Below, piece after piece: positions 1-44,613 of a DNA stretch of 44,613 nucleotides. The position numbers were made by a program, and so were the translations under genes. The DNA comes from a virus, in IMG/VR virus record IMGVR_UViG_3300032288_006200, positions 1-44,613 of that record, one strand, 5' to 3'. The stretch's first letter is position 1, and each line of letters starts with the position of its first letter. The notes under the pieces were generated by a model, which saw only the letters and a list, made by a program, of their open reading frames with translations, was not told the DNA's origin and ran no database searches.

Positions 1-2471
1 CTGCTGGTGCCCAAGGTGTTCAAGGAACTGCTGGAACCAATGGTGCTCAAGGCTCTGCTGGCGCTCAAGGCAATCAAGGAACTGCTGGCACGAATGGTGC
101 TCAAGGTGCTAATGGCGCTCAAGGTGCTGCTGGTGCCCAAGGTGTTCAAGGAACTACTGGCATAAATGGTGCTCAAGGCTCTGCTGGCGCTCAAGGTATT
201 CAAGGAACTGCTGGAACCAATGGTGCTCAAGGCTCTGCTGGCGCTCAAGGTGCTCAAGGAACTGCTGGCACAAATGGCGCTCAAGGTTCTGCTGGAACCA
301 ATGGTGCCCAAGGAGCACAGGGAGTCCAAGGCCAAATAGGCGCACAAGGCGCATCTATTACATTACAATCTGGCCTGATAACTAGCGGCTACATAGGAAA
401 TGGAGCAGTTGTATCTGGTAGCATAGCATCAGGACAAGTCGGAAATTTTCATATATCATCTGGCGCTATCACAAGTGGAGACATCGGAAATGGAGCAATT
501 GTTTCTGGAAGCATAGCATCTGGCATAATTGGTTCTATTCACTTGTCAAGCGGTGCTATAGGAATTGCTGGTTCTTCTGGACAAATTCAATTCAATGCTG
601 GAGGTACTTTAGGCGCAAGTGCTGCTGTTACTTTTGCATCTGGTGGACCAAATTTGGGAGTTGCAACTCAAGGCACAGGCAATGTGCCATTTAGAATTAC
701 CACAGCATCTGGTCATTCTACAAATTCCTTGGAAATTTATCACAGCGGCACATTATCAGCTGCCATAAATCCCGATGGCATTTTATACACCACACAACAG
801 TATGGGGGAACCCAAAAAGCTAACACGGTAATCAACGGCAATCTTGGCAATCCTTCCATACAATACAGAAATACAATAATTGGCAATTCTGCTTCTGTGA
901 CTTCAGGGGCTTCTTTTGGAGAAGCTGTCGCTGTTGGATTCGGAGCAATTGCATATGGCCAATATGGTGTTGCAGTAGGACAAGGCACAGCAGCAGGCAA
1001 CACAGGCATAGCCTTAGGATTACAGGCTAATTCAAATGGTTCAGACAGAGGGATAGCAATAGGATATTTAACAACCGCATCTTACAGTTTTAGCTGTGCA
1101 TTTGGTACTAGAGCAGCAACTTCTGCGAATGGTCAATTTATTTTTGCAACAGAAACTGCCGATCCAAGTTTCCAAATTCAGAGAATGAACGGCAGCAGTA
1201 TATTAAAAGGATTGTATAACTTTGGCGGGACTTGGATATCCAACACAAATGGCGCAGAAATTAGCCGTGTTACTATGGGTCCGATGTACGCTAACTCAAT
1301 GCAAGAAGCAATCAGAATGGATGCTGCCTCCGATCTTGCAAGAGTAGGCATAGGCGGCGCAGCATCTGGCAGACTTTGTGTTTATACAGGCGCTGCTGCA
1401 AACAAAGGTGTTGTAATACAAGGGTTTACATCACAATCTGCAAACTATTTAGAGATACAAAATAGCAGCTTAACAAGCATTTTGTCTTTTACCAATAGTG
1501 GAAATCTTGCAGTAGGCACTATGTATGCTGCATATTATCCGAATGGTCCAGCAGCCAGACTACATGTCAGAGCAATGACAATATCTGGAAACACCGTTAC
1601 ATCTCCGTGGCCTAGCAACACGCCAGACACACACGCAAACTGGAGAGATGCGGCAATAATATCTGATGGTGGCAACGGTGAAACTACAACAACAGGAACA
1701 GGTACTACTTGCGGAATAACTCTGGGAGAATATTACACTGGCAGAGTGGTAATTCAACCTTATGCTGCCGGAAGCTCATCTCCGGTTGACCAAGCAGCTA
1801 GGGCTGGTCGTGATATCATGCTCCGAGGTGGAACTTCAGATAATTTTACAGGAGCACTTGGCGGAAGATTATTCTTGCAAGGAGGCGCTGGGTTTACCTC
1901 TACAGGATTTAGCGGCAACATAGGCGTTGTTTCCATACAGCCTATTGCAGGTCAAGTAGGCATAGGCACAACAACTCCATCTGGAACTTTAAGTGTCACA
2001 AGCACCTCAGGTGCCATGATTAATACTATTTTTAGAGGCACTACATCTCAAACAGGAAGTTTAACAGAATGGCATAGTGCTTCTGGCACTATATTGGCAT
2101 CAGTAAATAAAGCTGGGGGTTTCTCAAGCACTCCGAATACTACCGCACTTACTGCAAGTCAAAATAATTATGCATTTGATGGAAGCTCTATTCAAAGAGT
2201 TTCAAGTAATGGTAACTATGATATTACTGGAATTACCTATCCTTCAGGTCTTTCCGCACACTCTGCCGGTAGATTTATTAGACTTTATAACATAAATGCA
2301 TCCGGTGGAAATAATATCACGCTAAAACACAACAGTGGAAGCAGTTCTACTGGCAACAAATTCTGGTGTGTTCAGCTTCAAGATATTGTGCTTGGACCTT
2401 TGGATTATGCGGAGTTGATTTACGATGACACAGACAACGGTTCCGGTAATGCAGGGTGGAGAGTGCATTAA
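1..2471 (+). CDS. Repetitive tail-fibre / adhesin protein, 5'-truncated
   Basis: The frame is open from base 3 with no start inside the window, so the true N-terminus lies upstream; 822 codons are visible. It begins with 39 Gly-X-Y triplets (collagen-like), followed by about 60 residues of SG-x-I-x-SG-x-IGNG repeats, then YadA-head-like repeats around 910-1140 (AVAVG, AVGQG, IALG, IAIG motifs), then a long Gly/Ser/Thr-rich beta region ending WRVH. Such repeat-built trimeric rods are typical of phage tail fibres and bacterial adhesins that contact the host. The inference is a receptor-binding or side fibre. The stop TAA shares its last A with the ATG of the RCC1 gene, so the two are translationally coupled. 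A TTG at 543 lies in the same frame, but the repeats upstream are clearly coding, so it is not the start. The exact fibre type cannot be told from sequence alone. Confidence 0.8.
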   Translation, partial: AGAQGVQGTAGTNGAQGSAGAQGNQGTAGTNGAQGANGAQGAAGAQGVQGTTGINGAQGSAGAQGIQGTAGTNGAQGSAGAQGAQGTAGTNGAQGSAGTNGAQGAQGVQGQIGAQGASITLQSGLITSGYIGNGAVVSGSIASGQVGNFHISSGAITSGDIGNGAIVSGSIASGIIGSIHLSSGAIGIAGSSGQIQFNAGGTLGASAAVTFASGGPNLGVATQGTGNVPFRITTASGHSTNSLEIYHSGTLSAAINPDGILYTTQQYGGTQKANTVINGNLGNPSIQYRNTIIGNSASVTSGASFGEAVAVGFGAIAYGQYGVAVGQGTAAGNTGIALGLQANSNGSDRGIAIGYLTTASYSFSCAFGTRAATSANGQFIFATETADPSFQIQRMNGSSILKGLYNFGGTWISNTNGAEISRVTMGPMYANSMQEAIRMDAASDLARVGIGGAASGRLCVYTGAAANKGVVIQGFTSQSANYLEIQNSSLTSILSFTNSGNLAVGTMYAAYYPNGPAARLHVRAMTISGNTVTSPWPSNTPDTHANWRDAAIISDGGNGETTTTGTGTTCGITLGEYYTGRVVIQPYAAGSSSPVDQAARAGRDIMLRGGTSDNFTGALGGRLFLQGGAGFTSTGFSGNIGVVSIQPIAGQVGIGTTTPSGTLSVTSTSGAMINTIFRGTTSQTGSLTEWHSASGTILASVNKAGGFSSTPNTTALTASQNNYAFDGSSIQRVSSNGNYDITGITYPSGLSAHSAGRFIRLYNINASGGNNITLKHNSGSSSTGNKFWCVQLQDIVLGPLDYAELIYDDTDNGSGNAGWRVH
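3..356 (+). repeat. Collagen-like Gly-X-Y repeat tract
   Basis: This is a coding tandem repeat with a basic 54-base (18-residue) unit, GAQ-GxQ-GTA-GTN-GAQ-GSA, present about six times with small variations. It contains no proline; Gln, Ala, Thr and Asn fill the X and Y positions. It likely forms a trimeric collagen-like shaft in the fibre. The high DNA similarity between units makes copy number prone to change by recombination, and to assembly error. Confidence 0.9.
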
Positions 2472-5188
2472 TGCCGGGTGAAGGCGTAATAGGAATGTTG
2501 CGTAGAAGGCCAAACGGAGTTGGCAAGCAACTTTGGGGATTTGGTTACAATAGTTTTTATTTGTTGGCAGATTGCACAAATGTCAATCGTAGCTCTCCAG
2601 TACAAAATTTTTCTGGTGGTAACAATTGGATTTCTGTTTCTGCTGGCAAAAATGCAACAGCAGCTGGAGTTAAATCTGACGGCACATTGTGGACTTGGGG
2701 CTACAACACACTGGGCGCTCTGGGAATTAATACACAGGGATTTTATACAAGCGTCAGTAGCCCCATACAAACCATAGCTTATGGTACAACTTGGTCATCT
2801 GTATCATGTGGTATTTACACAATTTTTGGTACAAAATCTGATGGTACTATTTGGGCTTGGGGAGGAAATTATTTTGGTCAAATCGGTGATAATACAATAG
2901 TACATCGTAGTTCTCCGGTTCAAGTCGTTGGTTTTGCAACCACATGGTCTTCTGTTTCTGGCGGTGCTGCTCATGCTGCTGCAATTAAAAAAGACGGAAC
3001 ACTTTGGCTTTGGGGATGCAATACACAAGGACAATTAGGAGATAACACAGTAACACACAGAAGCTCTCCAGTGCAAATTGTTGGAGGTGGAGCTACATGG
3101 TCACAAGTTTCTTGTGGGGAATACCATACTGCTGCTATAAAAACTGATGGAACTCTATGGTGTTGGGGTGCTAATTCTTTAGGCGGCGTGAACAGAGGTT
3201 GTTTAGGTGACAATAGCGTAATCCACAGAAGCTCTCCTGTTCAAACAGCAGCTTTTGGTACAAACTGGAAACAAGTTTCATGTTCTGCATATCATACATC
3301 AGCAATAAAACTTGATGGAACATGGTGGAACTGGGGAGATAATTCTAACGGTAATCTGGGTGATAACACAATAACTTTCAGAAGCTCACCAGTTCAAACA
3401 ACTGCTTATGGCTACAACTGGATTGCTTGTTCTGCCGGAACAAGTCATACAATGGCTATTAAAGCCGACTATTCATTGTGGGGAACAGGATTCAATAATT
3501 ATGGCTCATTAGGAACTAACGAAACAAGCAATAAATCTTCTCCTGTTCAAGTAGTAGGCGCAGGCAACTGGTATTCAGTAAGTGCTGGACAATATGTAAC
3601 TTTGGGGCTGCGATATGGTGATTTTGGACCATATTCTCCTGTGCCAGTGCCATCGTACACTCCTCAACCAATACCAACATCTAATGGATACATGTTTACA
3701 TGGGGCAATAATACGCTTGGTCAGCTTGGAGACAATACATCAACACATAGAAGCTCAGCTGTTCAGGTAGTCGCAAGCTCAATAAATTGGAAACAAGCAA
3801 GTGCCGGGAATTCATTTAGTGCTGCAATCAAGACTGATGGAACACTTTGGACTTGGGGACAGAATGCATCAGGCCAACTTGGCGATAATACTATTATTCA
3901 TAGAAGCTCACCAGTACAGACTATAACTTTTGGCTCAACATGGACTCAAGTTGGAGCAGGCAATATCCACGCAGGAGGTGTTAAGTCAGACGGCACCTTA
4001 TGGCTTTGGGGAAACAACACTAATGGTAGATTAGGTGATAATTCAATAACACATAGAAGTTCACCAGTGCAAACCATAGGTGCAGCTACGACTTGGATAC
4101 AAGTTTTCTGTGGGGATGCACACACGGTAGCGACAAAAAATGATGCAACATTATGGTGTTGGGGAAAAAATACAGATGGTCAACTAGGCGACAATTCAAT
4201 AACACACAGAAGTTCACCAGTTCAAACTGTAGCTGTAGGAACAAACTGGAAATATTTATCATGCGGTAGCAATCATACAGCTGGACTAAAATTAGATGGC
4301 ACACTTTGGTTATGGGGAAACAACGCATATGGACAGCTAGGAGATAACAGTATTGTCCATAGAAGCTCACCAATACAAACAATATCTTCTGGAACTAGCT
4401 GGACCCGTGTAAGTTGTGGCAGAAACATGACCGTAGCTGTTAAAAACGATGGTACACTGTGGTGTTGGGGCAAGAATACCGAGTATGAACTAGGAGATAA
4501 TTCTACAACCAACAGATCAAGCCCTGTACAAACGCTCAATGGTGGTACGAATTGGATTTCATGTATGGGCGGTTATAAACATACTATGGCTACAAATACC
4601 GGTAATTTGCTGTTTACTTGGGGAACAAACACATACGGGCAAATTGGAGATAATTCTGTATTATCTAGATCATATCCAATATGTATAGTTTTTGATACAT
4701 TAGAGTGGCAAGATGTATTTTCTGGACCCATGGCCAGCCATACATTGGCAACAGCACAATATGCTGTCAGCCCTCCACCTCCACCAACACCACCAGTGCC
4801 TCCGAGCCCATCGCCTTCCCCAAGCCCAAGCCCGTCTCCATCTCCTTCTCCCAGCCCAAGCCCATCGCCTTCCCCAAGCCCGTCTCCCAGCCCAAGCCCA
4901 TCGCCTTCTCCAACACCCCCATCTCCCAGCCCATCACCACCTTTGTCTCCAATTGCCCCGCCAACATCACCAGCAGCTTTTGCAGAAAAAGATATTGCTG
5001 ACCTTAATGATAAAAATAAATTTGCTTTTTATGTAGTCGCAAATCAAGACAATACCTATGATGTAGTTTGTTTGGAAATAAAACCCGGTATCAAATGCAT
5101 CGCTGGACCATACTTAACATATGACGATGCTAAAAAAGCAAAAGACAGTATTACATTCTATATCCCAACACCACCAGAAAATGACTAA
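2471..5188 (+). CDS. RCC1-repeat double beta-propeller virion/adhesion protein
   Basis: The product is 905 aa. The ATG at 2471 overlaps the previous stop (TAATG) and is preceded by GGAG at 2458, so it is preferred over the GTG at 2456. The protein holds fourteen RCC1-type repeats of about 50 residues (W-x-WG-x-N-x-x-G-x-LGDN, then RSSPVQ). Seven lie at roughly 2530-3600 and seven at 3690-4740, separated by a Pro/Tyr-rich linker at 3611-3690. Seven repeats make one RCC1 propeller, so two propellers are expected. A Pro-Ser linker (about residues 767-835) leads to a small C-terminal domain of about 70 aa. RCC1 repeats are protein or ligand interaction platforms. The position next to a fibre gene suggests a fibre-tip or host-binding role, which is inference. 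Nothing suggests Ran exchange activity. Confidence 0.8.
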   Translation: MPGEGVIGMLRRRPNGVGKQLWGFGYNSFYLLADCTNVNRSSPVQNFSGGNNWISVSAGKNATAAGVKSDGTLWTWGYNTLGALGINTQGFYTSVSSPIQTIAYGTTWSSVSCGIYTIFGTKSDGTIWAWGGNYFGQIGDNTIVHRSSPVQVVGFATTWSSVSGGAAHAAAIKKDGTLWLWGCNTQGQLGDNTVTHRSSPVQIVGGGATWSQVSCGEYHTAAIKTDGTLWCWGANSLGGVNRGCLGDNSVIHRSSPVQTAAFGTNWKQVSCSAYHTSAIKLDGTWWNWGDNSNGNLGDNTITFRSSPVQTTAYGYNWIACSAGTSHTMAIKADYSLWGTGFNNYGSLGTNETSNKSSPVQVVGAGNWYSVSAGQYVTLGLRYGDFGPYSPVPVPSYTPQPIPTSNGYMFTWGNNTLGQLGDNTSTHRSSAVQVVASSINWKQASAGNSFSAAIKTDGTLWTWGQNASGQLGDNTIIHRSSPVQTITFGSTWTQVGAGNIHAGGVKSDGTLWLWGNNTNGRLGDNSITHRSSPVQTIGAATTWIQVFCGDAHTVATKNDATLWCWGKNTDGQLGDNSITHRSSPVQTVAVGTNWKYLSCGSNHTAGLKLDGTLWLWGNNAYGQLGDNSIVHRSSPIQTISSGTSWTRVSCGRNMTVAVKNDGTLWCWGKNTEYELGDNSTTNRSSPVQTLNGGTNWISCMGGYKHTMATNTGNLLFTWGTNTYGQIGDNSVLSRSYPICIVFDTLEWQDVFSGPMASHTLATAQYAVSPPPPPTPPVPPSPSPSPSPSPSPSPSPSPSPSPSPSPSPSPSPSPSPTPPSPSPSPPLSPIAPPTSPAAFAEKDIADLNDKNKFAFYVVANQDNTYDVVCLEIKPGIKCIAGPYLTYDDAKKAKDSITFYIPTPPEND
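4771..4975 (+). repeat. Pro-Ser (PSPSPS) low-complexity linker
   Basis: This short-period coding repeat (cccagc/ccatcg/ccttcc hexamers) encodes alternating Pro and Ser between the second RCC1 propeller and the C-terminal domain. It is probably a stiff extended tether. Open frames in other phases across it are artefacts of the repeat. Confidence 0.85.
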
Positions 5189-5233
5189 AACACTTGTTTT
5201 ATACTGATTTGTAAGATAAAATTTACTTAAATC

Positions 5234-6460
5234 ATGAAAAAAATAAGTATATTTACACCAACTCATAATCCCATATTCTTACAAAGACTTTATGACTCAA
5301 TTAAATGCCAAACTTATCAAAACTGGGAATGGATTATTGTACCAAACAACAATTCTTCTATTAATCTGACACCAGATGATCCCAGAATCAAAATAATACC
5401 CTGCACTGAATCTGGAAATATCGGCCTCCTTAAGAAGTTTGCTTGCAATCATGCATCAGGAGAAATTGTCGCAGAAGTAGATCACGATGACGAATTATTC
5501 CCAAATTGCTTAGAAGAATTAATCAAAGCCTTTGAAGATGATTCAATAGATTTTGTGTATTCAAATTGTGTTGATGTTTACGAAGATGGCAAATCAAGAT
5601 TGTTCGGCACTGATAACGGTTGGAAACACGAAGAATGCATTTACAAAAATCAAAAATATACACTCAATCTTTCTTTTCCTCCAGATCCTTGCTCAATAAG
5701 TAAAATCTGGTTCGCACCAAATCATATCAGAGCATGGAAAACAAGCTTCTACCACAAAATAGGAGGACATGATTCCTCACTAGATGTTTGCGACGATCAT
5801 GATATTGTTTGCAGAACATACATTCATGGAAAAATGTATCATATAAACAAACCTCTATACTTATATCATTTACATGAAGGCAATACATGCTATGGCGACA
5901 AAAATGCCAAAATACAGGAAATGACTTTAGACATTCATGACAAATACATTTATCAAATGGTTGAAAAATGGTGTGACGAAAAAGGATTGAGAAAAATTGA
6001 TCTATGTGGTGGACATAGCAAACCAGATGGTTACGAAAGCATCGATCTCGATAATGCCGATATAATCGCAGACCTAAATCAAAAATGGCCTTTCAAAGAT
6101 GGTGAAGTAGGACTTTTCAGAGCACATGATGCTCTAGAACATTTAAAAGATCCTATACACACCATGAAAGAAGCATACAGATGCCTTTGTACTAATGGAT
6201 GGTTCCTAACCATGACACCAAGCACAGATGGCAGAGGTGCATTTCAAGATCCAACTCATGTTTCATTCTGGAACTCAAACAGCTTCTGGTACTACACAAG
6301 ACGAGAACAAGCGAAATACATCGGAACACCTGTCAAATTTCAATTAAATAGGATCAAAAACTTTTATCCTAATGATTGGACAAAGTTTCACCAAATACTT
6401 TATGTGAAAGCGGATTTAGTAAAGTTCGATGAAAACACACCGGGATTAAAGGAAATATAA
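5234..6460 (+). CDS. Glycosyltransferase family 2 fused to SAM-dependent methyltransferase
   Basis: The product is 408 aa with two domains. Residues 1 to about 240 look like a GT-A family 2 glycosyltransferase: N-terminal ISIFTPTHN strand, SIKCQTYQNWEWIIV, and an acidic metal/nucleotide-sugar motif, VDHDDE. Residues about 250-380 resemble a small class I methyltransferase (type 11): KIDLCGG, then YESIDLDNAD, then RAHDALEHLKDP and a late TNGWFLTMTPS strand. The family activity would be sugar transfer from a nucleotide sugar plus O- or N-methylation. The target may be a phage protein, DNA or host glycan, and is unknown. The ATG at 5234 has no good ribosome site. The gene overlaps the HAD gene by one base (TAATG), suggesting joint expression. 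Confidence 0.75.
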   Translation: MKKISIFTPTHNPIFLQRLYDSIKCQTYQNWEWIIVPNNNSSINLTPDDPRIKIIPCTESGNIGLLKKFACNHASGEIVAEVDHDDELFPNCLEELIKAFEDDSIDFVYSNCVDVYEDGKSRLFGTDNGWKHEECIYKNQKYTLNLSFPPDPCSISKIWFAPNHIRAWKTSFYHKIGGHDSSLDVCDDHDIVCRTYIHGKMYHINKPLYLYHLHEGNTCYGDKNAKIQEMTLDIHDKYIYQMVEKWCDEKGLRKIDLCGGHSKPDGYESIDLDNADIIADLNQKWPFKDGEVGLFRAHDALEHLKDPIHTMKEAYRCLCTNGWFLTMTPSTDGRGAFQDPTHVSFWNSNSFWYYTRREQAKYIGTPVKFQLNRIKNFYPNDWTKFHQILYVKADLVKFDENTPGLKEI

Positions 6461-6834
6461 TGGATCGTCAAAGCTTCGATAATCTTCCAAAAACAATTAT
6501 ATGCGATATAGATGGTTGCTTGCTAAAGCATCAAGGCAGCTTGCCAGAAATGATACAAAAACCACCAGAACTCTGTCCTAATGTCAAAGAACAATTTGAT
6601 GAATGGGATAAAAAAGCTTACAAGATAATACTCCTAACAGGCAGAAAAGAAAGTATGCGAGAACTAACTGAAAACCAACTCAGATCCTTTGGTTTGTTTT
6701 GGGATATGCTCATCATGGGAGCAACAAGAGGAGAAAGAATACTTATCAATGACATTAAACCAAATTGTGAATTCAATACTGCTACTGCAATCAATTTAAA
6801 TAGAAATCAAGGTTTCATCATAACTAGTGTATAG
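6460..6834 (+). CDS. Small HAD-superfamily phosphatase
   Basis: The product is 124 aa. HAD motif I is seen as CDIDGCLL near residues 15-22 (nucleophile and acid/base Asp), motif II as LLTGR near residue 59, and a late acidic NDIKP near residue 97. There is no large cap domain, so it is a minimal HAD enzyme, similar in size to the phosphatase halves of phage polynucleotide kinases and to small nucleotidases. Coupling to the glycosyltransferase/methyltransferase gene (TAATG) suggests a sugar-phosphate or nucleotide substrate, but this is inference. The last 11 bases overlap the 3' end of the convergent HNH gene. Confidence 0.65.
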   Translation: MDRQSFDNLPKTIICDIDGCLLKHQGSLPEMIQKPPELCPNVKEQFDEWDKKAYKIILLTGRKESMRELTENQLRSFGLFWDMLIMGATRGERILINDIKPNCEFNTATAINLNRNQGFIITSV

Positions 6835-7612
6835 ATATTTTTTTAGATTTTAAATAGTTTTCAAATAATATCTTATCATATTTCGCATGCTTGGAGACAT
6901 TGTCTTTTCCCTCAAGCGGCTGGAGATTATCTAAAGCATTTATTATTTCAGGCTTGTAAATTTTATAATCCAAAAATGCTTGAATAGGGAAAATATGATC
7001 TAAATGCCATTTGCCATCCTTTACTTTATTCCAGTTTGGATGATTTAAAACATGCTCCTGCAATTCTTTAGGGCCATATCCTAGCATTTGTGAAGTTCTT
7101 CCAACTTTGCTTTTATTGAAAGCTTGCAGAGTCGATCTTAAAGCCTTGTACATCTTCTTTCTAAACAAAATATCTTTTGAATGTTGTTCTCTATCAGATT
7201 TCCAACTATGATGGTTCGAACCTTTGTTTTTTTCTAGTCCACATTCTTTACAGTTTTGGTTAAGATGATAAAAACCAGCAAATGATATCTTTGATATTCT
7301 TCCACACTTACATCTATAATTATGCGTTGTATGAATGCCTCCATACCAATCATCTAAAAACTCACATTGCCTATCGATGAAAATTTGTTTAACTTCTTGC
7401 AAAGATTTCTTATGGGCTAAGCCCCATTTAGTGCATTTTCCACATCTTTTGCCGTTAGAAAAATTGTTCCAAGAGGTGTTGCCTACATTTCCACAAGAAC
7501 AAATATATTCCATTTTTACTTGTGCGCCTTGGTATTCACCCAATAGATTACACCCTTGTGATTTGAAATATTCAGCAACTTCAGCAGTTGTTCTTTTAAT
7601 TTTGTTTGTCAT
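6824..7612 (-). CDS. HNH endonuclease with N-terminal zinc-finger repeats (homing-type)
   Basis: The product is 262 aa. The C-terminal third carries an HNH signature: WHLDHIFPIQAF, then a central DNLQPLEGKDN, then a closing KHAKY. The N-terminal half has two related Cys modules (CSCGN...CGKC and CKCGR...CKEC), probably zinc-binding DNA-recognition repeats as in free-standing phage homing nucleases. It lies opposite the surrounding late genes, as expected for a mobile insertion. Start ATG is at 7612 with GGAGGG at 7624-7619 on the minus strand. That ribosome site lies within a hairpin (see 7621-7644). The family makes site-specific breaks that drive its own spread; the cleavage site is unknown. 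Confidence 0.8.
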   Translation of the reverse strand: MTNKIKRTTAEVAEYFKSQGCNLLGEYQGAQVKMEYICSCGNVGNTSWNNFSNGKRCGKCTKWGLAHKKSLQEVKQIFIDRQCEFLDDWYGGIHTTHNYRCKCGRISKISFAGFYHLNQNCKECGLEKNKGSNHHSWKSDREQHSKDILFRKKMYKALRSTLQAFNKSKVGRTSQMLGYGPKELQEHVLNHPNWNKVKDGKWHLDHIFPIQAFLDYKIYKPEIINALDNLQPLEGKDNVSKHAKYDKILFENYLKSKKISIH

Positions 7613-7620
7613 GCCAAACC

Positions 7621-7644
7621 CTCCACATATATTATAGTGTGGAG
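7621..7644 (-). promoter_or_regulatory. Hairpin covering the HNH gene ribosome site, with promoter-like loop
   Basis: On the minus strand a perfect 7-bp stem (CTCCACA / TGTGGAG) encloses the loop CTATAATATA. The 3' arm contains the GGAG part of the ribosome site for the ATG at 7612. The loop holds TATAAT, a perfect -10 box that also matches the first five bases of the T4 late box. A transcript starting from this box would begin within the 3' arm, lose the 5' arm and so expose the ribosome site. This matches the known logic of T4 homing endonuclease genes such as I-TevI; here it is inference. Confidence 0.55.
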
Positions 7645-7672
7645 AGTTTGATATTTTAATCTATAGTAACTA

Positions 7673-8560
7673 TCAGTCGAGAGTTATTGGGAGACAATCC
7701 CCATATCTTGTTATCAATTGCTCTTTCCAATCTTTCAACTCTTGATTGCCTTCTTGCAGCAATGTATCACCGTCTAACTGAACACCACCACCGGGACCGG
7801 GTGGATTTTTGATTTTGGATCTTATTCTTCCAAGCATAATCTTGGCATATGCAAGAGAACCTTCCTGCATTACAGATTGAACCCTTGGCCAGTCATTATT
7901 CTTCTGTAAATAATGAACAACAACTCTATGAACCCTATAAGGTATTGGATATATTTTTATATGCTGATATCCACCATACCACTCCCACCCACCTAAGTTA
8001 GATGCCAATCTGCTATAAGTTTGCTCGTATCCCTTGTAAAGGCTCCATTCTCCCATTCTTCCCCATATGGGTTGAACTGGATCAATAAGCCCCCCTTGGA
8101 TGGAGGCGTAAGCCCCGCCGGGATAGAAATATTCTACCGGCAATGCACCACCTAAATCACTTGATTGAAATGCAAATGTTCCTGTCTCTTTGTAGAATAC
8201 ATTTCTAATATATCCTACATCTGCTGGCATCTCGTATATGCTTTGGCCGGGAATGGTATTAAAGACATAGTATTTGAAGAATTCTCTGGGTGCCCATTCT
8301 TCGTAAACTTGTAGAGCGAGATCAACGGCAGCATCCAATTGTTGTATATCTAGTTCTATAGTAACTACAGGTGCTCCAAGCATCAAAAGGATAAAGTCCT
8401 TGAGTTGCTCTTTGATTTTGCCTCTATTTGGTCTTGCGCTGAGTTTAGCAACATCAAGAGGATCAGAAACACCAAGGTTATAATTTCCATTTGTGCTGCA
8501 ATTGACAGCATTCTGTGTTGGTTTTTGAATATAAAGGGTATTATATGAATAGTTGCTCAT
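7673..8560 (-). CDS. Putative neck / head-completion protein (gp13-like)
   Basis: The product is 295 aa and soluble. It starts at ATG 8560, directly against the plus-strand late promoter box. After a variable N-terminus it has KIKEQLKDFILLMLGAPVV, then LDAAVDLALQVYEEWAPREF, a pattern seen in phage neck or head-to-tail joining proteins. Aromatic and Gly-rich beta segments follow, with a C-terminal helix (QEGNQELKDWKEQL). Length fits the T4 gp13 size class (about 300 aa). It lies beside other neck-like genes (14864-15397) and gp15, but on the opposite strand, unlike T4 where genes 13, 14 and 15 are co-directional. The assignment rests on pattern memory and context, so a generic connector protein is the alternative. 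Confidence 0.5.
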   Translation of the reverse strand: MSNYSYNTLYIQKPTQNAVNCSTNGNYNLGVSDPLDVAKLSARPNRGKIKEQLKDFILLMLGAPVVTIELDIQQLDAAVDLALQVYEEWAPREFFKYYVFNTIPGQSIYEMPADVGYIRNVFYKETGTFAFQSSDLGGALPVEYFYPGGAYASIQGGLIDPVQPIWGRMGEWSLYKGYEQTYSRLASNLGGWEWYGGYQHIKIYPIPYRVHRVVVHYLQKNNDWPRVQSVMQEGSLAYAKIMLGRIRSKIKNPPGPGGGVQLDGDTLLQEGNQELKDWKEQLITRYGDCLPITLD

Positions 8561-8567
8561 ATAAATA
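8560..8567 (+). promoter_or_regulatory. T4-type late promoter box TATAAATA
   Basis: This is an exact match to the T4 late promoter core read by gp55-type sigma factor. It stands 56 bases before the ATG at 8624, giving a leader of about 50 bases. Its first base is also the first base of the start codon of the divergent gene at 8560. Confidence 0.7.
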
Positions 8568-8623
8568 TGTAGTTAAATTTTCTAAAAATATTGATAACTA
8601 CTTTATTGGGTAAGAGGAAAAAA

Positions 8624-11620
8624 ATGTCAAATAATAAAAAACTGTATGAGACTTTTTTGAGACACAAGGTAAAAAGTAGTCGTTGTGTATTAGAACAAGT
8701 TGTATCTTGGGCAGACAGGCTTGATGAGGCCACTGTTGGAAGTCTTTACAAAGGTTCTGTTTTTTTCGGTCCAGATGACATCAAGTTTCTTCAGCAGTTT
8801 CCCAGAAGGCACTGGGTACAGGCTTTAAAGCAAAGATATAACAGTGATGAGCCGAATTTTAACAGTCTTTTCAATTATTTGGTTAATTTGCAAAAAGAAA
8901 GAGATAAGGTAGTCAAGGAAAAATTCGCAGAATATTATCAGAGGGAAATGAAGCATTTCATGGAGAACCCTTATTATCAACAAATGGACAAGAATTTGCT
9001 GAGAAATCTTGCTGTTGATCATGCTAGGGTTGGTGCGAACAGGGATGCATATCTTATAGTTCCGACCGATAAGTATCCTGCTCCGGATGGACCTCAAGAT
9101 TTTGTGTTTAAGTCTGGCAGAACTAAGGAGACTTATAGAGCAAATCCGCATATTAATGACTTGGTAAAAAAACTTGAGGGAACATTTGACAACGAAGATG
9201 GTTTTGATTTGTTCAATCCTACCAAAACAGTAAAAACAGAAATAGATGATGAAACTGGCAAGGCTAAAACTGTAACTTTGATGCATACAGATGGGTTTCG
9301 TTTTCCCAGTGAAAGAAGCTTCAACACATTTATTCAAGACTATCTGAAATATGTTGGTCATGGGATCATCAAAATTGATGACGAAGATTTACAAGACACC
9401 AAGCTTTTGGCAGACAAACAGGAAAATAGAAATCCAAATGGATCTATGGATACTTTGACGAAAGAATTGGCTCTTAAAGATTTACAAAAAAGGTATGGGT
9501 ATACAAAGCAACAAGCTTTAGAGCACTTCAAGGAATTGGTAAGAAATGGTGACATTAAAGGATTGAATGGTTCTTCTTTAGACGACAATGGTATTGGTGA
9601 ATTGTTGATACCACATAAAGAAATGACGATAACTAAGGTTATTGATGGCAGACCTACAACAGAAACTGTTTTAAATCCAATTCTTGGTTCTGGTCACTTT
9701 ATTCGTCGTTTGGAAAAACATGAAGCGGATGCTGTTGAACGGGTTTTGAATCGTGGTGAAGATGGAATTCTGAATCCAGAAGATTTAGAAATCTTTGAAA
9801 GATTGAAGAACAAGATTCGTGGAAACCATTATGATCCTGCTACTGAAACGCTAGATGCCAACAATAAGCCTGTAGCTGGTTCGGGACGACACAGGCCAAT
9901 ATATGTGAATTCACATGATGACGGTGGCATGCATCGTCAGGGATCTGATCATATGTTAGCTGGTGGTTTTAGTCCTAATCAAGAAACTGATGGAAGGAAG
10001 TTTTTAACAAAATATGGAGTTTATACAAAAAAATATCAGGACAAGATTAACAAATTATTCAGAATTTATGTTACTGATAAGCTGGGTGTGATACAGACGG
10101 ATGAGGCTGGTAATCCGATACCGAATCCTCAAGCTGATCTTGATGGCAGCAAGTTGAAGGCTGATATTCTCAAAGTTATAAACAACAGACTAGCACTTGG
10201 AACTGAAGTTCGGAAGACATCTGCTGTTCACCGTGATACTTCTCCAGAAAGATTGATTTTGAGAAGTGCAAAAAATCAAATTGCCCAACTTGTTTTCAAG
10301 AGAATTATGGAGCGTCTGGGTACACCAAACATTGAAAATCATGATGCTGTTGGCAGGAAAATCCGTAACAGCATTATTGAGGATGAATTAAACGATTTGG
10401 TCCAGCAAAACATTGCAGGTCGTGGAACACGAAGAACAAGGGATAAAGGTGGTGTTGGAGAGGTCTATCCGATTGGAGAGATCAAGGACATTCGTGATTA
10501 TGCTGAGTATGTCGCATGCTCAAAAGATCATAGAAAGCTTGGCCAAAGGTGTGCATTTAGTTATGATTTAGACAAGTTAATTGACAGAAGCAAGTATCTT
10601 ACTGATGAGATTGTCGGCATTGTTAACAATATCAATAAGGATTATGAAATGTCGGCCAAAAATGTTCATGATGAAATTCAGGACATGAAGGATGCTTTCA
10701 GTGAGGCTTTATCTCACTTACAGGAATCGTTTTTTGTATTGATGATGGCTCAGAGTCAAGCAAGTACAGATAAATCAATTGATCAATCAACTATTGATAA
10801 AATCAAACAGAAAGTTTATGGCTCTGGTGATGGTAGCGATGGTGATTTTTCAGGATTCCCACCTGATATAAAAAAATCCGCAAAAGATTATTTCATGCGC
10901 TATTTTTCTCGCAAGTCAGTTGACGATGCACATTTTTCCAAGTATGTGCAAATGTTTAGGCATGAAGATGTGCAGCTATCTGATGAGCTTCAGATCATGT
11001 ATCAGGCAAAGGAAGCTGCACAAGCTTTTCTTCAGGATTTGACAAAAACTGTTCTGCCTACAGATCCAAGCAAGGATGAACCTGATTTTAACAAAATATT
11101 GATAGGTCATATATCAAATAAAATTAAATCTAATATTGATGAGACATCCAAGCTTCTGAACATGCCGGTTCCTTCTGTGGAACCACAGGCTCCTGAAGCA
11201 CAGCAAGCTGAACCTGTAGCAGCCGAACAGCCTGTGGAAACACCTGCTGAAGCGCCTGTTGTCGGACTTACTGTAATGAGTCAGCTTAAGGATAAGTTAG
11301 ATGCTAATCCTTTAAATTATGATATGATTGCAAGACAAACGGTAGAAGAGCTTGGGAAAAAATATCCTGAAGAAACTCCAGCACAAATTCAAAATTTAGT
11401 TAATCAAACAAAAGAAAAAATACAAAATGCTATTATGAAATCTCAAAAGATAATTAGAAATAATTCTTATTTTGAAATAAACCAAGATTTAGTTAATTTA
11501 TTACCTAAAGAAAATCTTTCTAGTTTGTATACCAATTTGCAAAATTACCAGAATGTGAAAAAGTTTGGTATTTTGGAAGCTCCTATAAAAATGATAAAGG
11601 CTGAGCTTGAAAGAAGATAA
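8624..11620 (+). CDS. Very large virion-associated protein of unknown function
   Basis: The product is 998 aa. The ATG at 8624 has an AAGAGG ribosome site six bases upstream and is preferred over the in-frame TTG at 8591. I recognise no enzyme motif. The sequence is charged and helical, without signal peptide or membrane spans. An Ala/Pro/Glu-rich linker (QAPEAQQAEPVAAEQP) near residues 865-890 separates the main body from a helical C-terminal domain of about 110 aa. The exact late promoter upstream and position in the structural block suggest a virion component, perhaps an internal head protein or ejected protein; this is inference. The last quarter is more AT-rich than the middle. The gene at 11622 follows one base after its stop. 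Confidence 0.75.
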   Translation: MSNNKKLYETFLRHKVKSSRCVLEQVVSWADRLDEATVGSLYKGSVFFGPDDIKFLQQFPRRHWVQALKQRYNSDEPNFNSLFNYLVNLQKERDKVVKEKFAEYYQREMKHFMENPYYQQMDKNLLRNLAVDHARVGANRDAYLIVPTDKYPAPDGPQDFVFKSGRTKETYRANPHINDLVKKLEGTFDNEDGFDLFNPTKTVKTEIDDETGKAKTVTLMHTDGFRFPSERSFNTFIQDYLKYVGHGIIKIDDEDLQDTKLLADKQENRNPNGSMDTLTKELALKDLQKRYGYTKQQALEHFKELVRNGDIKGLNGSSLDDNGIGELLIPHKEMTITKVIDGRPTTETVLNPILGSGHFIRRLEKHEADAVERVLNRGEDGILNPEDLEIFERLKNKIRGNHYDPATETLDANNKPVAGSGRHRPIYVNSHDDGGMHRQGSDHMLAGGFSPNQETDGRKFLTKYGVYTKKYQDKINKLFRIYVTDKLGVIQTDEAGNPIPNPQADLDGSKLKADILKVINNRLALGTEVRKTSAVHRDTSPERLILRSAKNQIAQLVFKRIMERLGTPNIENHDAVGRKIRNSIIEDELNDLVQQNIAGRGTRRTRDKGGVGEVYPIGEIKDIRDYAEYVACSKDHRKLGQRCAFSYDLDKLIDRSKYLTDEIVGIVNNINKDYEMSAKNVHDEIQDMKDAFSEALSHLQESFFVLMMAQSQASTDKSIDQSTIDKIKQKVYGSGDGSDGDFSGFPPDIKKSAKDYFMRYFSRKSVDDAHFSKYVQMFRHEDVQLSDELQIMYQAKEAAQAFLQDLTKTVLPTDPSKDEPDFNKILIGHISNKIKSNIDETSKLLNMPVPSVEPQAPEAQQAEPVAAEQPVETPAEAPVVGLTVMSQLKDKLDANPLNYDMIARQTVEELGKKYPEETPAQIQNLVNQTKEKIQNAIMKSQKIIRNNSYFEINQDLVNLLPKENLSSLYTNLQNYQNVKKFGILEAPIKMIKAELERR

Positions 11621-11621
11621 A

Positions 11622-11918
11622 ATGGAAAGTAATCAATATGTTCATTTTATGATCACGCAAGCTTTGATGGAGTCTCTCAAGGGTGTATTGGGAGACTCAT
11701 CTAAAGACTATATGGCAATTTTGTTTAAGATGTGTTCAGGACTAACGAGTCAACAGGATGTTGAATCAGCAAATGCTTTTTTTGCAAAGCTTTATCAGGC
11801 TGGTTATATGAAATCAGTTGAGGCTCACAAAGAGGCTTTTGCCAAGATGGGTGTTGAGTCTGTTGTCTTGTCTACTCATCAAAATTCGGATGGTACTGAG
11901 ACGGCATGCAGTTTATGA
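11622..11918 (+). CDS. Small helical protein, unknown
   Basis: The product is 98 aa. The ATG at 11622 lies one base after the upstream stop, so translation is probably coupled; the in-frame TTG at 11607 is less likely. The protein is helical throughout (HFMITQALMESLKGVLG, then repeated Ala/Phe-rich helices) and shows no motif I recognise. Its final 47 bases overlap the 3' end of the convergent gene at 11872-12498. It is presumably co-expressed with the 998-aa protein and may be its partner. Confidence 0.65.
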   Translation: MESNQYVHFMITQALMESLKGVLGDSSKDYMAILFKMCSGLTSQQDVESANAFFAKLYQAGYMKSVEAHKEAFAKMGVESVVLSTHQNSDGTETACSL

Positions 11919-12498
11919 AAAAACCTTCAGGAGCATTTTTTGTTCCAGTTACTTTCCACCATCTTTTTTCACGATTCATAGGATAAACGATAGAGTGTTT
12001 TGTTATTTTGTCTAAATGTGTCCAGAAAACTAATTGCATATCATCTTCTTGGATTATAATTGCTTCAAAATTAAACTTGCCAACATAGCTTACTTTCACA
12101 GTTCTTTCGTTGTAGAGATCATCAAATTTTTCTTGGGCATTTGCTTGCATGCAATGCATGACAGTCTTTTTGTAATTGGCAAGTTTTTCATTTATTGAAG
12201 TTGGTTTTTCAACATCATTAATTTCTGTTTTTGGTTCTTCTTTTGGTTGTTCTACTGGTGTTGGTTTAGATTGGATTGAAACAACTTCTTTTTTGGAATC
12301 TGCTTCTTTTTCTGTGATTGTTTTTCCGAGGGTGATCTTACTTTTTTTTGGACTAGTTTGTTTATTTGTGTTTTGAATCACATCTTCAGAAAACTGCATA
12401 TTATGGATGTTGAAGTTTTCCCAAATGTCTTGTTCTCGCATTAATGGGTTGGGTCCATTAATTTTATATGTTGATCCATCTTTATTTTTTATTGCCAT
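11872..12498 (-). CDS. Hypothetical protein with disordered middle and compact C-terminal domain
   Basis: The product is 208 aa with ATG at 12498. The N-terminus (MAIKNKDGSTYKINGPNPLM) is followed by about 70 residues of Lys/Glu/Pro/Ser-rich, probably disordered sequence. A folded C-terminal region has beta-strand patterns and several aromatic residues (VKVSYVGKFNFEAIIIQ, LVFWTHLDK, RWWKVTGT). No function is recognised. It faces the surrounding late genes on the minus strand and overlaps the 98-aa gene tail-to-tail by 47 bases. No clear ribosome site is visible. Confidence 0.65.
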   Translation of the reverse strand: MAIKNKDGSTYKINGPNPLMREQDIWENFNIHNMQFSEDVIQNTNKQTSPKKSKITLGKTITEKEADSKKEVVSIQSKPTPVEQPKEEPKTEINDVEKPTSINEKLANYKKTVMHCMQANAQEKFDDLYNERTVKVSYVGKFNFEAIIIQEDDMQLVFWTHLDKITKHSIVYPMNREKRWWKVTGTKNAPEGFFINCMPSQYHPNFDE

Positions 12499-12513
12499 AA
12501 TTCTTATATAGTT

Positions 12514-12521
12514 AATAAATA
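12514..12521 (+). promoter_or_regulatory. Late promoter-like box AATAAATA
   Basis: This is a seven-of-eight match to TATAAATA. It is followed by about 10 bases of leader, a strong CGGAGGA ribosome site and the ATG at 12541. Predicted transcription start is about base 12527. Confidence 0.5.
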
Positions 12522-12540
12522 AGTTAGAATCGGAGGATTT

Positions 12541-12963
12541 ATGGCTTTATATGTGCCGAATGTATCTGAAACAGTAATGCTTGAGCGTTTGGTAAAAGGT
12601 CTTGCAGGAGGTGCTGCTATTACCACAAGCACCCAATGCTATCAGATTATGAAATTAAATATCAATGATGTTACTCAGGATGAAACCAATTCTTTGGGTA
12701 GTTTTCAGGAAGCTACTCAGTCTGGTTATGCTGCTGTAACATTGACCACAAGTGGATGGACTGTTGCAACTGATACTGCGACATATAGTCCTGCTGCCAC
12801 ATTTACATTTTCAACTAGTGCGACTGTTTTTGGATATTATGTTGTTGATACAGCAACTCCAACACCCAGTTTGTTATGGGCTGAGAGCTTTACTGGCGGT
12901 CCATTTGTACTACCATCTGGTGGTGGTCAGATACAGATTACACCAACTTTAACTCTTGCATAA
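12541..12963 (+). CDS. Small beta-rich virion structural protein
   Basis: The product is 140 aa with a strong GGAGG ribosome site. The N-terminus (MALYVPNVSETVMLERLVKG) followed by Thr/Ser/Ala-rich beta strands is a recurring layout in small phage capsid or tail surface proteins found in environmental phages. There is no enzyme motif. A likely role is head decoration or a minor structural protein, since it has its own strong translation signal, a late promoter-like box and high small-residue content. This is inference. Confidence 0.55.
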   Translation: MALYVPNVSETVMLERLVKGLAGGAAITTSTQCYQIMKLNINDVTQDETNSLGSFQEATQSGYAAVTLTTSGWTVATDTATYSPAATFTFSTSATVFGYYVVDTATPTPSLLWAESFTGGPFVLPSGGGQIQITPTLTLA

Positions 12964-12989
12964 TATATAACATTATATTGAAGGTGTTT

Positions 12990-14867
12990 ATGGAATCAAA
13001 TGTAAATATGTCGTTTGCTTCTTGGCTTGGAATTTATTCTGAGTCATCTGCTGACTTTCCAGTCATGGTCAAGTGGCTTGTGGATAGTATGAAAACTTTT
13101 GCTTCTGCTGTGCTGGAACATAACAAATCAAATCCTGAATTTGTTTTAAAAGATGATGAACGACAATATCTTGAAAATCTAAGTAGAAATGATAATCCAT
13201 TTGTTCCTCCTTTGACATATATTAACGACAAAACTGAATCTGCTGTTTCAAAAGATGCTGAAAAGTTTCTTGAATTATCCTCATCAGTTGGCGATTACGA
13301 TTCTTTGGAAGAATTATTGAAGACAAATTTTGGAAGAACTGAAACTGGTTCTAGATCTTTAACCATTCAAGAATTACCTGAAGTTGTTAGCAAGAGAATT
13401 GCATCTTATTCTATGGCTAAAGAGCGTGTTCGTAGTGGTGGACCGCAATCTCTGCAAACCAAGGAAGGCGACATTGATGTTAAGGGTCGTGGCCCACAAG
13501 GTGCTCCCGCCGAGATTGAAAGGCGTGAAAAACTAGCTAGTGTGCAGGCAGAATATTCAGAGCTTGTAGCCAAAGCAATAAATGACTCCAAAGTTTGTTT
13601 TGACAAATTGTTTAAAGGCACAAAAAGGGAAATTGATGGATTTAATTACGATTCAATTTTTTCCGATATACTTCAGGCCAATGCATATAGAAATCTTTGG
13701 TTTGCACATTATTTTGCAGAGTATGTTCTAAAGATGGCTGATACCCAAAAGGACAAGTTTGAGAAGATTGTTTCAAATCTTGTTTCTGCGGAACAAAAGA
13801 ATATTGATCAAGCTAGATCTGCTGTTGAAAGAGATGTTGCAAAAGCCATGACGGGCAAAAATATGGAGGATATGTCTCCAGAAGAAATAGAAAATTTCAA
13901 GAGAGAGCTTAACAAAGAACGAAGTGCTATTAGATTCAGGGCTGCACATATTCAAGGCATGAAGCCTGATGAGGAAGAAATTAGGGCAGCTAAAATGCAA
14001 GCTGGTCGAAGGTTTGGAAAATTTGATATTAGCGTTAAGAATGTAGTTGCCAATTTTTCAAAACATATTGATATGCCCGGACTTAATCCCAAGAAGATGG
14101 TATCTGTTTTTGCAAATGAATACGCAAAACAGATTATGAGCAATGACAAACTTATGATGGCTATGGCCGTTAGATGTCTATTTGGATTGCTTGATGATGC
14201 TGCCTGTGACATGAGAAAAGAGAAGGCATTGTGCATGATGCCAGCTGCATTTAGATCAGAGATTAATGATAAATTTGTCTATGGCACTAGAGGGAGCAAT
14301 TTGAAATTAAATATTGATATTTCAAAGCTTAATTGTAATGATCTTCCTGAAGAGAGTTTCGAAGATACTGAAGAGTTCAGTGTAACATTGGCAAAAAATG
14401 AAAAATGCGATACTAAATTTTTAGTTGATGGCGCATCAGATGCAGCTAAAAGAAAAAGTCTTGCACAAATGTTCTTCAGAAATGATTGGCCGAGCAACGA
14501 TTTTGGACAAGTGGTTATCAAGAACTTATTTGGAACTTGGATATTTGGCTCAATCATTGCTACTTTGAATCCAGAGCTTGGTATTACCTCTTGTGCAGAT
14601 GCTACAAGTGTTTTGCATGGTCAAACATTCAAGACTGGAACAATCAAGCATCCAGAAACTCAGAAAAAGGTTCGTGGCTTTATTAGAGATGCGGAAGGCA
14701 AATTTATACCTCATCCAACTGGAAAACAATATTACGATCCACATTCTTGGGAGAGAGCTTTAGATCAAGCCAGAAATTACAAGTTGCAAGCTGATGTACA
14801 TGAATCAACTAAAGATATTTACTGGCATTTTGAAATCAAGGATCTTTTACGAGAGTTAGTAAAATGA
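12990..14867 (+). CDS. Large virion-associated protein, unknown
   Basis: The product is 625 aa from ATG 12990, which is preceded by GAAGGTG; the in-frame TTG at 12978 is less likely. A second ATG at 13008 would give an N-terminus starting MSFASWLGIYSE, which resembles the short leader shared by other proteins here. The body is helical and charged with no recognised enzymatic motif; RKEKALCMMPAAFRS and RFRAAHIQGMKPDEEEI are typical stretches. The C-terminus overlaps the next gene by four bases (ATGA). Context between a small structural protein and a neck-like protein suggests a virion or internal head component. Confidence 0.7.
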   Translation: MESNVNMSFASWLGIYSESSADFPVMVKWLVDSMKTFASAVLEHNKSNPEFVLKDDERQYLENLSRNDNPFVPPLTYINDKTESAVSKDAEKFLELSSSVGDYDSLEELLKTNFGRTETGSRSLTIQELPEVVSKRIASYSMAKERVRSGGPQSLQTKEGDIDVKGRGPQGAPAEIERREKLASVQAEYSELVAKAINDSKVCFDKLFKGTKREIDGFNYDSIFSDILQANAYRNLWFAHYFAEYVLKMADTQKDKFEKIVSNLVSAEQKNIDQARSAVERDVAKAMTGKNMEDMSPEEIENFKRELNKERSAIRFRAAHIQGMKPDEEEIRAAKMQAGRRFGKFDISVKNVVANFSKHIDMPGLNPKKMVSVFANEYAKQIMSNDKLMMAMAVRCLFGLLDDAACDMRKEKALCMMPAAFRSEINDKFVYGTRGSNLKLNIDISKLNCNDLPEESFEDTEEFSVTLAKNEKCDTKFLVDGASDAAKRKSLAQMFFRNDWPSNDFGQVVIKNLFGTWIFGSIIATLNPELGITSCADATSVLHGQTFKTGTIKHPETQKKVRGFIRDAEGKFIPHPTGKQYYDPHSWERALDQARNYKLQADVHESTKDIYWHFEIKDLLRELVK

Positions 14868-15397
14868 TCTATAGAAACGATGGCAAACCATATTCAGTTA
14901 CAGGTTCAAGGCAGCAATTTGACGATGGGTTGCCGGAACACGATTTATTCAATACATGGGATGAGGAATCAATAAAAATCGGTGGATCTCCGATTTTTTA
15001 TTATGAGCTTTTTATTGATACCAACAATGTAGATCCAATTTACTTGGAAAGCAGAATAAAGATGTTTAATCCACATCCTGTTCAACTATATGCTTTTTAT
15101 GAGCCGGTTCCAAGTCAAAACTTGCAAACTGCATTCGGTATTGATAGCCCTGATGACATGATATTTGAATTGAATTATCGTTCAGTACTACGAGATCTAG
15201 GTCATGTACCAAAAATTGGATCTAGAATTTTTTCTCCATTTTTAAAAGAAAACTGGGTAATTATAGAAAGGAAAACTGGAGAGATGAAGATGTACGGCGT
15301 AGTGCGGTTACAACTTATATGTCAGAGATTCCAAGAAGATGATGTTAGTGGAACCTCTGTCAACAAAGCTCCTGATGTTGATTACAAAATTGTTTAA
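14864..15397 (+). CDS. Putative neck protein (gp14-like)
   Basis: The product is 177 aa, starting in an ATGA overlap with the upstream gene. The layout parallels T4 gp14: a YAFYEPVPS segment, an FGIDSPDDMIFEL segment, then VPKIGSRIFSPFL, a WVIIER strand and a final RLQLICQRFQEDD. The comparable T4 order is 'Pro-x-x-Gly-Asp-x-Ile-x-Phe-Pro' followed by a Glu-rich beta strand. T4 gp14 (256 aa) is longer. The family sits between head and tail and helps close the filled head. Neighbouring gp15 supports this. The call is by pattern, so a different connector or tail-terminator protein remains possible. Confidence 0.5.
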   Translation: MIYRNDGKPYSVTGSRQQFDDGLPEHDLFNTWDEESIKIGGSPIFYYELFIDTNNVDPIYLESRIKMFNPHPVQLYAFYEPVPSQNLQTAFGIDSPDDMIFELNYRSVLRDLGHVPKIGSRIFSPFLKENWVIIERKTGEMKMYGVVRLQLICQRFQEDDVSGTSVNKAPDVDYKIV

Positions 15398-15408
15398 AGG
15401 TGGAAAAC

Positions 15409-16056
15409 ATGAAAAGTTTTTATGAATTTTATCGACTCATACAAGAGAGAAAACTATGGGAACAGGATATGGGTGATCCCATGTCTGCTGGTGGCCAAGT
15501 TGGTGCTCCCCCTATGCAAGGAGGTATGCCTCCGGGTGGCATGCCATCTAATGTTCCTCCCATGCAGGGCGGTGCACAGGGTGGCATGCCTCCTGCTGAA
15601 GGACAACAGGCTCCTCCTGCCGAAGGTGAAGAAGGAATGTCTAATGTTGCTCCAAGTGAGGGAGAGCTTGATGTAAGCAATGTTGATCAAGCCTTAGAAG
15701 CCCTTGCTGGCATGGTTGATAATTTTAAGAGTATGGATGAAGAGAAAGGTGCTCAAGTTGAAGAGCTTGTTTCTCAGTTAAATTCTTTGATCAAGAGTTT
15801 GACAGGACAAGAAGAAGCACCTCCTGAAGGTGAAGAGGGCGCAGAAGAAGCTCCTCCCGAAGGTGCCAATGGTATGAGTCCTATTCCTCCCGGCGGTGCT
15901 GGCATGGAAGGTGGACCCGGTGCTCAAGATCTCGGTGGCATGGGCGGTATGCCTTCTACACCTGACATGGGTACATCACAAGCTGGTGCTGGTGGTATGG
16001 GTGGCATGGGCATGGCTGGCGGCGCTGCCGCTGCGGGTGGACCTCCCCTAGCTTAG
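15409..16056 (+). CDS. Gly/Met/Pro-rich low-complexity protein with capsid-targeting-like N-terminus
   Basis: The product is 215 aa from ATG 15409, which follows AAAGGTGG; the in-frame GTG at 15400 would overlap that ribosome site. The N-terminus MKSFYEFYRLIQE closely resembles the capsid-targeting leader of T4 internal proteins (MKTYQEF-type). It is followed by Gly/Met/Pro-rich repeats, a central acidic amphipathic helix (about residues 85-135) and another Gly/Met/Pro-rich tail. Such a composition is disordered apart from the helix. A packaged internal or scaffold-like protein is an attractive inference. Its TAG stop lies inside a hairpin shared with the convergent Dam gene. Confidence 0.65.
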   Translation: MKSFYEFYRLIQERKLWEQDMGDPMSAGGQVGAPPMQGGMPPGGMPSNVPPMQGGAQGGMPPAEGQQAPPAEGEEGMSNVAPSEGELDVSNVDQALEALAGMVDNFKSMDEEKGAQVEELVSQLNSLIKSLTGQEEAPPEGEEGAEEAPPEGANGMSPIPPGGAGMEGGPGAQDLGGMGGMPSTPDMGTSQAGAGGMGGMGMAGGAAAAGGPPLA

Positions 16057-16943
16057 TAATTTGTAATTACTAGTTCTTTACCAATATTTTTACCAACTTT
16101 TTCGTTGTTATCGTCCATCCAAATATGATTTTGGATGGACTTTGCACTTGATGTGCCACCATAAATCCATGCTTCTTCATGGAAATTAAAATTGTATTTT
16201 CCAAATATATTTCTTATTTCAGGTCTGTCATCATAACTTATGCAAATTTTATGAGGACTTTGACTGCATAGTTTTGCGAACTTTTCATGATCTTCAGCTT
16301 TGAAGTTATGGTCATATAATTTTAGCTTTTCTGGAAGTAGTGTGTTTTTGAAATATGGTGGATCGCAATAAATCCAACAATTTCCATCGGATTTTTCGAG
16401 TAATAATTGTTCATAAGAATGATTTGTTATTTTTACATTTTCTAGATGGGCTGCGGCTGCTTCCATTATTGGTTTCTTGGTTATGTTCCAGCCTTCAGGT
16501 TTTGAATAATACATTTGGCATTTTACTTGATACCTTACTCTTCCAATCCAAACCGTTCTGTTGATAAAAAAATATCTTAATGCCTGATCGCATTCTTCGT
16601 TTTCTGCAAAAAAGTCAAAATGTTCTTTTAACCTTTTATTGTAAATAGCTTTTCCTCCGGGTTTGGTAGAAACCTTTTCTTCACCTTTTTTTTCAGGTTC
16701 TATTTCTCTGCATTTTTTTATAAAGTCTTCTGGTCTGTCTCTTAGCGCCGTATATACATGTATAAGATTTTTATCTAAATCATTGATCCATCTTTTTTCA
16801 ATTTTTGGCAAGGCAAAAAAAATTCCACCACCACCAACAAAAGGTTCTCTATATTCTGATATATTATCTGGTTTAAATTTAAGTATTTTTTGTTGTACTG
16901 AAGATACGCTTTTGCCACCGGGATATCTAAAAATGCTTTTCAT
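16053..16943 (-). CDS. dam: DNA adenine methylase (Dam, D12 class)
   Basis: The product is 296 aa from ATG 16943; a TTG six codons upstream is in frame but less likely. It has the D12 N6-adenine methyltransferase layout: FRYPGGK near the N-terminus (AdoMet-binding motif), EPFVGGGGIFFAL, INDLDKNLIHVY, and the catalytic DPPY in CDPPYFKN. D12 enzymes methylate adenine, often at GATC, which in phages protects from host restriction or affects packaging. The target is not readable from sequence. The gene is inverted within the late structural block, directly opposite gp15, which suggests later acquisition. No convincing ribosome site is visible. Confidence 0.85.
   Translation of the reverse strand: MKSIFRYPGGKSVSSVQQKILKFKPDNISEYREPFVGGGGIFFALPKIEKRWINDLDKNLIHVYTALRDRPEDFIKKCREIEPEKKGEEKVSTKPGGKAIYNKRLKEHFDFFAENEECDQALRYFFINRTVWIGRVRYQVKCQMYYSKPEGWNITKKPIMEAAAAHLENVKITNHSYEQLLLEKSDGNCWIYCDPPYFKNTLLPEKLKLYDHNFKAEDHEKFAKLCSQSPHKICISYDDRPEIRNIFGKYNFNFHEEAWIYGGTSSAKSIQNHIWMDDNNEKVGKNIGKELVITNY
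16054..16072. terminator. Perfect inverted repeat over both convergent stop codons
   Basis: An eight-base stem (TAGTAATT / AATTACTA) with a TGT loop sits where the 15409 and Dam genes converge, and it contains both stop codons. There is no clear T-run on either side, so an intrinsic terminator is uncertain. It could instead protect mRNA 3' ends or pause transcription in both directions. Confidence 0.4.
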
Positions 16944-16945
16944 AT

Positions 16946-16953
16946 AATAAATA
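16946..16953 (+). promoter_or_regulatory. Late promoter-like box AATAAATA before gp15
   Basis: This seven-of-eight match to the T4 late box stands before a GCAGGAAA ribosome site and the ATG at 16973. Predicted start is near 16959. It lies in the short gap between the divergent Dam and gp15 genes. Confidence 0.5.
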
Positions 16954-16972
16954 ATTAACAAGCAGGAAATTT

Positions 16973-17965
16973 ATGAAACCAATTGGTCCAAATACAAACA
17001 GTTACGATAAGTCTTTGAATGATATAAAAGAAAAATCGTTTCAATGGCGTTCTGAGAATATTGATCCAGCGCCGGGTTTTACGAAGCAACCTCCGGACAA
17101 TCAGAATAATATTGGTCTGAATGTTCCAGATGACTGGCATACTGATATTTTTACGCAAAAGATAGGTCTTGGATCTGCTAACAATTGCGATCCGATGCAG
17201 ACTGGTGCTATTGTAAATGATTTGCAGACTCCTAATAGAAATACAATTTACAGGTATGCGAAATCTGTTCGTGCTTGTGACGAAGCTGTAATGGATTTGT
17301 TTAGGAATCTTGTAATCATTGATGAGGATGGAAAAGCTCATCCTGTGCCAATCATATGGGCAACACAGGAGAGAGCAGTTGCAGCAGTAGTTCAGGAAAA
17401 TGTACGCAAAGACGATACATTAGTTGTTGATAGAATTAAATTGCCCATGCTTGCTATAAGTAGTACAAACTTTACTGTTGATCTTGCGAGATATACATAC
17501 CACCAAGCTCTTAATTATCTAAATGATGCGAATGGCAAACCAACTTTTACAGCCTCAGAGAAATATGATAGAGATACTGTTTTTGGTGTTGCAAGAGGTA
17601 TACCTTTAAATATTGATTATACACTTTATGCATGGACAATGCAACTAGAAGATATGAATCAAATGTTAGAACAAATTGTAACTAAATTTAGCCCTGTTGC
17701 ATACATAAAAGTACGAGGGGTTTTGTGGGAAGTTGCTGTCAAATTATCGTCTATAGGCAACAATCTTCAAACTGAACCGGGTGATGCTGCTTTAAGAGTT
17801 ATTAAGTTCCAATTTGGTTTGACTGCTGAAACATATGTTGCACAGCCTATCAAGCGGGAAAAAGCGGTTCTTAAAACGAGAATTGACATTGTTAATTCTC
17901 TTGATGAGCAGCAAATAAGTGAGGTTTTACATCGACTAGAGGAAGCAGTTGAGGAATTGCAATGA
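16973..17965 (+). CDS. gp15: Proximal tail sheath stabilisation protein (gp15-like)
   Basis: The product is 330 aa. Segments line up in order with T4 gp15: HPVPIIWATQERAVAAV (T4: VPITYASKEH), VVDRIKLPMLAIS, PLNIDYTLYAWTMQLEDMNQ, a LEQIVTKFSPVAYIKV segment, and VIKFQFGLTAETYVAQPI near the end. In T4 a gp15 hexamer caps the sheath and tube and joins the tail to the neck. The C-terminal tail here is a charged coiled-coil-like helix (EQQISEVLHRLEEAVEELQ). A late promoter-like box and ribosome site lie upstream. The stop overlaps the start of the 78-aa gene. Confidence 0.85.
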   Translation: MKPIGPNTNSYDKSLNDIKEKSFQWRSENIDPAPGFTKQPPDNQNNIGLNVPDDWHTDIFTQKIGLGSANNCDPMQTGAIVNDLQTPNRNTIYRYAKSVRACDEAVMDLFRNLVIIDEDGKAHPVPIIWATQERAVAAVVQENVRKDDTLVVDRIKLPMLAISSTNFTVDLARYTYHQALNYLNDANGKPTFTASEKYDRDTVFGVARGIPLNIDYTLYAWTMQLEDMNQMLEQIVTKFSPVAYIKVRGVLWEVAVKLSSIGNNLQTEPGDAALRVIKFQFGLTAETYVAQPIKREKAVLKTRIDIVNSLDEQQISEVLHRLEEAVEELQ

Positions 17966-18198
17966 TTGAAATCAAAAACCTAAAAAAACACCCGGTACAG
18001 CTGGTAATTAAATCTAGACTTGCACCAGATAGCTTTACAGTTTTGAACATTCCGGGCATCGGTAAAGGAAAAAATATTTTTAATTTGGAAGAAGAGAGAT
18101 CAACTGAATATATAGATAGAGCAGTAAAAGCTGGTCTTATATCAACCAGACAACTAGTGAACAGATTAGGTACAGGAGACAAACATGGCAATACTTAA
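17962..18198 (+). CDS. Small conserved-position protein between gp15 and gp18
   Basis: The product is 78 aa. Its ATG overlaps the gp15 stop by four bases and its 3' end overlaps gp18 by 14 bases, so all three are translated as a unit. It contains a short beta-rich start (IEIKNLKKHPVQLVIKSR) and an LEEERSTEYIDRAVKAGLIS helix. No family is recognised. The tight packing between tail genes suggests a tail assembly accessory protein, by context only. Confidence 0.65.
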   Translation: MIEIKNLKKHPVQLVIKSRLAPDSFTVLNIPGIGKGKNIFNLEEERSTEYIDRAVKAGLISTRQLVNRLGTGDKHGNT

Positions 18199-20536
18199 GG
18201 GATTTCCTCCCTCCAATACGATCAGTCCTTCAGTCAGAATCACTGAAAAAGACTTGAGCTTTGTTGCGGCAGAGCCGAGCTTGAACCGCATTGGTTTAGT
18301 TGGTTTTGCGTCCAAAGGACCGGTAAACACACCCACAACAATTTCAACTTTGACTCAATTTGCCACAGTGTTTGGCAATCCTCATCCCGATGTCACAGAC
18401 TCTTACATGATTTATGCTGCACAACTTGCTTTGCTAGTAAGCAACGAAGTAGTGGTAGTTCGTGTTGCGGACCAAGAAATTGGTAGCCCAACCTATGCTG
18501 AAACAGCTTCTGTTGACATTCTGAAGGCTGGAGAAGTAATCGATGTTTTAGGTGATGGTGTAGTTTCTACTCCTTGGACACTGACCGATGACTTGTTCTT
18601 CAGATGGAAGCTAAATGGCGTACTTGCATCAAAGACATTGGTTCTCTTGGGTGGAACTACATTTGCCACAGCTACTGAAGTTGCAGAAGAACTAAACGCA
18701 CAGCTTAATCCATCAATCGATGGAATTGAGTTCTATGAATACGGTGGCAGCGTTGGTATTCGTACTGTATGGGCATATGGCCCATCTGCTTCCTTGGAGT
18801 ATGTAAGCGTCAAGGATATGTTGGTTGGCCCCGGAAGCCCAGTCTTCCTTGGCGAGGCTATGGAAGCTGGACAATTGATTGGAACCAACTCAAACTATCC
18901 TAGCACTTCATCTCCCGGTGATTTTGATTTTAGTGCTTTAACATCTTTGACACTACAAGTTGTCGTCAATGGAACCAATGTTCTAGCTATCGACAATGTT
19001 GTTCAAGTAGTTGACCTAGCATCCTTGCTCGTAGGTGGACCTTACACATCAACACAAATTGTTACAGCTATCAACAACTACATTACAGCAAGTCTGCCCG
19101 GTGGTTTTGAAGCCTTCGACTACTATGGATTCGTAGGATTAAGAACCCTAACATTTGGTCGTGATGCTAAGATTAGTGTAAAAGCAGAAAGCACCGCTGA
19201 TACACCTCTTGGACTAGACAACCTTGTTCATACAGGCGTTACTCCATCAGCAGCATCTGACGAAGTTGGCGCAGCAACAGCTGGTCTACTTACTGGTCCA
19301 ACAGCAGTAGATACAACTCCAACATTCACAATCACTGCTGACAGCCCCGGTATTGAGGGTAATTATACTAGTATTCTTTTGACTAACGACACAGAAGGAA
19401 ATACATTCAACATTCAGGTTTTCAGTGATGGTAATCCTGTAGAATCTTGGGGAAATCTAACTAAGGATCAAGCTTCACAGTATTATGTTGGAACATACCT
19501 TGATCTAGTAAGTGATTATATCAAGTGTGTTGACAACACCTCTGTTACCAACCCACCAAAAAACAGCCCAGCAACTGGTGATGCTTTAAGTGGTGGCACC
19601 GATGGCTTGCCAACTGATCCAGATGATCAAGACGCTTTGTTGATTGGCAATGTAAATGCCTTCACTGGCCTTTATGCTCTCTCTGAGCCAGAGCAAATTG
19701 ATATTGATCTAGTAGCAGTGCCCGGACACTCTTCAACATCAGTTGTTTTGGCTATGTTGAACCTCTGCCAAAACTATCGCCAAGACAGCCTAGCGATTGT
19801 TGATCCTCCATTTGGATTGACACCACAGGAAATTGTGGATTGGCAAAATGGTGTTCATCCACTCAATACAACCAGATTCGATTCTGACTTCGGTGCTTTG
19901 TACTGGCCTTGGGTTAAAGTTCGTGACACATACAACAATCTAGATGTATGGGTTCCACCTAGCGGTGCAGTTCTCGCAACAATCTGCCGAAGTGACAACT
20001 TGTCATTCCCATGGTTTGCTCCTGCTGGCGTGACTAGAGGTGTTGTCCCCGGTATCACAGATGTTTATACACAGCCTACACTAACCGAAAGAGATTTGAT
20101 GTATGGCAACCGCAATGCTATCAACCCGATTATTGTCTATCCTGACATTGATGGGTTCCTAGTTTGGGGTCAAAAGACTCTACAACGCAGGCCAACTGCT
20201 TTGGATAGAGTGAATGTTAGAAGGTTGATGTTTTATCTTGAGAAGAACATCAGATCTCAATCTAGAGCTTTGTTGTTCGAGCCACACACTGCGTCCTTAA
20301 GGTCTCGATTTGTTGACTTGGCCAATGGTATTTTACAAAATGTCAAGACAAATCAGGGAGTTTATGATTATGTGATCAAATGTGACGAGGAAATTAATAC
20401 ACCTGATGTCATCGACAGAAACGAAATGAGAGCTAGAATTGGTGTACAACCTGTTAAGGCAGCAGAATTCATATTCATCGAGTTCTCTCTGCACAGGACT
20501 GGCACCTTCAATGAAAATACAGAGGTAGTAGTCTAA
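18185..20536 (+). CDS. gp18: Contractile tail sheath protein (gp18-like)
   Basis: The product is 783 aa, with AGGAG before ATG 18185. The N-terminus (SPSVRITEKDLSF, then IGLVGFASKGPVNTPT) and the C-terminal half (DLVAVPGHSS, LAIVDPPFGLTP, an ALDRVNVRRLMFYLEKNIR segment, FEPHTASLRSRF) are typical of contractile sheath proteins. The C-terminal core is the conserved part that contracts. T4 gp18 is 659 aa. The extra length lies in the middle (about residues 120-360), where two related segments of about 75-100 residues each end in GIRTV- or GLRTL-type motifs, suggesting a duplicated surface domain. gp19 follows after 22 bases. Confidence 0.93.
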   Translation: MAILKGFPPSNTISPSVRITEKDLSFVAAEPSLNRIGLVGFASKGPVNTPTTISTLTQFATVFGNPHPDVTDSYMIYAAQLALLVSNEVVVVRVADQEIGSPTYAETASVDILKAGEVIDVLGDGVVSTPWTLTDDLFFRWKLNGVLASKTLVLLGGTTFATATEVAEELNAQLNPSIDGIEFYEYGGSVGIRTVWAYGPSASLEYVSVKDMLVGPGSPVFLGEAMEAGQLIGTNSNYPSTSSPGDFDFSALTSLTLQVVVNGTNVLAIDNVVQVVDLASLLVGGPYTSTQIVTAINNYITASLPGGFEAFDYYGFVGLRTLTFGRDAKISVKAESTADTPLGLDNLVHTGVTPSAASDEVGAATAGLLTGPTAVDTTPTFTITADSPGIEGNYTSILLTNDTEGNTFNIQVFSDGNPVESWGNLTKDQASQYYVGTYLDLVSDYIKCVDNTSVTNPPKNSPATGDALSGGTDGLPTDPDDQDALLIGNVNAFTGLYALSEPEQIDIDLVAVPGHSSTSVVLAMLNLCQNYRQDSLAIVDPPFGLTPQEIVDWQNGVHPLNTTRFDSDFGALYWPWVKVRDTYNNLDVWVPPSGAVLATICRSDNLSFPWFAPAGVTRGVVPGITDVYTQPTLTERDLMYGNRNAINPIIVYPDIDGFLVWGQKTLQRRPTALDRVNVRRLMFYLEKNIRSQSRALLFEPHTASLRSRFVDLANGILQNVKTNQGVYDYVIKCDEEINTPDVIDRNEMRARIGVQPVKAAEFIFIEFSLHRTGTFNENTEVVV

Positions 20537-20558
20537 TACAGAAAAGGAGACTAGCAAT

Positions 20559-21209
20559 ATGGGCTATAATATGGGTATCGGCAAGTTAGCCGAAAGAAAT
20601 GTTACCTTCAAGAGAAAGTTTAGATGGGTCTTCAGGGTTGAAGGGATCAATGGCAATCCATCTGCCGTAATTCCAGAACATTATGTCAAAACAACCAAGA
20701 GACCAAGCATTGATATGGGTGAATTGAAGGTTTTTCACCTTCATGGTGAAATGCCTATGCCCGGAAAGCTTGTTTTCAATGACTTCGATGTAACATACTT
20801 CGACATTATTGATAACGAGGACTCCATGTTGCAGTTGTACAACTGGATTGGTGGAGTTTATGACTTCCTGTCTCCAACTGGCACATCTGCCAATCCAAGA
20901 GCCGGATCGTTTGCTACAGGTCCGGGTGGCTATTCTGCTACTGCTAAACTCGGCATGCTTGATGGTTGCGGTAATGGTCTAGAGCAATGGACTATGTACA
21001 TGTGCTGGCCATCTAAGGCCGATTTTGGCGACCTTGATTACAACTCCTCCGACGAGTGTAATATCAGTGTTACATGTAAATATCAATTTGCAAAAAGAGT
21101 GAACCTTGCAGGCAATCAGCCAAACTTCACCTGTGCAAGCAATCCAAGGGCTACAGCTGGATCTGGCTTTGCCTTCCCATTCGTTGGCGCTCCCGGTGGT
21201 CCTACATAA
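20559..21209 (+). CDS. gp19: Tail tube protein (gp19-like), copy 1
   Basis: The product is 216 aa with a strong AAAAGGAGA ribosome site. It has the tube signature KFRWVFRVEGI near the N-terminus, a central PGKLVFNDFDVTY-type strand pair, LYNWIGGVYDF, and LGMLDGCGNGLEQWTMYMCWP, followed by an ECNISVTCKYQFAKRV strand. T4 gp19 is 163 aa. The tube forms the inner channel for DNA inside the sheath. It follows gp18 as in T4 and is closed by a strong terminator at 21235. Confidence 0.88.
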   Translation: MGYNMGIGKLAERNVTFKRKFRWVFRVEGINGNPSAVIPEHYVKTTKRPSIDMGELKVFHLHGEMPMPGKLVFNDFDVTYFDIIDNEDSMLQLYNWIGGVYDFLSPTGTSANPRAGSFATGPGGYSATAKLGMLDGCGNGLEQWTMYMCWPSKADFGDLDYNSSDECNISVTCKYQFAKRVNLAGNQPNFTCASNPRATAGSGFAFPFVGAPGGPT

Positions 21210-21234
21210 GACTGATAATGTTAAAAAATACATT

Positions 21235-21268
21235 AAAGGTGCTAGAATAAAACTAGCACCTTTTTTTT
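21235..21268 (+). terminator. Rho-independent terminator after gp19
   Basis: A perfect 11-bp stem (AAAGGTGCTAG / CTAGCACCTTT) with the loop AATAAAA runs into eight T residues. It ends the gp15-gp18-gp19 transcript just before the promoter of the second tube gene. The A-rich flank may also give some function on the minus strand. Confidence 0.9.
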
Positions 21269-21275
21269 ATAAATT
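21268..21275 (+). promoter_or_regulatory. Late promoter-like box TATAAATT before second tube gene
   Basis: This seven-of-eight match to the T4 late box begins at the end of the terminator T-run. Predicted start is near 21281. It is followed by TTGAGG and the ATG at 21299. Confidence 0.5.
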
Positions 21276-21298
21276 ATAATAGATATATTGAGGTTTAT

Positions 21299-21859
21299 AT
21301 GGCACAAAACATGGGAATATCTTGGGCGTTCAACAAAGTTTTCAAAAGAAAATTTCGTTGGTTGTTTTTTATTCCCGGTGTTGTAGATGATGGAATTAAG
21401 GCACTGCCTCCACTTTCTGGATCTCGTCCATCTATAAAATTCGAACAAGTAAGTATTCAGCATCTAACTGAAACTATATATTTTCCGGGTAGGCCAAGCT
21501 ATGATCCTATTACATTAAGCTTATATGATGTGCAGACATATAGTCCTGTTTGGGATTGGATTTTATTGTTGTATGATCCTTACAACGGCACTTATAAGCG
21601 ATCAACCACACAAGGTGGCTTAGATTACAGCACCTACAAAACTAATTGCTATTTGTCTTTATACGATGGTTGCGGAGAGGAAATAGAGAGATGGTATTTT
21701 GAAGCTGCTTGGTGTGAGAGTGCAAATTTTGGCCCTTTAAACATGAATGAAACAGATTCATGTATGGTTGATATTACTCTGCGTTTTGATCGTGCATATC
21801 GAATGCAGTCACAATCAAGTTTTGACACAGCTACAGTTGGTGGTCCGGGTTCAATCTAA
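21299..21859 (+). CDS. Tail tube protein paralogue, copy 2
   Basis: The product is 186 aa. It shares with copy 1 the MGI...FKRKFRWLFFIPG start, a PGRPSYDPITLSLYDV strand pair, a WDWILLLYDPYNG segment in place of LYNWIGGVYDF, SLYDGCGEEIERWYFEAAW in place of LDGCGNGLEQWTMYMCW, and SCMVDITLRFDRAYRM. It has its own promoter box and lies behind a terminator, so its dose can differ from copy 1. A paralogue of this kind may form the tube's first or last ring, or act in baseplate-tube joining as gp48/gp54 do in T4. That role is inference. Its 3' end overlaps the convergent 78-aa gene by nine bases. Confidence 0.8.
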   Translation: MAQNMGISWAFNKVFKRKFRWLFFIPGVVDDGIKALPPLSGSRPSIKFEQVSIQHLTETIYFPGRPSYDPITLSLYDVQTYSPVWDWILLLYDPYNGTYKRSTTQGGLDYSTYKTNCYLSLYDGCGEEIERWYFEAAWCESANFGPLNMNETDSCMVDITLRFDRAYRMQSQSSFDTATVGGPGSI

Positions 21860-22087
21860 GAATTGGTCAGCCTTGATAGTATCCCTACATTTTTGTAAAA
21901 AGTCTTCCAGTTCTTTTGGCTTCATGCCGAGTATTCTGCAAGCACCGCTTTTATTCAATCTTCCCTTTTTAGTATAAACTTTATTTTCATTCATCAACAG
22001 AGCTTCTATCTTTTCTTTGAAACCATTATTTTCGAGGATTTGCAGTATCTCTTGTTTTTCTAAAACTTCTAAAAAATTCTTGGCCAT
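21851..22087 (-). CDS. Small helix-turn-helix-like protein downstream of gp55
   Basis: The product is 78 aa. It is helical, with a basic segment YTKKGRLNKSGACRILGMK followed by PKELEDFLQKCRD, which looks like a helix-turn-helix. It lies 73 bases downstream of gp55 on the same strand, so the two are probably co-transcribed. The start ATG 22087 lacks its own ribosome site, but a GGAAAG plus a three-codon mini-ORF (ATG CTG TCG TAA) sits just upstream. The C-terminus ends ADQFLD. A role in late transcription, as a gp33-like co-activator, is possible from context only; sequence similarity to T4 gp33 is not visible. Confidence 0.6.
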   Translation of the reverse strand: MAKNFLEVLEKQEILQILENNGFKEKIEALLMNENKVYTKKGRLNKSGACRILGMKPKELEDFLQKCRDTIKADQFLD

Positions 22088-22160
22088 ATATTTACGACAG
22101 CATTATGCAGTCTTTCCTTTCTAATTTATATTTAAATTATAATTAAATAATAATAGAAGT

Positions 22161-22697
22161 CTATCGTCTGTCTCCATATTTGTCAAAATTTTTGCTATGT
22201 AACTTATCTTTTCTTTTATTCATAGAATCCAATCCTAGTTTTATTTGTATTAAATCGTTGTATCTCTTTTTGAGTTCTTGATAATTTCTTGCACTTCTCC
22301 ATAGTTGTCGGAAATGGTTAAGGATACATGTCGTCATATAATTGAAAGCTTTTCCTTTTGCAGGATCAAACTTTTCTGCTCTTTCAAAGCATATTAAAAC
22401 ACCTTCTTGCACAGCATCATCCTCGTCTATATGGCTAAATTTGGCATATCTTACGATGTTTGAACTTAGCGTGTAGAATGCGCTTGCAAGTATTTTTTGT
22501 GCTTCTGAATACTCTGCTTCTGCCTGTAGTATTTCTTCAGGGTTAACATTCAAAGGATTTTTAAGGTTCTTTGCTTGTTGTCTTTGAATCCTTGCATCAT
22601 TTTGTAAAAGCGCCAGTCTTTGCTTTGCTCTTTGGGCTTTTTGATACTTAATTATAATTATCTCAAATGATTTGTTGTTTAGATATTCTGTTGACAT
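22161..22697 (-). CDS. gp55: Late transcription sigma factor (gp55-like)
   Basis: The product is 178 aa with AAGGAG before ATG 22697. The core region (IDEDDAVQEGVLICFERAEK, FDPAKGKAFNYMTTCILNHF, RQLWRSARNYQELKKRY) matches the sigma region-2-like pattern of T4 gp55 (DGIEAS..., [21 protein letters not shown]). gp55 binds host RNA polymerase core and reads TATAAATA late boxes, several of which are present in this window. T4 gp55 is 185 aa and ends in a sliding-clamp-binding SLDFL motif. Here the C-terminus (LHSKNFDKYGDRR) shows no such motif. The N-terminal third is an extra helical region. Confidence 0.8.
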   Translation of the reverse strand: MSTEYLNNKSFEIIIIKYQKAQRAKQRLALLQNDARIQRQQAKNLKNPLNVNPEEILQAEAEYSEAQKILASAFYTLSSNIVRYAKFSHIDEDDAVQEGVLICFERAEKFDPAKGKAFNYMTTCILNHFRQLWRSARNYQELKKRYNDLIQIKLGLDSMNKRKDKLHSKNFDKYGDRR

Positions 22698-22718
22698 TAT
22701 TCTCCTTAGGTAATATAA

Positions 22719-22889
22719 ATGAAAAAGATTATTGAAATTTTTTACGAATATTTAGCAAATCCACAAAAAAAACACAACCTTATGCATATTATAGAGATTT
22801 GTAAAAAGCAAAATATATTAGAGAAACAAGCGAATATTTTACAATTAATAATCAAGGATCAAAAAGATGATAGCACTGTTAATAGATGA
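22719..22889 (+). CDS. Small helical ORF, unknown
   Basis: The product is 56 aa (MKKIIEIFYEYLANPQKK start, NILEKQANILQLIIKDQKDD near the end). It begins 22 bases from the divergent gp55 start, with TATAAATG overlapping its own ATG. It has no clear ribosome site. It overlaps the start of the next gene by 23 bases in another frame, and would couple the two. The even hydrophobic spacing looks like real protein, but the call rests on composition and position only. Confidence 0.45.
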   Translation: MKKIIEIFYEYLANPQKKHNLMHIIEICKKQNILEKQANILQLIIKDQKDDSTVNR

Positions 22890-23673
22890 AATAGGCAACT
22901 CAATATCTCTTGATTATTACAAGCAATACTCAGGCAGAATATTTACAACAAACAAAGATATCAACTTTTTTGATAAAAAAATACTTGGAAACCAAGTATT
23001 GCTTGATCAATTTCTTGCTTCTCAAAGAATCGATGGATTATTGCTTTTAAAAGAACATGAAAAAATTAAATTGTTTGATGTGTCTAACTTCAAAACTAAA
23101 TCGCCTTTAGTTTGTGTTTCGAATAAAAAATGGATACTTAAACAAAAAAGGCTTTATACAAAAAGAACAAATTTATTTTTCGATGAATGTCAATCTATTC
23201 TTTTAGTTGATGAAAAAACTCAACTGAAACAACCATTTATTGATGGAAATTTAATTTCTTTGATAAAAGTTTATCAAGATAAAAATTACAAGCAATTTGT
23301 TATTGATAGTGAAAAGTGGCTTTTCGACAATCAGAACAAAATATACGAACAGATTATGGTGCGTTATTATGCAGGTATGGTGTATTACTTCAAATTAAAC
23401 AATATAAACAAAGCTTTAGAACATTTGGGCATCGCAATTTTATTTTGTCCGCAAATGCCAGAATTGTGGTGTGTTTGGGGAGATATACTTGTGGATTCTA
23501 AGCAATATGAAAAGGCTCTAGAAATATTTAGAAATGCAGATCATGTGAAAAAACACAGAAATATTTTTGACAATTATCCTTTATGGTTAGATAGAAATGA
23601 GTCATATGCAGAAAGCATGATTGTTAAACTTAAAAAGATTGTACAAACAATACAGATAGTCACAACAGTTTAA
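22867..23673 (+). CDS. TPR-like repeat protein, unknown
   Basis: The product is 268 aa with AAGGA nine bases before ATG 22867. The first half (about residues 1-130) is beta-rich without recognised motif. The second half has tetratricopeptide-like helices: MVRYYAGMVYYFKLNNINKA, LEHLGIAILFCPQMPELWCV, WGDILVDSKQYEKALEIFRN. TPRs mediate protein contacts. It stands alone on the plus strand between two minus-strand groups and meets the 23670-24053 gene tail-to-tail with a four-base overlap. Function is unknown. Confidence 0.65.
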   Translation: MIALLIDEIGNSISLDYYKQYSGRIFTTNKDINFFDKKILGNQVLLDQFLASQRIDGLLLLKEHEKIKLFDVSNFKTKSPLVCVSNKKWILKQKRLYTKRTNLFFDECQSILLVDEKTQLKQPFIDGNLISLIKVYQDKNYKQFVIDSEKWLFDNQNKIYEQIMVRYYAGMVYYFKLNNINKALEHLGIAILFCPQMPELWCVWGDILVDSKQYEKALEIFRNADHVKKHRNIFDNYPLWLDRNESYAESMIVKLKKIVQTIQIVTTV

Positions 23674-24053
23674 AAAACATATTCAAGTTCATTTACAATA
23701 ACAGTAACTTGGTCTTCATACCTGCTAATTGCAATTTGCTTTCTGCCTGCTGGTAATCTTTTGAGCCTTCCCTCTAGCTCTCCTATACTACAGTTTATAA
23801 TGGTCCAATTGTTTCTTGATAATTTGTCTACTTTTTCATCCATACTTTTATATGCTTTATCAGGAAAGTATTCTTTCAATGCATCTTTTGCTTCTTTCAA
23901 TACCTTTTCGTAAATTGGGAAGTTACATGTACAGCTTGGATTGGCAAGAAACTTCTGCACATCTTTAGTGAGTGTTTCTGGCAGCTTGTCACGAAACTTA
24001 GCGTCTCTCAAAGCTGTTTTGACATCAAGTAGAGAAATTTCATTATTTTTCAT
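23670..24053 (-). CDS. Hypothetical protein with C-terminal INCS/ARYEDQ-type domain
   Basis: The product is 127 aa with AAAAGGA before ATG 24053. It has a helical N-terminal part with a CTC pair (SCTCNFPIYEKVLKEAKDAL) and a C-terminal mixed alpha/beta part (NWTIINCSIGELEGRLKRLP, then AGRKQIAISRYEDQVTVIVN). The C-terminal pattern is one I associate with conserved hypothetical proteins of T4-like phages of aquatic bacteria; no function is known to me. It overlaps the next gene (24043-24273), so translation is coupled. Confidence 0.65.
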   Translation of the reverse strand: MKNNEISLLDVKTALRDAKFRDKLPETLTKDVQKFLANPSCTCNFPIYEKVLKEAKDALKEYFPDKAYKSMDEKVDKLSRNNWTIINCSIGELEGRLKRLPAGRKQIAISRYEDQVTVIVNELEYVF

Positions 24054-24273
24054 TTTTTATCCTTTTCAAAATATAACCACATTCTTTGCATTTGAAAAAA
24101 GGATTTCTCTCTATGTAAACAGGCTTGGTTTTTTTGTCTTTATTGTCATGATCTATATGTGGCGGCTTTTTTTGGACATATGATTTCTCTATTGTAATGA
24201 GATCATCTTCTGACTTGTAGAAATATTTTTTACTACATCGTTCACACCAGTATGTTTTTAGTTTTTCACTCAT
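24043..24273 (-). CDS. Small zinc-ribbon-like protein
   Basis: The product is 76 aa. A WCERC pair near residue 10 and a CKECG pair near residue 63 form a likely four-cysteine zinc site around a charged Lys/Asp-rich middle. Its ATG at 24273 lies inside the end of the upstream membrane-protein gene and its own end overlaps the next start. Function is unknown; nucleic-acid or protein binding is possible. Confidence 0.6.
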   Translation of the reverse strand: MSEKLKTYWCERCSKKYFYKSEDDLITIEKSYVQKKPPHIDHDNKDKKTKPVYIERNPFFKCKECGYILKRIKNEK

Positions 24274-24592
24274 GTGTCTTTATTGTTGTGTTTGCTTCAA
24301 GGTACATCAAAAACATCGCCCAAAAATAACTGAGTGCGGATGATGAGCATCCAACAGCAAAAATTCTTCCAACATCCAGTACAGCCAGCTTCTCAGGAAA
24401 ATAAAAAATCATGCCCATAAAAATGCCACACCAAAAACCACTACATTGGTAGCAGTTCAGCATTTTCATCAAAAAAGAAGGCGTAATTTTTTCTATCAAT
24501 TTTTTTGCCGCATTAGATATTTCACTTTCAACGACAATTTGTGTCATTCCAATTGATCCTGTAATGCACAAAAGCAATTGAGCTATTTCCAT
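24266..24592 (-). CDS. Small membrane protein with CxxCSGFWCG motif
   Basis: The product is 108 aa with GAGGTAA before ATG 24592. It has two or three hydrophobic segments: about residues 3-20, 52-68 and 78-98. The motif CYQCSGFWCG near residues 47-56 is the hallmark of DUF1360-like small membrane proteins found in phages and bacteria. Function is unknown. Being inner-membrane-located, it may take part in host takeover or exclusion. It overlaps both neighbours by eight to ten bases. Confidence 0.7.
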   Translation of the reverse strand: MEIAQLLLCITGSIGMTQIVVESEISNAAKKLIEKITPSFLMKMLNCYQCSGFWCGIFMGMIFYFPEKLAVLDVGRIFAVGCSSSALSYFWAMFLMYLEANTTIKTHE

Positions 24593-24951
24593 AAAGTTAC
24601 CTCGATATTTTCTTTTTTTCTATATAAACAAAAATCTATACAATTAAAGTCTTCAGGTAAATCAAATTCAAGTGAGTCAACGACAGATGATATATTTTCA
24701 ATAGGCTTTTGAACTGTGTCTGATAATAATACCTTGACACCTAAAATATTTGATATAATTTCTAAATCATTCTTATCTAAATAATTTAAAAATGTAATAA
24801 CTATATTATTTTTTATATATCTTAGCTGTGGTACCGTACTGGCCATCAGCCATGTATCAAAAATATTTTTGTATTTTTGCAATTGTTCAATAATTGTTTT
24901 ATTATGAAAAACAATTTGTTCTACATTTTTATAGTCTAAAGTAATAGACAT
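24583..24951 (-). CDS. Hypothetical protein
   Basis: The product is 122 aa with ATG at 24951. No family is recognised. It contains amphipathic helices (VEQIVFHNKTIIEQLQKYK), a hydrophobic middle and an acidic C-terminal half. A TATAAT box lies only five bases before the ATG on this strand, so any transcript from it would have almost no leader. It is the first gene of a four-gene minus-strand run with overlapping ends, reaching 23670. Confidence 0.55.
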   Translation of the reverse strand: MSITLDYKNVEQIVFHNKTIIEQLQKYKNIFDTWLMASTVPQLRYIKNNIVITFLNYLDKNDLEIISNILGVKVLLSDTVQKPIENISSVVDSLEFDLPEDFNCIDFCLYRKKENIEVTLWK

Positions 24952-24989
24952 AAACTATTATAGTTTTAGAATAACAAATAGGAGATAAG

Positions 24990-26072
24990 ATGAGTGAGGA
25001 AATTTTCCGTCCACAAAGACCCAATACAAACAATCCAGCACAACAGCACTTTAATGCTAGCCAGCAGTTTGAACATCAACCAGAGCATTTGTCACCAACA
25101 GCACACCATCCGGGTAACCAACCGGCACATCCCAAAACAAACCCTGATCAAGGTGTGCAAATTACAGGAAACATCCCTCCACAACTTCTAGAAAGAATGC
25201 AAAAAAAGAAGGCTAAAGATAGTGAGGTTCAAGCTGCTCCATCTCTTGGCTCTTTCTCTGCAAATATGAGTTCAAATCTATTAAGTATTTTGGAAACTCT
25301 TAAATCTCAATCGCATCACTTTGAAGAAGTAAAGCTTCCATCTTTAGGTAGGTTTTACGATGGCACAGATGGCCCAACCAACGGGATCATTCACATTCGT
25401 CCCATGACCGGAGAGGAAGAGCAAATCTTGGCTACACCTAGATTTGTAAAAAAGGGTATTGCTGTAAACATGATTTTCAGCAGATGTATACAAGAGCCAA
25501 TTAAGCCTGAAAATCTCTTGTCTGTTGATAGGACATTTTTACTTATCTATTTGCGTGGCATTTCTTACGGAACTGATTACGAAGTTGAAATCAAGGATCC
25601 AGAATCTGATCGTAAGTTCACAACAGTTATTGATCTTGATACTTTAGAAATTGAACCATGTCCTAATGACTATGGCCCAGAACTTACGGATGTATTGCCA
25701 AAATCTGGCCTAACAGTTAATTACAGACTCAGTCGTGGCAGAGACGAGACTGCACTTCAGGAATATCGTGACAAGAAACTGCGCCAAGCTGGCGATTCTT
25801 CTACTGACGACAGTTTGCTTTATAGGACTGCTATGTTGGTTGATGATATTCAGGGAGTTACAGATAAAAACGAACTGAATGTGCTTTTAAAGAATCTGCC
25901 AATTCAGGATGTATCGTATCTTAGAAATCTTGTGACAGAGCCTCCATTTGGCATCGATACGAAAGTTACTATTATTTCTCCTATATCTTCTGATGAATTT
26001 GAAATCGAACTACCTCTAGAAGCAAATTTTTTCTTCCCACGGGGCAAGAAGAAGGAGAAGACCCAAGCGTAG
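24990..26072 (+). CDS. gp26: Baseplate hub/assembly protein of the T4_baseplate family (gp26-like)
   Basis: The zero-frame product is 360 aa, with AGGAGATAAG before ATG 24990. A Gln/His/Pro/Asn-rich disordered N-terminus of about 85 aa is followed by the T4_baseplate-like core: VKLPSLGRFYDG, IHIRPMTGEEEQIL, TPRFVKKGIAVN, LLSVDRTFLLIYLRGISYG. T4 gp26 (208 aa) takes part in baseplate hub assembly. The second half (about residues 200-350) reads like the linear-epitope-rich region of tail assembly chaperones. The gene ends in a Lys-rich stretch, but a slippery AAATTTTTTC at 26024 and a long open -1 frame suggest a frameshifted product (see 26030-26248). Confidence 0.78.
   Translation: MSEEIFRPQRPNTNNPAQQHFNASQQFEHQPEHLSPTAHHPGNQPAHPKTNPDQGVQITGNIPPQLLERMQKKKAKDSEVQAAPSLGSFSANMSSNLLSILETLKSQSHHFEEVKLPSLGRFYDGTDGPTNGIIHIRPMTGEEEQILATPRFVKKGIAVNMIFSRCIQEPIKPENLLSVDRTFLLIYLRGISYGTDYEVEIKDPESDRKFTTVIDLDTLEIEPCPNDYGPELTDVLPKSGLTVNYRLSRGRDETALQEYRDKKLRQAGDSSTDDSLLYRTAMLVDDIQGVTDKNELNVLLKNLPIQDVSYLRNLVTEPPFGIDTKVTIISPISSDEFEIELPLEANFFFPRGKKKEKTQA
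26024..26033 (+). promoter_or_regulatory. Candidate -1 programmed frameshift slippery site
   Basis: In the zero frame the codons are GCA AAT TTT TTC. This contains two overlapping X XXY YYZ heptamers, A AAT TTT (26024-26030) and T TTT TTC (26027-26033). It stands 13 codons before the zero-frame stop at 26070-26072. The -1 frame then stays open to 26248. A purine-rich AAGAAGAAGGAGAAG follows at about 26046-26060 and contains AAGGAG, an internal Shine-Dalgarno-like element, but it lies downstream of the site rather than upstream. Confidence 0.6.
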
Positions 26073-26248
26073 CACTATGGAAAAATCTTGCTGAAGAAAT
26101 GTTCTTTTTTCAGTACCACATGAAAATTCCAAGAAGCCAATGGGTTACCATGCCAATAGGCGAGAGAAGATTTTTGATGAACAGGTTTGTTGAACAAAAG
26201 AATATTGAAAACGAAGAAATGGAAAGACAAAGAACAAACAAAAGTTAA
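26030..26248 (+). CDS. -1 frame extension of gp26 (tail-assembly-chaperone-like C-terminus)
   Basis: Read after a -1 slip, this gives about 72 residues and a fusion of about 419 aa. The sequence is protein-like: EDPSVALWKNLAEEMFFFQY, then HMKIPRSQWVTMPIGERRFL, then RFVEQKNIENEEMERQ. The W...AEE...Y...W..MP..ERR.L...F..QK..E pattern resembles the frameshift extension domain of tail assembly chaperones (lambda gpT type). The only in-frame start is ATG 26099, which lacks a ribosome site and would omit the EDPSVALWKNLAEE part. Frameshift fusion is therefore the better explanation; a separate 49-aa protein is the alternative. Confidence 0.65.
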   Translation, partial: FLPTGQEEGEDPSVALWKNLAEEMFFFQYHMKIPRSQWVTMPIGERRFLMNRFVEQKNIENEEMERQRTNKS

Positions 26249-26255
26249 TTTAAAG

Positions 26256-26263
26256 GATAAATA
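26256..26263 (+). promoter_or_regulatory. Late promoter-like box GATAAATA
   Basis: This seven-of-eight match to the T4 late box ends four bases before the ATG at 26268. A transcript from it would be nearly leaderless. The same spot contains AAAGGA (26252-26257), a usable ribosome site for read-through transcripts. Confidence 0.35.
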
Positions 26264-26267
26264 AGTA

Positions 26268-27011
26268 ATGGCAGCAACTAAAGAAAGATATCAAAATCCA
26301 GTAATTGGTGATAATCTAATACTTCGTTTATTCTTTTACAACAGCAATAATTTTGCAGATGTTACAGAAATTCAAAAGATTGATATTTACTTCGTTCCTG
26401 AAGGAAAGAGCATAAATGATGTTGATTCTAGAAGACTTGTTCAAACGATTCTTCCAGTAAACATCTTACAATCTGACACAGGTCAATATTATACAGAAAT
26501 TACTCTGACAGAAAACCAATACATTATTGGTAATTATGTTGATGTATGGACTGTTAATTTTAACGATGTATATGAAGAAATATCTACAGTAGAAAATCCT
26601 TTTACTGTTTATCCTAATCTTTGGTACACAACTCCAATACCAGTAGTTTACGATTTCAATTTTGCCTTCAGGCCATCAAGATTCCGAAAAGGTTCTAAGA
26701 GATACATTATTATTGAAGTAACTCCAAATGTGCCTAAAGGTACGGATTTACAGAGATACTATGAGAACTTAGCTATAGTTGGTGAAATGAAAGTTTCCAT
26801 GGAACAAAGGTCTGGAGCGTGTTTGCCTCAAGAAACTGATTTAAGAATGATCTTTGAAAAAGAACCCGTTACTTATCGAGAGAAAAAATTTGGCTATTTC
26901 CAATTAGATACAGCCGATCTTGAGGTTGGAATATATGATATATGGTTTGAGCTAGATCTTGGCGACAATGTATATATTTCTGAAAGAAATCAGCTACAAA
27001 TTTTTGAATAA
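26268..27011 (+). CDS. Beta-sandwich virion structural protein, unknown
   Basis: The product is 247 aa and almost entirely beta-patterned, with three apparent segments of about 80 residues: GDNLILRLFFYN..., then YDFNFAFRPSRFRKGSKRYI..., then a final ...FGYFQLDTADLEVGIYDIWF. The first and last resemble Ig-like or carbohydrate-binding sandwich repeats (IGNYVDVWTVNFND and VGIYDIWFELDLGD end similarly). No enzyme motif is present. Following a baseplate gene, it is probably a tail, baseplate or fibre-attachment protein, by context. Confidence 0.6.
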   Translation: MAATKERYQNPVIGDNLILRLFFYNSNNFADVTEIQKIDIYFVPEGKSINDVDSRRLVQTILPVNILQSDTGQYYTEITLTENQYIIGNYVDVWTVNFNDVYEEISTVENPFTVYPNLWYTTPIPVVYDFNFAFRPSRFRKGSKRYIIIEVTPNVPKGTDLQRYYENLAIVGEMKVSMEQRSGACLPQETDLRMIFEKEPVTYREKKFGYFQLDTADLEVGIYDIWFELDLGDNVYISERNQLQIFE

Positions 27012-27030
27012 TTTCGAAACCGGCGAAATT
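27010..27030 (+). terminator. Weak terminator-like inverted repeat
   Basis: The stem AATTTCG / CGAAATT (7 bp) with loop AAACCGG begins at the stop codon of the previous gene. The T-run (ACTTTTTTG) comes about eight bases after the stem, so intrinsic termination is uncertain. Confidence 0.35.
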
Positions 27031-27089
27031 AGTTTACTTTTTTGTCCTTCAGTGTAATTTGATCTTAACACTACACGGAGGACTAACTC

Positions 27090-28556
27090 ATGACTATTAC
27101 AGCTGAACGCATGGATTGGTGGTTCAAACGGAACAGCAATGTTTTGTTGCGTGGCCGTCATGGTGTCGGCAAAACCGCCATGATTCAAGAATGCTTTGAA
27201 CGAAATGGCTTGATTCTTAATGAAAGCTATATCTATCTTAGTGCATCTACTCTCGATCCTTGGGTTGATCTGATTGGTGTGCCCAAGGAACAATCTGATA
27301 GCGAGGGTAATAAGTATTTGGGACTTGTTCGTCCTGAATTGCTTTACAAGGGTAACATTCAAGCTATCTTTTTTGACGAGTACAACCGTAGTCCGAAGGA
27401 AGTTCGGAATGCTGTAATGGAGTTGATTCAAAAGAAGTCTATCAACGGTTTTAAATTCCCCAACCTTCGTATGGTTTGGGCAGCAGTAAATCCTGTTACA
27501 GAGGATAACAGCTATGCCGTTGAAGATGATGACAAGGCACAAATTGACCGTTTTAAAGTGCAAGTAGATGTGCCTTACGAATGTGATAGGGGGTACTTTG
27601 TTAAAACCTATGGCGAGAACCTTGCTTGTGCTGCTCTTGAATGGTGGAACGGTCTGCCAGAGGCTGAAAAAGACAAGGTTTCACCTCGTCGGCTGGACTA
27701 TGCTGTTGAAGAGTTTGTTGCTGGTGGTTTCGTTGAAGATATCCTGCCTGCAAGCTCGAATATCAGCAAGCTTTTAAAAGCTCTTCGTGTTGGTTCTGTG
27801 GAACTCAAACTGAAAGAGTTTTATGAAACCAAAGACAAAAAGGCTATCAAAGCATTTTTTGCATCTGAGAATAATTGCGATCAGTCTTTGAAATACCTTT
27901 TGAACAATGATGATTATCTCAAATTTTTCCTACCGTTCTTGAACAAGGAAAAATTGGTTTCCGTTATCTCGGTTGAAGATAAGGTGCTTAAGCACATTAT
28001 TGATAACCGGGAAGATGAGCAAGACTATCAGAATATTCTGCAAAATGTGCTTGCTGGTGGAAACTTGGATCTAATCAGAAGGATTAGGGCTGCTATTAAG
28101 CCGGTTAAGAGATCTGTGTCTATGCATGAACCATTTAATAAAGGAGGAAACGCATCTCCACCGCAAATACATAGTCCTGTCAAAACACGAAAAGATTTAG
28201 AAACAACATTTTTCGATGTTATGAAAAATGCGCATGTAACTGATTTCAGCATTATCGACAAAAAAATAGATAGTTTTGAAAATGTTGTTAAGAATTTACC
28301 ATCAGATATCACACTAAATGAAGCTGAATCTGTTTTGAGGTTTATTTCTAAGATATGTACAACTTCAACTGTTGCAACTATATCATCAGTAGATTTTTAC
28401 AATCTTATACCTGTTACTAATTTTGCTGTTGACACTATAGCAAAATATAGTAAAACAGATCCAGCAGACATTTTTCGTCTGTCTGAATTTTCGGAACTGG
28501 CGAAATTGCTCAAGGGCTGGGGCTTATCGTGTGGAGTAATTGGACTTAATACATAG
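27090..28556 (+). CDS. MoxR-type AAA+ ATPase
   Basis: The product is 488 aa with a strong CGGAGGA ribosome site. The Walker A motif GRHGVGKT (residues 22-29) and Walker B IFFDEYNR (about 92-99), followed by the sensor-like MVWAAVNP strand, place it in the MoxR/AAA_5 group. Family members remodel proteins together with a VWA-domain partner, which is the very next gene. The ATPase core covers about residues 1-260. From about residue 345 (nt 28130 on) the base composition turns markedly more AT-rich and the sequence becomes an unrelated helical domain of about 140 aa, suggesting a fused extension. The substrate is unknown. Confidence 0.8.
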   Translation: MTITAERMDWWFKRNSNVLLRGRHGVGKTAMIQECFERNGLILNESYIYLSASTLDPWVDLIGVPKEQSDSEGNKYLGLVRPELLYKGNIQAIFFDEYNRSPKEVRNAVMELIQKKSINGFKFPNLRMVWAAVNPVTEDNSYAVEDDDKAQIDRFKVQVDVPYECDRGYFVKTYGENLACAALEWWNGLPEAEKDKVSPRRLDYAVEEFVAGGFVEDILPASSNISKLLKALRVGSVELKLKEFYETKDKKAIKAFFASENNCDQSLKYLLNNDDYLKFFLPFLNKEKLVSVISVEDKVLKHIIDNREDEQDYQNILQNVLAGGNLDLIRRIRAAIKPVKRSVSMHEPFNKGGNASPPQIHSPVKTRKDLETTFFDVMKNAHVTDFSIIDKKIDSFENVVKNLPSDITLNEAESVLRFISKICTTSTVATISSVDFYNLIPVTNFAVDTIAKYSKTDPADIFRLSEFSELAKLLKGWGLSCGVIGLNT

Positions 28557-28565
28557 GAGGGAATC

Positions 28566-30026
28566 ATGGGCGATCACGATACGCAAGTTATTAGTGAGGC
28601 TGAATGGAAGCAGATTTGCTGTGATCTGCAAGACTATCATGCTGTATTTTATAAAATTGCAGAAATTGGTCGCCCTGCCTTCCGTACAGACATTAATACG
28701 GCTTGTGTGACTTTTGATAAAGCTGGAAGTTTTGTAAACTTCTTTTTCAATCCCAAGTTTTGGAATGAGTGCCAATACTACGAGAAGCTTTTTGTTATCT
28801 GCCATGAGGCTTTACATATTCTGTTGAATCATGGTCTGCGTTTCAAGAATCCCGATGAACGGGAAATTGCCAATGTTGCCATGGACATTGCAGTAAATCA
28901 TGGCTTGCTCGACCGCTTTGGTTTTGTGCGTGATCAGATTCGCAACAACGAAAGTCTTTGCTGGGTTGACACTGTGTTTCCCGGTGAAAAGCAATCTAAT
29001 GGGTGGCCTATTCCTGCCGATGAGAGCAGTGAATTTTACTTCCGTATGTTGAAGAAAAAACTTAAGAACAAGAAACAGCCACAAAAGCAACCGTGGTCTC
29101 CCAGTTCTGGTGGTCAGAAGGATGATAAGAAGGGTGCCGGTCAGAAGGCAGATGACCAGCAAGGCGATGATTCAGATGATCAAAATGATGGTGATAAGCA
29201 AGAAGGCAAAAAGTCTAAAAAGCCTGCCAAATCACCTACTTATCAAACTCTTGATGATCATGATTCAAGCTTTCCAACTATGGAAGATATTTCCAAGGAA
29301 AGTGGAGACTTTACAGATGTAATTAAAAAGCTCGATAGTGAGTTGAGCGATGATGAGAAGAAAGAAATCGAAGGATTCTTGAAGACTCATACACCTGAAC
29401 AGGTTGCAGGTCATGGCGCAGGAACTCTATGGCATATTGTTCCGGATGAAGTTTTGAATGCCAGAAAGAATAAAAAGTGGGAGAGCGTGATTACGGATTG
29501 GGTTCGCAAAGCTTTGAAAAAATGTGTCAAGCCTTCTTCTCAATGGAGCAGGCAAAATCGTCGGCACACCATGCTCCCTAAAACTTTCATGCTGCCAAGC
29601 AAAATGGCTGTTGAAAATATGTTCATGGAAAAAGATAAAATTGCTTTGCGATTTTATTTCGATGTTAGTTATAGCTGCTGTTATTTCTGGAATAGGTTCG
29701 TGAAAGCAGCGATGTCGATTGATCCTAAAAAGTTTGATGTCACGCTTGTATCATTCGATACTTCAGTTACTGAGATTGCCCAGAAAGACTTGGGTAATAT
29801 TCAAGCTGGTGGTGGTACTTACTTTCACATTATTGAGGAGGACATACAGAATTACAAAAATACTACCGGAAAGCCACATCCTGAAGCTGTGTGGGTTCTT
29901 ACCGATGGTTATGGCACTAAGGTTCATCCAGAAAAACCAGAAAACTGGTACTGGTTTTTGACAGATGGCTTTAAGGATTATGTGCCAAAAAAATCCAAAG
30001 TATTTAATCTGCAAGATTTTGAGTAA
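28566..30026 (+). CDS. VWA-like protein with HExxH metallopeptidase domain (MoxR partner)
   Basis: The product is 486 aa, starting nine bases after the MoxR stop with its own AGGAGGG ribosome site. The N-terminal region has a zinc peptidase motif HEALH near residue 80, followed by a DIAVNH helix. A Lys/Asp/Gln-rich linker (about residues 175-225) follows, and then a C-terminal von Willebrand A-like domain with a MIDAS-type DVSYS (about 366-370), LVSFDTS and VLTDGYG. This is the layout of the DUF2201-type peptidase/VWA proteins. Such MoxR-VWA pairs activate or mature protein complexes using metal-dependent contacts. The target in a phage is unknown. Confidence 0.8.
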   Translation: MGDHDTQVISEAEWKQICCDLQDYHAVFYKIAEIGRPAFRTDINTACVTFDKAGSFVNFFFNPKFWNECQYYEKLFVICHEALHILLNHGLRFKNPDEREIANVAMDIAVNHGLLDRFGFVRDQIRNNESLCWVDTVFPGEKQSNGWPIPADESSEFYFRMLKKKLKNKKQPQKQPWSPSSGGQKDDKKGAGQKADDQQGDDSDDQNDGDKQEGKKSKKPAKSPTYQTLDDHDSSFPTMEDISKESGDFTDVIKKLDSELSDDEKKEIEGFLKTHTPEQVAGHGAGTLWHIVPDEVLNARKNKKWESVITDWVRKALKKCVKPSSQWSRQNRRHTMLPKTFMLPSKMAVENMFMEKDKIALRFYFDVSYSCCYFWNRFVKAAMSIDPKKFDVTLVSFDTSVTEIAQKDLGNIQAGGGTYFHIIEEDIQNYKNTTGKPHPEAVWVLTDGYGTKVHPEKPENWYWFLTDGFKDYVPKKSKVFNLQDFE

Positions 30027-30558
30027 AGAAAAACTCATCATCAAGCTTCAATAATTCTTTGACAGGAACACAGATCCATTCACGGTAGTTTATACTATAC
30101 ATATAGCTACCTTGAATGTCTGTGTTCCTTAAAAAAGCAAGCCATGGTTTTCTATCTCTTTTCCAAATCAAAACAGGTATCTTTCCACATCTTTTACTAT
30201 CATCTGTAACTTGTTGTAAAAAGGAATCCAGTTCTGTATTCCCACTTTCAAAAATATTATTTAAATCAATCTTGTTGTATCCACCTTTTGATTCAAGCAC
30301 AAACCGAAAACCTTCTGGGCAACAAATGTCCCCGGTAAGCGTTTCTTTTGCATGCTTAGGCATATTCTTTACCTGACCCCATCGATTGCCTGATCCCACG
30401 CTTCTTGAGAATGTCTTGTTTAAGTGGGCAAATCTTTCGTTTAAAATACCAACCAATTCTCTCTCTACCCTTTTGCCCTTACGACCACCATCTACTTTTT
30501 TCTTTTTATTGCTAAATTTTTCGATATGGTATGTGTCATCTAAATCATCAAAATTCAT
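30004..30558 (-). CDS. PD-(D/E)XK-like endonuclease (resolvase/recombination nuclease type)
   Basis: The product is 184 aa with ATG at 30558. A likely active site runs across the N-terminal Glu in GKRVERELVGILN, a serine-rich FSRSVGSGNRWG loop, TGDICCPEG (Asp), and VLESKGGYN (Glu-x-Lys). That is the spacing of PD-(D/E)XK nucleases, including phage Holliday-junction resolvase-like proteins. A KIPVLIWKRDRKPW strand follows. Being last in the gp47-gp46 operon-like run, a DNA recombination or repair role fits. It overlaps the VWA gene tail-to-tail by 23 bases. The exact substrate is uncertain. Confidence 0.65.
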   Translation of the reverse strand: MNFDDLDDTYHIEKFSNKKKKVDGGRKGKRVERELVGILNERFAHLNKTFSRSVGSGNRWGQVKNMPKHAKETLTGDICCPEGFRFVLESKGGYNKIDLNNIFESGNTELDSFLQQVTDDSKRCGKIPVLIWKRDRKPWLAFLRNTDIQGSYMYSINYREWICVPVKELLKLDDEFFFTQNLAD

Positions 30559-31613
30559 ATTTTTCCTTTTATGTTATTGTTAAGATAGTTTATTTTATCA
30601 TTTAATTCTTTTATTTCATTTATTGTCTTTTCATATGATGCATTATCTTGTTCCTTTTTCTGCAAAAGATTAAGAATATTATTTTCTAATTCCTTTTGAT
30701 TTTTTGCCAACAATGCTACGGATTCAAAAACAACATCTTGTTTAGATTTTTGAACAGAATTTTTTTCTATATTAAAAGTAATATCATTAGCAGAAGATAT
30801 ATTGTAAAATTTATCTTTCATGTTACAATTTTCATCAGTAAAAACTGACTCGAAAATATTCATTTCAATTTCATTTGATTTGTTATAAATTATTTCATGT
30901 ATTTCATATGGTTTTATTTCTAATAAATTATCGCAATTAATAAATATTTTTTTAGTTTTTATTTTCTCTAGTGCTTCAAAAAAAATGTCTAAAGTACTGA
31001 AAAAAAATATCTGGCCAATTTGATCAATAAGATTTGCCATAAACAAAGGTCTATGTTTATTTCTAAATAAAAACAAGCTGCGATTATTTTTTTCTATCTG
31101 TGAATATGCTATGGCAAATTGACTATTAATTGTATGGCTTAATAAAAATGACAAATTATCTACAATAGGACTATCGTGTTGTTCTAGAACTCTTAATATT
31201 ATTTCTGAATCACAAGAGCTTTCTGTTTGATAAATATTTTTTAAGTAATTATATTCATCTCTAGAGATAATTCCGTTATGTATGACAGCTTTTTTTAAAT
31301 CAGTGCTTATGAATGGGTGGTTGTTTATATTGTCAGATGGTAATCCAACTCCAACCGAAGCTGCCCTGCAATGAAAAATTCCTAAATTTAAATTATTATT
31401 CCATATGTCCAAATAGTTTTTTTCATATATTAACTTAGAAGATGGTCCCGGTTGTTTATGATAATATATCTTGTTTTGACCAAACTCGCTTACGCAATAA
31501 TAGCCAGCAGCATCAACACCACGCTCTTGAGTTATATCAAAAAGAGCAGTAGTTAATTCTTTTGTTTTAACTGGATCATTGCTTGATCCTATGAATCCCA
31601 ATAATCCGCACAT
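30555..31613 (-). CDS. Stand-alone class II glutamine amidotransferase with coiled-coil tail
   Basis: The product is 352 aa. It begins MCGLLGFIG, so Cys2 is the N-terminal nucleophile after Met removal. Other glutaminase motifs follow in order: FHCRAASVG, NNHPF, AVIHNGIIS and CDSEIILRVLEQ, as in GlmS and asparagine synthetase. No synthetase or isomerase domain is attached. Instead the last 70 residues form a coiled coil (NQKELENNILNLLQKKEQ). The domain frees ammonia from glutamine for a partner enzyme, which is not evident here. Its stop overlaps the next gene by four bases, and it sits three bases after the 174-aa gene. It is more AT-rich than its neighbours. Confidence 0.8.
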   Translation of the reverse strand: MCGLLGFIGSSNDPVKTKELTTALFDITQERGVDAAGYYCVSEFGQNKIYYHKQPGPSSKLIYEKNYLDIWNNNLNLGIFHCRAASVGVGLPSDNINNHPFISTDLKKAVIHNGIISRDEYNYLKNIYQTESSCDSEIILRVLEQHDSPIVDNLSFLLSHTINSQFAIAYSQIEKNNRSLFLFRNKHRPLFMANLIDQIGQIFFFSTLDIFFEALEKIKTKKIFINCDNLLEIKPYEIHEIIYNKSNEIEMNIFESVFTDENCNMKDKFYNISSANDITFNIEKNSVQKSKQDVVFESVALLAKNQKELENNILNLLQKKEQDNASYEKTINEIKELNDKINYLNNNIKGKI

Positions 31614-31616
31614 ATG

Positions 31617-32141
31617 TTATTGTAGTGGAGGTGCACCTATTGGAGCAGTAGGTTTAGCTGGTGGATTTACGCTAAAGCCAGACATGCCTTCTGGACCTGT
31701 TTCTGGGGCCGTAGGAGGCATAATATTGCTTGGTGGTATCTCTGGTTTGTTTGCTGCATCTTGTCTTTGAACACCAAGATCATTAACAGGAACATTCATC
31801 TTCTTAAGTATGTTTTGTATTTCTACAACGCTTGAAGCAATAGTATCTTCTAAATTGTCGTTATCAGATAATGCTTTAGCTAAAGCCACACCTACTTTTT
31901 GCATACCTTTTAAAAATTTTAAATCATCATCTAGCCAATGGCCGCCTAATAGACTCCGGATTTGATTTACGATCTTATCTGTAAATCTAACCAGATTCTT
32001 AGTACCGATCTTCTTGGCTTCGTCCTGTATTTCTTGTAGAGATGTAAGTATTTCACTTATCTCTTTTCCAAGAAATGCACGATTCTCCTTAAAAATGAAT
32101 GATTTAAAATCTAAATCAATATGTGAATATTCATTGATCAT
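31617..32141 (-). CDS. Hypothetical helical protein with Pro-rich tail
   Basis: The product is 174 aa, starting in an ATGA overlap with the pyrG stop. Residues about 20-120 are helical (ISEILTSLQEIQDEAKKIG and similar), and the last 45 are Pro/Ala/Gly-rich (SNIMPPTAPETGPEG, AKPTAPIGAPPLQ), like the tail of the 15409 protein. Near the N-terminus is DFKSFIFKEN, loosely like the capsid-targeting leaders elsewhere in the window. No function is recognised. Confidence 0.6.
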   Translation of the reverse strand: MINEYSHIDLDFKSFIFKENRAFLGKEISEILTSLQEIQDEAKKIGTKNLVRFTDKIVNQIRSLLGGHWLDDDLKFLKGMQKVGVALAKALSDNDNLEDTIASSVVEIQNILKKMNVPVNDLGVQRQDAANKPEIPPSNIMPPTAPETGPEGMSGFSVNPPAKPTAPIGAPPLQ

Positions 32142-33775
32142 ACACTATCTATGCTTTCATTCTTTCTCTTTGCTGAATTTTCTATCAATCCAACGAACAA
32201 AGGGGAAGCATTTTGTAACCTTGATTTAAACTCAGGATGTGCTTGCGTACCAATAAAAAATGGATGTATTTCCTTGTCTAGCTCCATTATTTCAATCAAA
32301 TTGCTGTCAGGATTTCTGCCAACAACCCGCAAACCTTTAGATTCAAATTCTGGCATGCTAACAAGATCGTTGTTGACCTCGTAGCGATGCCGATGTCTTT
32401 CATAAATGGTTTTTTTCTTATAGTATTCGTATGATACAGAATCTTTGCTTAGCTCACATGCATATGAACCAAGGCGCATAGTGCCACTTTTCTTAACAAT
32501 CTTTTCCTGTCCCGGTATGTAATGAACTACAGGATACTTGGTATTAATATTAAATTCTTCACTTGTAGCATCTTCCCATCCAATATGTCTGGCAAATTCT
32601 ATAACAGCACATTGAAGTCCCAAGCAAATGCCTAAAAATGGAATCTTTTTCTCTCTTACATATTTAATTCCTTTTATTTTGCCCTCAACACCTCTTACAT
32701 CAAAGCCACCGGGCACAATCATTCCATCGATGTTTTCAAAAAGCTTGTTTAAACATTTATTGTCTTTACAAGCTTCGACTTCGTCAGCATTGATCCAAAC
32801 AATTTCAGCTTTGACATTCTTAGCAACAGCTGCATGGAAAATAGCTTCCTTCAAACTAAGATATGCTTCATCGCAATTGTCATATTTGTTGAGAACAGCA
32901 ATTCTGACAGTAGTCAGGTCTTCATTGCCAATATATTTTTCTACCAAGTCACGGTATTTATGAATTCTTACTCCATTGCGGGTAAGATGGAACTTATCAA
33001 TAATCAGATCATCAACATGTCTATTGTAAAACTCAATAGGTACCTGATATACAGATTTTACATCTGGAGCTTCAAACACTGCGCTTTTAGGAACATTTGT
33101 AAGATTGGATATTTTTTCCATAATAGGCGCTGGTATAGGCCTATCTGTTCGGCAGAATAATATTTCAGGTTGCAACCCGGAACTCTGCATGCCTTGAACA
33201 GCCTGCTGGAACGGCTTGGTCTTAAACTCTTTGATAGTTGGTATCCACAGGACAGGAGCTACCAAAGAAATAATTACATCGTTCCAATTCTTTTGTTTGA
33301 ACTGCCGAATCGCTTCTAAAAATGGATAAGATTCTGAATCACCAACTGTTCCACCTATTTCAACCAAAACAATATCTGCATCTTTTCCTAATTCCAAAAG
33401 CCTGTTTATTATTTTGTCAGTAACATGTGGGACAATTTGAACAGTTTGGCCAAGGTACTTGCCCTGATCTTGCTCTTCAATTATTTCTTTGTATACAGTT
33501 CCAGAAGTAAGGATATTTTTAGAACTAACCTGACAGTTGATAATTCTTTCGTATGTTCCAAGATCAAGATCCGTTTCGGATCCATCGTCGCACAGAAATA
33601 CCTCTCCATGCTCTCTTGGTGCTAGAACACCAGCATTCGTATTCAAATAAGGATCAAACTTAATAGGGACAATTTTAAGGCCTCTCATGGCCAAAAGTAA
33701 TCCTAAGCTTGCGATGCTGACACCTTTTCCGGTGCCACTAATAACGCCACCACAAACAACAATGTACTTGGCCAT
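32138..33775 (-). CDS. pyrG: CTP synthase
   Basis: The product is 545 aa, full length for the family. The N-terminal synthase domain shows CGGVISGTGKGVS (P-loop), KFDPYLNTNAG, and EHGEVFLCDDGSETDLDLG. The C-terminal class I glutaminase domain has the nucleophile Cys in FLGICLGLQCA (about residue 385) and the catalytic His-Glu in AHPEF. The enzyme converts UTP, ATP and glutamine to CTP. It sits in one run with ribonucleotide reductase, consistent with enlarging the nucleotide pool for phage DNA synthesis. ATG 33775 is preceded by an AGGAAG ribosome site. The GGVISG form is less common among bacterial PyrG than GGVVSS. Confidence 0.95.
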   Translation of the reverse strand: MAKYIVVCGGVISGTGKGVSIASLGLLLAMRGLKIVPIKFDPYLNTNAGVLAPREHGEVFLCDDGSETDLDLGTYERIINCQVSSKNILTSGTVYKEIIEEQDQGKYLGQTVQIVPHVTDKIINRLLELGKDADIVLVEIGGTVGDSESYPFLEAIRQFKQKNWNDVIISLVAPVLWIPTIKEFKTKPFQQAVQGMQSSGLQPEILFCRTDRPIPAPIMEKISNLTNVPKSAVFEAPDVKSVYQVPIEFYNRHVDDLIIDKFHLTRNGVRIHKYRDLVEKYIGNEDLTTVRIAVLNKYDNCDEAYLSLKEAIFHAAVAKNVKAEIVWINADEVEACKDNKCLNKLFENIDGMIVPGGFDVRGVEGKIKGIKYVREKKIPFLGICLGLQCAVIEFARHIGWEDATSEEFNINTKYPVVHYIPGQEKIVKKSGTMRLGSYACELSKDSVSYEYYKKKTIYERHRHRYEVNNDLVSMPEFESKGLRVVGRNPDSNLIEIMELDKEIHPFFIGTQAHPEFKSRLQNASPLFVGLIENSAKRKNESIDSV

Positions 33776-33860
33776 TTTTTCTTCCTGTGACTTTGGTTCT
33801 TAATATACATATTATAAAAAACAAATCAAATAAGTTTTATTTATTGAATTAAGTGAGTGT

Positions 33861-34115
33861 TCATTCAACGAATTGATTAAGTTCCTCAAAAAACATGCAT
33901 CCTTGGTGTTCAAATGTCAAAAGGCCTTTTCTGGGGCTTTGGTGATTAATACACACTCCCCAATCGTTTCCTAAATCACCTTTCAATGGCATAAAAAACT
34001 TACAGTCACATGAACAGTCTGGGCCATAATTCTGCTCCCTATCCCTATCGCCAAACGGCTTAAAATCCGATGGCATACGGATCAAAGCTAAATGTAATTT
34101 TTTCTGAGTATCCAC
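33861..34115 (-). CDS. Small Cys-rich protein, unknown
   Basis: The product is 84 aa, starting nine bases after the nrdA stop. Cysteines cluster in DCSCDCKFFMPL, then DWGVCINHQSPRKGLLT, then HQGCMFFE, suggesting a metal-binding or redox-active fold. I know this pattern only as a conserved hypothetical. Placement right after ribonucleotide reductase makes a redox partner role (glutaredoxin-like substitute) imaginable, but there is no CxxC thioredoxin-type motif. The 85-base gap downstream, before pyrG, contains a minus-strand AATAAATA at 33845-33838. Confidence 0.6.
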   Translation of the reverse strand: MDTQKKLHLALIRMPSDFKPFGDRDREQNYGPDCSCDCKFFMPLKGDLGNDWGVCINHQSPRKGLLTFEHQGCMFFEELNQFVE

Positions 34116-34124
34116 GATTACAAC

Positions 34125-35771
34125 CTAGCTTTCGCATGAGGTGCAGGTCAGAATTGATCTTGCAAAGTTTTGGGCAGCGTTTACGGAAATTTGATAATAC
34201 AAACCCTTAATGCCCATTTTCCATCCTTCAATAATTAAGGAATTTACATCCTTTGTTGGAATAGATGGATGAATCATAAGGTTAAGGCTTTGCCCTTGGT
34301 CAATATATTTTTGTCTCTGTGCTGCCTGAATTACGATCTCTTTAGGACTAATTTCAGCAAATGTCTTGAAAACATTCTTTTCTTCTTCAGTAAGAAAATC
34401 TAAATGTTGAACACTGCCACCATTCATAAGAATGCTTTTCCATACCTCTTCGGTATCTTTACCCTTAGCTTTCAAAAGCTTTTCAAGCTCTGCATTCTTG
34501 ATTGTAAATTTACCTTTTTGAAGATCTTTAATGTAGTAATTGGTCCTATGAGGTTCAATTCCTTCCGAAACCTGACCAAGAATAAATGCAGAAGACTTTG
34601 TTGGAGCAATAGCTAGAAGCGTTGTGTTCCTTCTGCCATATCCTTTGCAAACTTCAGGCTCACCATATTCTTCTGCTAATTTTGCGCTAGCTTTATAGGC
34701 AGCGTCTTTAATGTTCTTTGCAATTTGAGTGTTATGGAACTTTGCTTCCATACTTTCCCAAGGGATCATCTTGCTCTGAAGATAGCTGTGCCAGCCAAGC
34801 CAGCCAACACCCAATGCACGATGCCTTTCGGCAAAGCGAACAGCCCTTTCCATGAACTTAATGTTTTTAGCTTTTTGAATAAACTCTGTCATTACAGCAT
34901 CAAGAAGATATACAAGAAGTTCTACTGCATCAGTGTCTTTCCATTCATCATAGTAAAGAATATTCATACTACTTAAGTCACATACAAACGACTCTTCTTC
35001 GTTATCAGCTAAATAGATCTCATTGCAAAGATTGGAATGTGTAATTTTCATTCCTTTTTCTTTGTAACAATCAACAGTATTGTTGTTTGCATTGTCTATA
35101 AATGAAATATATGGATATCCAAAGTTTGCTCTCATTTCTAGAACTTTTGCCCATACTTTTCTTTTTTCAGCATCTCCATCAATCATGGCTTGCAACCAAT
35201 AATCTGGAACGCAAACACCAAATGAAAGATCCTGAATAGGAAATCCTTCGGTTCTGATTTGAAGAAATTCCATGATATCTGCGTGATCTATTGGCAAATA
35301 GGCTGCAAAGTTGCCTCTTCTGGTGCTTCCTTGACTGACTATTTGGATTAAATTTTCAAACGCCTGCATGAAATGCACAGAACCGGAGCTTGTTCCGTTG
35401 TTCTTGATCTCTGCTCCTCTGGGCCGTAGGTTCCCGAATGTTGCAGATGTTCCTCCACCATATTTGGTCATCATGGCGACTTCTGCCCATGTGTAGGCAA
35501 TAGACTCCATGCTGTCGCTTATGGTTGATCCAAAGCAAGATATTGGCAATCCTCTGTCATTGCCAAAATTAGTCCATATAGGAGTTGATAGGCTGTACCA
35601 GCCCTTCTGAAAGTTCTCTTTAAATCTAGCTGCGAATCCGGGCTTATTTAAAAACCTTTCAGCGGTATTGCAAATTTCATCAACTCGTTGATCAACGGTC
35701 TGTCCGTTAACCAAATAATCTCTCTCAAGAAAGATTTGAGAGAGTTCAGTTAGCCATCTGTAGTTGTTCAT
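34125..35771 (-). CDS. nrdA: Ribonucleoside-diphosphate reductase class I, alpha subunit
   Basis: The product is 548 aa. Key residues are visible: the reducible Cys in LPISCFGS, the radical Cys in SNLCNEIYL (Asn-x-Cys-x-Glu), a second CDLSS segment, and the C-terminal relay pair CTSCES. ATP-cone and N-terminal regions are absent, which explains the short length against about 760 aa for E. coli; overall activity may lack ATP/dATP switching. It reduces ribonucleotides to deoxyribonucleotides with NrdB. ATG 35771 overlaps the nrdB stop (TAATG), a classic coupled pair. Confidence 0.93.
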   Translation of the reverse strand: MNNYRWLTELSQIFLERDYLVNGQTVDQRVDEICNTAERFLNKPGFAARFKENFQKGWYSLSTPIWTNFGNDRGLPISCFGSTISDSMESIAYTWAEVAMMTKYGGGTSATFGNLRPRGAEIKNNGTSSGSVHFMQAFENLIQIVSQGSTRRGNFAAYLPIDHADIMEFLQIRTEGFPIQDLSFGVCVPDYWLQAMIDGDAEKRKVWAKVLEMRANFGYPYISFIDNANNNTVDCYKEKGMKITHSNLCNEIYLADNEEESFVCDLSSMNILYYDEWKDTDAVELLVYLLDAVMTEFIQKAKNIKFMERAVRFAERHRALGVGWLGWHSYLQSKMIPWESMEAKFHNTQIAKNIKDAAYKASAKLAEEYGEPEVCKGYGRRNTTLLAIAPTKSSAFILGQVSEGIEPHRTNYYIKDLQKGKFTIKNAELEKLLKAKGKDTEEVWKSILMNGGSVQHLDFLTEEEKNVFKTFAEISPKEIVIQAAQRQKYIDQGQSLNLMIHPSIPTKDVNSLIIEGWKMGIKGLYYQISVNAAQNFARSILTCTSCES

Positions 35772-36757
35772 TAAAACAAATCCTCTGCTGTTGTAGGTTT
35801 AACTTTCTTTGAATAGGTCACTGGTTTCTTGTGGAAAAAGTCTGTATTAACTTCCGCATGAATTTCGTCATCAAACCATTTTAACTCAGCTACCGCACCT
35901 TGGTCAGCTTCAAAAACTTTTTGACCACCAATCATTTCTAAACTTTCATTGAATCTATGCTTGATATACTCTTTAATTACTTCCTTTTTGATAAAAGGAA
36001 GCTCTCCAGCTTCAAAAATCCAATCAATAATTTTTTCTTCTGCTTCGTATGCTTTTTTGCAAGCACGGTACAATTTTTCATAAAACTCACTATTAAACCA
36101 TTCAGGAAATTCTTTTTGAATTTGTTTTATGACAAAAACACCAAGAAGAGCATGTAAAGTTTCTTCTTTTTGTGTAGCTTGTACGACATTGTCAATATCT
36201 TTTAAACAATTCATATATTTGTTGAATGACTTAATAATTACAAACTGTGAAAACAAGCTTACATTTTCAATAAAAATTGAAAATAATGTAAGTGTAAGCG
36301 TGTAATTTTCATTACTGTTATCGGAAGCTCCTTTAAGATATTTTGTAAGATAATCAACTCTACCTTGAATAACAGGATTTTGTAATAGTTGATCAAACTC
36401 ATTATTCATTCCAAGAATTTCTAGAAGATGAGAATAAGCATCTGAATGGCGTACTTCAGATTCACCGAAAGTAACACCTACCTGATCAAATTCAGCTTTT
36501 GGAAACCTTTCTCCAAGTTTGGTCCAGAACTTTTTTACTGATATCTCTATTTGAGAAATAGCCAACATGGCGTTCTTTAAAATACTTTTTTCAACAGCAG
36601 ATAGCCTGACATTGAAGTCTTGAATATCTCCTATGAAGTTCCATTCACTAACAAGCCAATAGCTGTGATTTATTGCATTTTTATATTCAATAACTTCTGG
36701 ATATTCAAAAGGTTTGAAGGCTACTCTTTTTTCAAAAATATTTCTTTTTGATGACAT
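35771..36757 (-). CDS. nrdB: Ribonucleoside-diphosphate reductase class I, beta subunit
   Basis: The product is 328 aa. ATG 36757 is chosen because of AAGAGG just upstream, over the TTG at 36817. Di-iron ligands and the radical Tyr are visible as in class Ia/Ib enzymes: a first Glu in AISQIE in place of the usual Asp, ESEVRHSDAY (Glu-x-x-His-x-x-x-Tyr), FIEN (Glu), and KEETLH (Glu-x-x-His). It generates the tyrosyl radical for NrdA. A 63-base gap separates it from gp46. Confidence 0.92.
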   Translation of the reverse strand: MSSKRNIFEKRVAFKPFEYPEVIEYKNAINHSYWLVSEWNFIGDIQDFNVRLSAVEKSILKNAMLAISQIEISVKKFWTKLGERFPKAEFDQVGVTFGESEVRHSDAYSHLLEILGMNNEFDQLLQNPVIQGRVDYLTKYLKGASDNSNENYTLTLTLFSIFIENVSLFSQFVIIKSFNKYMNCLKDIDNVVQATQKEETLHALLGVFVIKQIQKEFPEWFNSEFYEKLYRACKKAYEAEEKIIDWIFEAGELPFIKKEVIKEYIKHRFNESLEMIGGQKVFEADQGAVAELKWFDDEIHAEVNTDFFHKKPVTYSKKVKPTTAEDLF

Positions 36758-36820
36758 ATGAAACCTCTTGTATTGTTTTGGGAATTTATCTATGTGTGAG
36801 TTTGTAATTTTACACAAAAA

Positions 36821-38839
36821 TCATGACTTTTCAAGTTGTGTCATTCCTTTTTGCATCACTAAATCCAGTGTATCACAGCCATTTAGAAATTCGATTAAAT
36901 CATGATCATGTGTAGTAATAAAAACTTGTTTTTCCTTATTTAATTCACAAATCATATTGTAAATTCCAGCAACGCCTTGTGGATCAACATTTGATGTAAC
37001 TTCGTCCAGAAAAACAATGTTAGGTGTTTTTCCGGAATTTAATGACATAACATGTGCAAAAGCTTGACTAAGGGCCAAATTTATTCTTCTTCTTTGGCCA
37101 TTACTCATGCATTCATAAACATACTTGTTGTTATCTGTTGGATATTTTTCTATGGTTTCCTCAAACTCATTATTGAATTTCAATGTGATTTTGTTTTCGA
37201 TAAGGAATTGCATCCAATAATTGATGTTTGAATTTAAAGCTGGAATAATTTCATCGATAACATACTTTCTAATTCCTGAATCTCCAAAAGCGGATATCCA
37301 GTATTCATAATACTTTGTCTTTTCATTAAGCTCTTTATAATAAACATCTTTATTGTCTTTATTTTCATTGATGGTTTTTATCTCAGATTCAGAAACTTCA
37401 ATCAAATTATCGTATGGTGATGGCTGCTTCGATGCTGCCACCTTTGTATCCAATTGGTTTTTTAAGAGGTTTATTTTTTCCTCAATAACTTTGAGCTTAG
37501 CATTTGGTTCTGGTTTTTTAATTTTCAGCAAATCATTTAGCGTTTTAGACTTTGTACTTTTTTCAAAATTTTGCTTTTTAATATTGGACTGCAACAACGC
37601 TATTTTTTCATCTGCTGATTTCTCCGTGGTCTTCAATTTGTCCAGCTTTTCTTTTTCTGCTACATATATTTCTTTTTTGCTGTTACTGATTTCGTACTTG
37701 CCTGCAAGTTCATTTTTGTAATTACTTAAAACAATATCATGAGATGATTTATCAACTGTTTGCAAACAGTGTGTACACTTAACTCCATCCTCCAAGTTTT
37801 CTATCTTGGATACATTTGATTCTATAATTTTAATTTCAGACAACAATGATTGATAATCCGATTTCAGTGAATCACATTTTTTAGAATAATCGTCAATTTG
37901 TGACTTCAGTTTATTCTTAAGCTCACTGATCTGTGTTTCATTTTTTTCAAGAGTTGCAATATTGTCATCTATGTCAACAATTTCTTTTTCCAAAATACTT
38001 ATGTTTTCTAAAACCTGCTCGTATTTTTTAAGCTCTGTATCTTCTCCTACAACCTTAGACTTTTCTTGATCTAATATTCTAATAGCCTCAATATACTTTT
38101 TTATTTCTTCGATGTTTTTATCATTCCAGTCTTTTTTAGATTTCTCAAGCCTAGCTTGATTCAACTGCTCATCAGAGAGTTGTTTTTCAACAAATTGAAT
38201 TTCTTTTTCTAAATTTTTAATACAATCCTTATGATTTTTTAATATTTTTTTGGCATTTTCGTGATATGAACGATATTTCTCCAATGACAATAAATTTTCA
38301 ACAATTTGTCTCTTTTCAGACGCATCACATTCTAGAAAAGAACTAGTGTTATCATCTGTAAAAATGGCAACATTTATAAATGTCTCATATGACATTCCAA
38401 TTATATCTTCAACCATTTTTTGAGTGGCTGGCATTCCACCCAAGGTGATTTCTGTACTATCATCCCATTGGTTATTAGAGCTTTTCCACAATCTTAATGC
38501 ATCGGGCTTCCTTGTCCTCTGAAGTTTGTAATCATCCCAATAAACCTCAACCTTAAGTTTTTTTCCAGTTTCATTGTTTATTACATCTTTGTGACCAATT
38601 TTATTAGGCTTTCTTATGGTCTTGCCATACATTCCATAAACAAGAATAGCAGGTATAGATGATTTTCCAACTCCATTACTAGCAATTTTGTCTTGCGATT
38701 TTGAACTTTCTGTTACATCAAGATTCTTGCCACGAATCAAAACAATATTATTGAATTTAGAGAAATCAACTTCTATTCCTTTGTTGCCAAAACAAAGAAA
38801 ATTCTCTGCATACAGTTTTTTGAAATTTATCTTTTTCAC
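36821..38839 (-). CDS. gp46: Recombination nuclease subunit gp46 (Rad50/SbcC-like)
   Basis: The product is 672 aa. Walker A NGVGKS is at residues 55-60, a long coiled coil with a zinc-hook CTHC (near residue 350) lies in the middle, and the ABC signature MSNGQRRR and Walker B NIVFLDEV lie near the C-terminus. With gp47 it processes DNA ends for T4-style recombination-dependent replication. It begins one base after the gp47 stop. It is longer than T4 gp46 (560 aa), mainly in the coiled coil. Confidence 0.93.
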   Translation of the reverse strand: MKKINFKKLYAENFLCFGNKGIEVDFSKFNNIVLIRGKNLDVTESSKSQDKIASNGVGKSSIPAILVYGMYGKTIRKPNKIGHKDVINNETGKKLKVEVYWDDYKLQRTRKPDALRLWKSSNNQWDDSTEITLGGMPATQKMVEDIIGMSYETFINVAIFTDDNTSSFLECDASEKRQIVENLLSLEKYRSYHENAKKILKNHKDCIKNLEKEIQFVEKQLSDEQLNQARLEKSKKDWNDKNIEEIKKYIEAIRILDQEKSKVVGEDTELKKYEQVLENISILEKEIVDIDDNIATLEKNETQISELKNKLKSQIDDYSKKCDSLKSDYQSLLSEIKIIESNVSKIENLEDGVKCTHCLQTVDKSSHDIVLSNYKNELAGKYEISNSKKEIYVAEKEKLDKLKTTEKSADEKIALLQSNIKKQNFEKSTKSKTLNDLLKIKKPEPNAKLKVIEEKINLLKNQLDTKVAASKQPSPYDNLIEVSESEIKTINENKDNKDVYYKELNEKTKYYEYWISAFGDSGIRKYVIDEIIPALNSNINYWMQFLIENKITLKFNNEFEETIEKYPTDNNKYVYECMSNGQRRRINLALSQAFAHVMSLNSGKTPNIVFLDEVTSNVDPQGVAGIYNMICELNKEKQVFITTHDHDLIEFLNGCDTLDLVMQKGMTQLEKS

Positions 38840-38840
38840 T

Positions 38841-39917
38841 TTACTCTACCTCTGTTTCTGCAAAATTAACGATTTGCATCCCAACATCTATAAGTGTGCT
38901 TTGATCTAGTTTGCTGGGGTTTACTTGCTGCACATACTTTTCTACTATTTTCGATTCATCTTCAAGAACTGATTTGGCATCAGTCAGAACATGCTCGTCC
39001 ATTTGCTTAGTCTGCTGTCTAATTTGAACTGTTGAGATGTTAAAATTTTCAAGCTTTTTGCTTATTTCTTTCTTGGCGACATTGTCAGATGTATTCTCAG
39101 AAAGAATGCAAACGAAAGATTTTTCAAGATCTTCTTTGCTATAATTTTCTAATTCATTTTCTTTAATGTAATAATGCTTTGGACTAAACTTATTTTCTAT
39201 GTATTTAATTTTATATTCATTGGTATCTAAAAGTATTATATGTTTTTCAGAATGTGCTTCTCCGAAGCTAAGTTGAAGTGGACTGCCTATGTACTCCACA
39301 TACTTAGCGAGTTTTTGCGCAGCATGATAATGACCAAAAAATACATGCTTATACTTTAAAAACAGATTTCTATCTACTTTAGTCATGTCACCATCATGTT
39401 CTATTGCTACATCCGCTATAGACCCTGCTGAATTCAACTTTGCTCCATCTACGGCTATATGGGCAAGCAAGAACTTTGCTTCTATGTTTTCTTGAGATAA
39501 TTTAGAAAGTTCATCTATTGGGTTATGAGTATACGGGACAAAGTGCCAAGAGCTATCAGCTACTCTTAATTCTTTTGTTTCAGTTATTGTTTCAAAATTG
39601 TTCAATGCGCCAAAAGGATAAATGCTGTTTACGCTCCAGCTGTTGGCAAACCACATATCATGGTTTCCAAGCAGCAAATATGTTTTAAATTTCTTGTTTT
39701 GATATTTTTCTAATATTTTAAAAACTTCTGTAAATGTGTATGAATCTATTTTTTGTCTTTCGTGTAGAAGATCTCCACCAAATAAAATTGCATCAACATC
39801 GTTTTCTTCAGCTTGAGTAAAAACCCAACTTAAACACTTAAGACAGTCATGTAACCTGTCAACACTTTTTTTGTGTGGGTGAACATGCATGTCACTGAAT
39901 AAAAGTATTTTTGCCAT
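38841..39917 (-). CDS. gp47: Recombination nuclease subunit gp47 (Mre11/SbcD-like)
   Basis: The product is 358 aa. All phosphodiesterase motifs are present: FSDMHVHP, GGDLLHER, LLGNHDMW, LLAHIAVDGA and FFGHYHAAQ, which bind two Mn2+ ions. A C-terminal region for binding gp46 follows. It is the first gene of the minus-strand recombination and nucleotide operon. A sigma70-like promoter lies immediately upstream at 39951-39924, with predicted start at the ATG itself and no ribosome site in between. Confidence 0.93.
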   Translation of the reverse strand: MAKILLFSDMHVHPHKKSVDRLHDCLKCLSWVFTQAEENDVDAILFGGDLLHERQKIDSYTFTEVFKILEKYQNKKFKTYLLLGNHDMWFANSWSVNSIYPFGALNNFETITETKELRVADSSWHFVPYTHNPIDELSKLSQENIEAKFLLAHIAVDGAKLNSAGSIADVAIEHDGDMTKVDRNLFLKYKHVFFGHYHAAQKLAKYVEYIGSPLQLSFGEAHSEKHIILLDTNEYKIKYIENKFSPKHYYIKENELENYSKEDLEKSFVCILSENTSDNVAKKEISKKLENFNISTVQIRQQTKQMDEHVLTDAKSVLEDESKIVEKYVQQVNPSKLDQSTLIDVGMQIVNFAETEVE

Positions 39918-39923
39918 GAATGA

Positions 39924-39951
39924 ATACTATCAAATGTCATGGTAAATTCAA
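39924..39951 (-). promoter_or_regulatory. Sigma70-like promoter for gp47 operon
   Basis: On the minus strand TTGAAT, a 16-base spacer and TAGTAT are followed after six bases by the gp47 ATG. Transcription should start at or within two bases of the start codon, giving a leaderless or near-leaderless mRNA. Confidence 0.55.
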
Positions 39952-39962
39952 ATACTTATTTT

Positions 39963-40238
39963 TTATTTTGGTTTGGGCAGTTTGTTCTTTAGATAATCTT
40001 CTAGATCTCTCCAAACTTCATATACATCAAGTTTGGTTTTAGGTTGCCCTCCTGCTGGTGCAGCACCGGGCATTCCACCTAAGTCTGGAGGTGGTCCTCC
40101 GGGGGGTGGCCCTCCTCCACCTAAATCTGGTGGTCCTCCGGGGGGTGGTCCTCCTCCACCTAAATCTGGTGGTCCTCCGGGTGGGGGAGCATCCTCTTCG
40201 TTTAATACAATTTGTAAATATTCTCTAAATGTTCTCAT
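39963..40238 (-). CDS. Short Pro/Gly-repeat protein with capsid-targeting-like N-terminus
   Basis: The product is 91 aa from ATG 40238, with a GTG immediately before it. The leader MRTFREYLQIVLNEED resembles T4 internal-protein targeting leaders. It is followed by three near-copies of PPPGGPPDLGGGG (39-base DNA repeats at about 40080-40190), then a short helical C-terminus (LDVYEVWRDLEDYLKNKL). There is no ribosome site; a minus-strand AATAAATA box lies six bases before the ATG. It is likely expressed late and perhaps packaged, by analogy. Confidence 0.6.
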   Translation of the reverse strand: MRTFREYLQIVLNEEDAPPPGGPPDLGGGGPPPGGPPDLGGGGPPPGGPPPDLGGMPGAAPAGGQPKTKLDVYEVWRDLEDYLKNKLPKPK

Positions 40239-40244
40239 CACAAG

Positions 40245-40252
40245 TATTTATT
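40245..40252 (-). promoter_or_regulatory. Late promoter-like box AATAAATA (minus)
   Basis: This seven-of-eight match to the late box on the minus strand ends six bases from the ATG at 40238. It pairs with the divergent box at 40282-40289. Confidence 0.4.
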
Positions 40253-40281
40253 GTAAATTGCTACAAATTTCCGAACTGTTC

Positions 40282-40289
40282 AATAAATA
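40282..40289 (+). promoter_or_regulatory. Late promoter-like box AATAAATA (plus)
   Basis: This seven-of-eight match to the late box ends four bases before the ATG at 40294. No ribosome site lies between it and the gene. Confidence 0.4.
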
Positions 40290-40293
40290 ATAT

Positions 40294-40788
40294 ATGCTTA
40301 AATTTGATTCTTGGCGATTAATGAATGAAGACGCAGAAAATCCTGATGCAAATTCTCAGGACGGTTCTGAGCGGGTTTCAACATCTGCTCCAATTACAGA
40401 TGTTGAAGACATAGTGTCACAACCAACAGTTGCTGCACCAACTGCTCCTGCAACTGCATCAAACCAGACATATAAGCTTAAACCATGGAAAGCTGGTAAA
40501 ACTGAAATTATGAAGTTTTGGAAGGGCATACAAACCAACTTGCCATTCGCACTAAAGCCAATTGAATATGACCACAAGGGCACAACTATTCAGGAAGATG
40601 GCATAAGAATAACAGGATCTAAAGAATTTATAACATCTGTTATTTCAAGATTGAAAGATTTTCTTATTTACGAAAATCCAGAAACTAAATTAATGGTATC
40701 ATACAGGCAATCACCAAAAAGCTTGAAACCCGGATCAAGAAATAGCTATAGTTTTTATCTTCAAGTAAAACAAAGAGGCAAGAAGTAA
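40294..40788 (+). CDS. Hypothetical protein with capsid-targeting-like N-terminus
   Basis: The product is 164 aa. The N-terminus MLKFDSWRLMNEDAEN has the F-x-x-W/F pattern and closing acidic residues shared with other leaders in this window. A disordered Ala/Thr/Pro-rich segment (about residues 20-60) follows, and then a folded basic domain of about 100 aa (KPWKAGKTEIMKFWKGIQ, ITGSKEFITSVISRLKDFL, SYSFYLQVKQRG). The fold is not recognised; its basic character would suit DNA binding inside a head. No ribosome site is visible. It meets the next minus-strand gene end to end. Confidence 0.6.
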   Translation: MLKFDSWRLMNEDAENPDANSQDGSERVSTSAPITDVEDIVSQPTVAAPTAPATASNQTYKLKPWKAGKTEIMKFWKGIQTNLPFALKPIEYDHKGTTIQEDGIRITGSKEFITSVISRLKDFLIYENPETKLMVSYRQSPKSLKPGSRNSYSFYLQVKQRGKK

Positions 40789-40974
40789 CTATATTTTTTT
40801 CTTTTTATATTTTTTTACCGGTTTTCTTTTTGACACATCATCTATTACAACTTGAGTTTTATCAATAGATTTCTTTATTTTTTCACCCAAATTCGACTGG
40901 CTTTCCGTCATAGTATGAACTTGAGACTCTAATTTGTTTATTATTCTTACAACATTTGCAAGCTCTTCGTACAT
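40789..40974 (-). CDS. Small coiled-coil protein with basic tail
   Basis: The product is 61 aa from ATG 40974, preceded by AAAGGGG at a good distance; the longer frame back to 41085 has no support. The heptad-like helix ELANVVRIINKLESQVHTM is followed by a Lys-rich C-terminus (KRKPVKKYKKKKI). No function is recognised; the tail could bind nucleic acid. Confidence 0.55.
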   Translation of the reverse strand: MYEELANVVRIINKLESQVHTMTESQSNLGEKIKKSIDKTQVVIDDVSKRKPVKKYKKKKI

Positions 40975-41071
40975 GATATAACCCCTTTGTATAGGTAATC
41001 TATTTACCCACCATCTATATATTTGTACATTACATTTGGTATCATAGGTGCTTATTATAACCATCAACAAT

Positions 41072-41099
41072 TTGACAAAAAACATTTGTTTGATAGAAT
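41072..41099 (+). promoter_or_regulatory. Sigma70 promoter for dda-uvsW
   Basis: A perfect TTGACA, a 16-base spacer and TAGAAT are present. Predicted start is about 41106, giving a leader of about 24 bases with GGACGGAG before ATG 41130. This is the best host-type (early) promoter in the window. Confidence 0.8.
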
Positions 41100-41129
41100 T
41101 GAATTTTTACACATGGACGGAGTTTTTGT

Positions 41130-42179
41130 ATGATAAATTTCACCGATGAACAAAAAAACTTAATTGATTTTGTAGAGAAAAACTTTAAAACTAGAGAACA
41201 TATCACAGTAGGTGGGTTTGCTGGCTCTGGCAAATCTACATGTCTTTCCCACTTATCTAATAAATATCCAGAGTTTAAAGTCTGTGCATTCACTGGGAAA
41301 GCTGCCAATGTTTTGAGACGCAAAGGTATCCCTGATGCGTCTACCATCCATTCTTCAATATATCACTATGAAGAAAATTATAAAGGCGATTTAATATTTA
41401 GATTAAAGAACAAAAATCAAATAGATTTCTCAGGCTTGTTTGTAGACGAAGCTAGTATGATCAGTGAAGAGATTTTTGATGATCTTCTTAGCTTTAATGT
41501 TCCAGTTGTTTTTTTTGGTGACCATGGGCAGCTTGAGCCTGTTGGATCAAAATTTAACTTGATGAAAAAGCCAGATGTTGCTTTGGAAACAATTCATAGG
41601 AATGCTAACACTATAGCAAAGTTTGCCGACTTTCTTAGGAAAGGAAATCAAGCCAAGGATTTTTCGGAAACTGATGAGACAGTATCAATAGTACCTAAAA
41701 GGGTTGTGAAAACAGAGGATTTTACAAAAACAGATCAGGTAATATGTGCTTTCAATAAAACAAGAATGCTTATCAATCGTAAAGTGCGTGAGTTTCTACA
41801 ATATAACAAAACACTTGTAAAGAATGATAAGATAATATGCTTGAAAAACAATAAGAATCTTGGTATATTCAACGGTATGCAAGGAAATGTAGTAAATTTT
41901 AGTGGTAAAAGAATTACATTTCGTGATGACAACAATACATTGATTACTGTCAACGCATTTCTAAAACAGTTTGGTGAAGAAAAACTTCACGAATCAGCAG
42001 GAACCGAAAAAGACTTAGGATTTTTTGACTATGGTTATTGCATCACATGTCATAAAGCACAAGGTGATGAATGGAATAATATAATAGTCATAGAAGAAAA
42101 ATGTGATTTGTGGGATCACACTAGATGGGCATATACGGCTGCTTCTAGGGCACGAAACAAAATTGTATGGGCAATCTGA
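41130..42179 (+). CDS. dda: Dda-like SF1B DNA helicase
   Basis: The product is 349 aa. Motif I GGFAGSGKST is at residues 28-37, Walker B is FVDEASM, motif III-like FFGDHGQLEPVG and the RecD-type motif TCHKAQGDEW follow, and YTAASRARNKI forms motif VI. T4 Dda (439 aa) moves 5' to 3' on DNA, helps start replication and clears proteins. It is shorter here, mainly in the accessory tower region. It is the first gene after a strong sigma70-like promoter and is followed by uvsW after seven bases. Confidence 0.9.
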   Translation: MINFTDEQKNLIDFVEKNFKTREHITVGGFAGSGKSTCLSHLSNKYPEFKVCAFTGKAANVLRRKGIPDASTIHSSIYHYEENYKGDLIFRLKNKNQIDFSGLFVDEASMISEEIFDDLLSFNVPVVFFGDHGQLEPVGSKFNLMKKPDVALETIHRNANTIAKFADFLRKGNQAKDFSETDETVSIVPKRVVKTEDFTKTDQVICAFNKTRMLINRKVREFLQYNKTLVKNDKIICLKNNKNLGIFNGMQGNVVNFSGKRITFRDDNNTLITVNAFLKQFGEEKLHESAGTEKDLGFFDYGYCITCHKAQGDEWNNIIVIEEKCDLWDHTRWAYTAASRARNKIVWAI

Positions 42180-42186
42180 GGACAAA

Positions 42187-43602
42187 ATGGCAACTAATAT
42201 AATTGTAAATAATGATATAAGCGTTTTGTCTTCGGACAATACTGAACTTCTAAAGTTTTTGTATGACAACCTTAGGTTCAGGGATAGAAACTATTTCCAC
42301 AATGCTCGTTTCCGACAAAGATTATGGGATGGTTTTACAAATTTTTTTAATCAGAACAATGGTAAATTTCTTACAGGTTTGTTACCAGAAGTATATGCTG
42401 CCTGTAAACACTTTGGCATAAAGCCAGATTTTGTAGATCGTCGTACAAAATGTGAATTTTTAACAAATGAAATAAAACCCGATTTCATGAATCAGTGGTT
42501 ACCCCAAGGAATGTCTCCAATAACTCTTGAAGACTATCAGTGTGAACTTGCTAATCAGGCTATAAAAAATAAAAGAGGAATTATATTTGCTCCTACATCA
42601 GCTGGAAAAAGCTTAATAATGCTTTCAATATTAAAATCACTACCTCCTACTACTAAAACTTTAATATTACAAAACAGGAAAACTCTTGCTGCCCAGAATT
42701 ATGAAGAGTATGTAAAATGGGGCTTGCAAAATGTTGGAAGAATATGGCAGGGATACAATGAACCAAATACATTCACTGTAGCTACAGTGCAATCTGTTGA
42801 AAAGGCTATAGACATATTGCCTAAAATAGAAGTTTTATTAGTTGATGAAATACATGATATGATGTCAACAGCACCAAAAAAGGTTTACAGGTTATTGAAA
42901 AATTGCAGCGTCAGAATAGCAGTTAGCGCAACTCCATTCAAACATGGAGAAACAGATAAAATACAAAAATATTATGTCAAAGGTTTTTTCGGTCCATTGT
43001 TCAAAATCCAATCAACTCAAACAGGTTTGATAACCACTAAAGAATTACAAGAGAGAGGAAGGCTGTCTAAAAGCAAATGTACTTTTTATAAAGTTAAAAA
43101 TCCCAGTCTCGATTACGAGATTTATATTGATGCAGTTACTAAAGGATTAGTTGAAAATGAAGAATTTCATCAAATGGTATTGTCAAAAACACTAGATCTT
43201 AAAGGCAGAACACTAATTCTTGTTGAAAGACTTGCTCACGGAGATGCTTTGCAGAAACTAATGCCTAATGCCCTATGGGTACAAGGAAAAGATAATAATG
43301 AAACAAGACAGCAGGTTATAGAAAAATTACAAAAAGCTAAGAACTGTGTAGCCATAGCAACTCAAGGTATCTTTAATACTGGTATCAATGTTTTTGTTCA
43401 TAATTTGATCAATGCTGCCGGTGGTCAGGCAGATCATCTTATTATACAAAGAATGGGCAGAGGACTAAGAACTGCCAAGGATAAAGATGGTTTAAATTAT
43501 ATTGACTTTATATTTGAAAATAATCCATATCTTCATAAACATAGCATGAAAAGAATTAAAATTTTAAAACAACAAGGACATCAAGTTGATGTTGTTGATT
43601 AA
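42187..43602 (+). CDS. uvsW: UvsW-like SF2 helicase
   Basis: The product is 471 aa. ATG 42187 follows TGAGGA and is preferred over an in-frame ATG within dda at 42103. The N-terminal DNA-binding region (LYDNLRFRDRNYFH...QRLWDGFTNFF) matches the UvsW type. Helicase motifs are APTSAGKS (about 136), VDEIHD (about 219), VSATPF (about 247) and QRMGRGLR (about 420). T4 UvsW unwinds R-loops and branched DNA, and switches origin use toward recombination-dependent replication. Here it sits behind dda in one transcript rather than alone. Confidence 0.92.
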   Translation: MATNIIVNNDISVLSSDNTELLKFLYDNLRFRDRNYFHNARFRQRLWDGFTNFFNQNNGKFLTGLLPEVYAACKHFGIKPDFVDRRTKCEFLTNEIKPDFMNQWLPQGMSPITLEDYQCELANQAIKNKRGIIFAPTSAGKSLIMLSILKSLPPTTKTLILQNRKTLAAQNYEEYVKWGLQNVGRIWQGYNEPNTFTVATVQSVEKAIDILPKIEVLLVDEIHDMMSTAPKKVYRLLKNCSVRIAVSATPFKHGETDKIQKYYVKGFFGPLFKIQSTQTGLITTKELQERGRLSKSKCTFYKVKNPSLDYEIYIDAVTKGLVENEEFHQMVLSKTLDLKGRTLILVERLAHGDALQKLMPNALWVQGKDNNETRQQVIEKLQKAKNCVAIATQGIFNTGINVFVHNLINAAGGQADHLIIQRMGRGLRTAKDKDGLNYIDFIFENNPYLHKHSMKRIKILKQQGHQVDVVD

Positions 43603-43898
43603 TTTTTATGGTCACTAACTATAAGATTTATGATGTCAGCAAGTGTTCCATTCTTAGTTTTAAGTAAGGTTAAGATTTCATCTTGAGATATTGGAGAAAG
43701 TTCTTCGAACATTTTCCAGTTAATTATATTATCATACAGTAATTTTATATCATAATCAGATAATCTTTTAGTATTAATTTCTTTATTATTTTTTATTTTA
43801 ATTGGATGAATTTGATGCTTGATAGCATCTCTAACATTATTAAATGTTTTTCTTTCTGAATTTTCAATCCAAAGTTTGAAATTAATAAATTTGTGCAT
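43599..43898 (-). CDS. Small hypothetical protein with MHKF leader
   Basis: The product is 99 aa. The N-terminus MHKFINFKLWIENSERKTF fits the leader pattern shared by several proteins here. The rest is helical (LSDYDIKLLYDNIINWKMF, then PISQDEILTLLKTKN) with no recognised family. An exact minus-strand TATAAATA ends four bases before its ATG, with no ribosome site. The gene is divergent from the 43919 gene and overlaps uvsW tail-to-tail by four bases. Confidence 0.6.
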   Translation of the reverse strand: MHKFINFKLWIENSERKTFNNVRDAIKHQIHPIKIKNNKEINTKRLSDYDIKLLYDNIINWKMFEELSPISQDEILTLLKTKNGTLADIINLIVSDHKN

Positions 43899-43902
43899 AG
43901 TT

Positions 43903-43910
43903 TATTTATA
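43903..43910 (-). promoter_or_regulatory. T4-type late promoter box TATAAATA (minus)
   Basis: This is an exact late-box match reading toward the 43898 gene. It ends only four bases from the ATG, so transcription would start at the initiation codon if T4 spacing applies. Confidence 0.5.
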
Positions 43911-43918
43911 CATATATT

Positions 43919-44613
43919 ATGCATAAATTTAACTTAACAGAATGGCTTGGTGTACCCGCCGAAAGATTATTTGGTTTTTCCAATGATGTAAAGGCTAGTA
44001 GTCCTGTAAAATACAGTGAAGAACCTTTAGAACCATTGGGGCCATCCATGATTCTAGATGAGTTAACATGGCTTGGGTCAATTAATAATAAAAAACCCAA
44101 TCGTTTATTTGAAAACATGGTCGATTATGGGCATGATGCAGATAAAATGCAGGTAGTTATATCACCATTGGGATCACTTAAGATAATTATAAGAAAAATT
44201 GGTATAGCTCTTGAAGGATCACATATTCCTATTTGTTACACAATTTACCCTTTGATTAACGATTATAATCACAATGGTGAATCGGACGACAAGATTGAAA
44301 ATATAATTGCCAATAAAATTGCTGATAAATTAACTGAAATTGATAATAGACAATTACTTACTGGTGTTAAGGATTACGATAAACTAAAAGAATTGACTTT
44401 GGAGTTAGCAAGAAATGTTAGGGCTAATCATCCAAAATGTATGCACTTTGAGGGTGTAGTATCGCCTAATGAGAATCAATATACAATTTATTTGCAGTAT
44501 AATGGGCAGGGAGTAGAGGCACCAAGTGCTAGGAGAGCAGAACAATTTGATATACATATGCAATATCAAAAAGATACAGGTTTAATTCGATGCTGGGCAA
44601 ACGAAATTACAAG
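43919..44613 (+). CDS. Hypothetical protein, 3'-truncated by window end
   Basis: The frame is open from ATG 43919 to the end of the window (231 codons visible), with no stop. It begins MHKFNLTEWLGVPAERLFGF, sharing its first four residues with the divergent gene. The visible body is mixed alpha/beta: MVDYGHDADKMQVVISPLGS, LKIIIRKIGIALEGSHIPIC, a central Asp/Ile/Asn-rich helix, then NQYTIYLQYNGQGVEAPSAR. No family is recognised. A late or virion-associated product is possible from its leader. Confidence 0.65.
   Translation, partial: MHKFNLTEWLGVPAERLFGFSNDVKASSPVKYSEEPLEPLGPSMILDELTWLGSINNKKPNRLFENMVDYGHDADKMQVVISPLGSLKIIIRKIGIALEGSHIPICYTIYPLINDYNHNGESDDKIENIIANKIADKLTEIDNRQLLTGVKDYDKLKELTLELARNVRANHPKCMHFEGVVSPNENQYTIYLQYNGQGVEAPSARRAEQFDIHMQYQKDTGLIRCWANEIT

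Follow-up and report, generated by a model that had tools for sequence, protein, structure and literature searches.

The stretch analyzed here (the window) is the complete 44.6-kb viral record IMGVR_UViG_3300032288_006200, which covers part of the genome of a contractile, T4-like phage and encodes a sheath stabilizer, sheath, tube, baseplate hub, neck protein, ribonucleotide reductase, SbcCD, and Dda helicase. The window phage is probably a jumbo phage, because its CTP synthase shares 67% identity with the enzyme of an uncultured phage of 595 kb (LR756511.1). A phage glutamine amidotransferase and this complete CTP synthase lie on the minus strand at 30555-31613 and 32138-33775, the neighbors of the ribonucleotide reductase gene appear to encode its small subunit, and a tandem 39-bp repeat (2.4 copies, 98% match, Gly/Pro-rich when read as protein) lies beside SbcD at 40090-40181. 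The first genes of the window form a tail-fiber locus, which is compared below with the corresponding loci of two related phages, called L098 and L100 after their contigs. Its features are as follows.

3..2471, plus strand: tail-fiber gene, 5' end open at the contig edge; its translation has a collagen-like Gly-X-Y stalk (about 3-345), then a fiber body and tip
2469..2473, plus strand: stop/start overlap TAATG from the fiber gene to the RCC1 gene
2471..5188, plus strand: gene for a double RCC1-propeller protein of 905 aa, ATG at 2471
2471..2530, plus strand: short N-terminal leader MPGEGVIGMLRRRPNGVGKQ, net charge +3, conserved in L100 as MPGQGIVGIMRRRPNGAARP
2531..3619, plus strand: propeller 1, seven RCC1 repeats, aa 21-383
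3620..3682, plus strand: Pro-rich linker between the propellers, aa 384-404, also in L100
3683..4756, plus strand: propeller 2, seven RCC1 repeats, aa 405-762
4757..4972, plus strand: low-complexity Pro/Ser tether (SP)n, about aa 763-834; (TP)n in a sibling phage
4973..5188, plus strand: small C-terminal domain, 71 aa
5234..6460, plus strand: glycosyltransferase family 2 and methyltransferase gene, next after the RCC1 ORF, conserved in a sibling phage; no counterpart was found in the L100 contig retrieved

Architecture and predicted fold of the RCC1 protein

The upstream gene matches the Pfam collagen family (PF01391, E = 1.7e-14), and its stop codon overlaps the ATG of the RCC1 gene, which suggests that the two are translationally coupled through TAATG, as the first-pass annotation had proposed. 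The same kind of overlap is found in L100, while in L098 the ATG overlaps the TGA of the fiber gene. A GTG at 2456 is a possible alternative start of the RCC1 ORF.

The protein encoded by this ORF scores above the cut-offs of both Pfam RCC1 (PF00415, E = 8.4e-116 over 13 stretches, 378.9 bits versus a cut-off of 21.7) and WD40_RLD (PF25390, E = 4e-169, 563.1 bits versus 150). Repeat mapping places 14 repeats of about 51 residues in two groups of seven, the first starting at aa 21, 73, 127, 178, 229, 285, and 336 and the second at aa 408, 459, 510, 561, 612, 663, and 714. Together with the Pfam matches, this agrees with the original description of 14 repeats divided 7+7 by a linker and followed by a Pro-Ser tether and a small C-terminal domain. 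The C-terminal domain has a core of about 45 residues, FYVV...CLE...C.AGP...D.AK, in which two cysteines are conserved. Copies lie at 4973-5188 in the window, L098:1603-1821, and L100:4700-4870; apart from the window, the domain was found in three contigs only, all within the group of the window phage and its close relatives. It matched no PDB sequence and no Pfam family above cut-off, although there is a weak, subthreshold likeness to half of a SPOR domain (E = 0.19, 12.5 bits versus 21).

Two closed seven-blade propellers had been predicted from the repeats. Modeled alone from an alignment of 36 sequences, propeller 2 is confidently predicted to fold as a closed seven-blade propeller (pLDDT 91.7, pTM 0.91). 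The model aligns end to end with solved seven-blade domains of the RCC1 family (HERC2, Z = 54.3; UVR8, Z = 51; human RCC1, Z = 49; with RPGR included, Z = 49 to 54 over 338 to 357 residues at 1.4 to 2.1 Å), and less closely with BLIP-II (Z = 31) and phiKZ gp131C (Z = 16.7). The full-length model is poor (pLDDT 53.7, pTM 0.47), so the closure of propeller 1 is judged from sequence and homology: its seven repeats, and the 14-blade strand pattern retained in the low-confidence full-length model, suggest that it too would form a closed seven-blade ring.

High similarity between repeats had been taken as a sign of recent duplication. Blades at the same position in propellers 1 and 2 are 51% identical, while other cross-propeller pairs are 49% identical, and the mean repeat identity within the protein (0.48) lies at the 6th percentile among phage RCC1 proteins. 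A recent duplication of the propellers was therefore rejected, as same-position blades are no closer to each other than to the rest. The blades of the window and L100 correspond position by position above chance (0.545 versus 0.470), and the 7+7 layout is therefore older than the split between these two phages.

Turnover of the locus between related phages

Outside the fiber/RCC1 locus, the closest relative found is the L098 phage (109-kb contig), with which the window shares 92% identity in the neck protein, 75% in the sheath, 90% in NrdA, and 90% in CTP synthase. L095 is probably the same phage in another assembly. The L100 phage (IMGVR_UViG_3300008110_010842) is more distant (neck, 75%; sheath, 61%), and no CTP synthase was found in the retrieved L100 stretch. 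Almost every other shared gene is thus nearer to L098, yet the fiber tip and the propellers are common to the window and L100 only. The two fibers are 65% identical over 560 aa and 88.5% identical over the last 87 aa, which form the tip. Behind this homologous fiber, the L100 protein is built from the same parts as that of the window: a leader, 7+7 repeats, a Pro-rich linker, a tether, and the C-terminal domain; it differs in its shorter tether, in propellers that are 52 to 57% identical to those of the window, and in the genes downstream. The L100 fiber gene changes frame near the tip (L100:2064-2077), by either an assembly error or a real frameshift.

In L098, the collagen fiber ends in an unrelated tip, and its stop overlaps the start of a gene whose 121-aa product has no propellers and is made up of a short leader, a (TP)n tether, and the shared C-terminal domain. 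Across the three phages, the tether and C-terminal domain are kept while the fiber tip and propellers switch jointly, behavior that would be expected of a host recognition module. The difference between L098 and L100 could reflect exchange or loss, and it could be a loss in the L098 lineage rather than a gain elsewhere. Between the fiber module and the conserved neck gene lies a variable island, which holds an endonuclease VII/HNH-like gene in the window (6824-8560), several nucleotide-sugar and methyltransferase-type genes in L095 (2571-7797), and glycosyltransferase and methyltransferase-type genes in L100 (4860-9979).

RCC1 arrays and tail fibers across phages

The first-pass annotation considered RCC1 proteins, and double propellers in particular, unusual in phages. 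A scan of IMG/VR for RCC1 arrays returned at least 595 matching stretches, and 28 records of a phage collection match the RCC1 protein. Among 151 complete phage RCC1 ORFs from the retrieved loci, a nonrandom sample made up mostly of the best matches to a 14-repeat query, 100 have 7 repeats, 13 have 14, 6 have 21, and 2 have 28, so that 121 of the 151 have exactly 7, 14, 21, or 28. Such counting in sevens is expected of closed seven-blade rings. Multipropeller versions are routine, and the impression of rarity was wrong: the protein is real and was described correctly, but its composition is more ordinary than had been claimed. RCC1-repeat proteins are numerous in bacteria as well. The longest array noted, L163:1-10338, is a phage ORF of 3,445 aa with an open 5' end and about 61 repeats, or eight to nine propellers in series.

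We searched for phage RCC1 proteins beside fiber genes and found this placement to be common. The first upstream neighbor is on the same strand at 60 of 61 readable loci and, of these 60, lies within 20 bp in 56 and overlaps the array gene in 17. These neighbors match tail-fiber PHROGs, collagen (10/58), Peptidase_S74 fiber chaperone (10), and tail assembly chaperone (6), and are of tail-fiber type at most loci, with a minority of a few homing endonucleases or an oxygenase. Two isolates, S-SRM01 and BUCT-ZZ01, and the single-cell phage AG-345-E08 also have the fiber gene before the RCC1 gene. The RCC1 gene of the window belongs to the tail-fiber module in the same way, by a start that overlaps the stop of a collagen-like fiber gene in a placement that recurs across phages.

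In some phages the linkage is covalent. One protein of 2,445 aa (L102:1435-8772) combines 28 RCC1 repeats with ten collagen stretches, ends in an S74 chaperone and, judged by these domains, is a tail fiber with built-in propellers. Collagen is fused to 7+7 RCC1 repeats in L104 to L106, and the matching folds in BFVD include a named tail-fiber protein (Littlefix) and a protein with a T7-fiber N terminus (PollyC). The window divides the kinds of pieces fused in these proteins between two presumably coupled genes. On the downstream side of phage RCC1 arrays, methyltransferases and glycosyltransferases recur, and sulfotransferase genes directly follow the array at 14 of 64 loci (L002:1545-3251 among them), in places with 2OG oxygenase/TPR genes; these sulfotransferases possibly modify the fiber or the host surface.

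Over 1,880 phage repeat units, the most variable positions of the repeat are 6, 8, 9, 40, and 41 (entropy, 3.4 to 3.8 bits), and the same five were recovered in 199 of 200 cross-validation splits. In an alignment to UVR8, for which residues were chosen from mutations named in PDB titles, D96 falls on position 8, W285 on position 40, and R286 on position 41, while D107 falls on position 19, which is also variable; these four are known as residues of the UVR8 dimer interface. In recently diverged phage repeats, dN/dS is 1.83 (confidence interval, 1.44 to 2.38) at the five positions and 0.27 elsewhere. Positive selection was nevertheless rejected as proof of receptor binding: between phage orthologs the ratio at the variable positions does not exceed 1 (0.82, three pairs), and in bacterial RCC1 repeats the variation falls on these positions too, with a dN/dS of 1.01 or 2.31 depending on the threshold. 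Because bacterial RCC1 proteins share these positions, hypervariability is no phage-specific signature of receptor binding. What can safely be stated is that the RCC1 scaffold carries a few strongly variable surface positions; receptor pressure may be what drives them in phages.

Candidate roles of the propellers

We favor the view, at a probability of roughly two in three, that the RCC1 ORF encodes a virion adhesin of the tail-fiber module whose propeller loops bind a host surface ligand. The protein would be made right after the collagen-like fiber, presumably through coupled translation, and would be displayed on or near the fiber tip. Its two rigid propellers would each present a ring-shaped surface, with variable loop residues that bind a protein or glycan ligand on the host. 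The Pro-rich linker and the tether would make the protein flexible and extend its reach, and the small C-terminal domain would serve as an anchor or a second contact. Virion presence and ligand binding are both inferred here. The proposal of a host-binding head gains indirect support from comparison, namely, from the fiber linkage, the fusion of collagen, RCC1 repeats, and S74 chaperone, the turnover of the locus, and variability at UVR8 interface positions. That such a head sits on a tether may hold in outline, because the tether follows the propellers on their C-terminal side, and tether plus C-terminal domain are all that is left in the propeller-less L098 protein; the anchor may be at either end.

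Known proteins offer partial parallels. Phage RCC1-repeat proteins (PHROG 4219, 7220, and 16766; S-SRM01 gp335, gp337, and gp344; BUCT-ZZ01 UTS52180.1) resemble that of the window in their repeats and in their placement behind a tail-fiber gene, and UTS52180.1 likewise has 14 repeats in a single ORF. In contrast, these proteins (37 to 53% identity) lack such a Pro-rich tether and C-terminal domain, and those of S-SRM01 are single propellers in separate genes. The eukaryotic RCC1, UVR8, HERC2, and RPGR domains share the fold, and the UVR8 interface residues coincide with variable positions, but identity is 22 to 27%, and their cellular roles (RCC1 is a Ran exchange factor and chromatin binder with a basic DNA-binding tail, and UVR8 senses UV-B) are not expected in a phage. 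The C-terminal propeller of phiKZ gp131 (PDB 4GBF) is also seven-bladed and from a jumbo phage, where it lies at the baseplate periphery and is a proposed receptor binder; its similarity to propeller 2 is limited to Z = 16.7 and 11% identity, and to our knowledge gp131 is not known as an RCC1-repeat protein. Propellers in phage receptor-binding proteins are already known from phi11 Gp45, PRD1 P2, and phiKZ gp131 (PMC4901313). In Gp45, a fibrous stem carries the propeller platform (PMC4901313), but that propeller is single and five-bladed, and its description does not mention the RCC1 type.

An unlikely alternative is that the propellers are stable bulk that lengthens or stiffens the fiber, making the protein a structural spacer or a whisker or decoration protein of the virion that binds no specific receptor. 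Arrays of up to 61 repeats in a single phage ORF and the collagen between propellers look spacer-like, and tail whiskers of unknown makeup occur on a jumbo phage of the Rak2-like group; some phages of that group encode many RCC1-like proteins, although the whiskered phage itself lacks the one of GAP32 (PMC5259590). A mere spacer does not account well for variable residues that are unevenly spread and sit at known binding positions of the RCC1 family, or for turnover of the module between close relatives.

RCC1-family domains are known protein binders, as in Ran-RCC1, UVR8, and HERC2, and BLIP-II, a bacterial RCC1-type propeller, binds beta-lactamases. With the fold match to BLIP-II (Z = 31), this raises the less probable alternative of an intracellular or secreted inhibitor of a host protein that is expressed late with the tail genes and has no part in the virion. 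BLIP-II itself is a secreted single propeller that belongs to no virion, whereas phage RCC1 arrays are consistently placed behind fiber genes and in L102 are fused to a collagen stalk and S74 chaperone. RCC1-like proteins have, moreover, been detected by mass spectrometry in the virions of Escherichia phage W70 (three proteins, 141 to 233 spectra; PMC11370258) and Cronobacter phage GAP32 (PMC5259590), their location within the virion not being determined in either case.

These virion detections, the name of the eukaryotic namesake, and a median pI of 8.7 over 168 phage RCC1 proteins would also suit a role in organizing or packing the genome within the capsid. The annotation "regulator of chromosome condensation" implies such a role, and the authors on W70 (PMC11370258) and on phAPEC6, which encodes eleven RCC1-like proteins (PMC7247149), suggested it, but we regard it as very improbable given the linkage and fusion to tail fibers, the near neutrality of the window protein (pI 7.8, net charge +2, with an acidic C-terminal domain), and a turnover between relatives unlike that of a core packaging protein. 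Two RCC1-type proteins are likewise among the few strongly diverged products between fEgEco12 and its close relative Ecwhy_1 (PMC13070987), which fits adhesins better.

Comparison thus supports the adhesin reading: the window protein, and probably its phage family, would be tail-fiber adhesins rather than chromosome condensation proteins. We lean, by a smaller measure, toward the broader proposal that RCC1 propellers are widespread modular tail-fiber adhesins of one to about nine rings with a hypervariable face, cataloged under condensation or DNA metabolism, and that the window locus is a case in which related jumbo phages either carry or lack the entire propeller cassette but all retain the tether and C-terminal domain. 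The name "regulator of chromosome condensation" is attached to many phage genes, PHROGs files them under DNA, RNA and nucleotide metabolism, and experimental papers took a DNA-packing role from the name. In a search of papers available without subscription, with few preprints among them, we found none placing RCC1 proteins in phage fibers. If the adhesin reading is true, a large number of candidate receptor-binding domains can be recognized in environmental phages, cyanophages included, and host recognition can be tested with single propellers that fold well. A scaffold conserved except at a few positions of each blade would then be a natural repeat-based recognition system.
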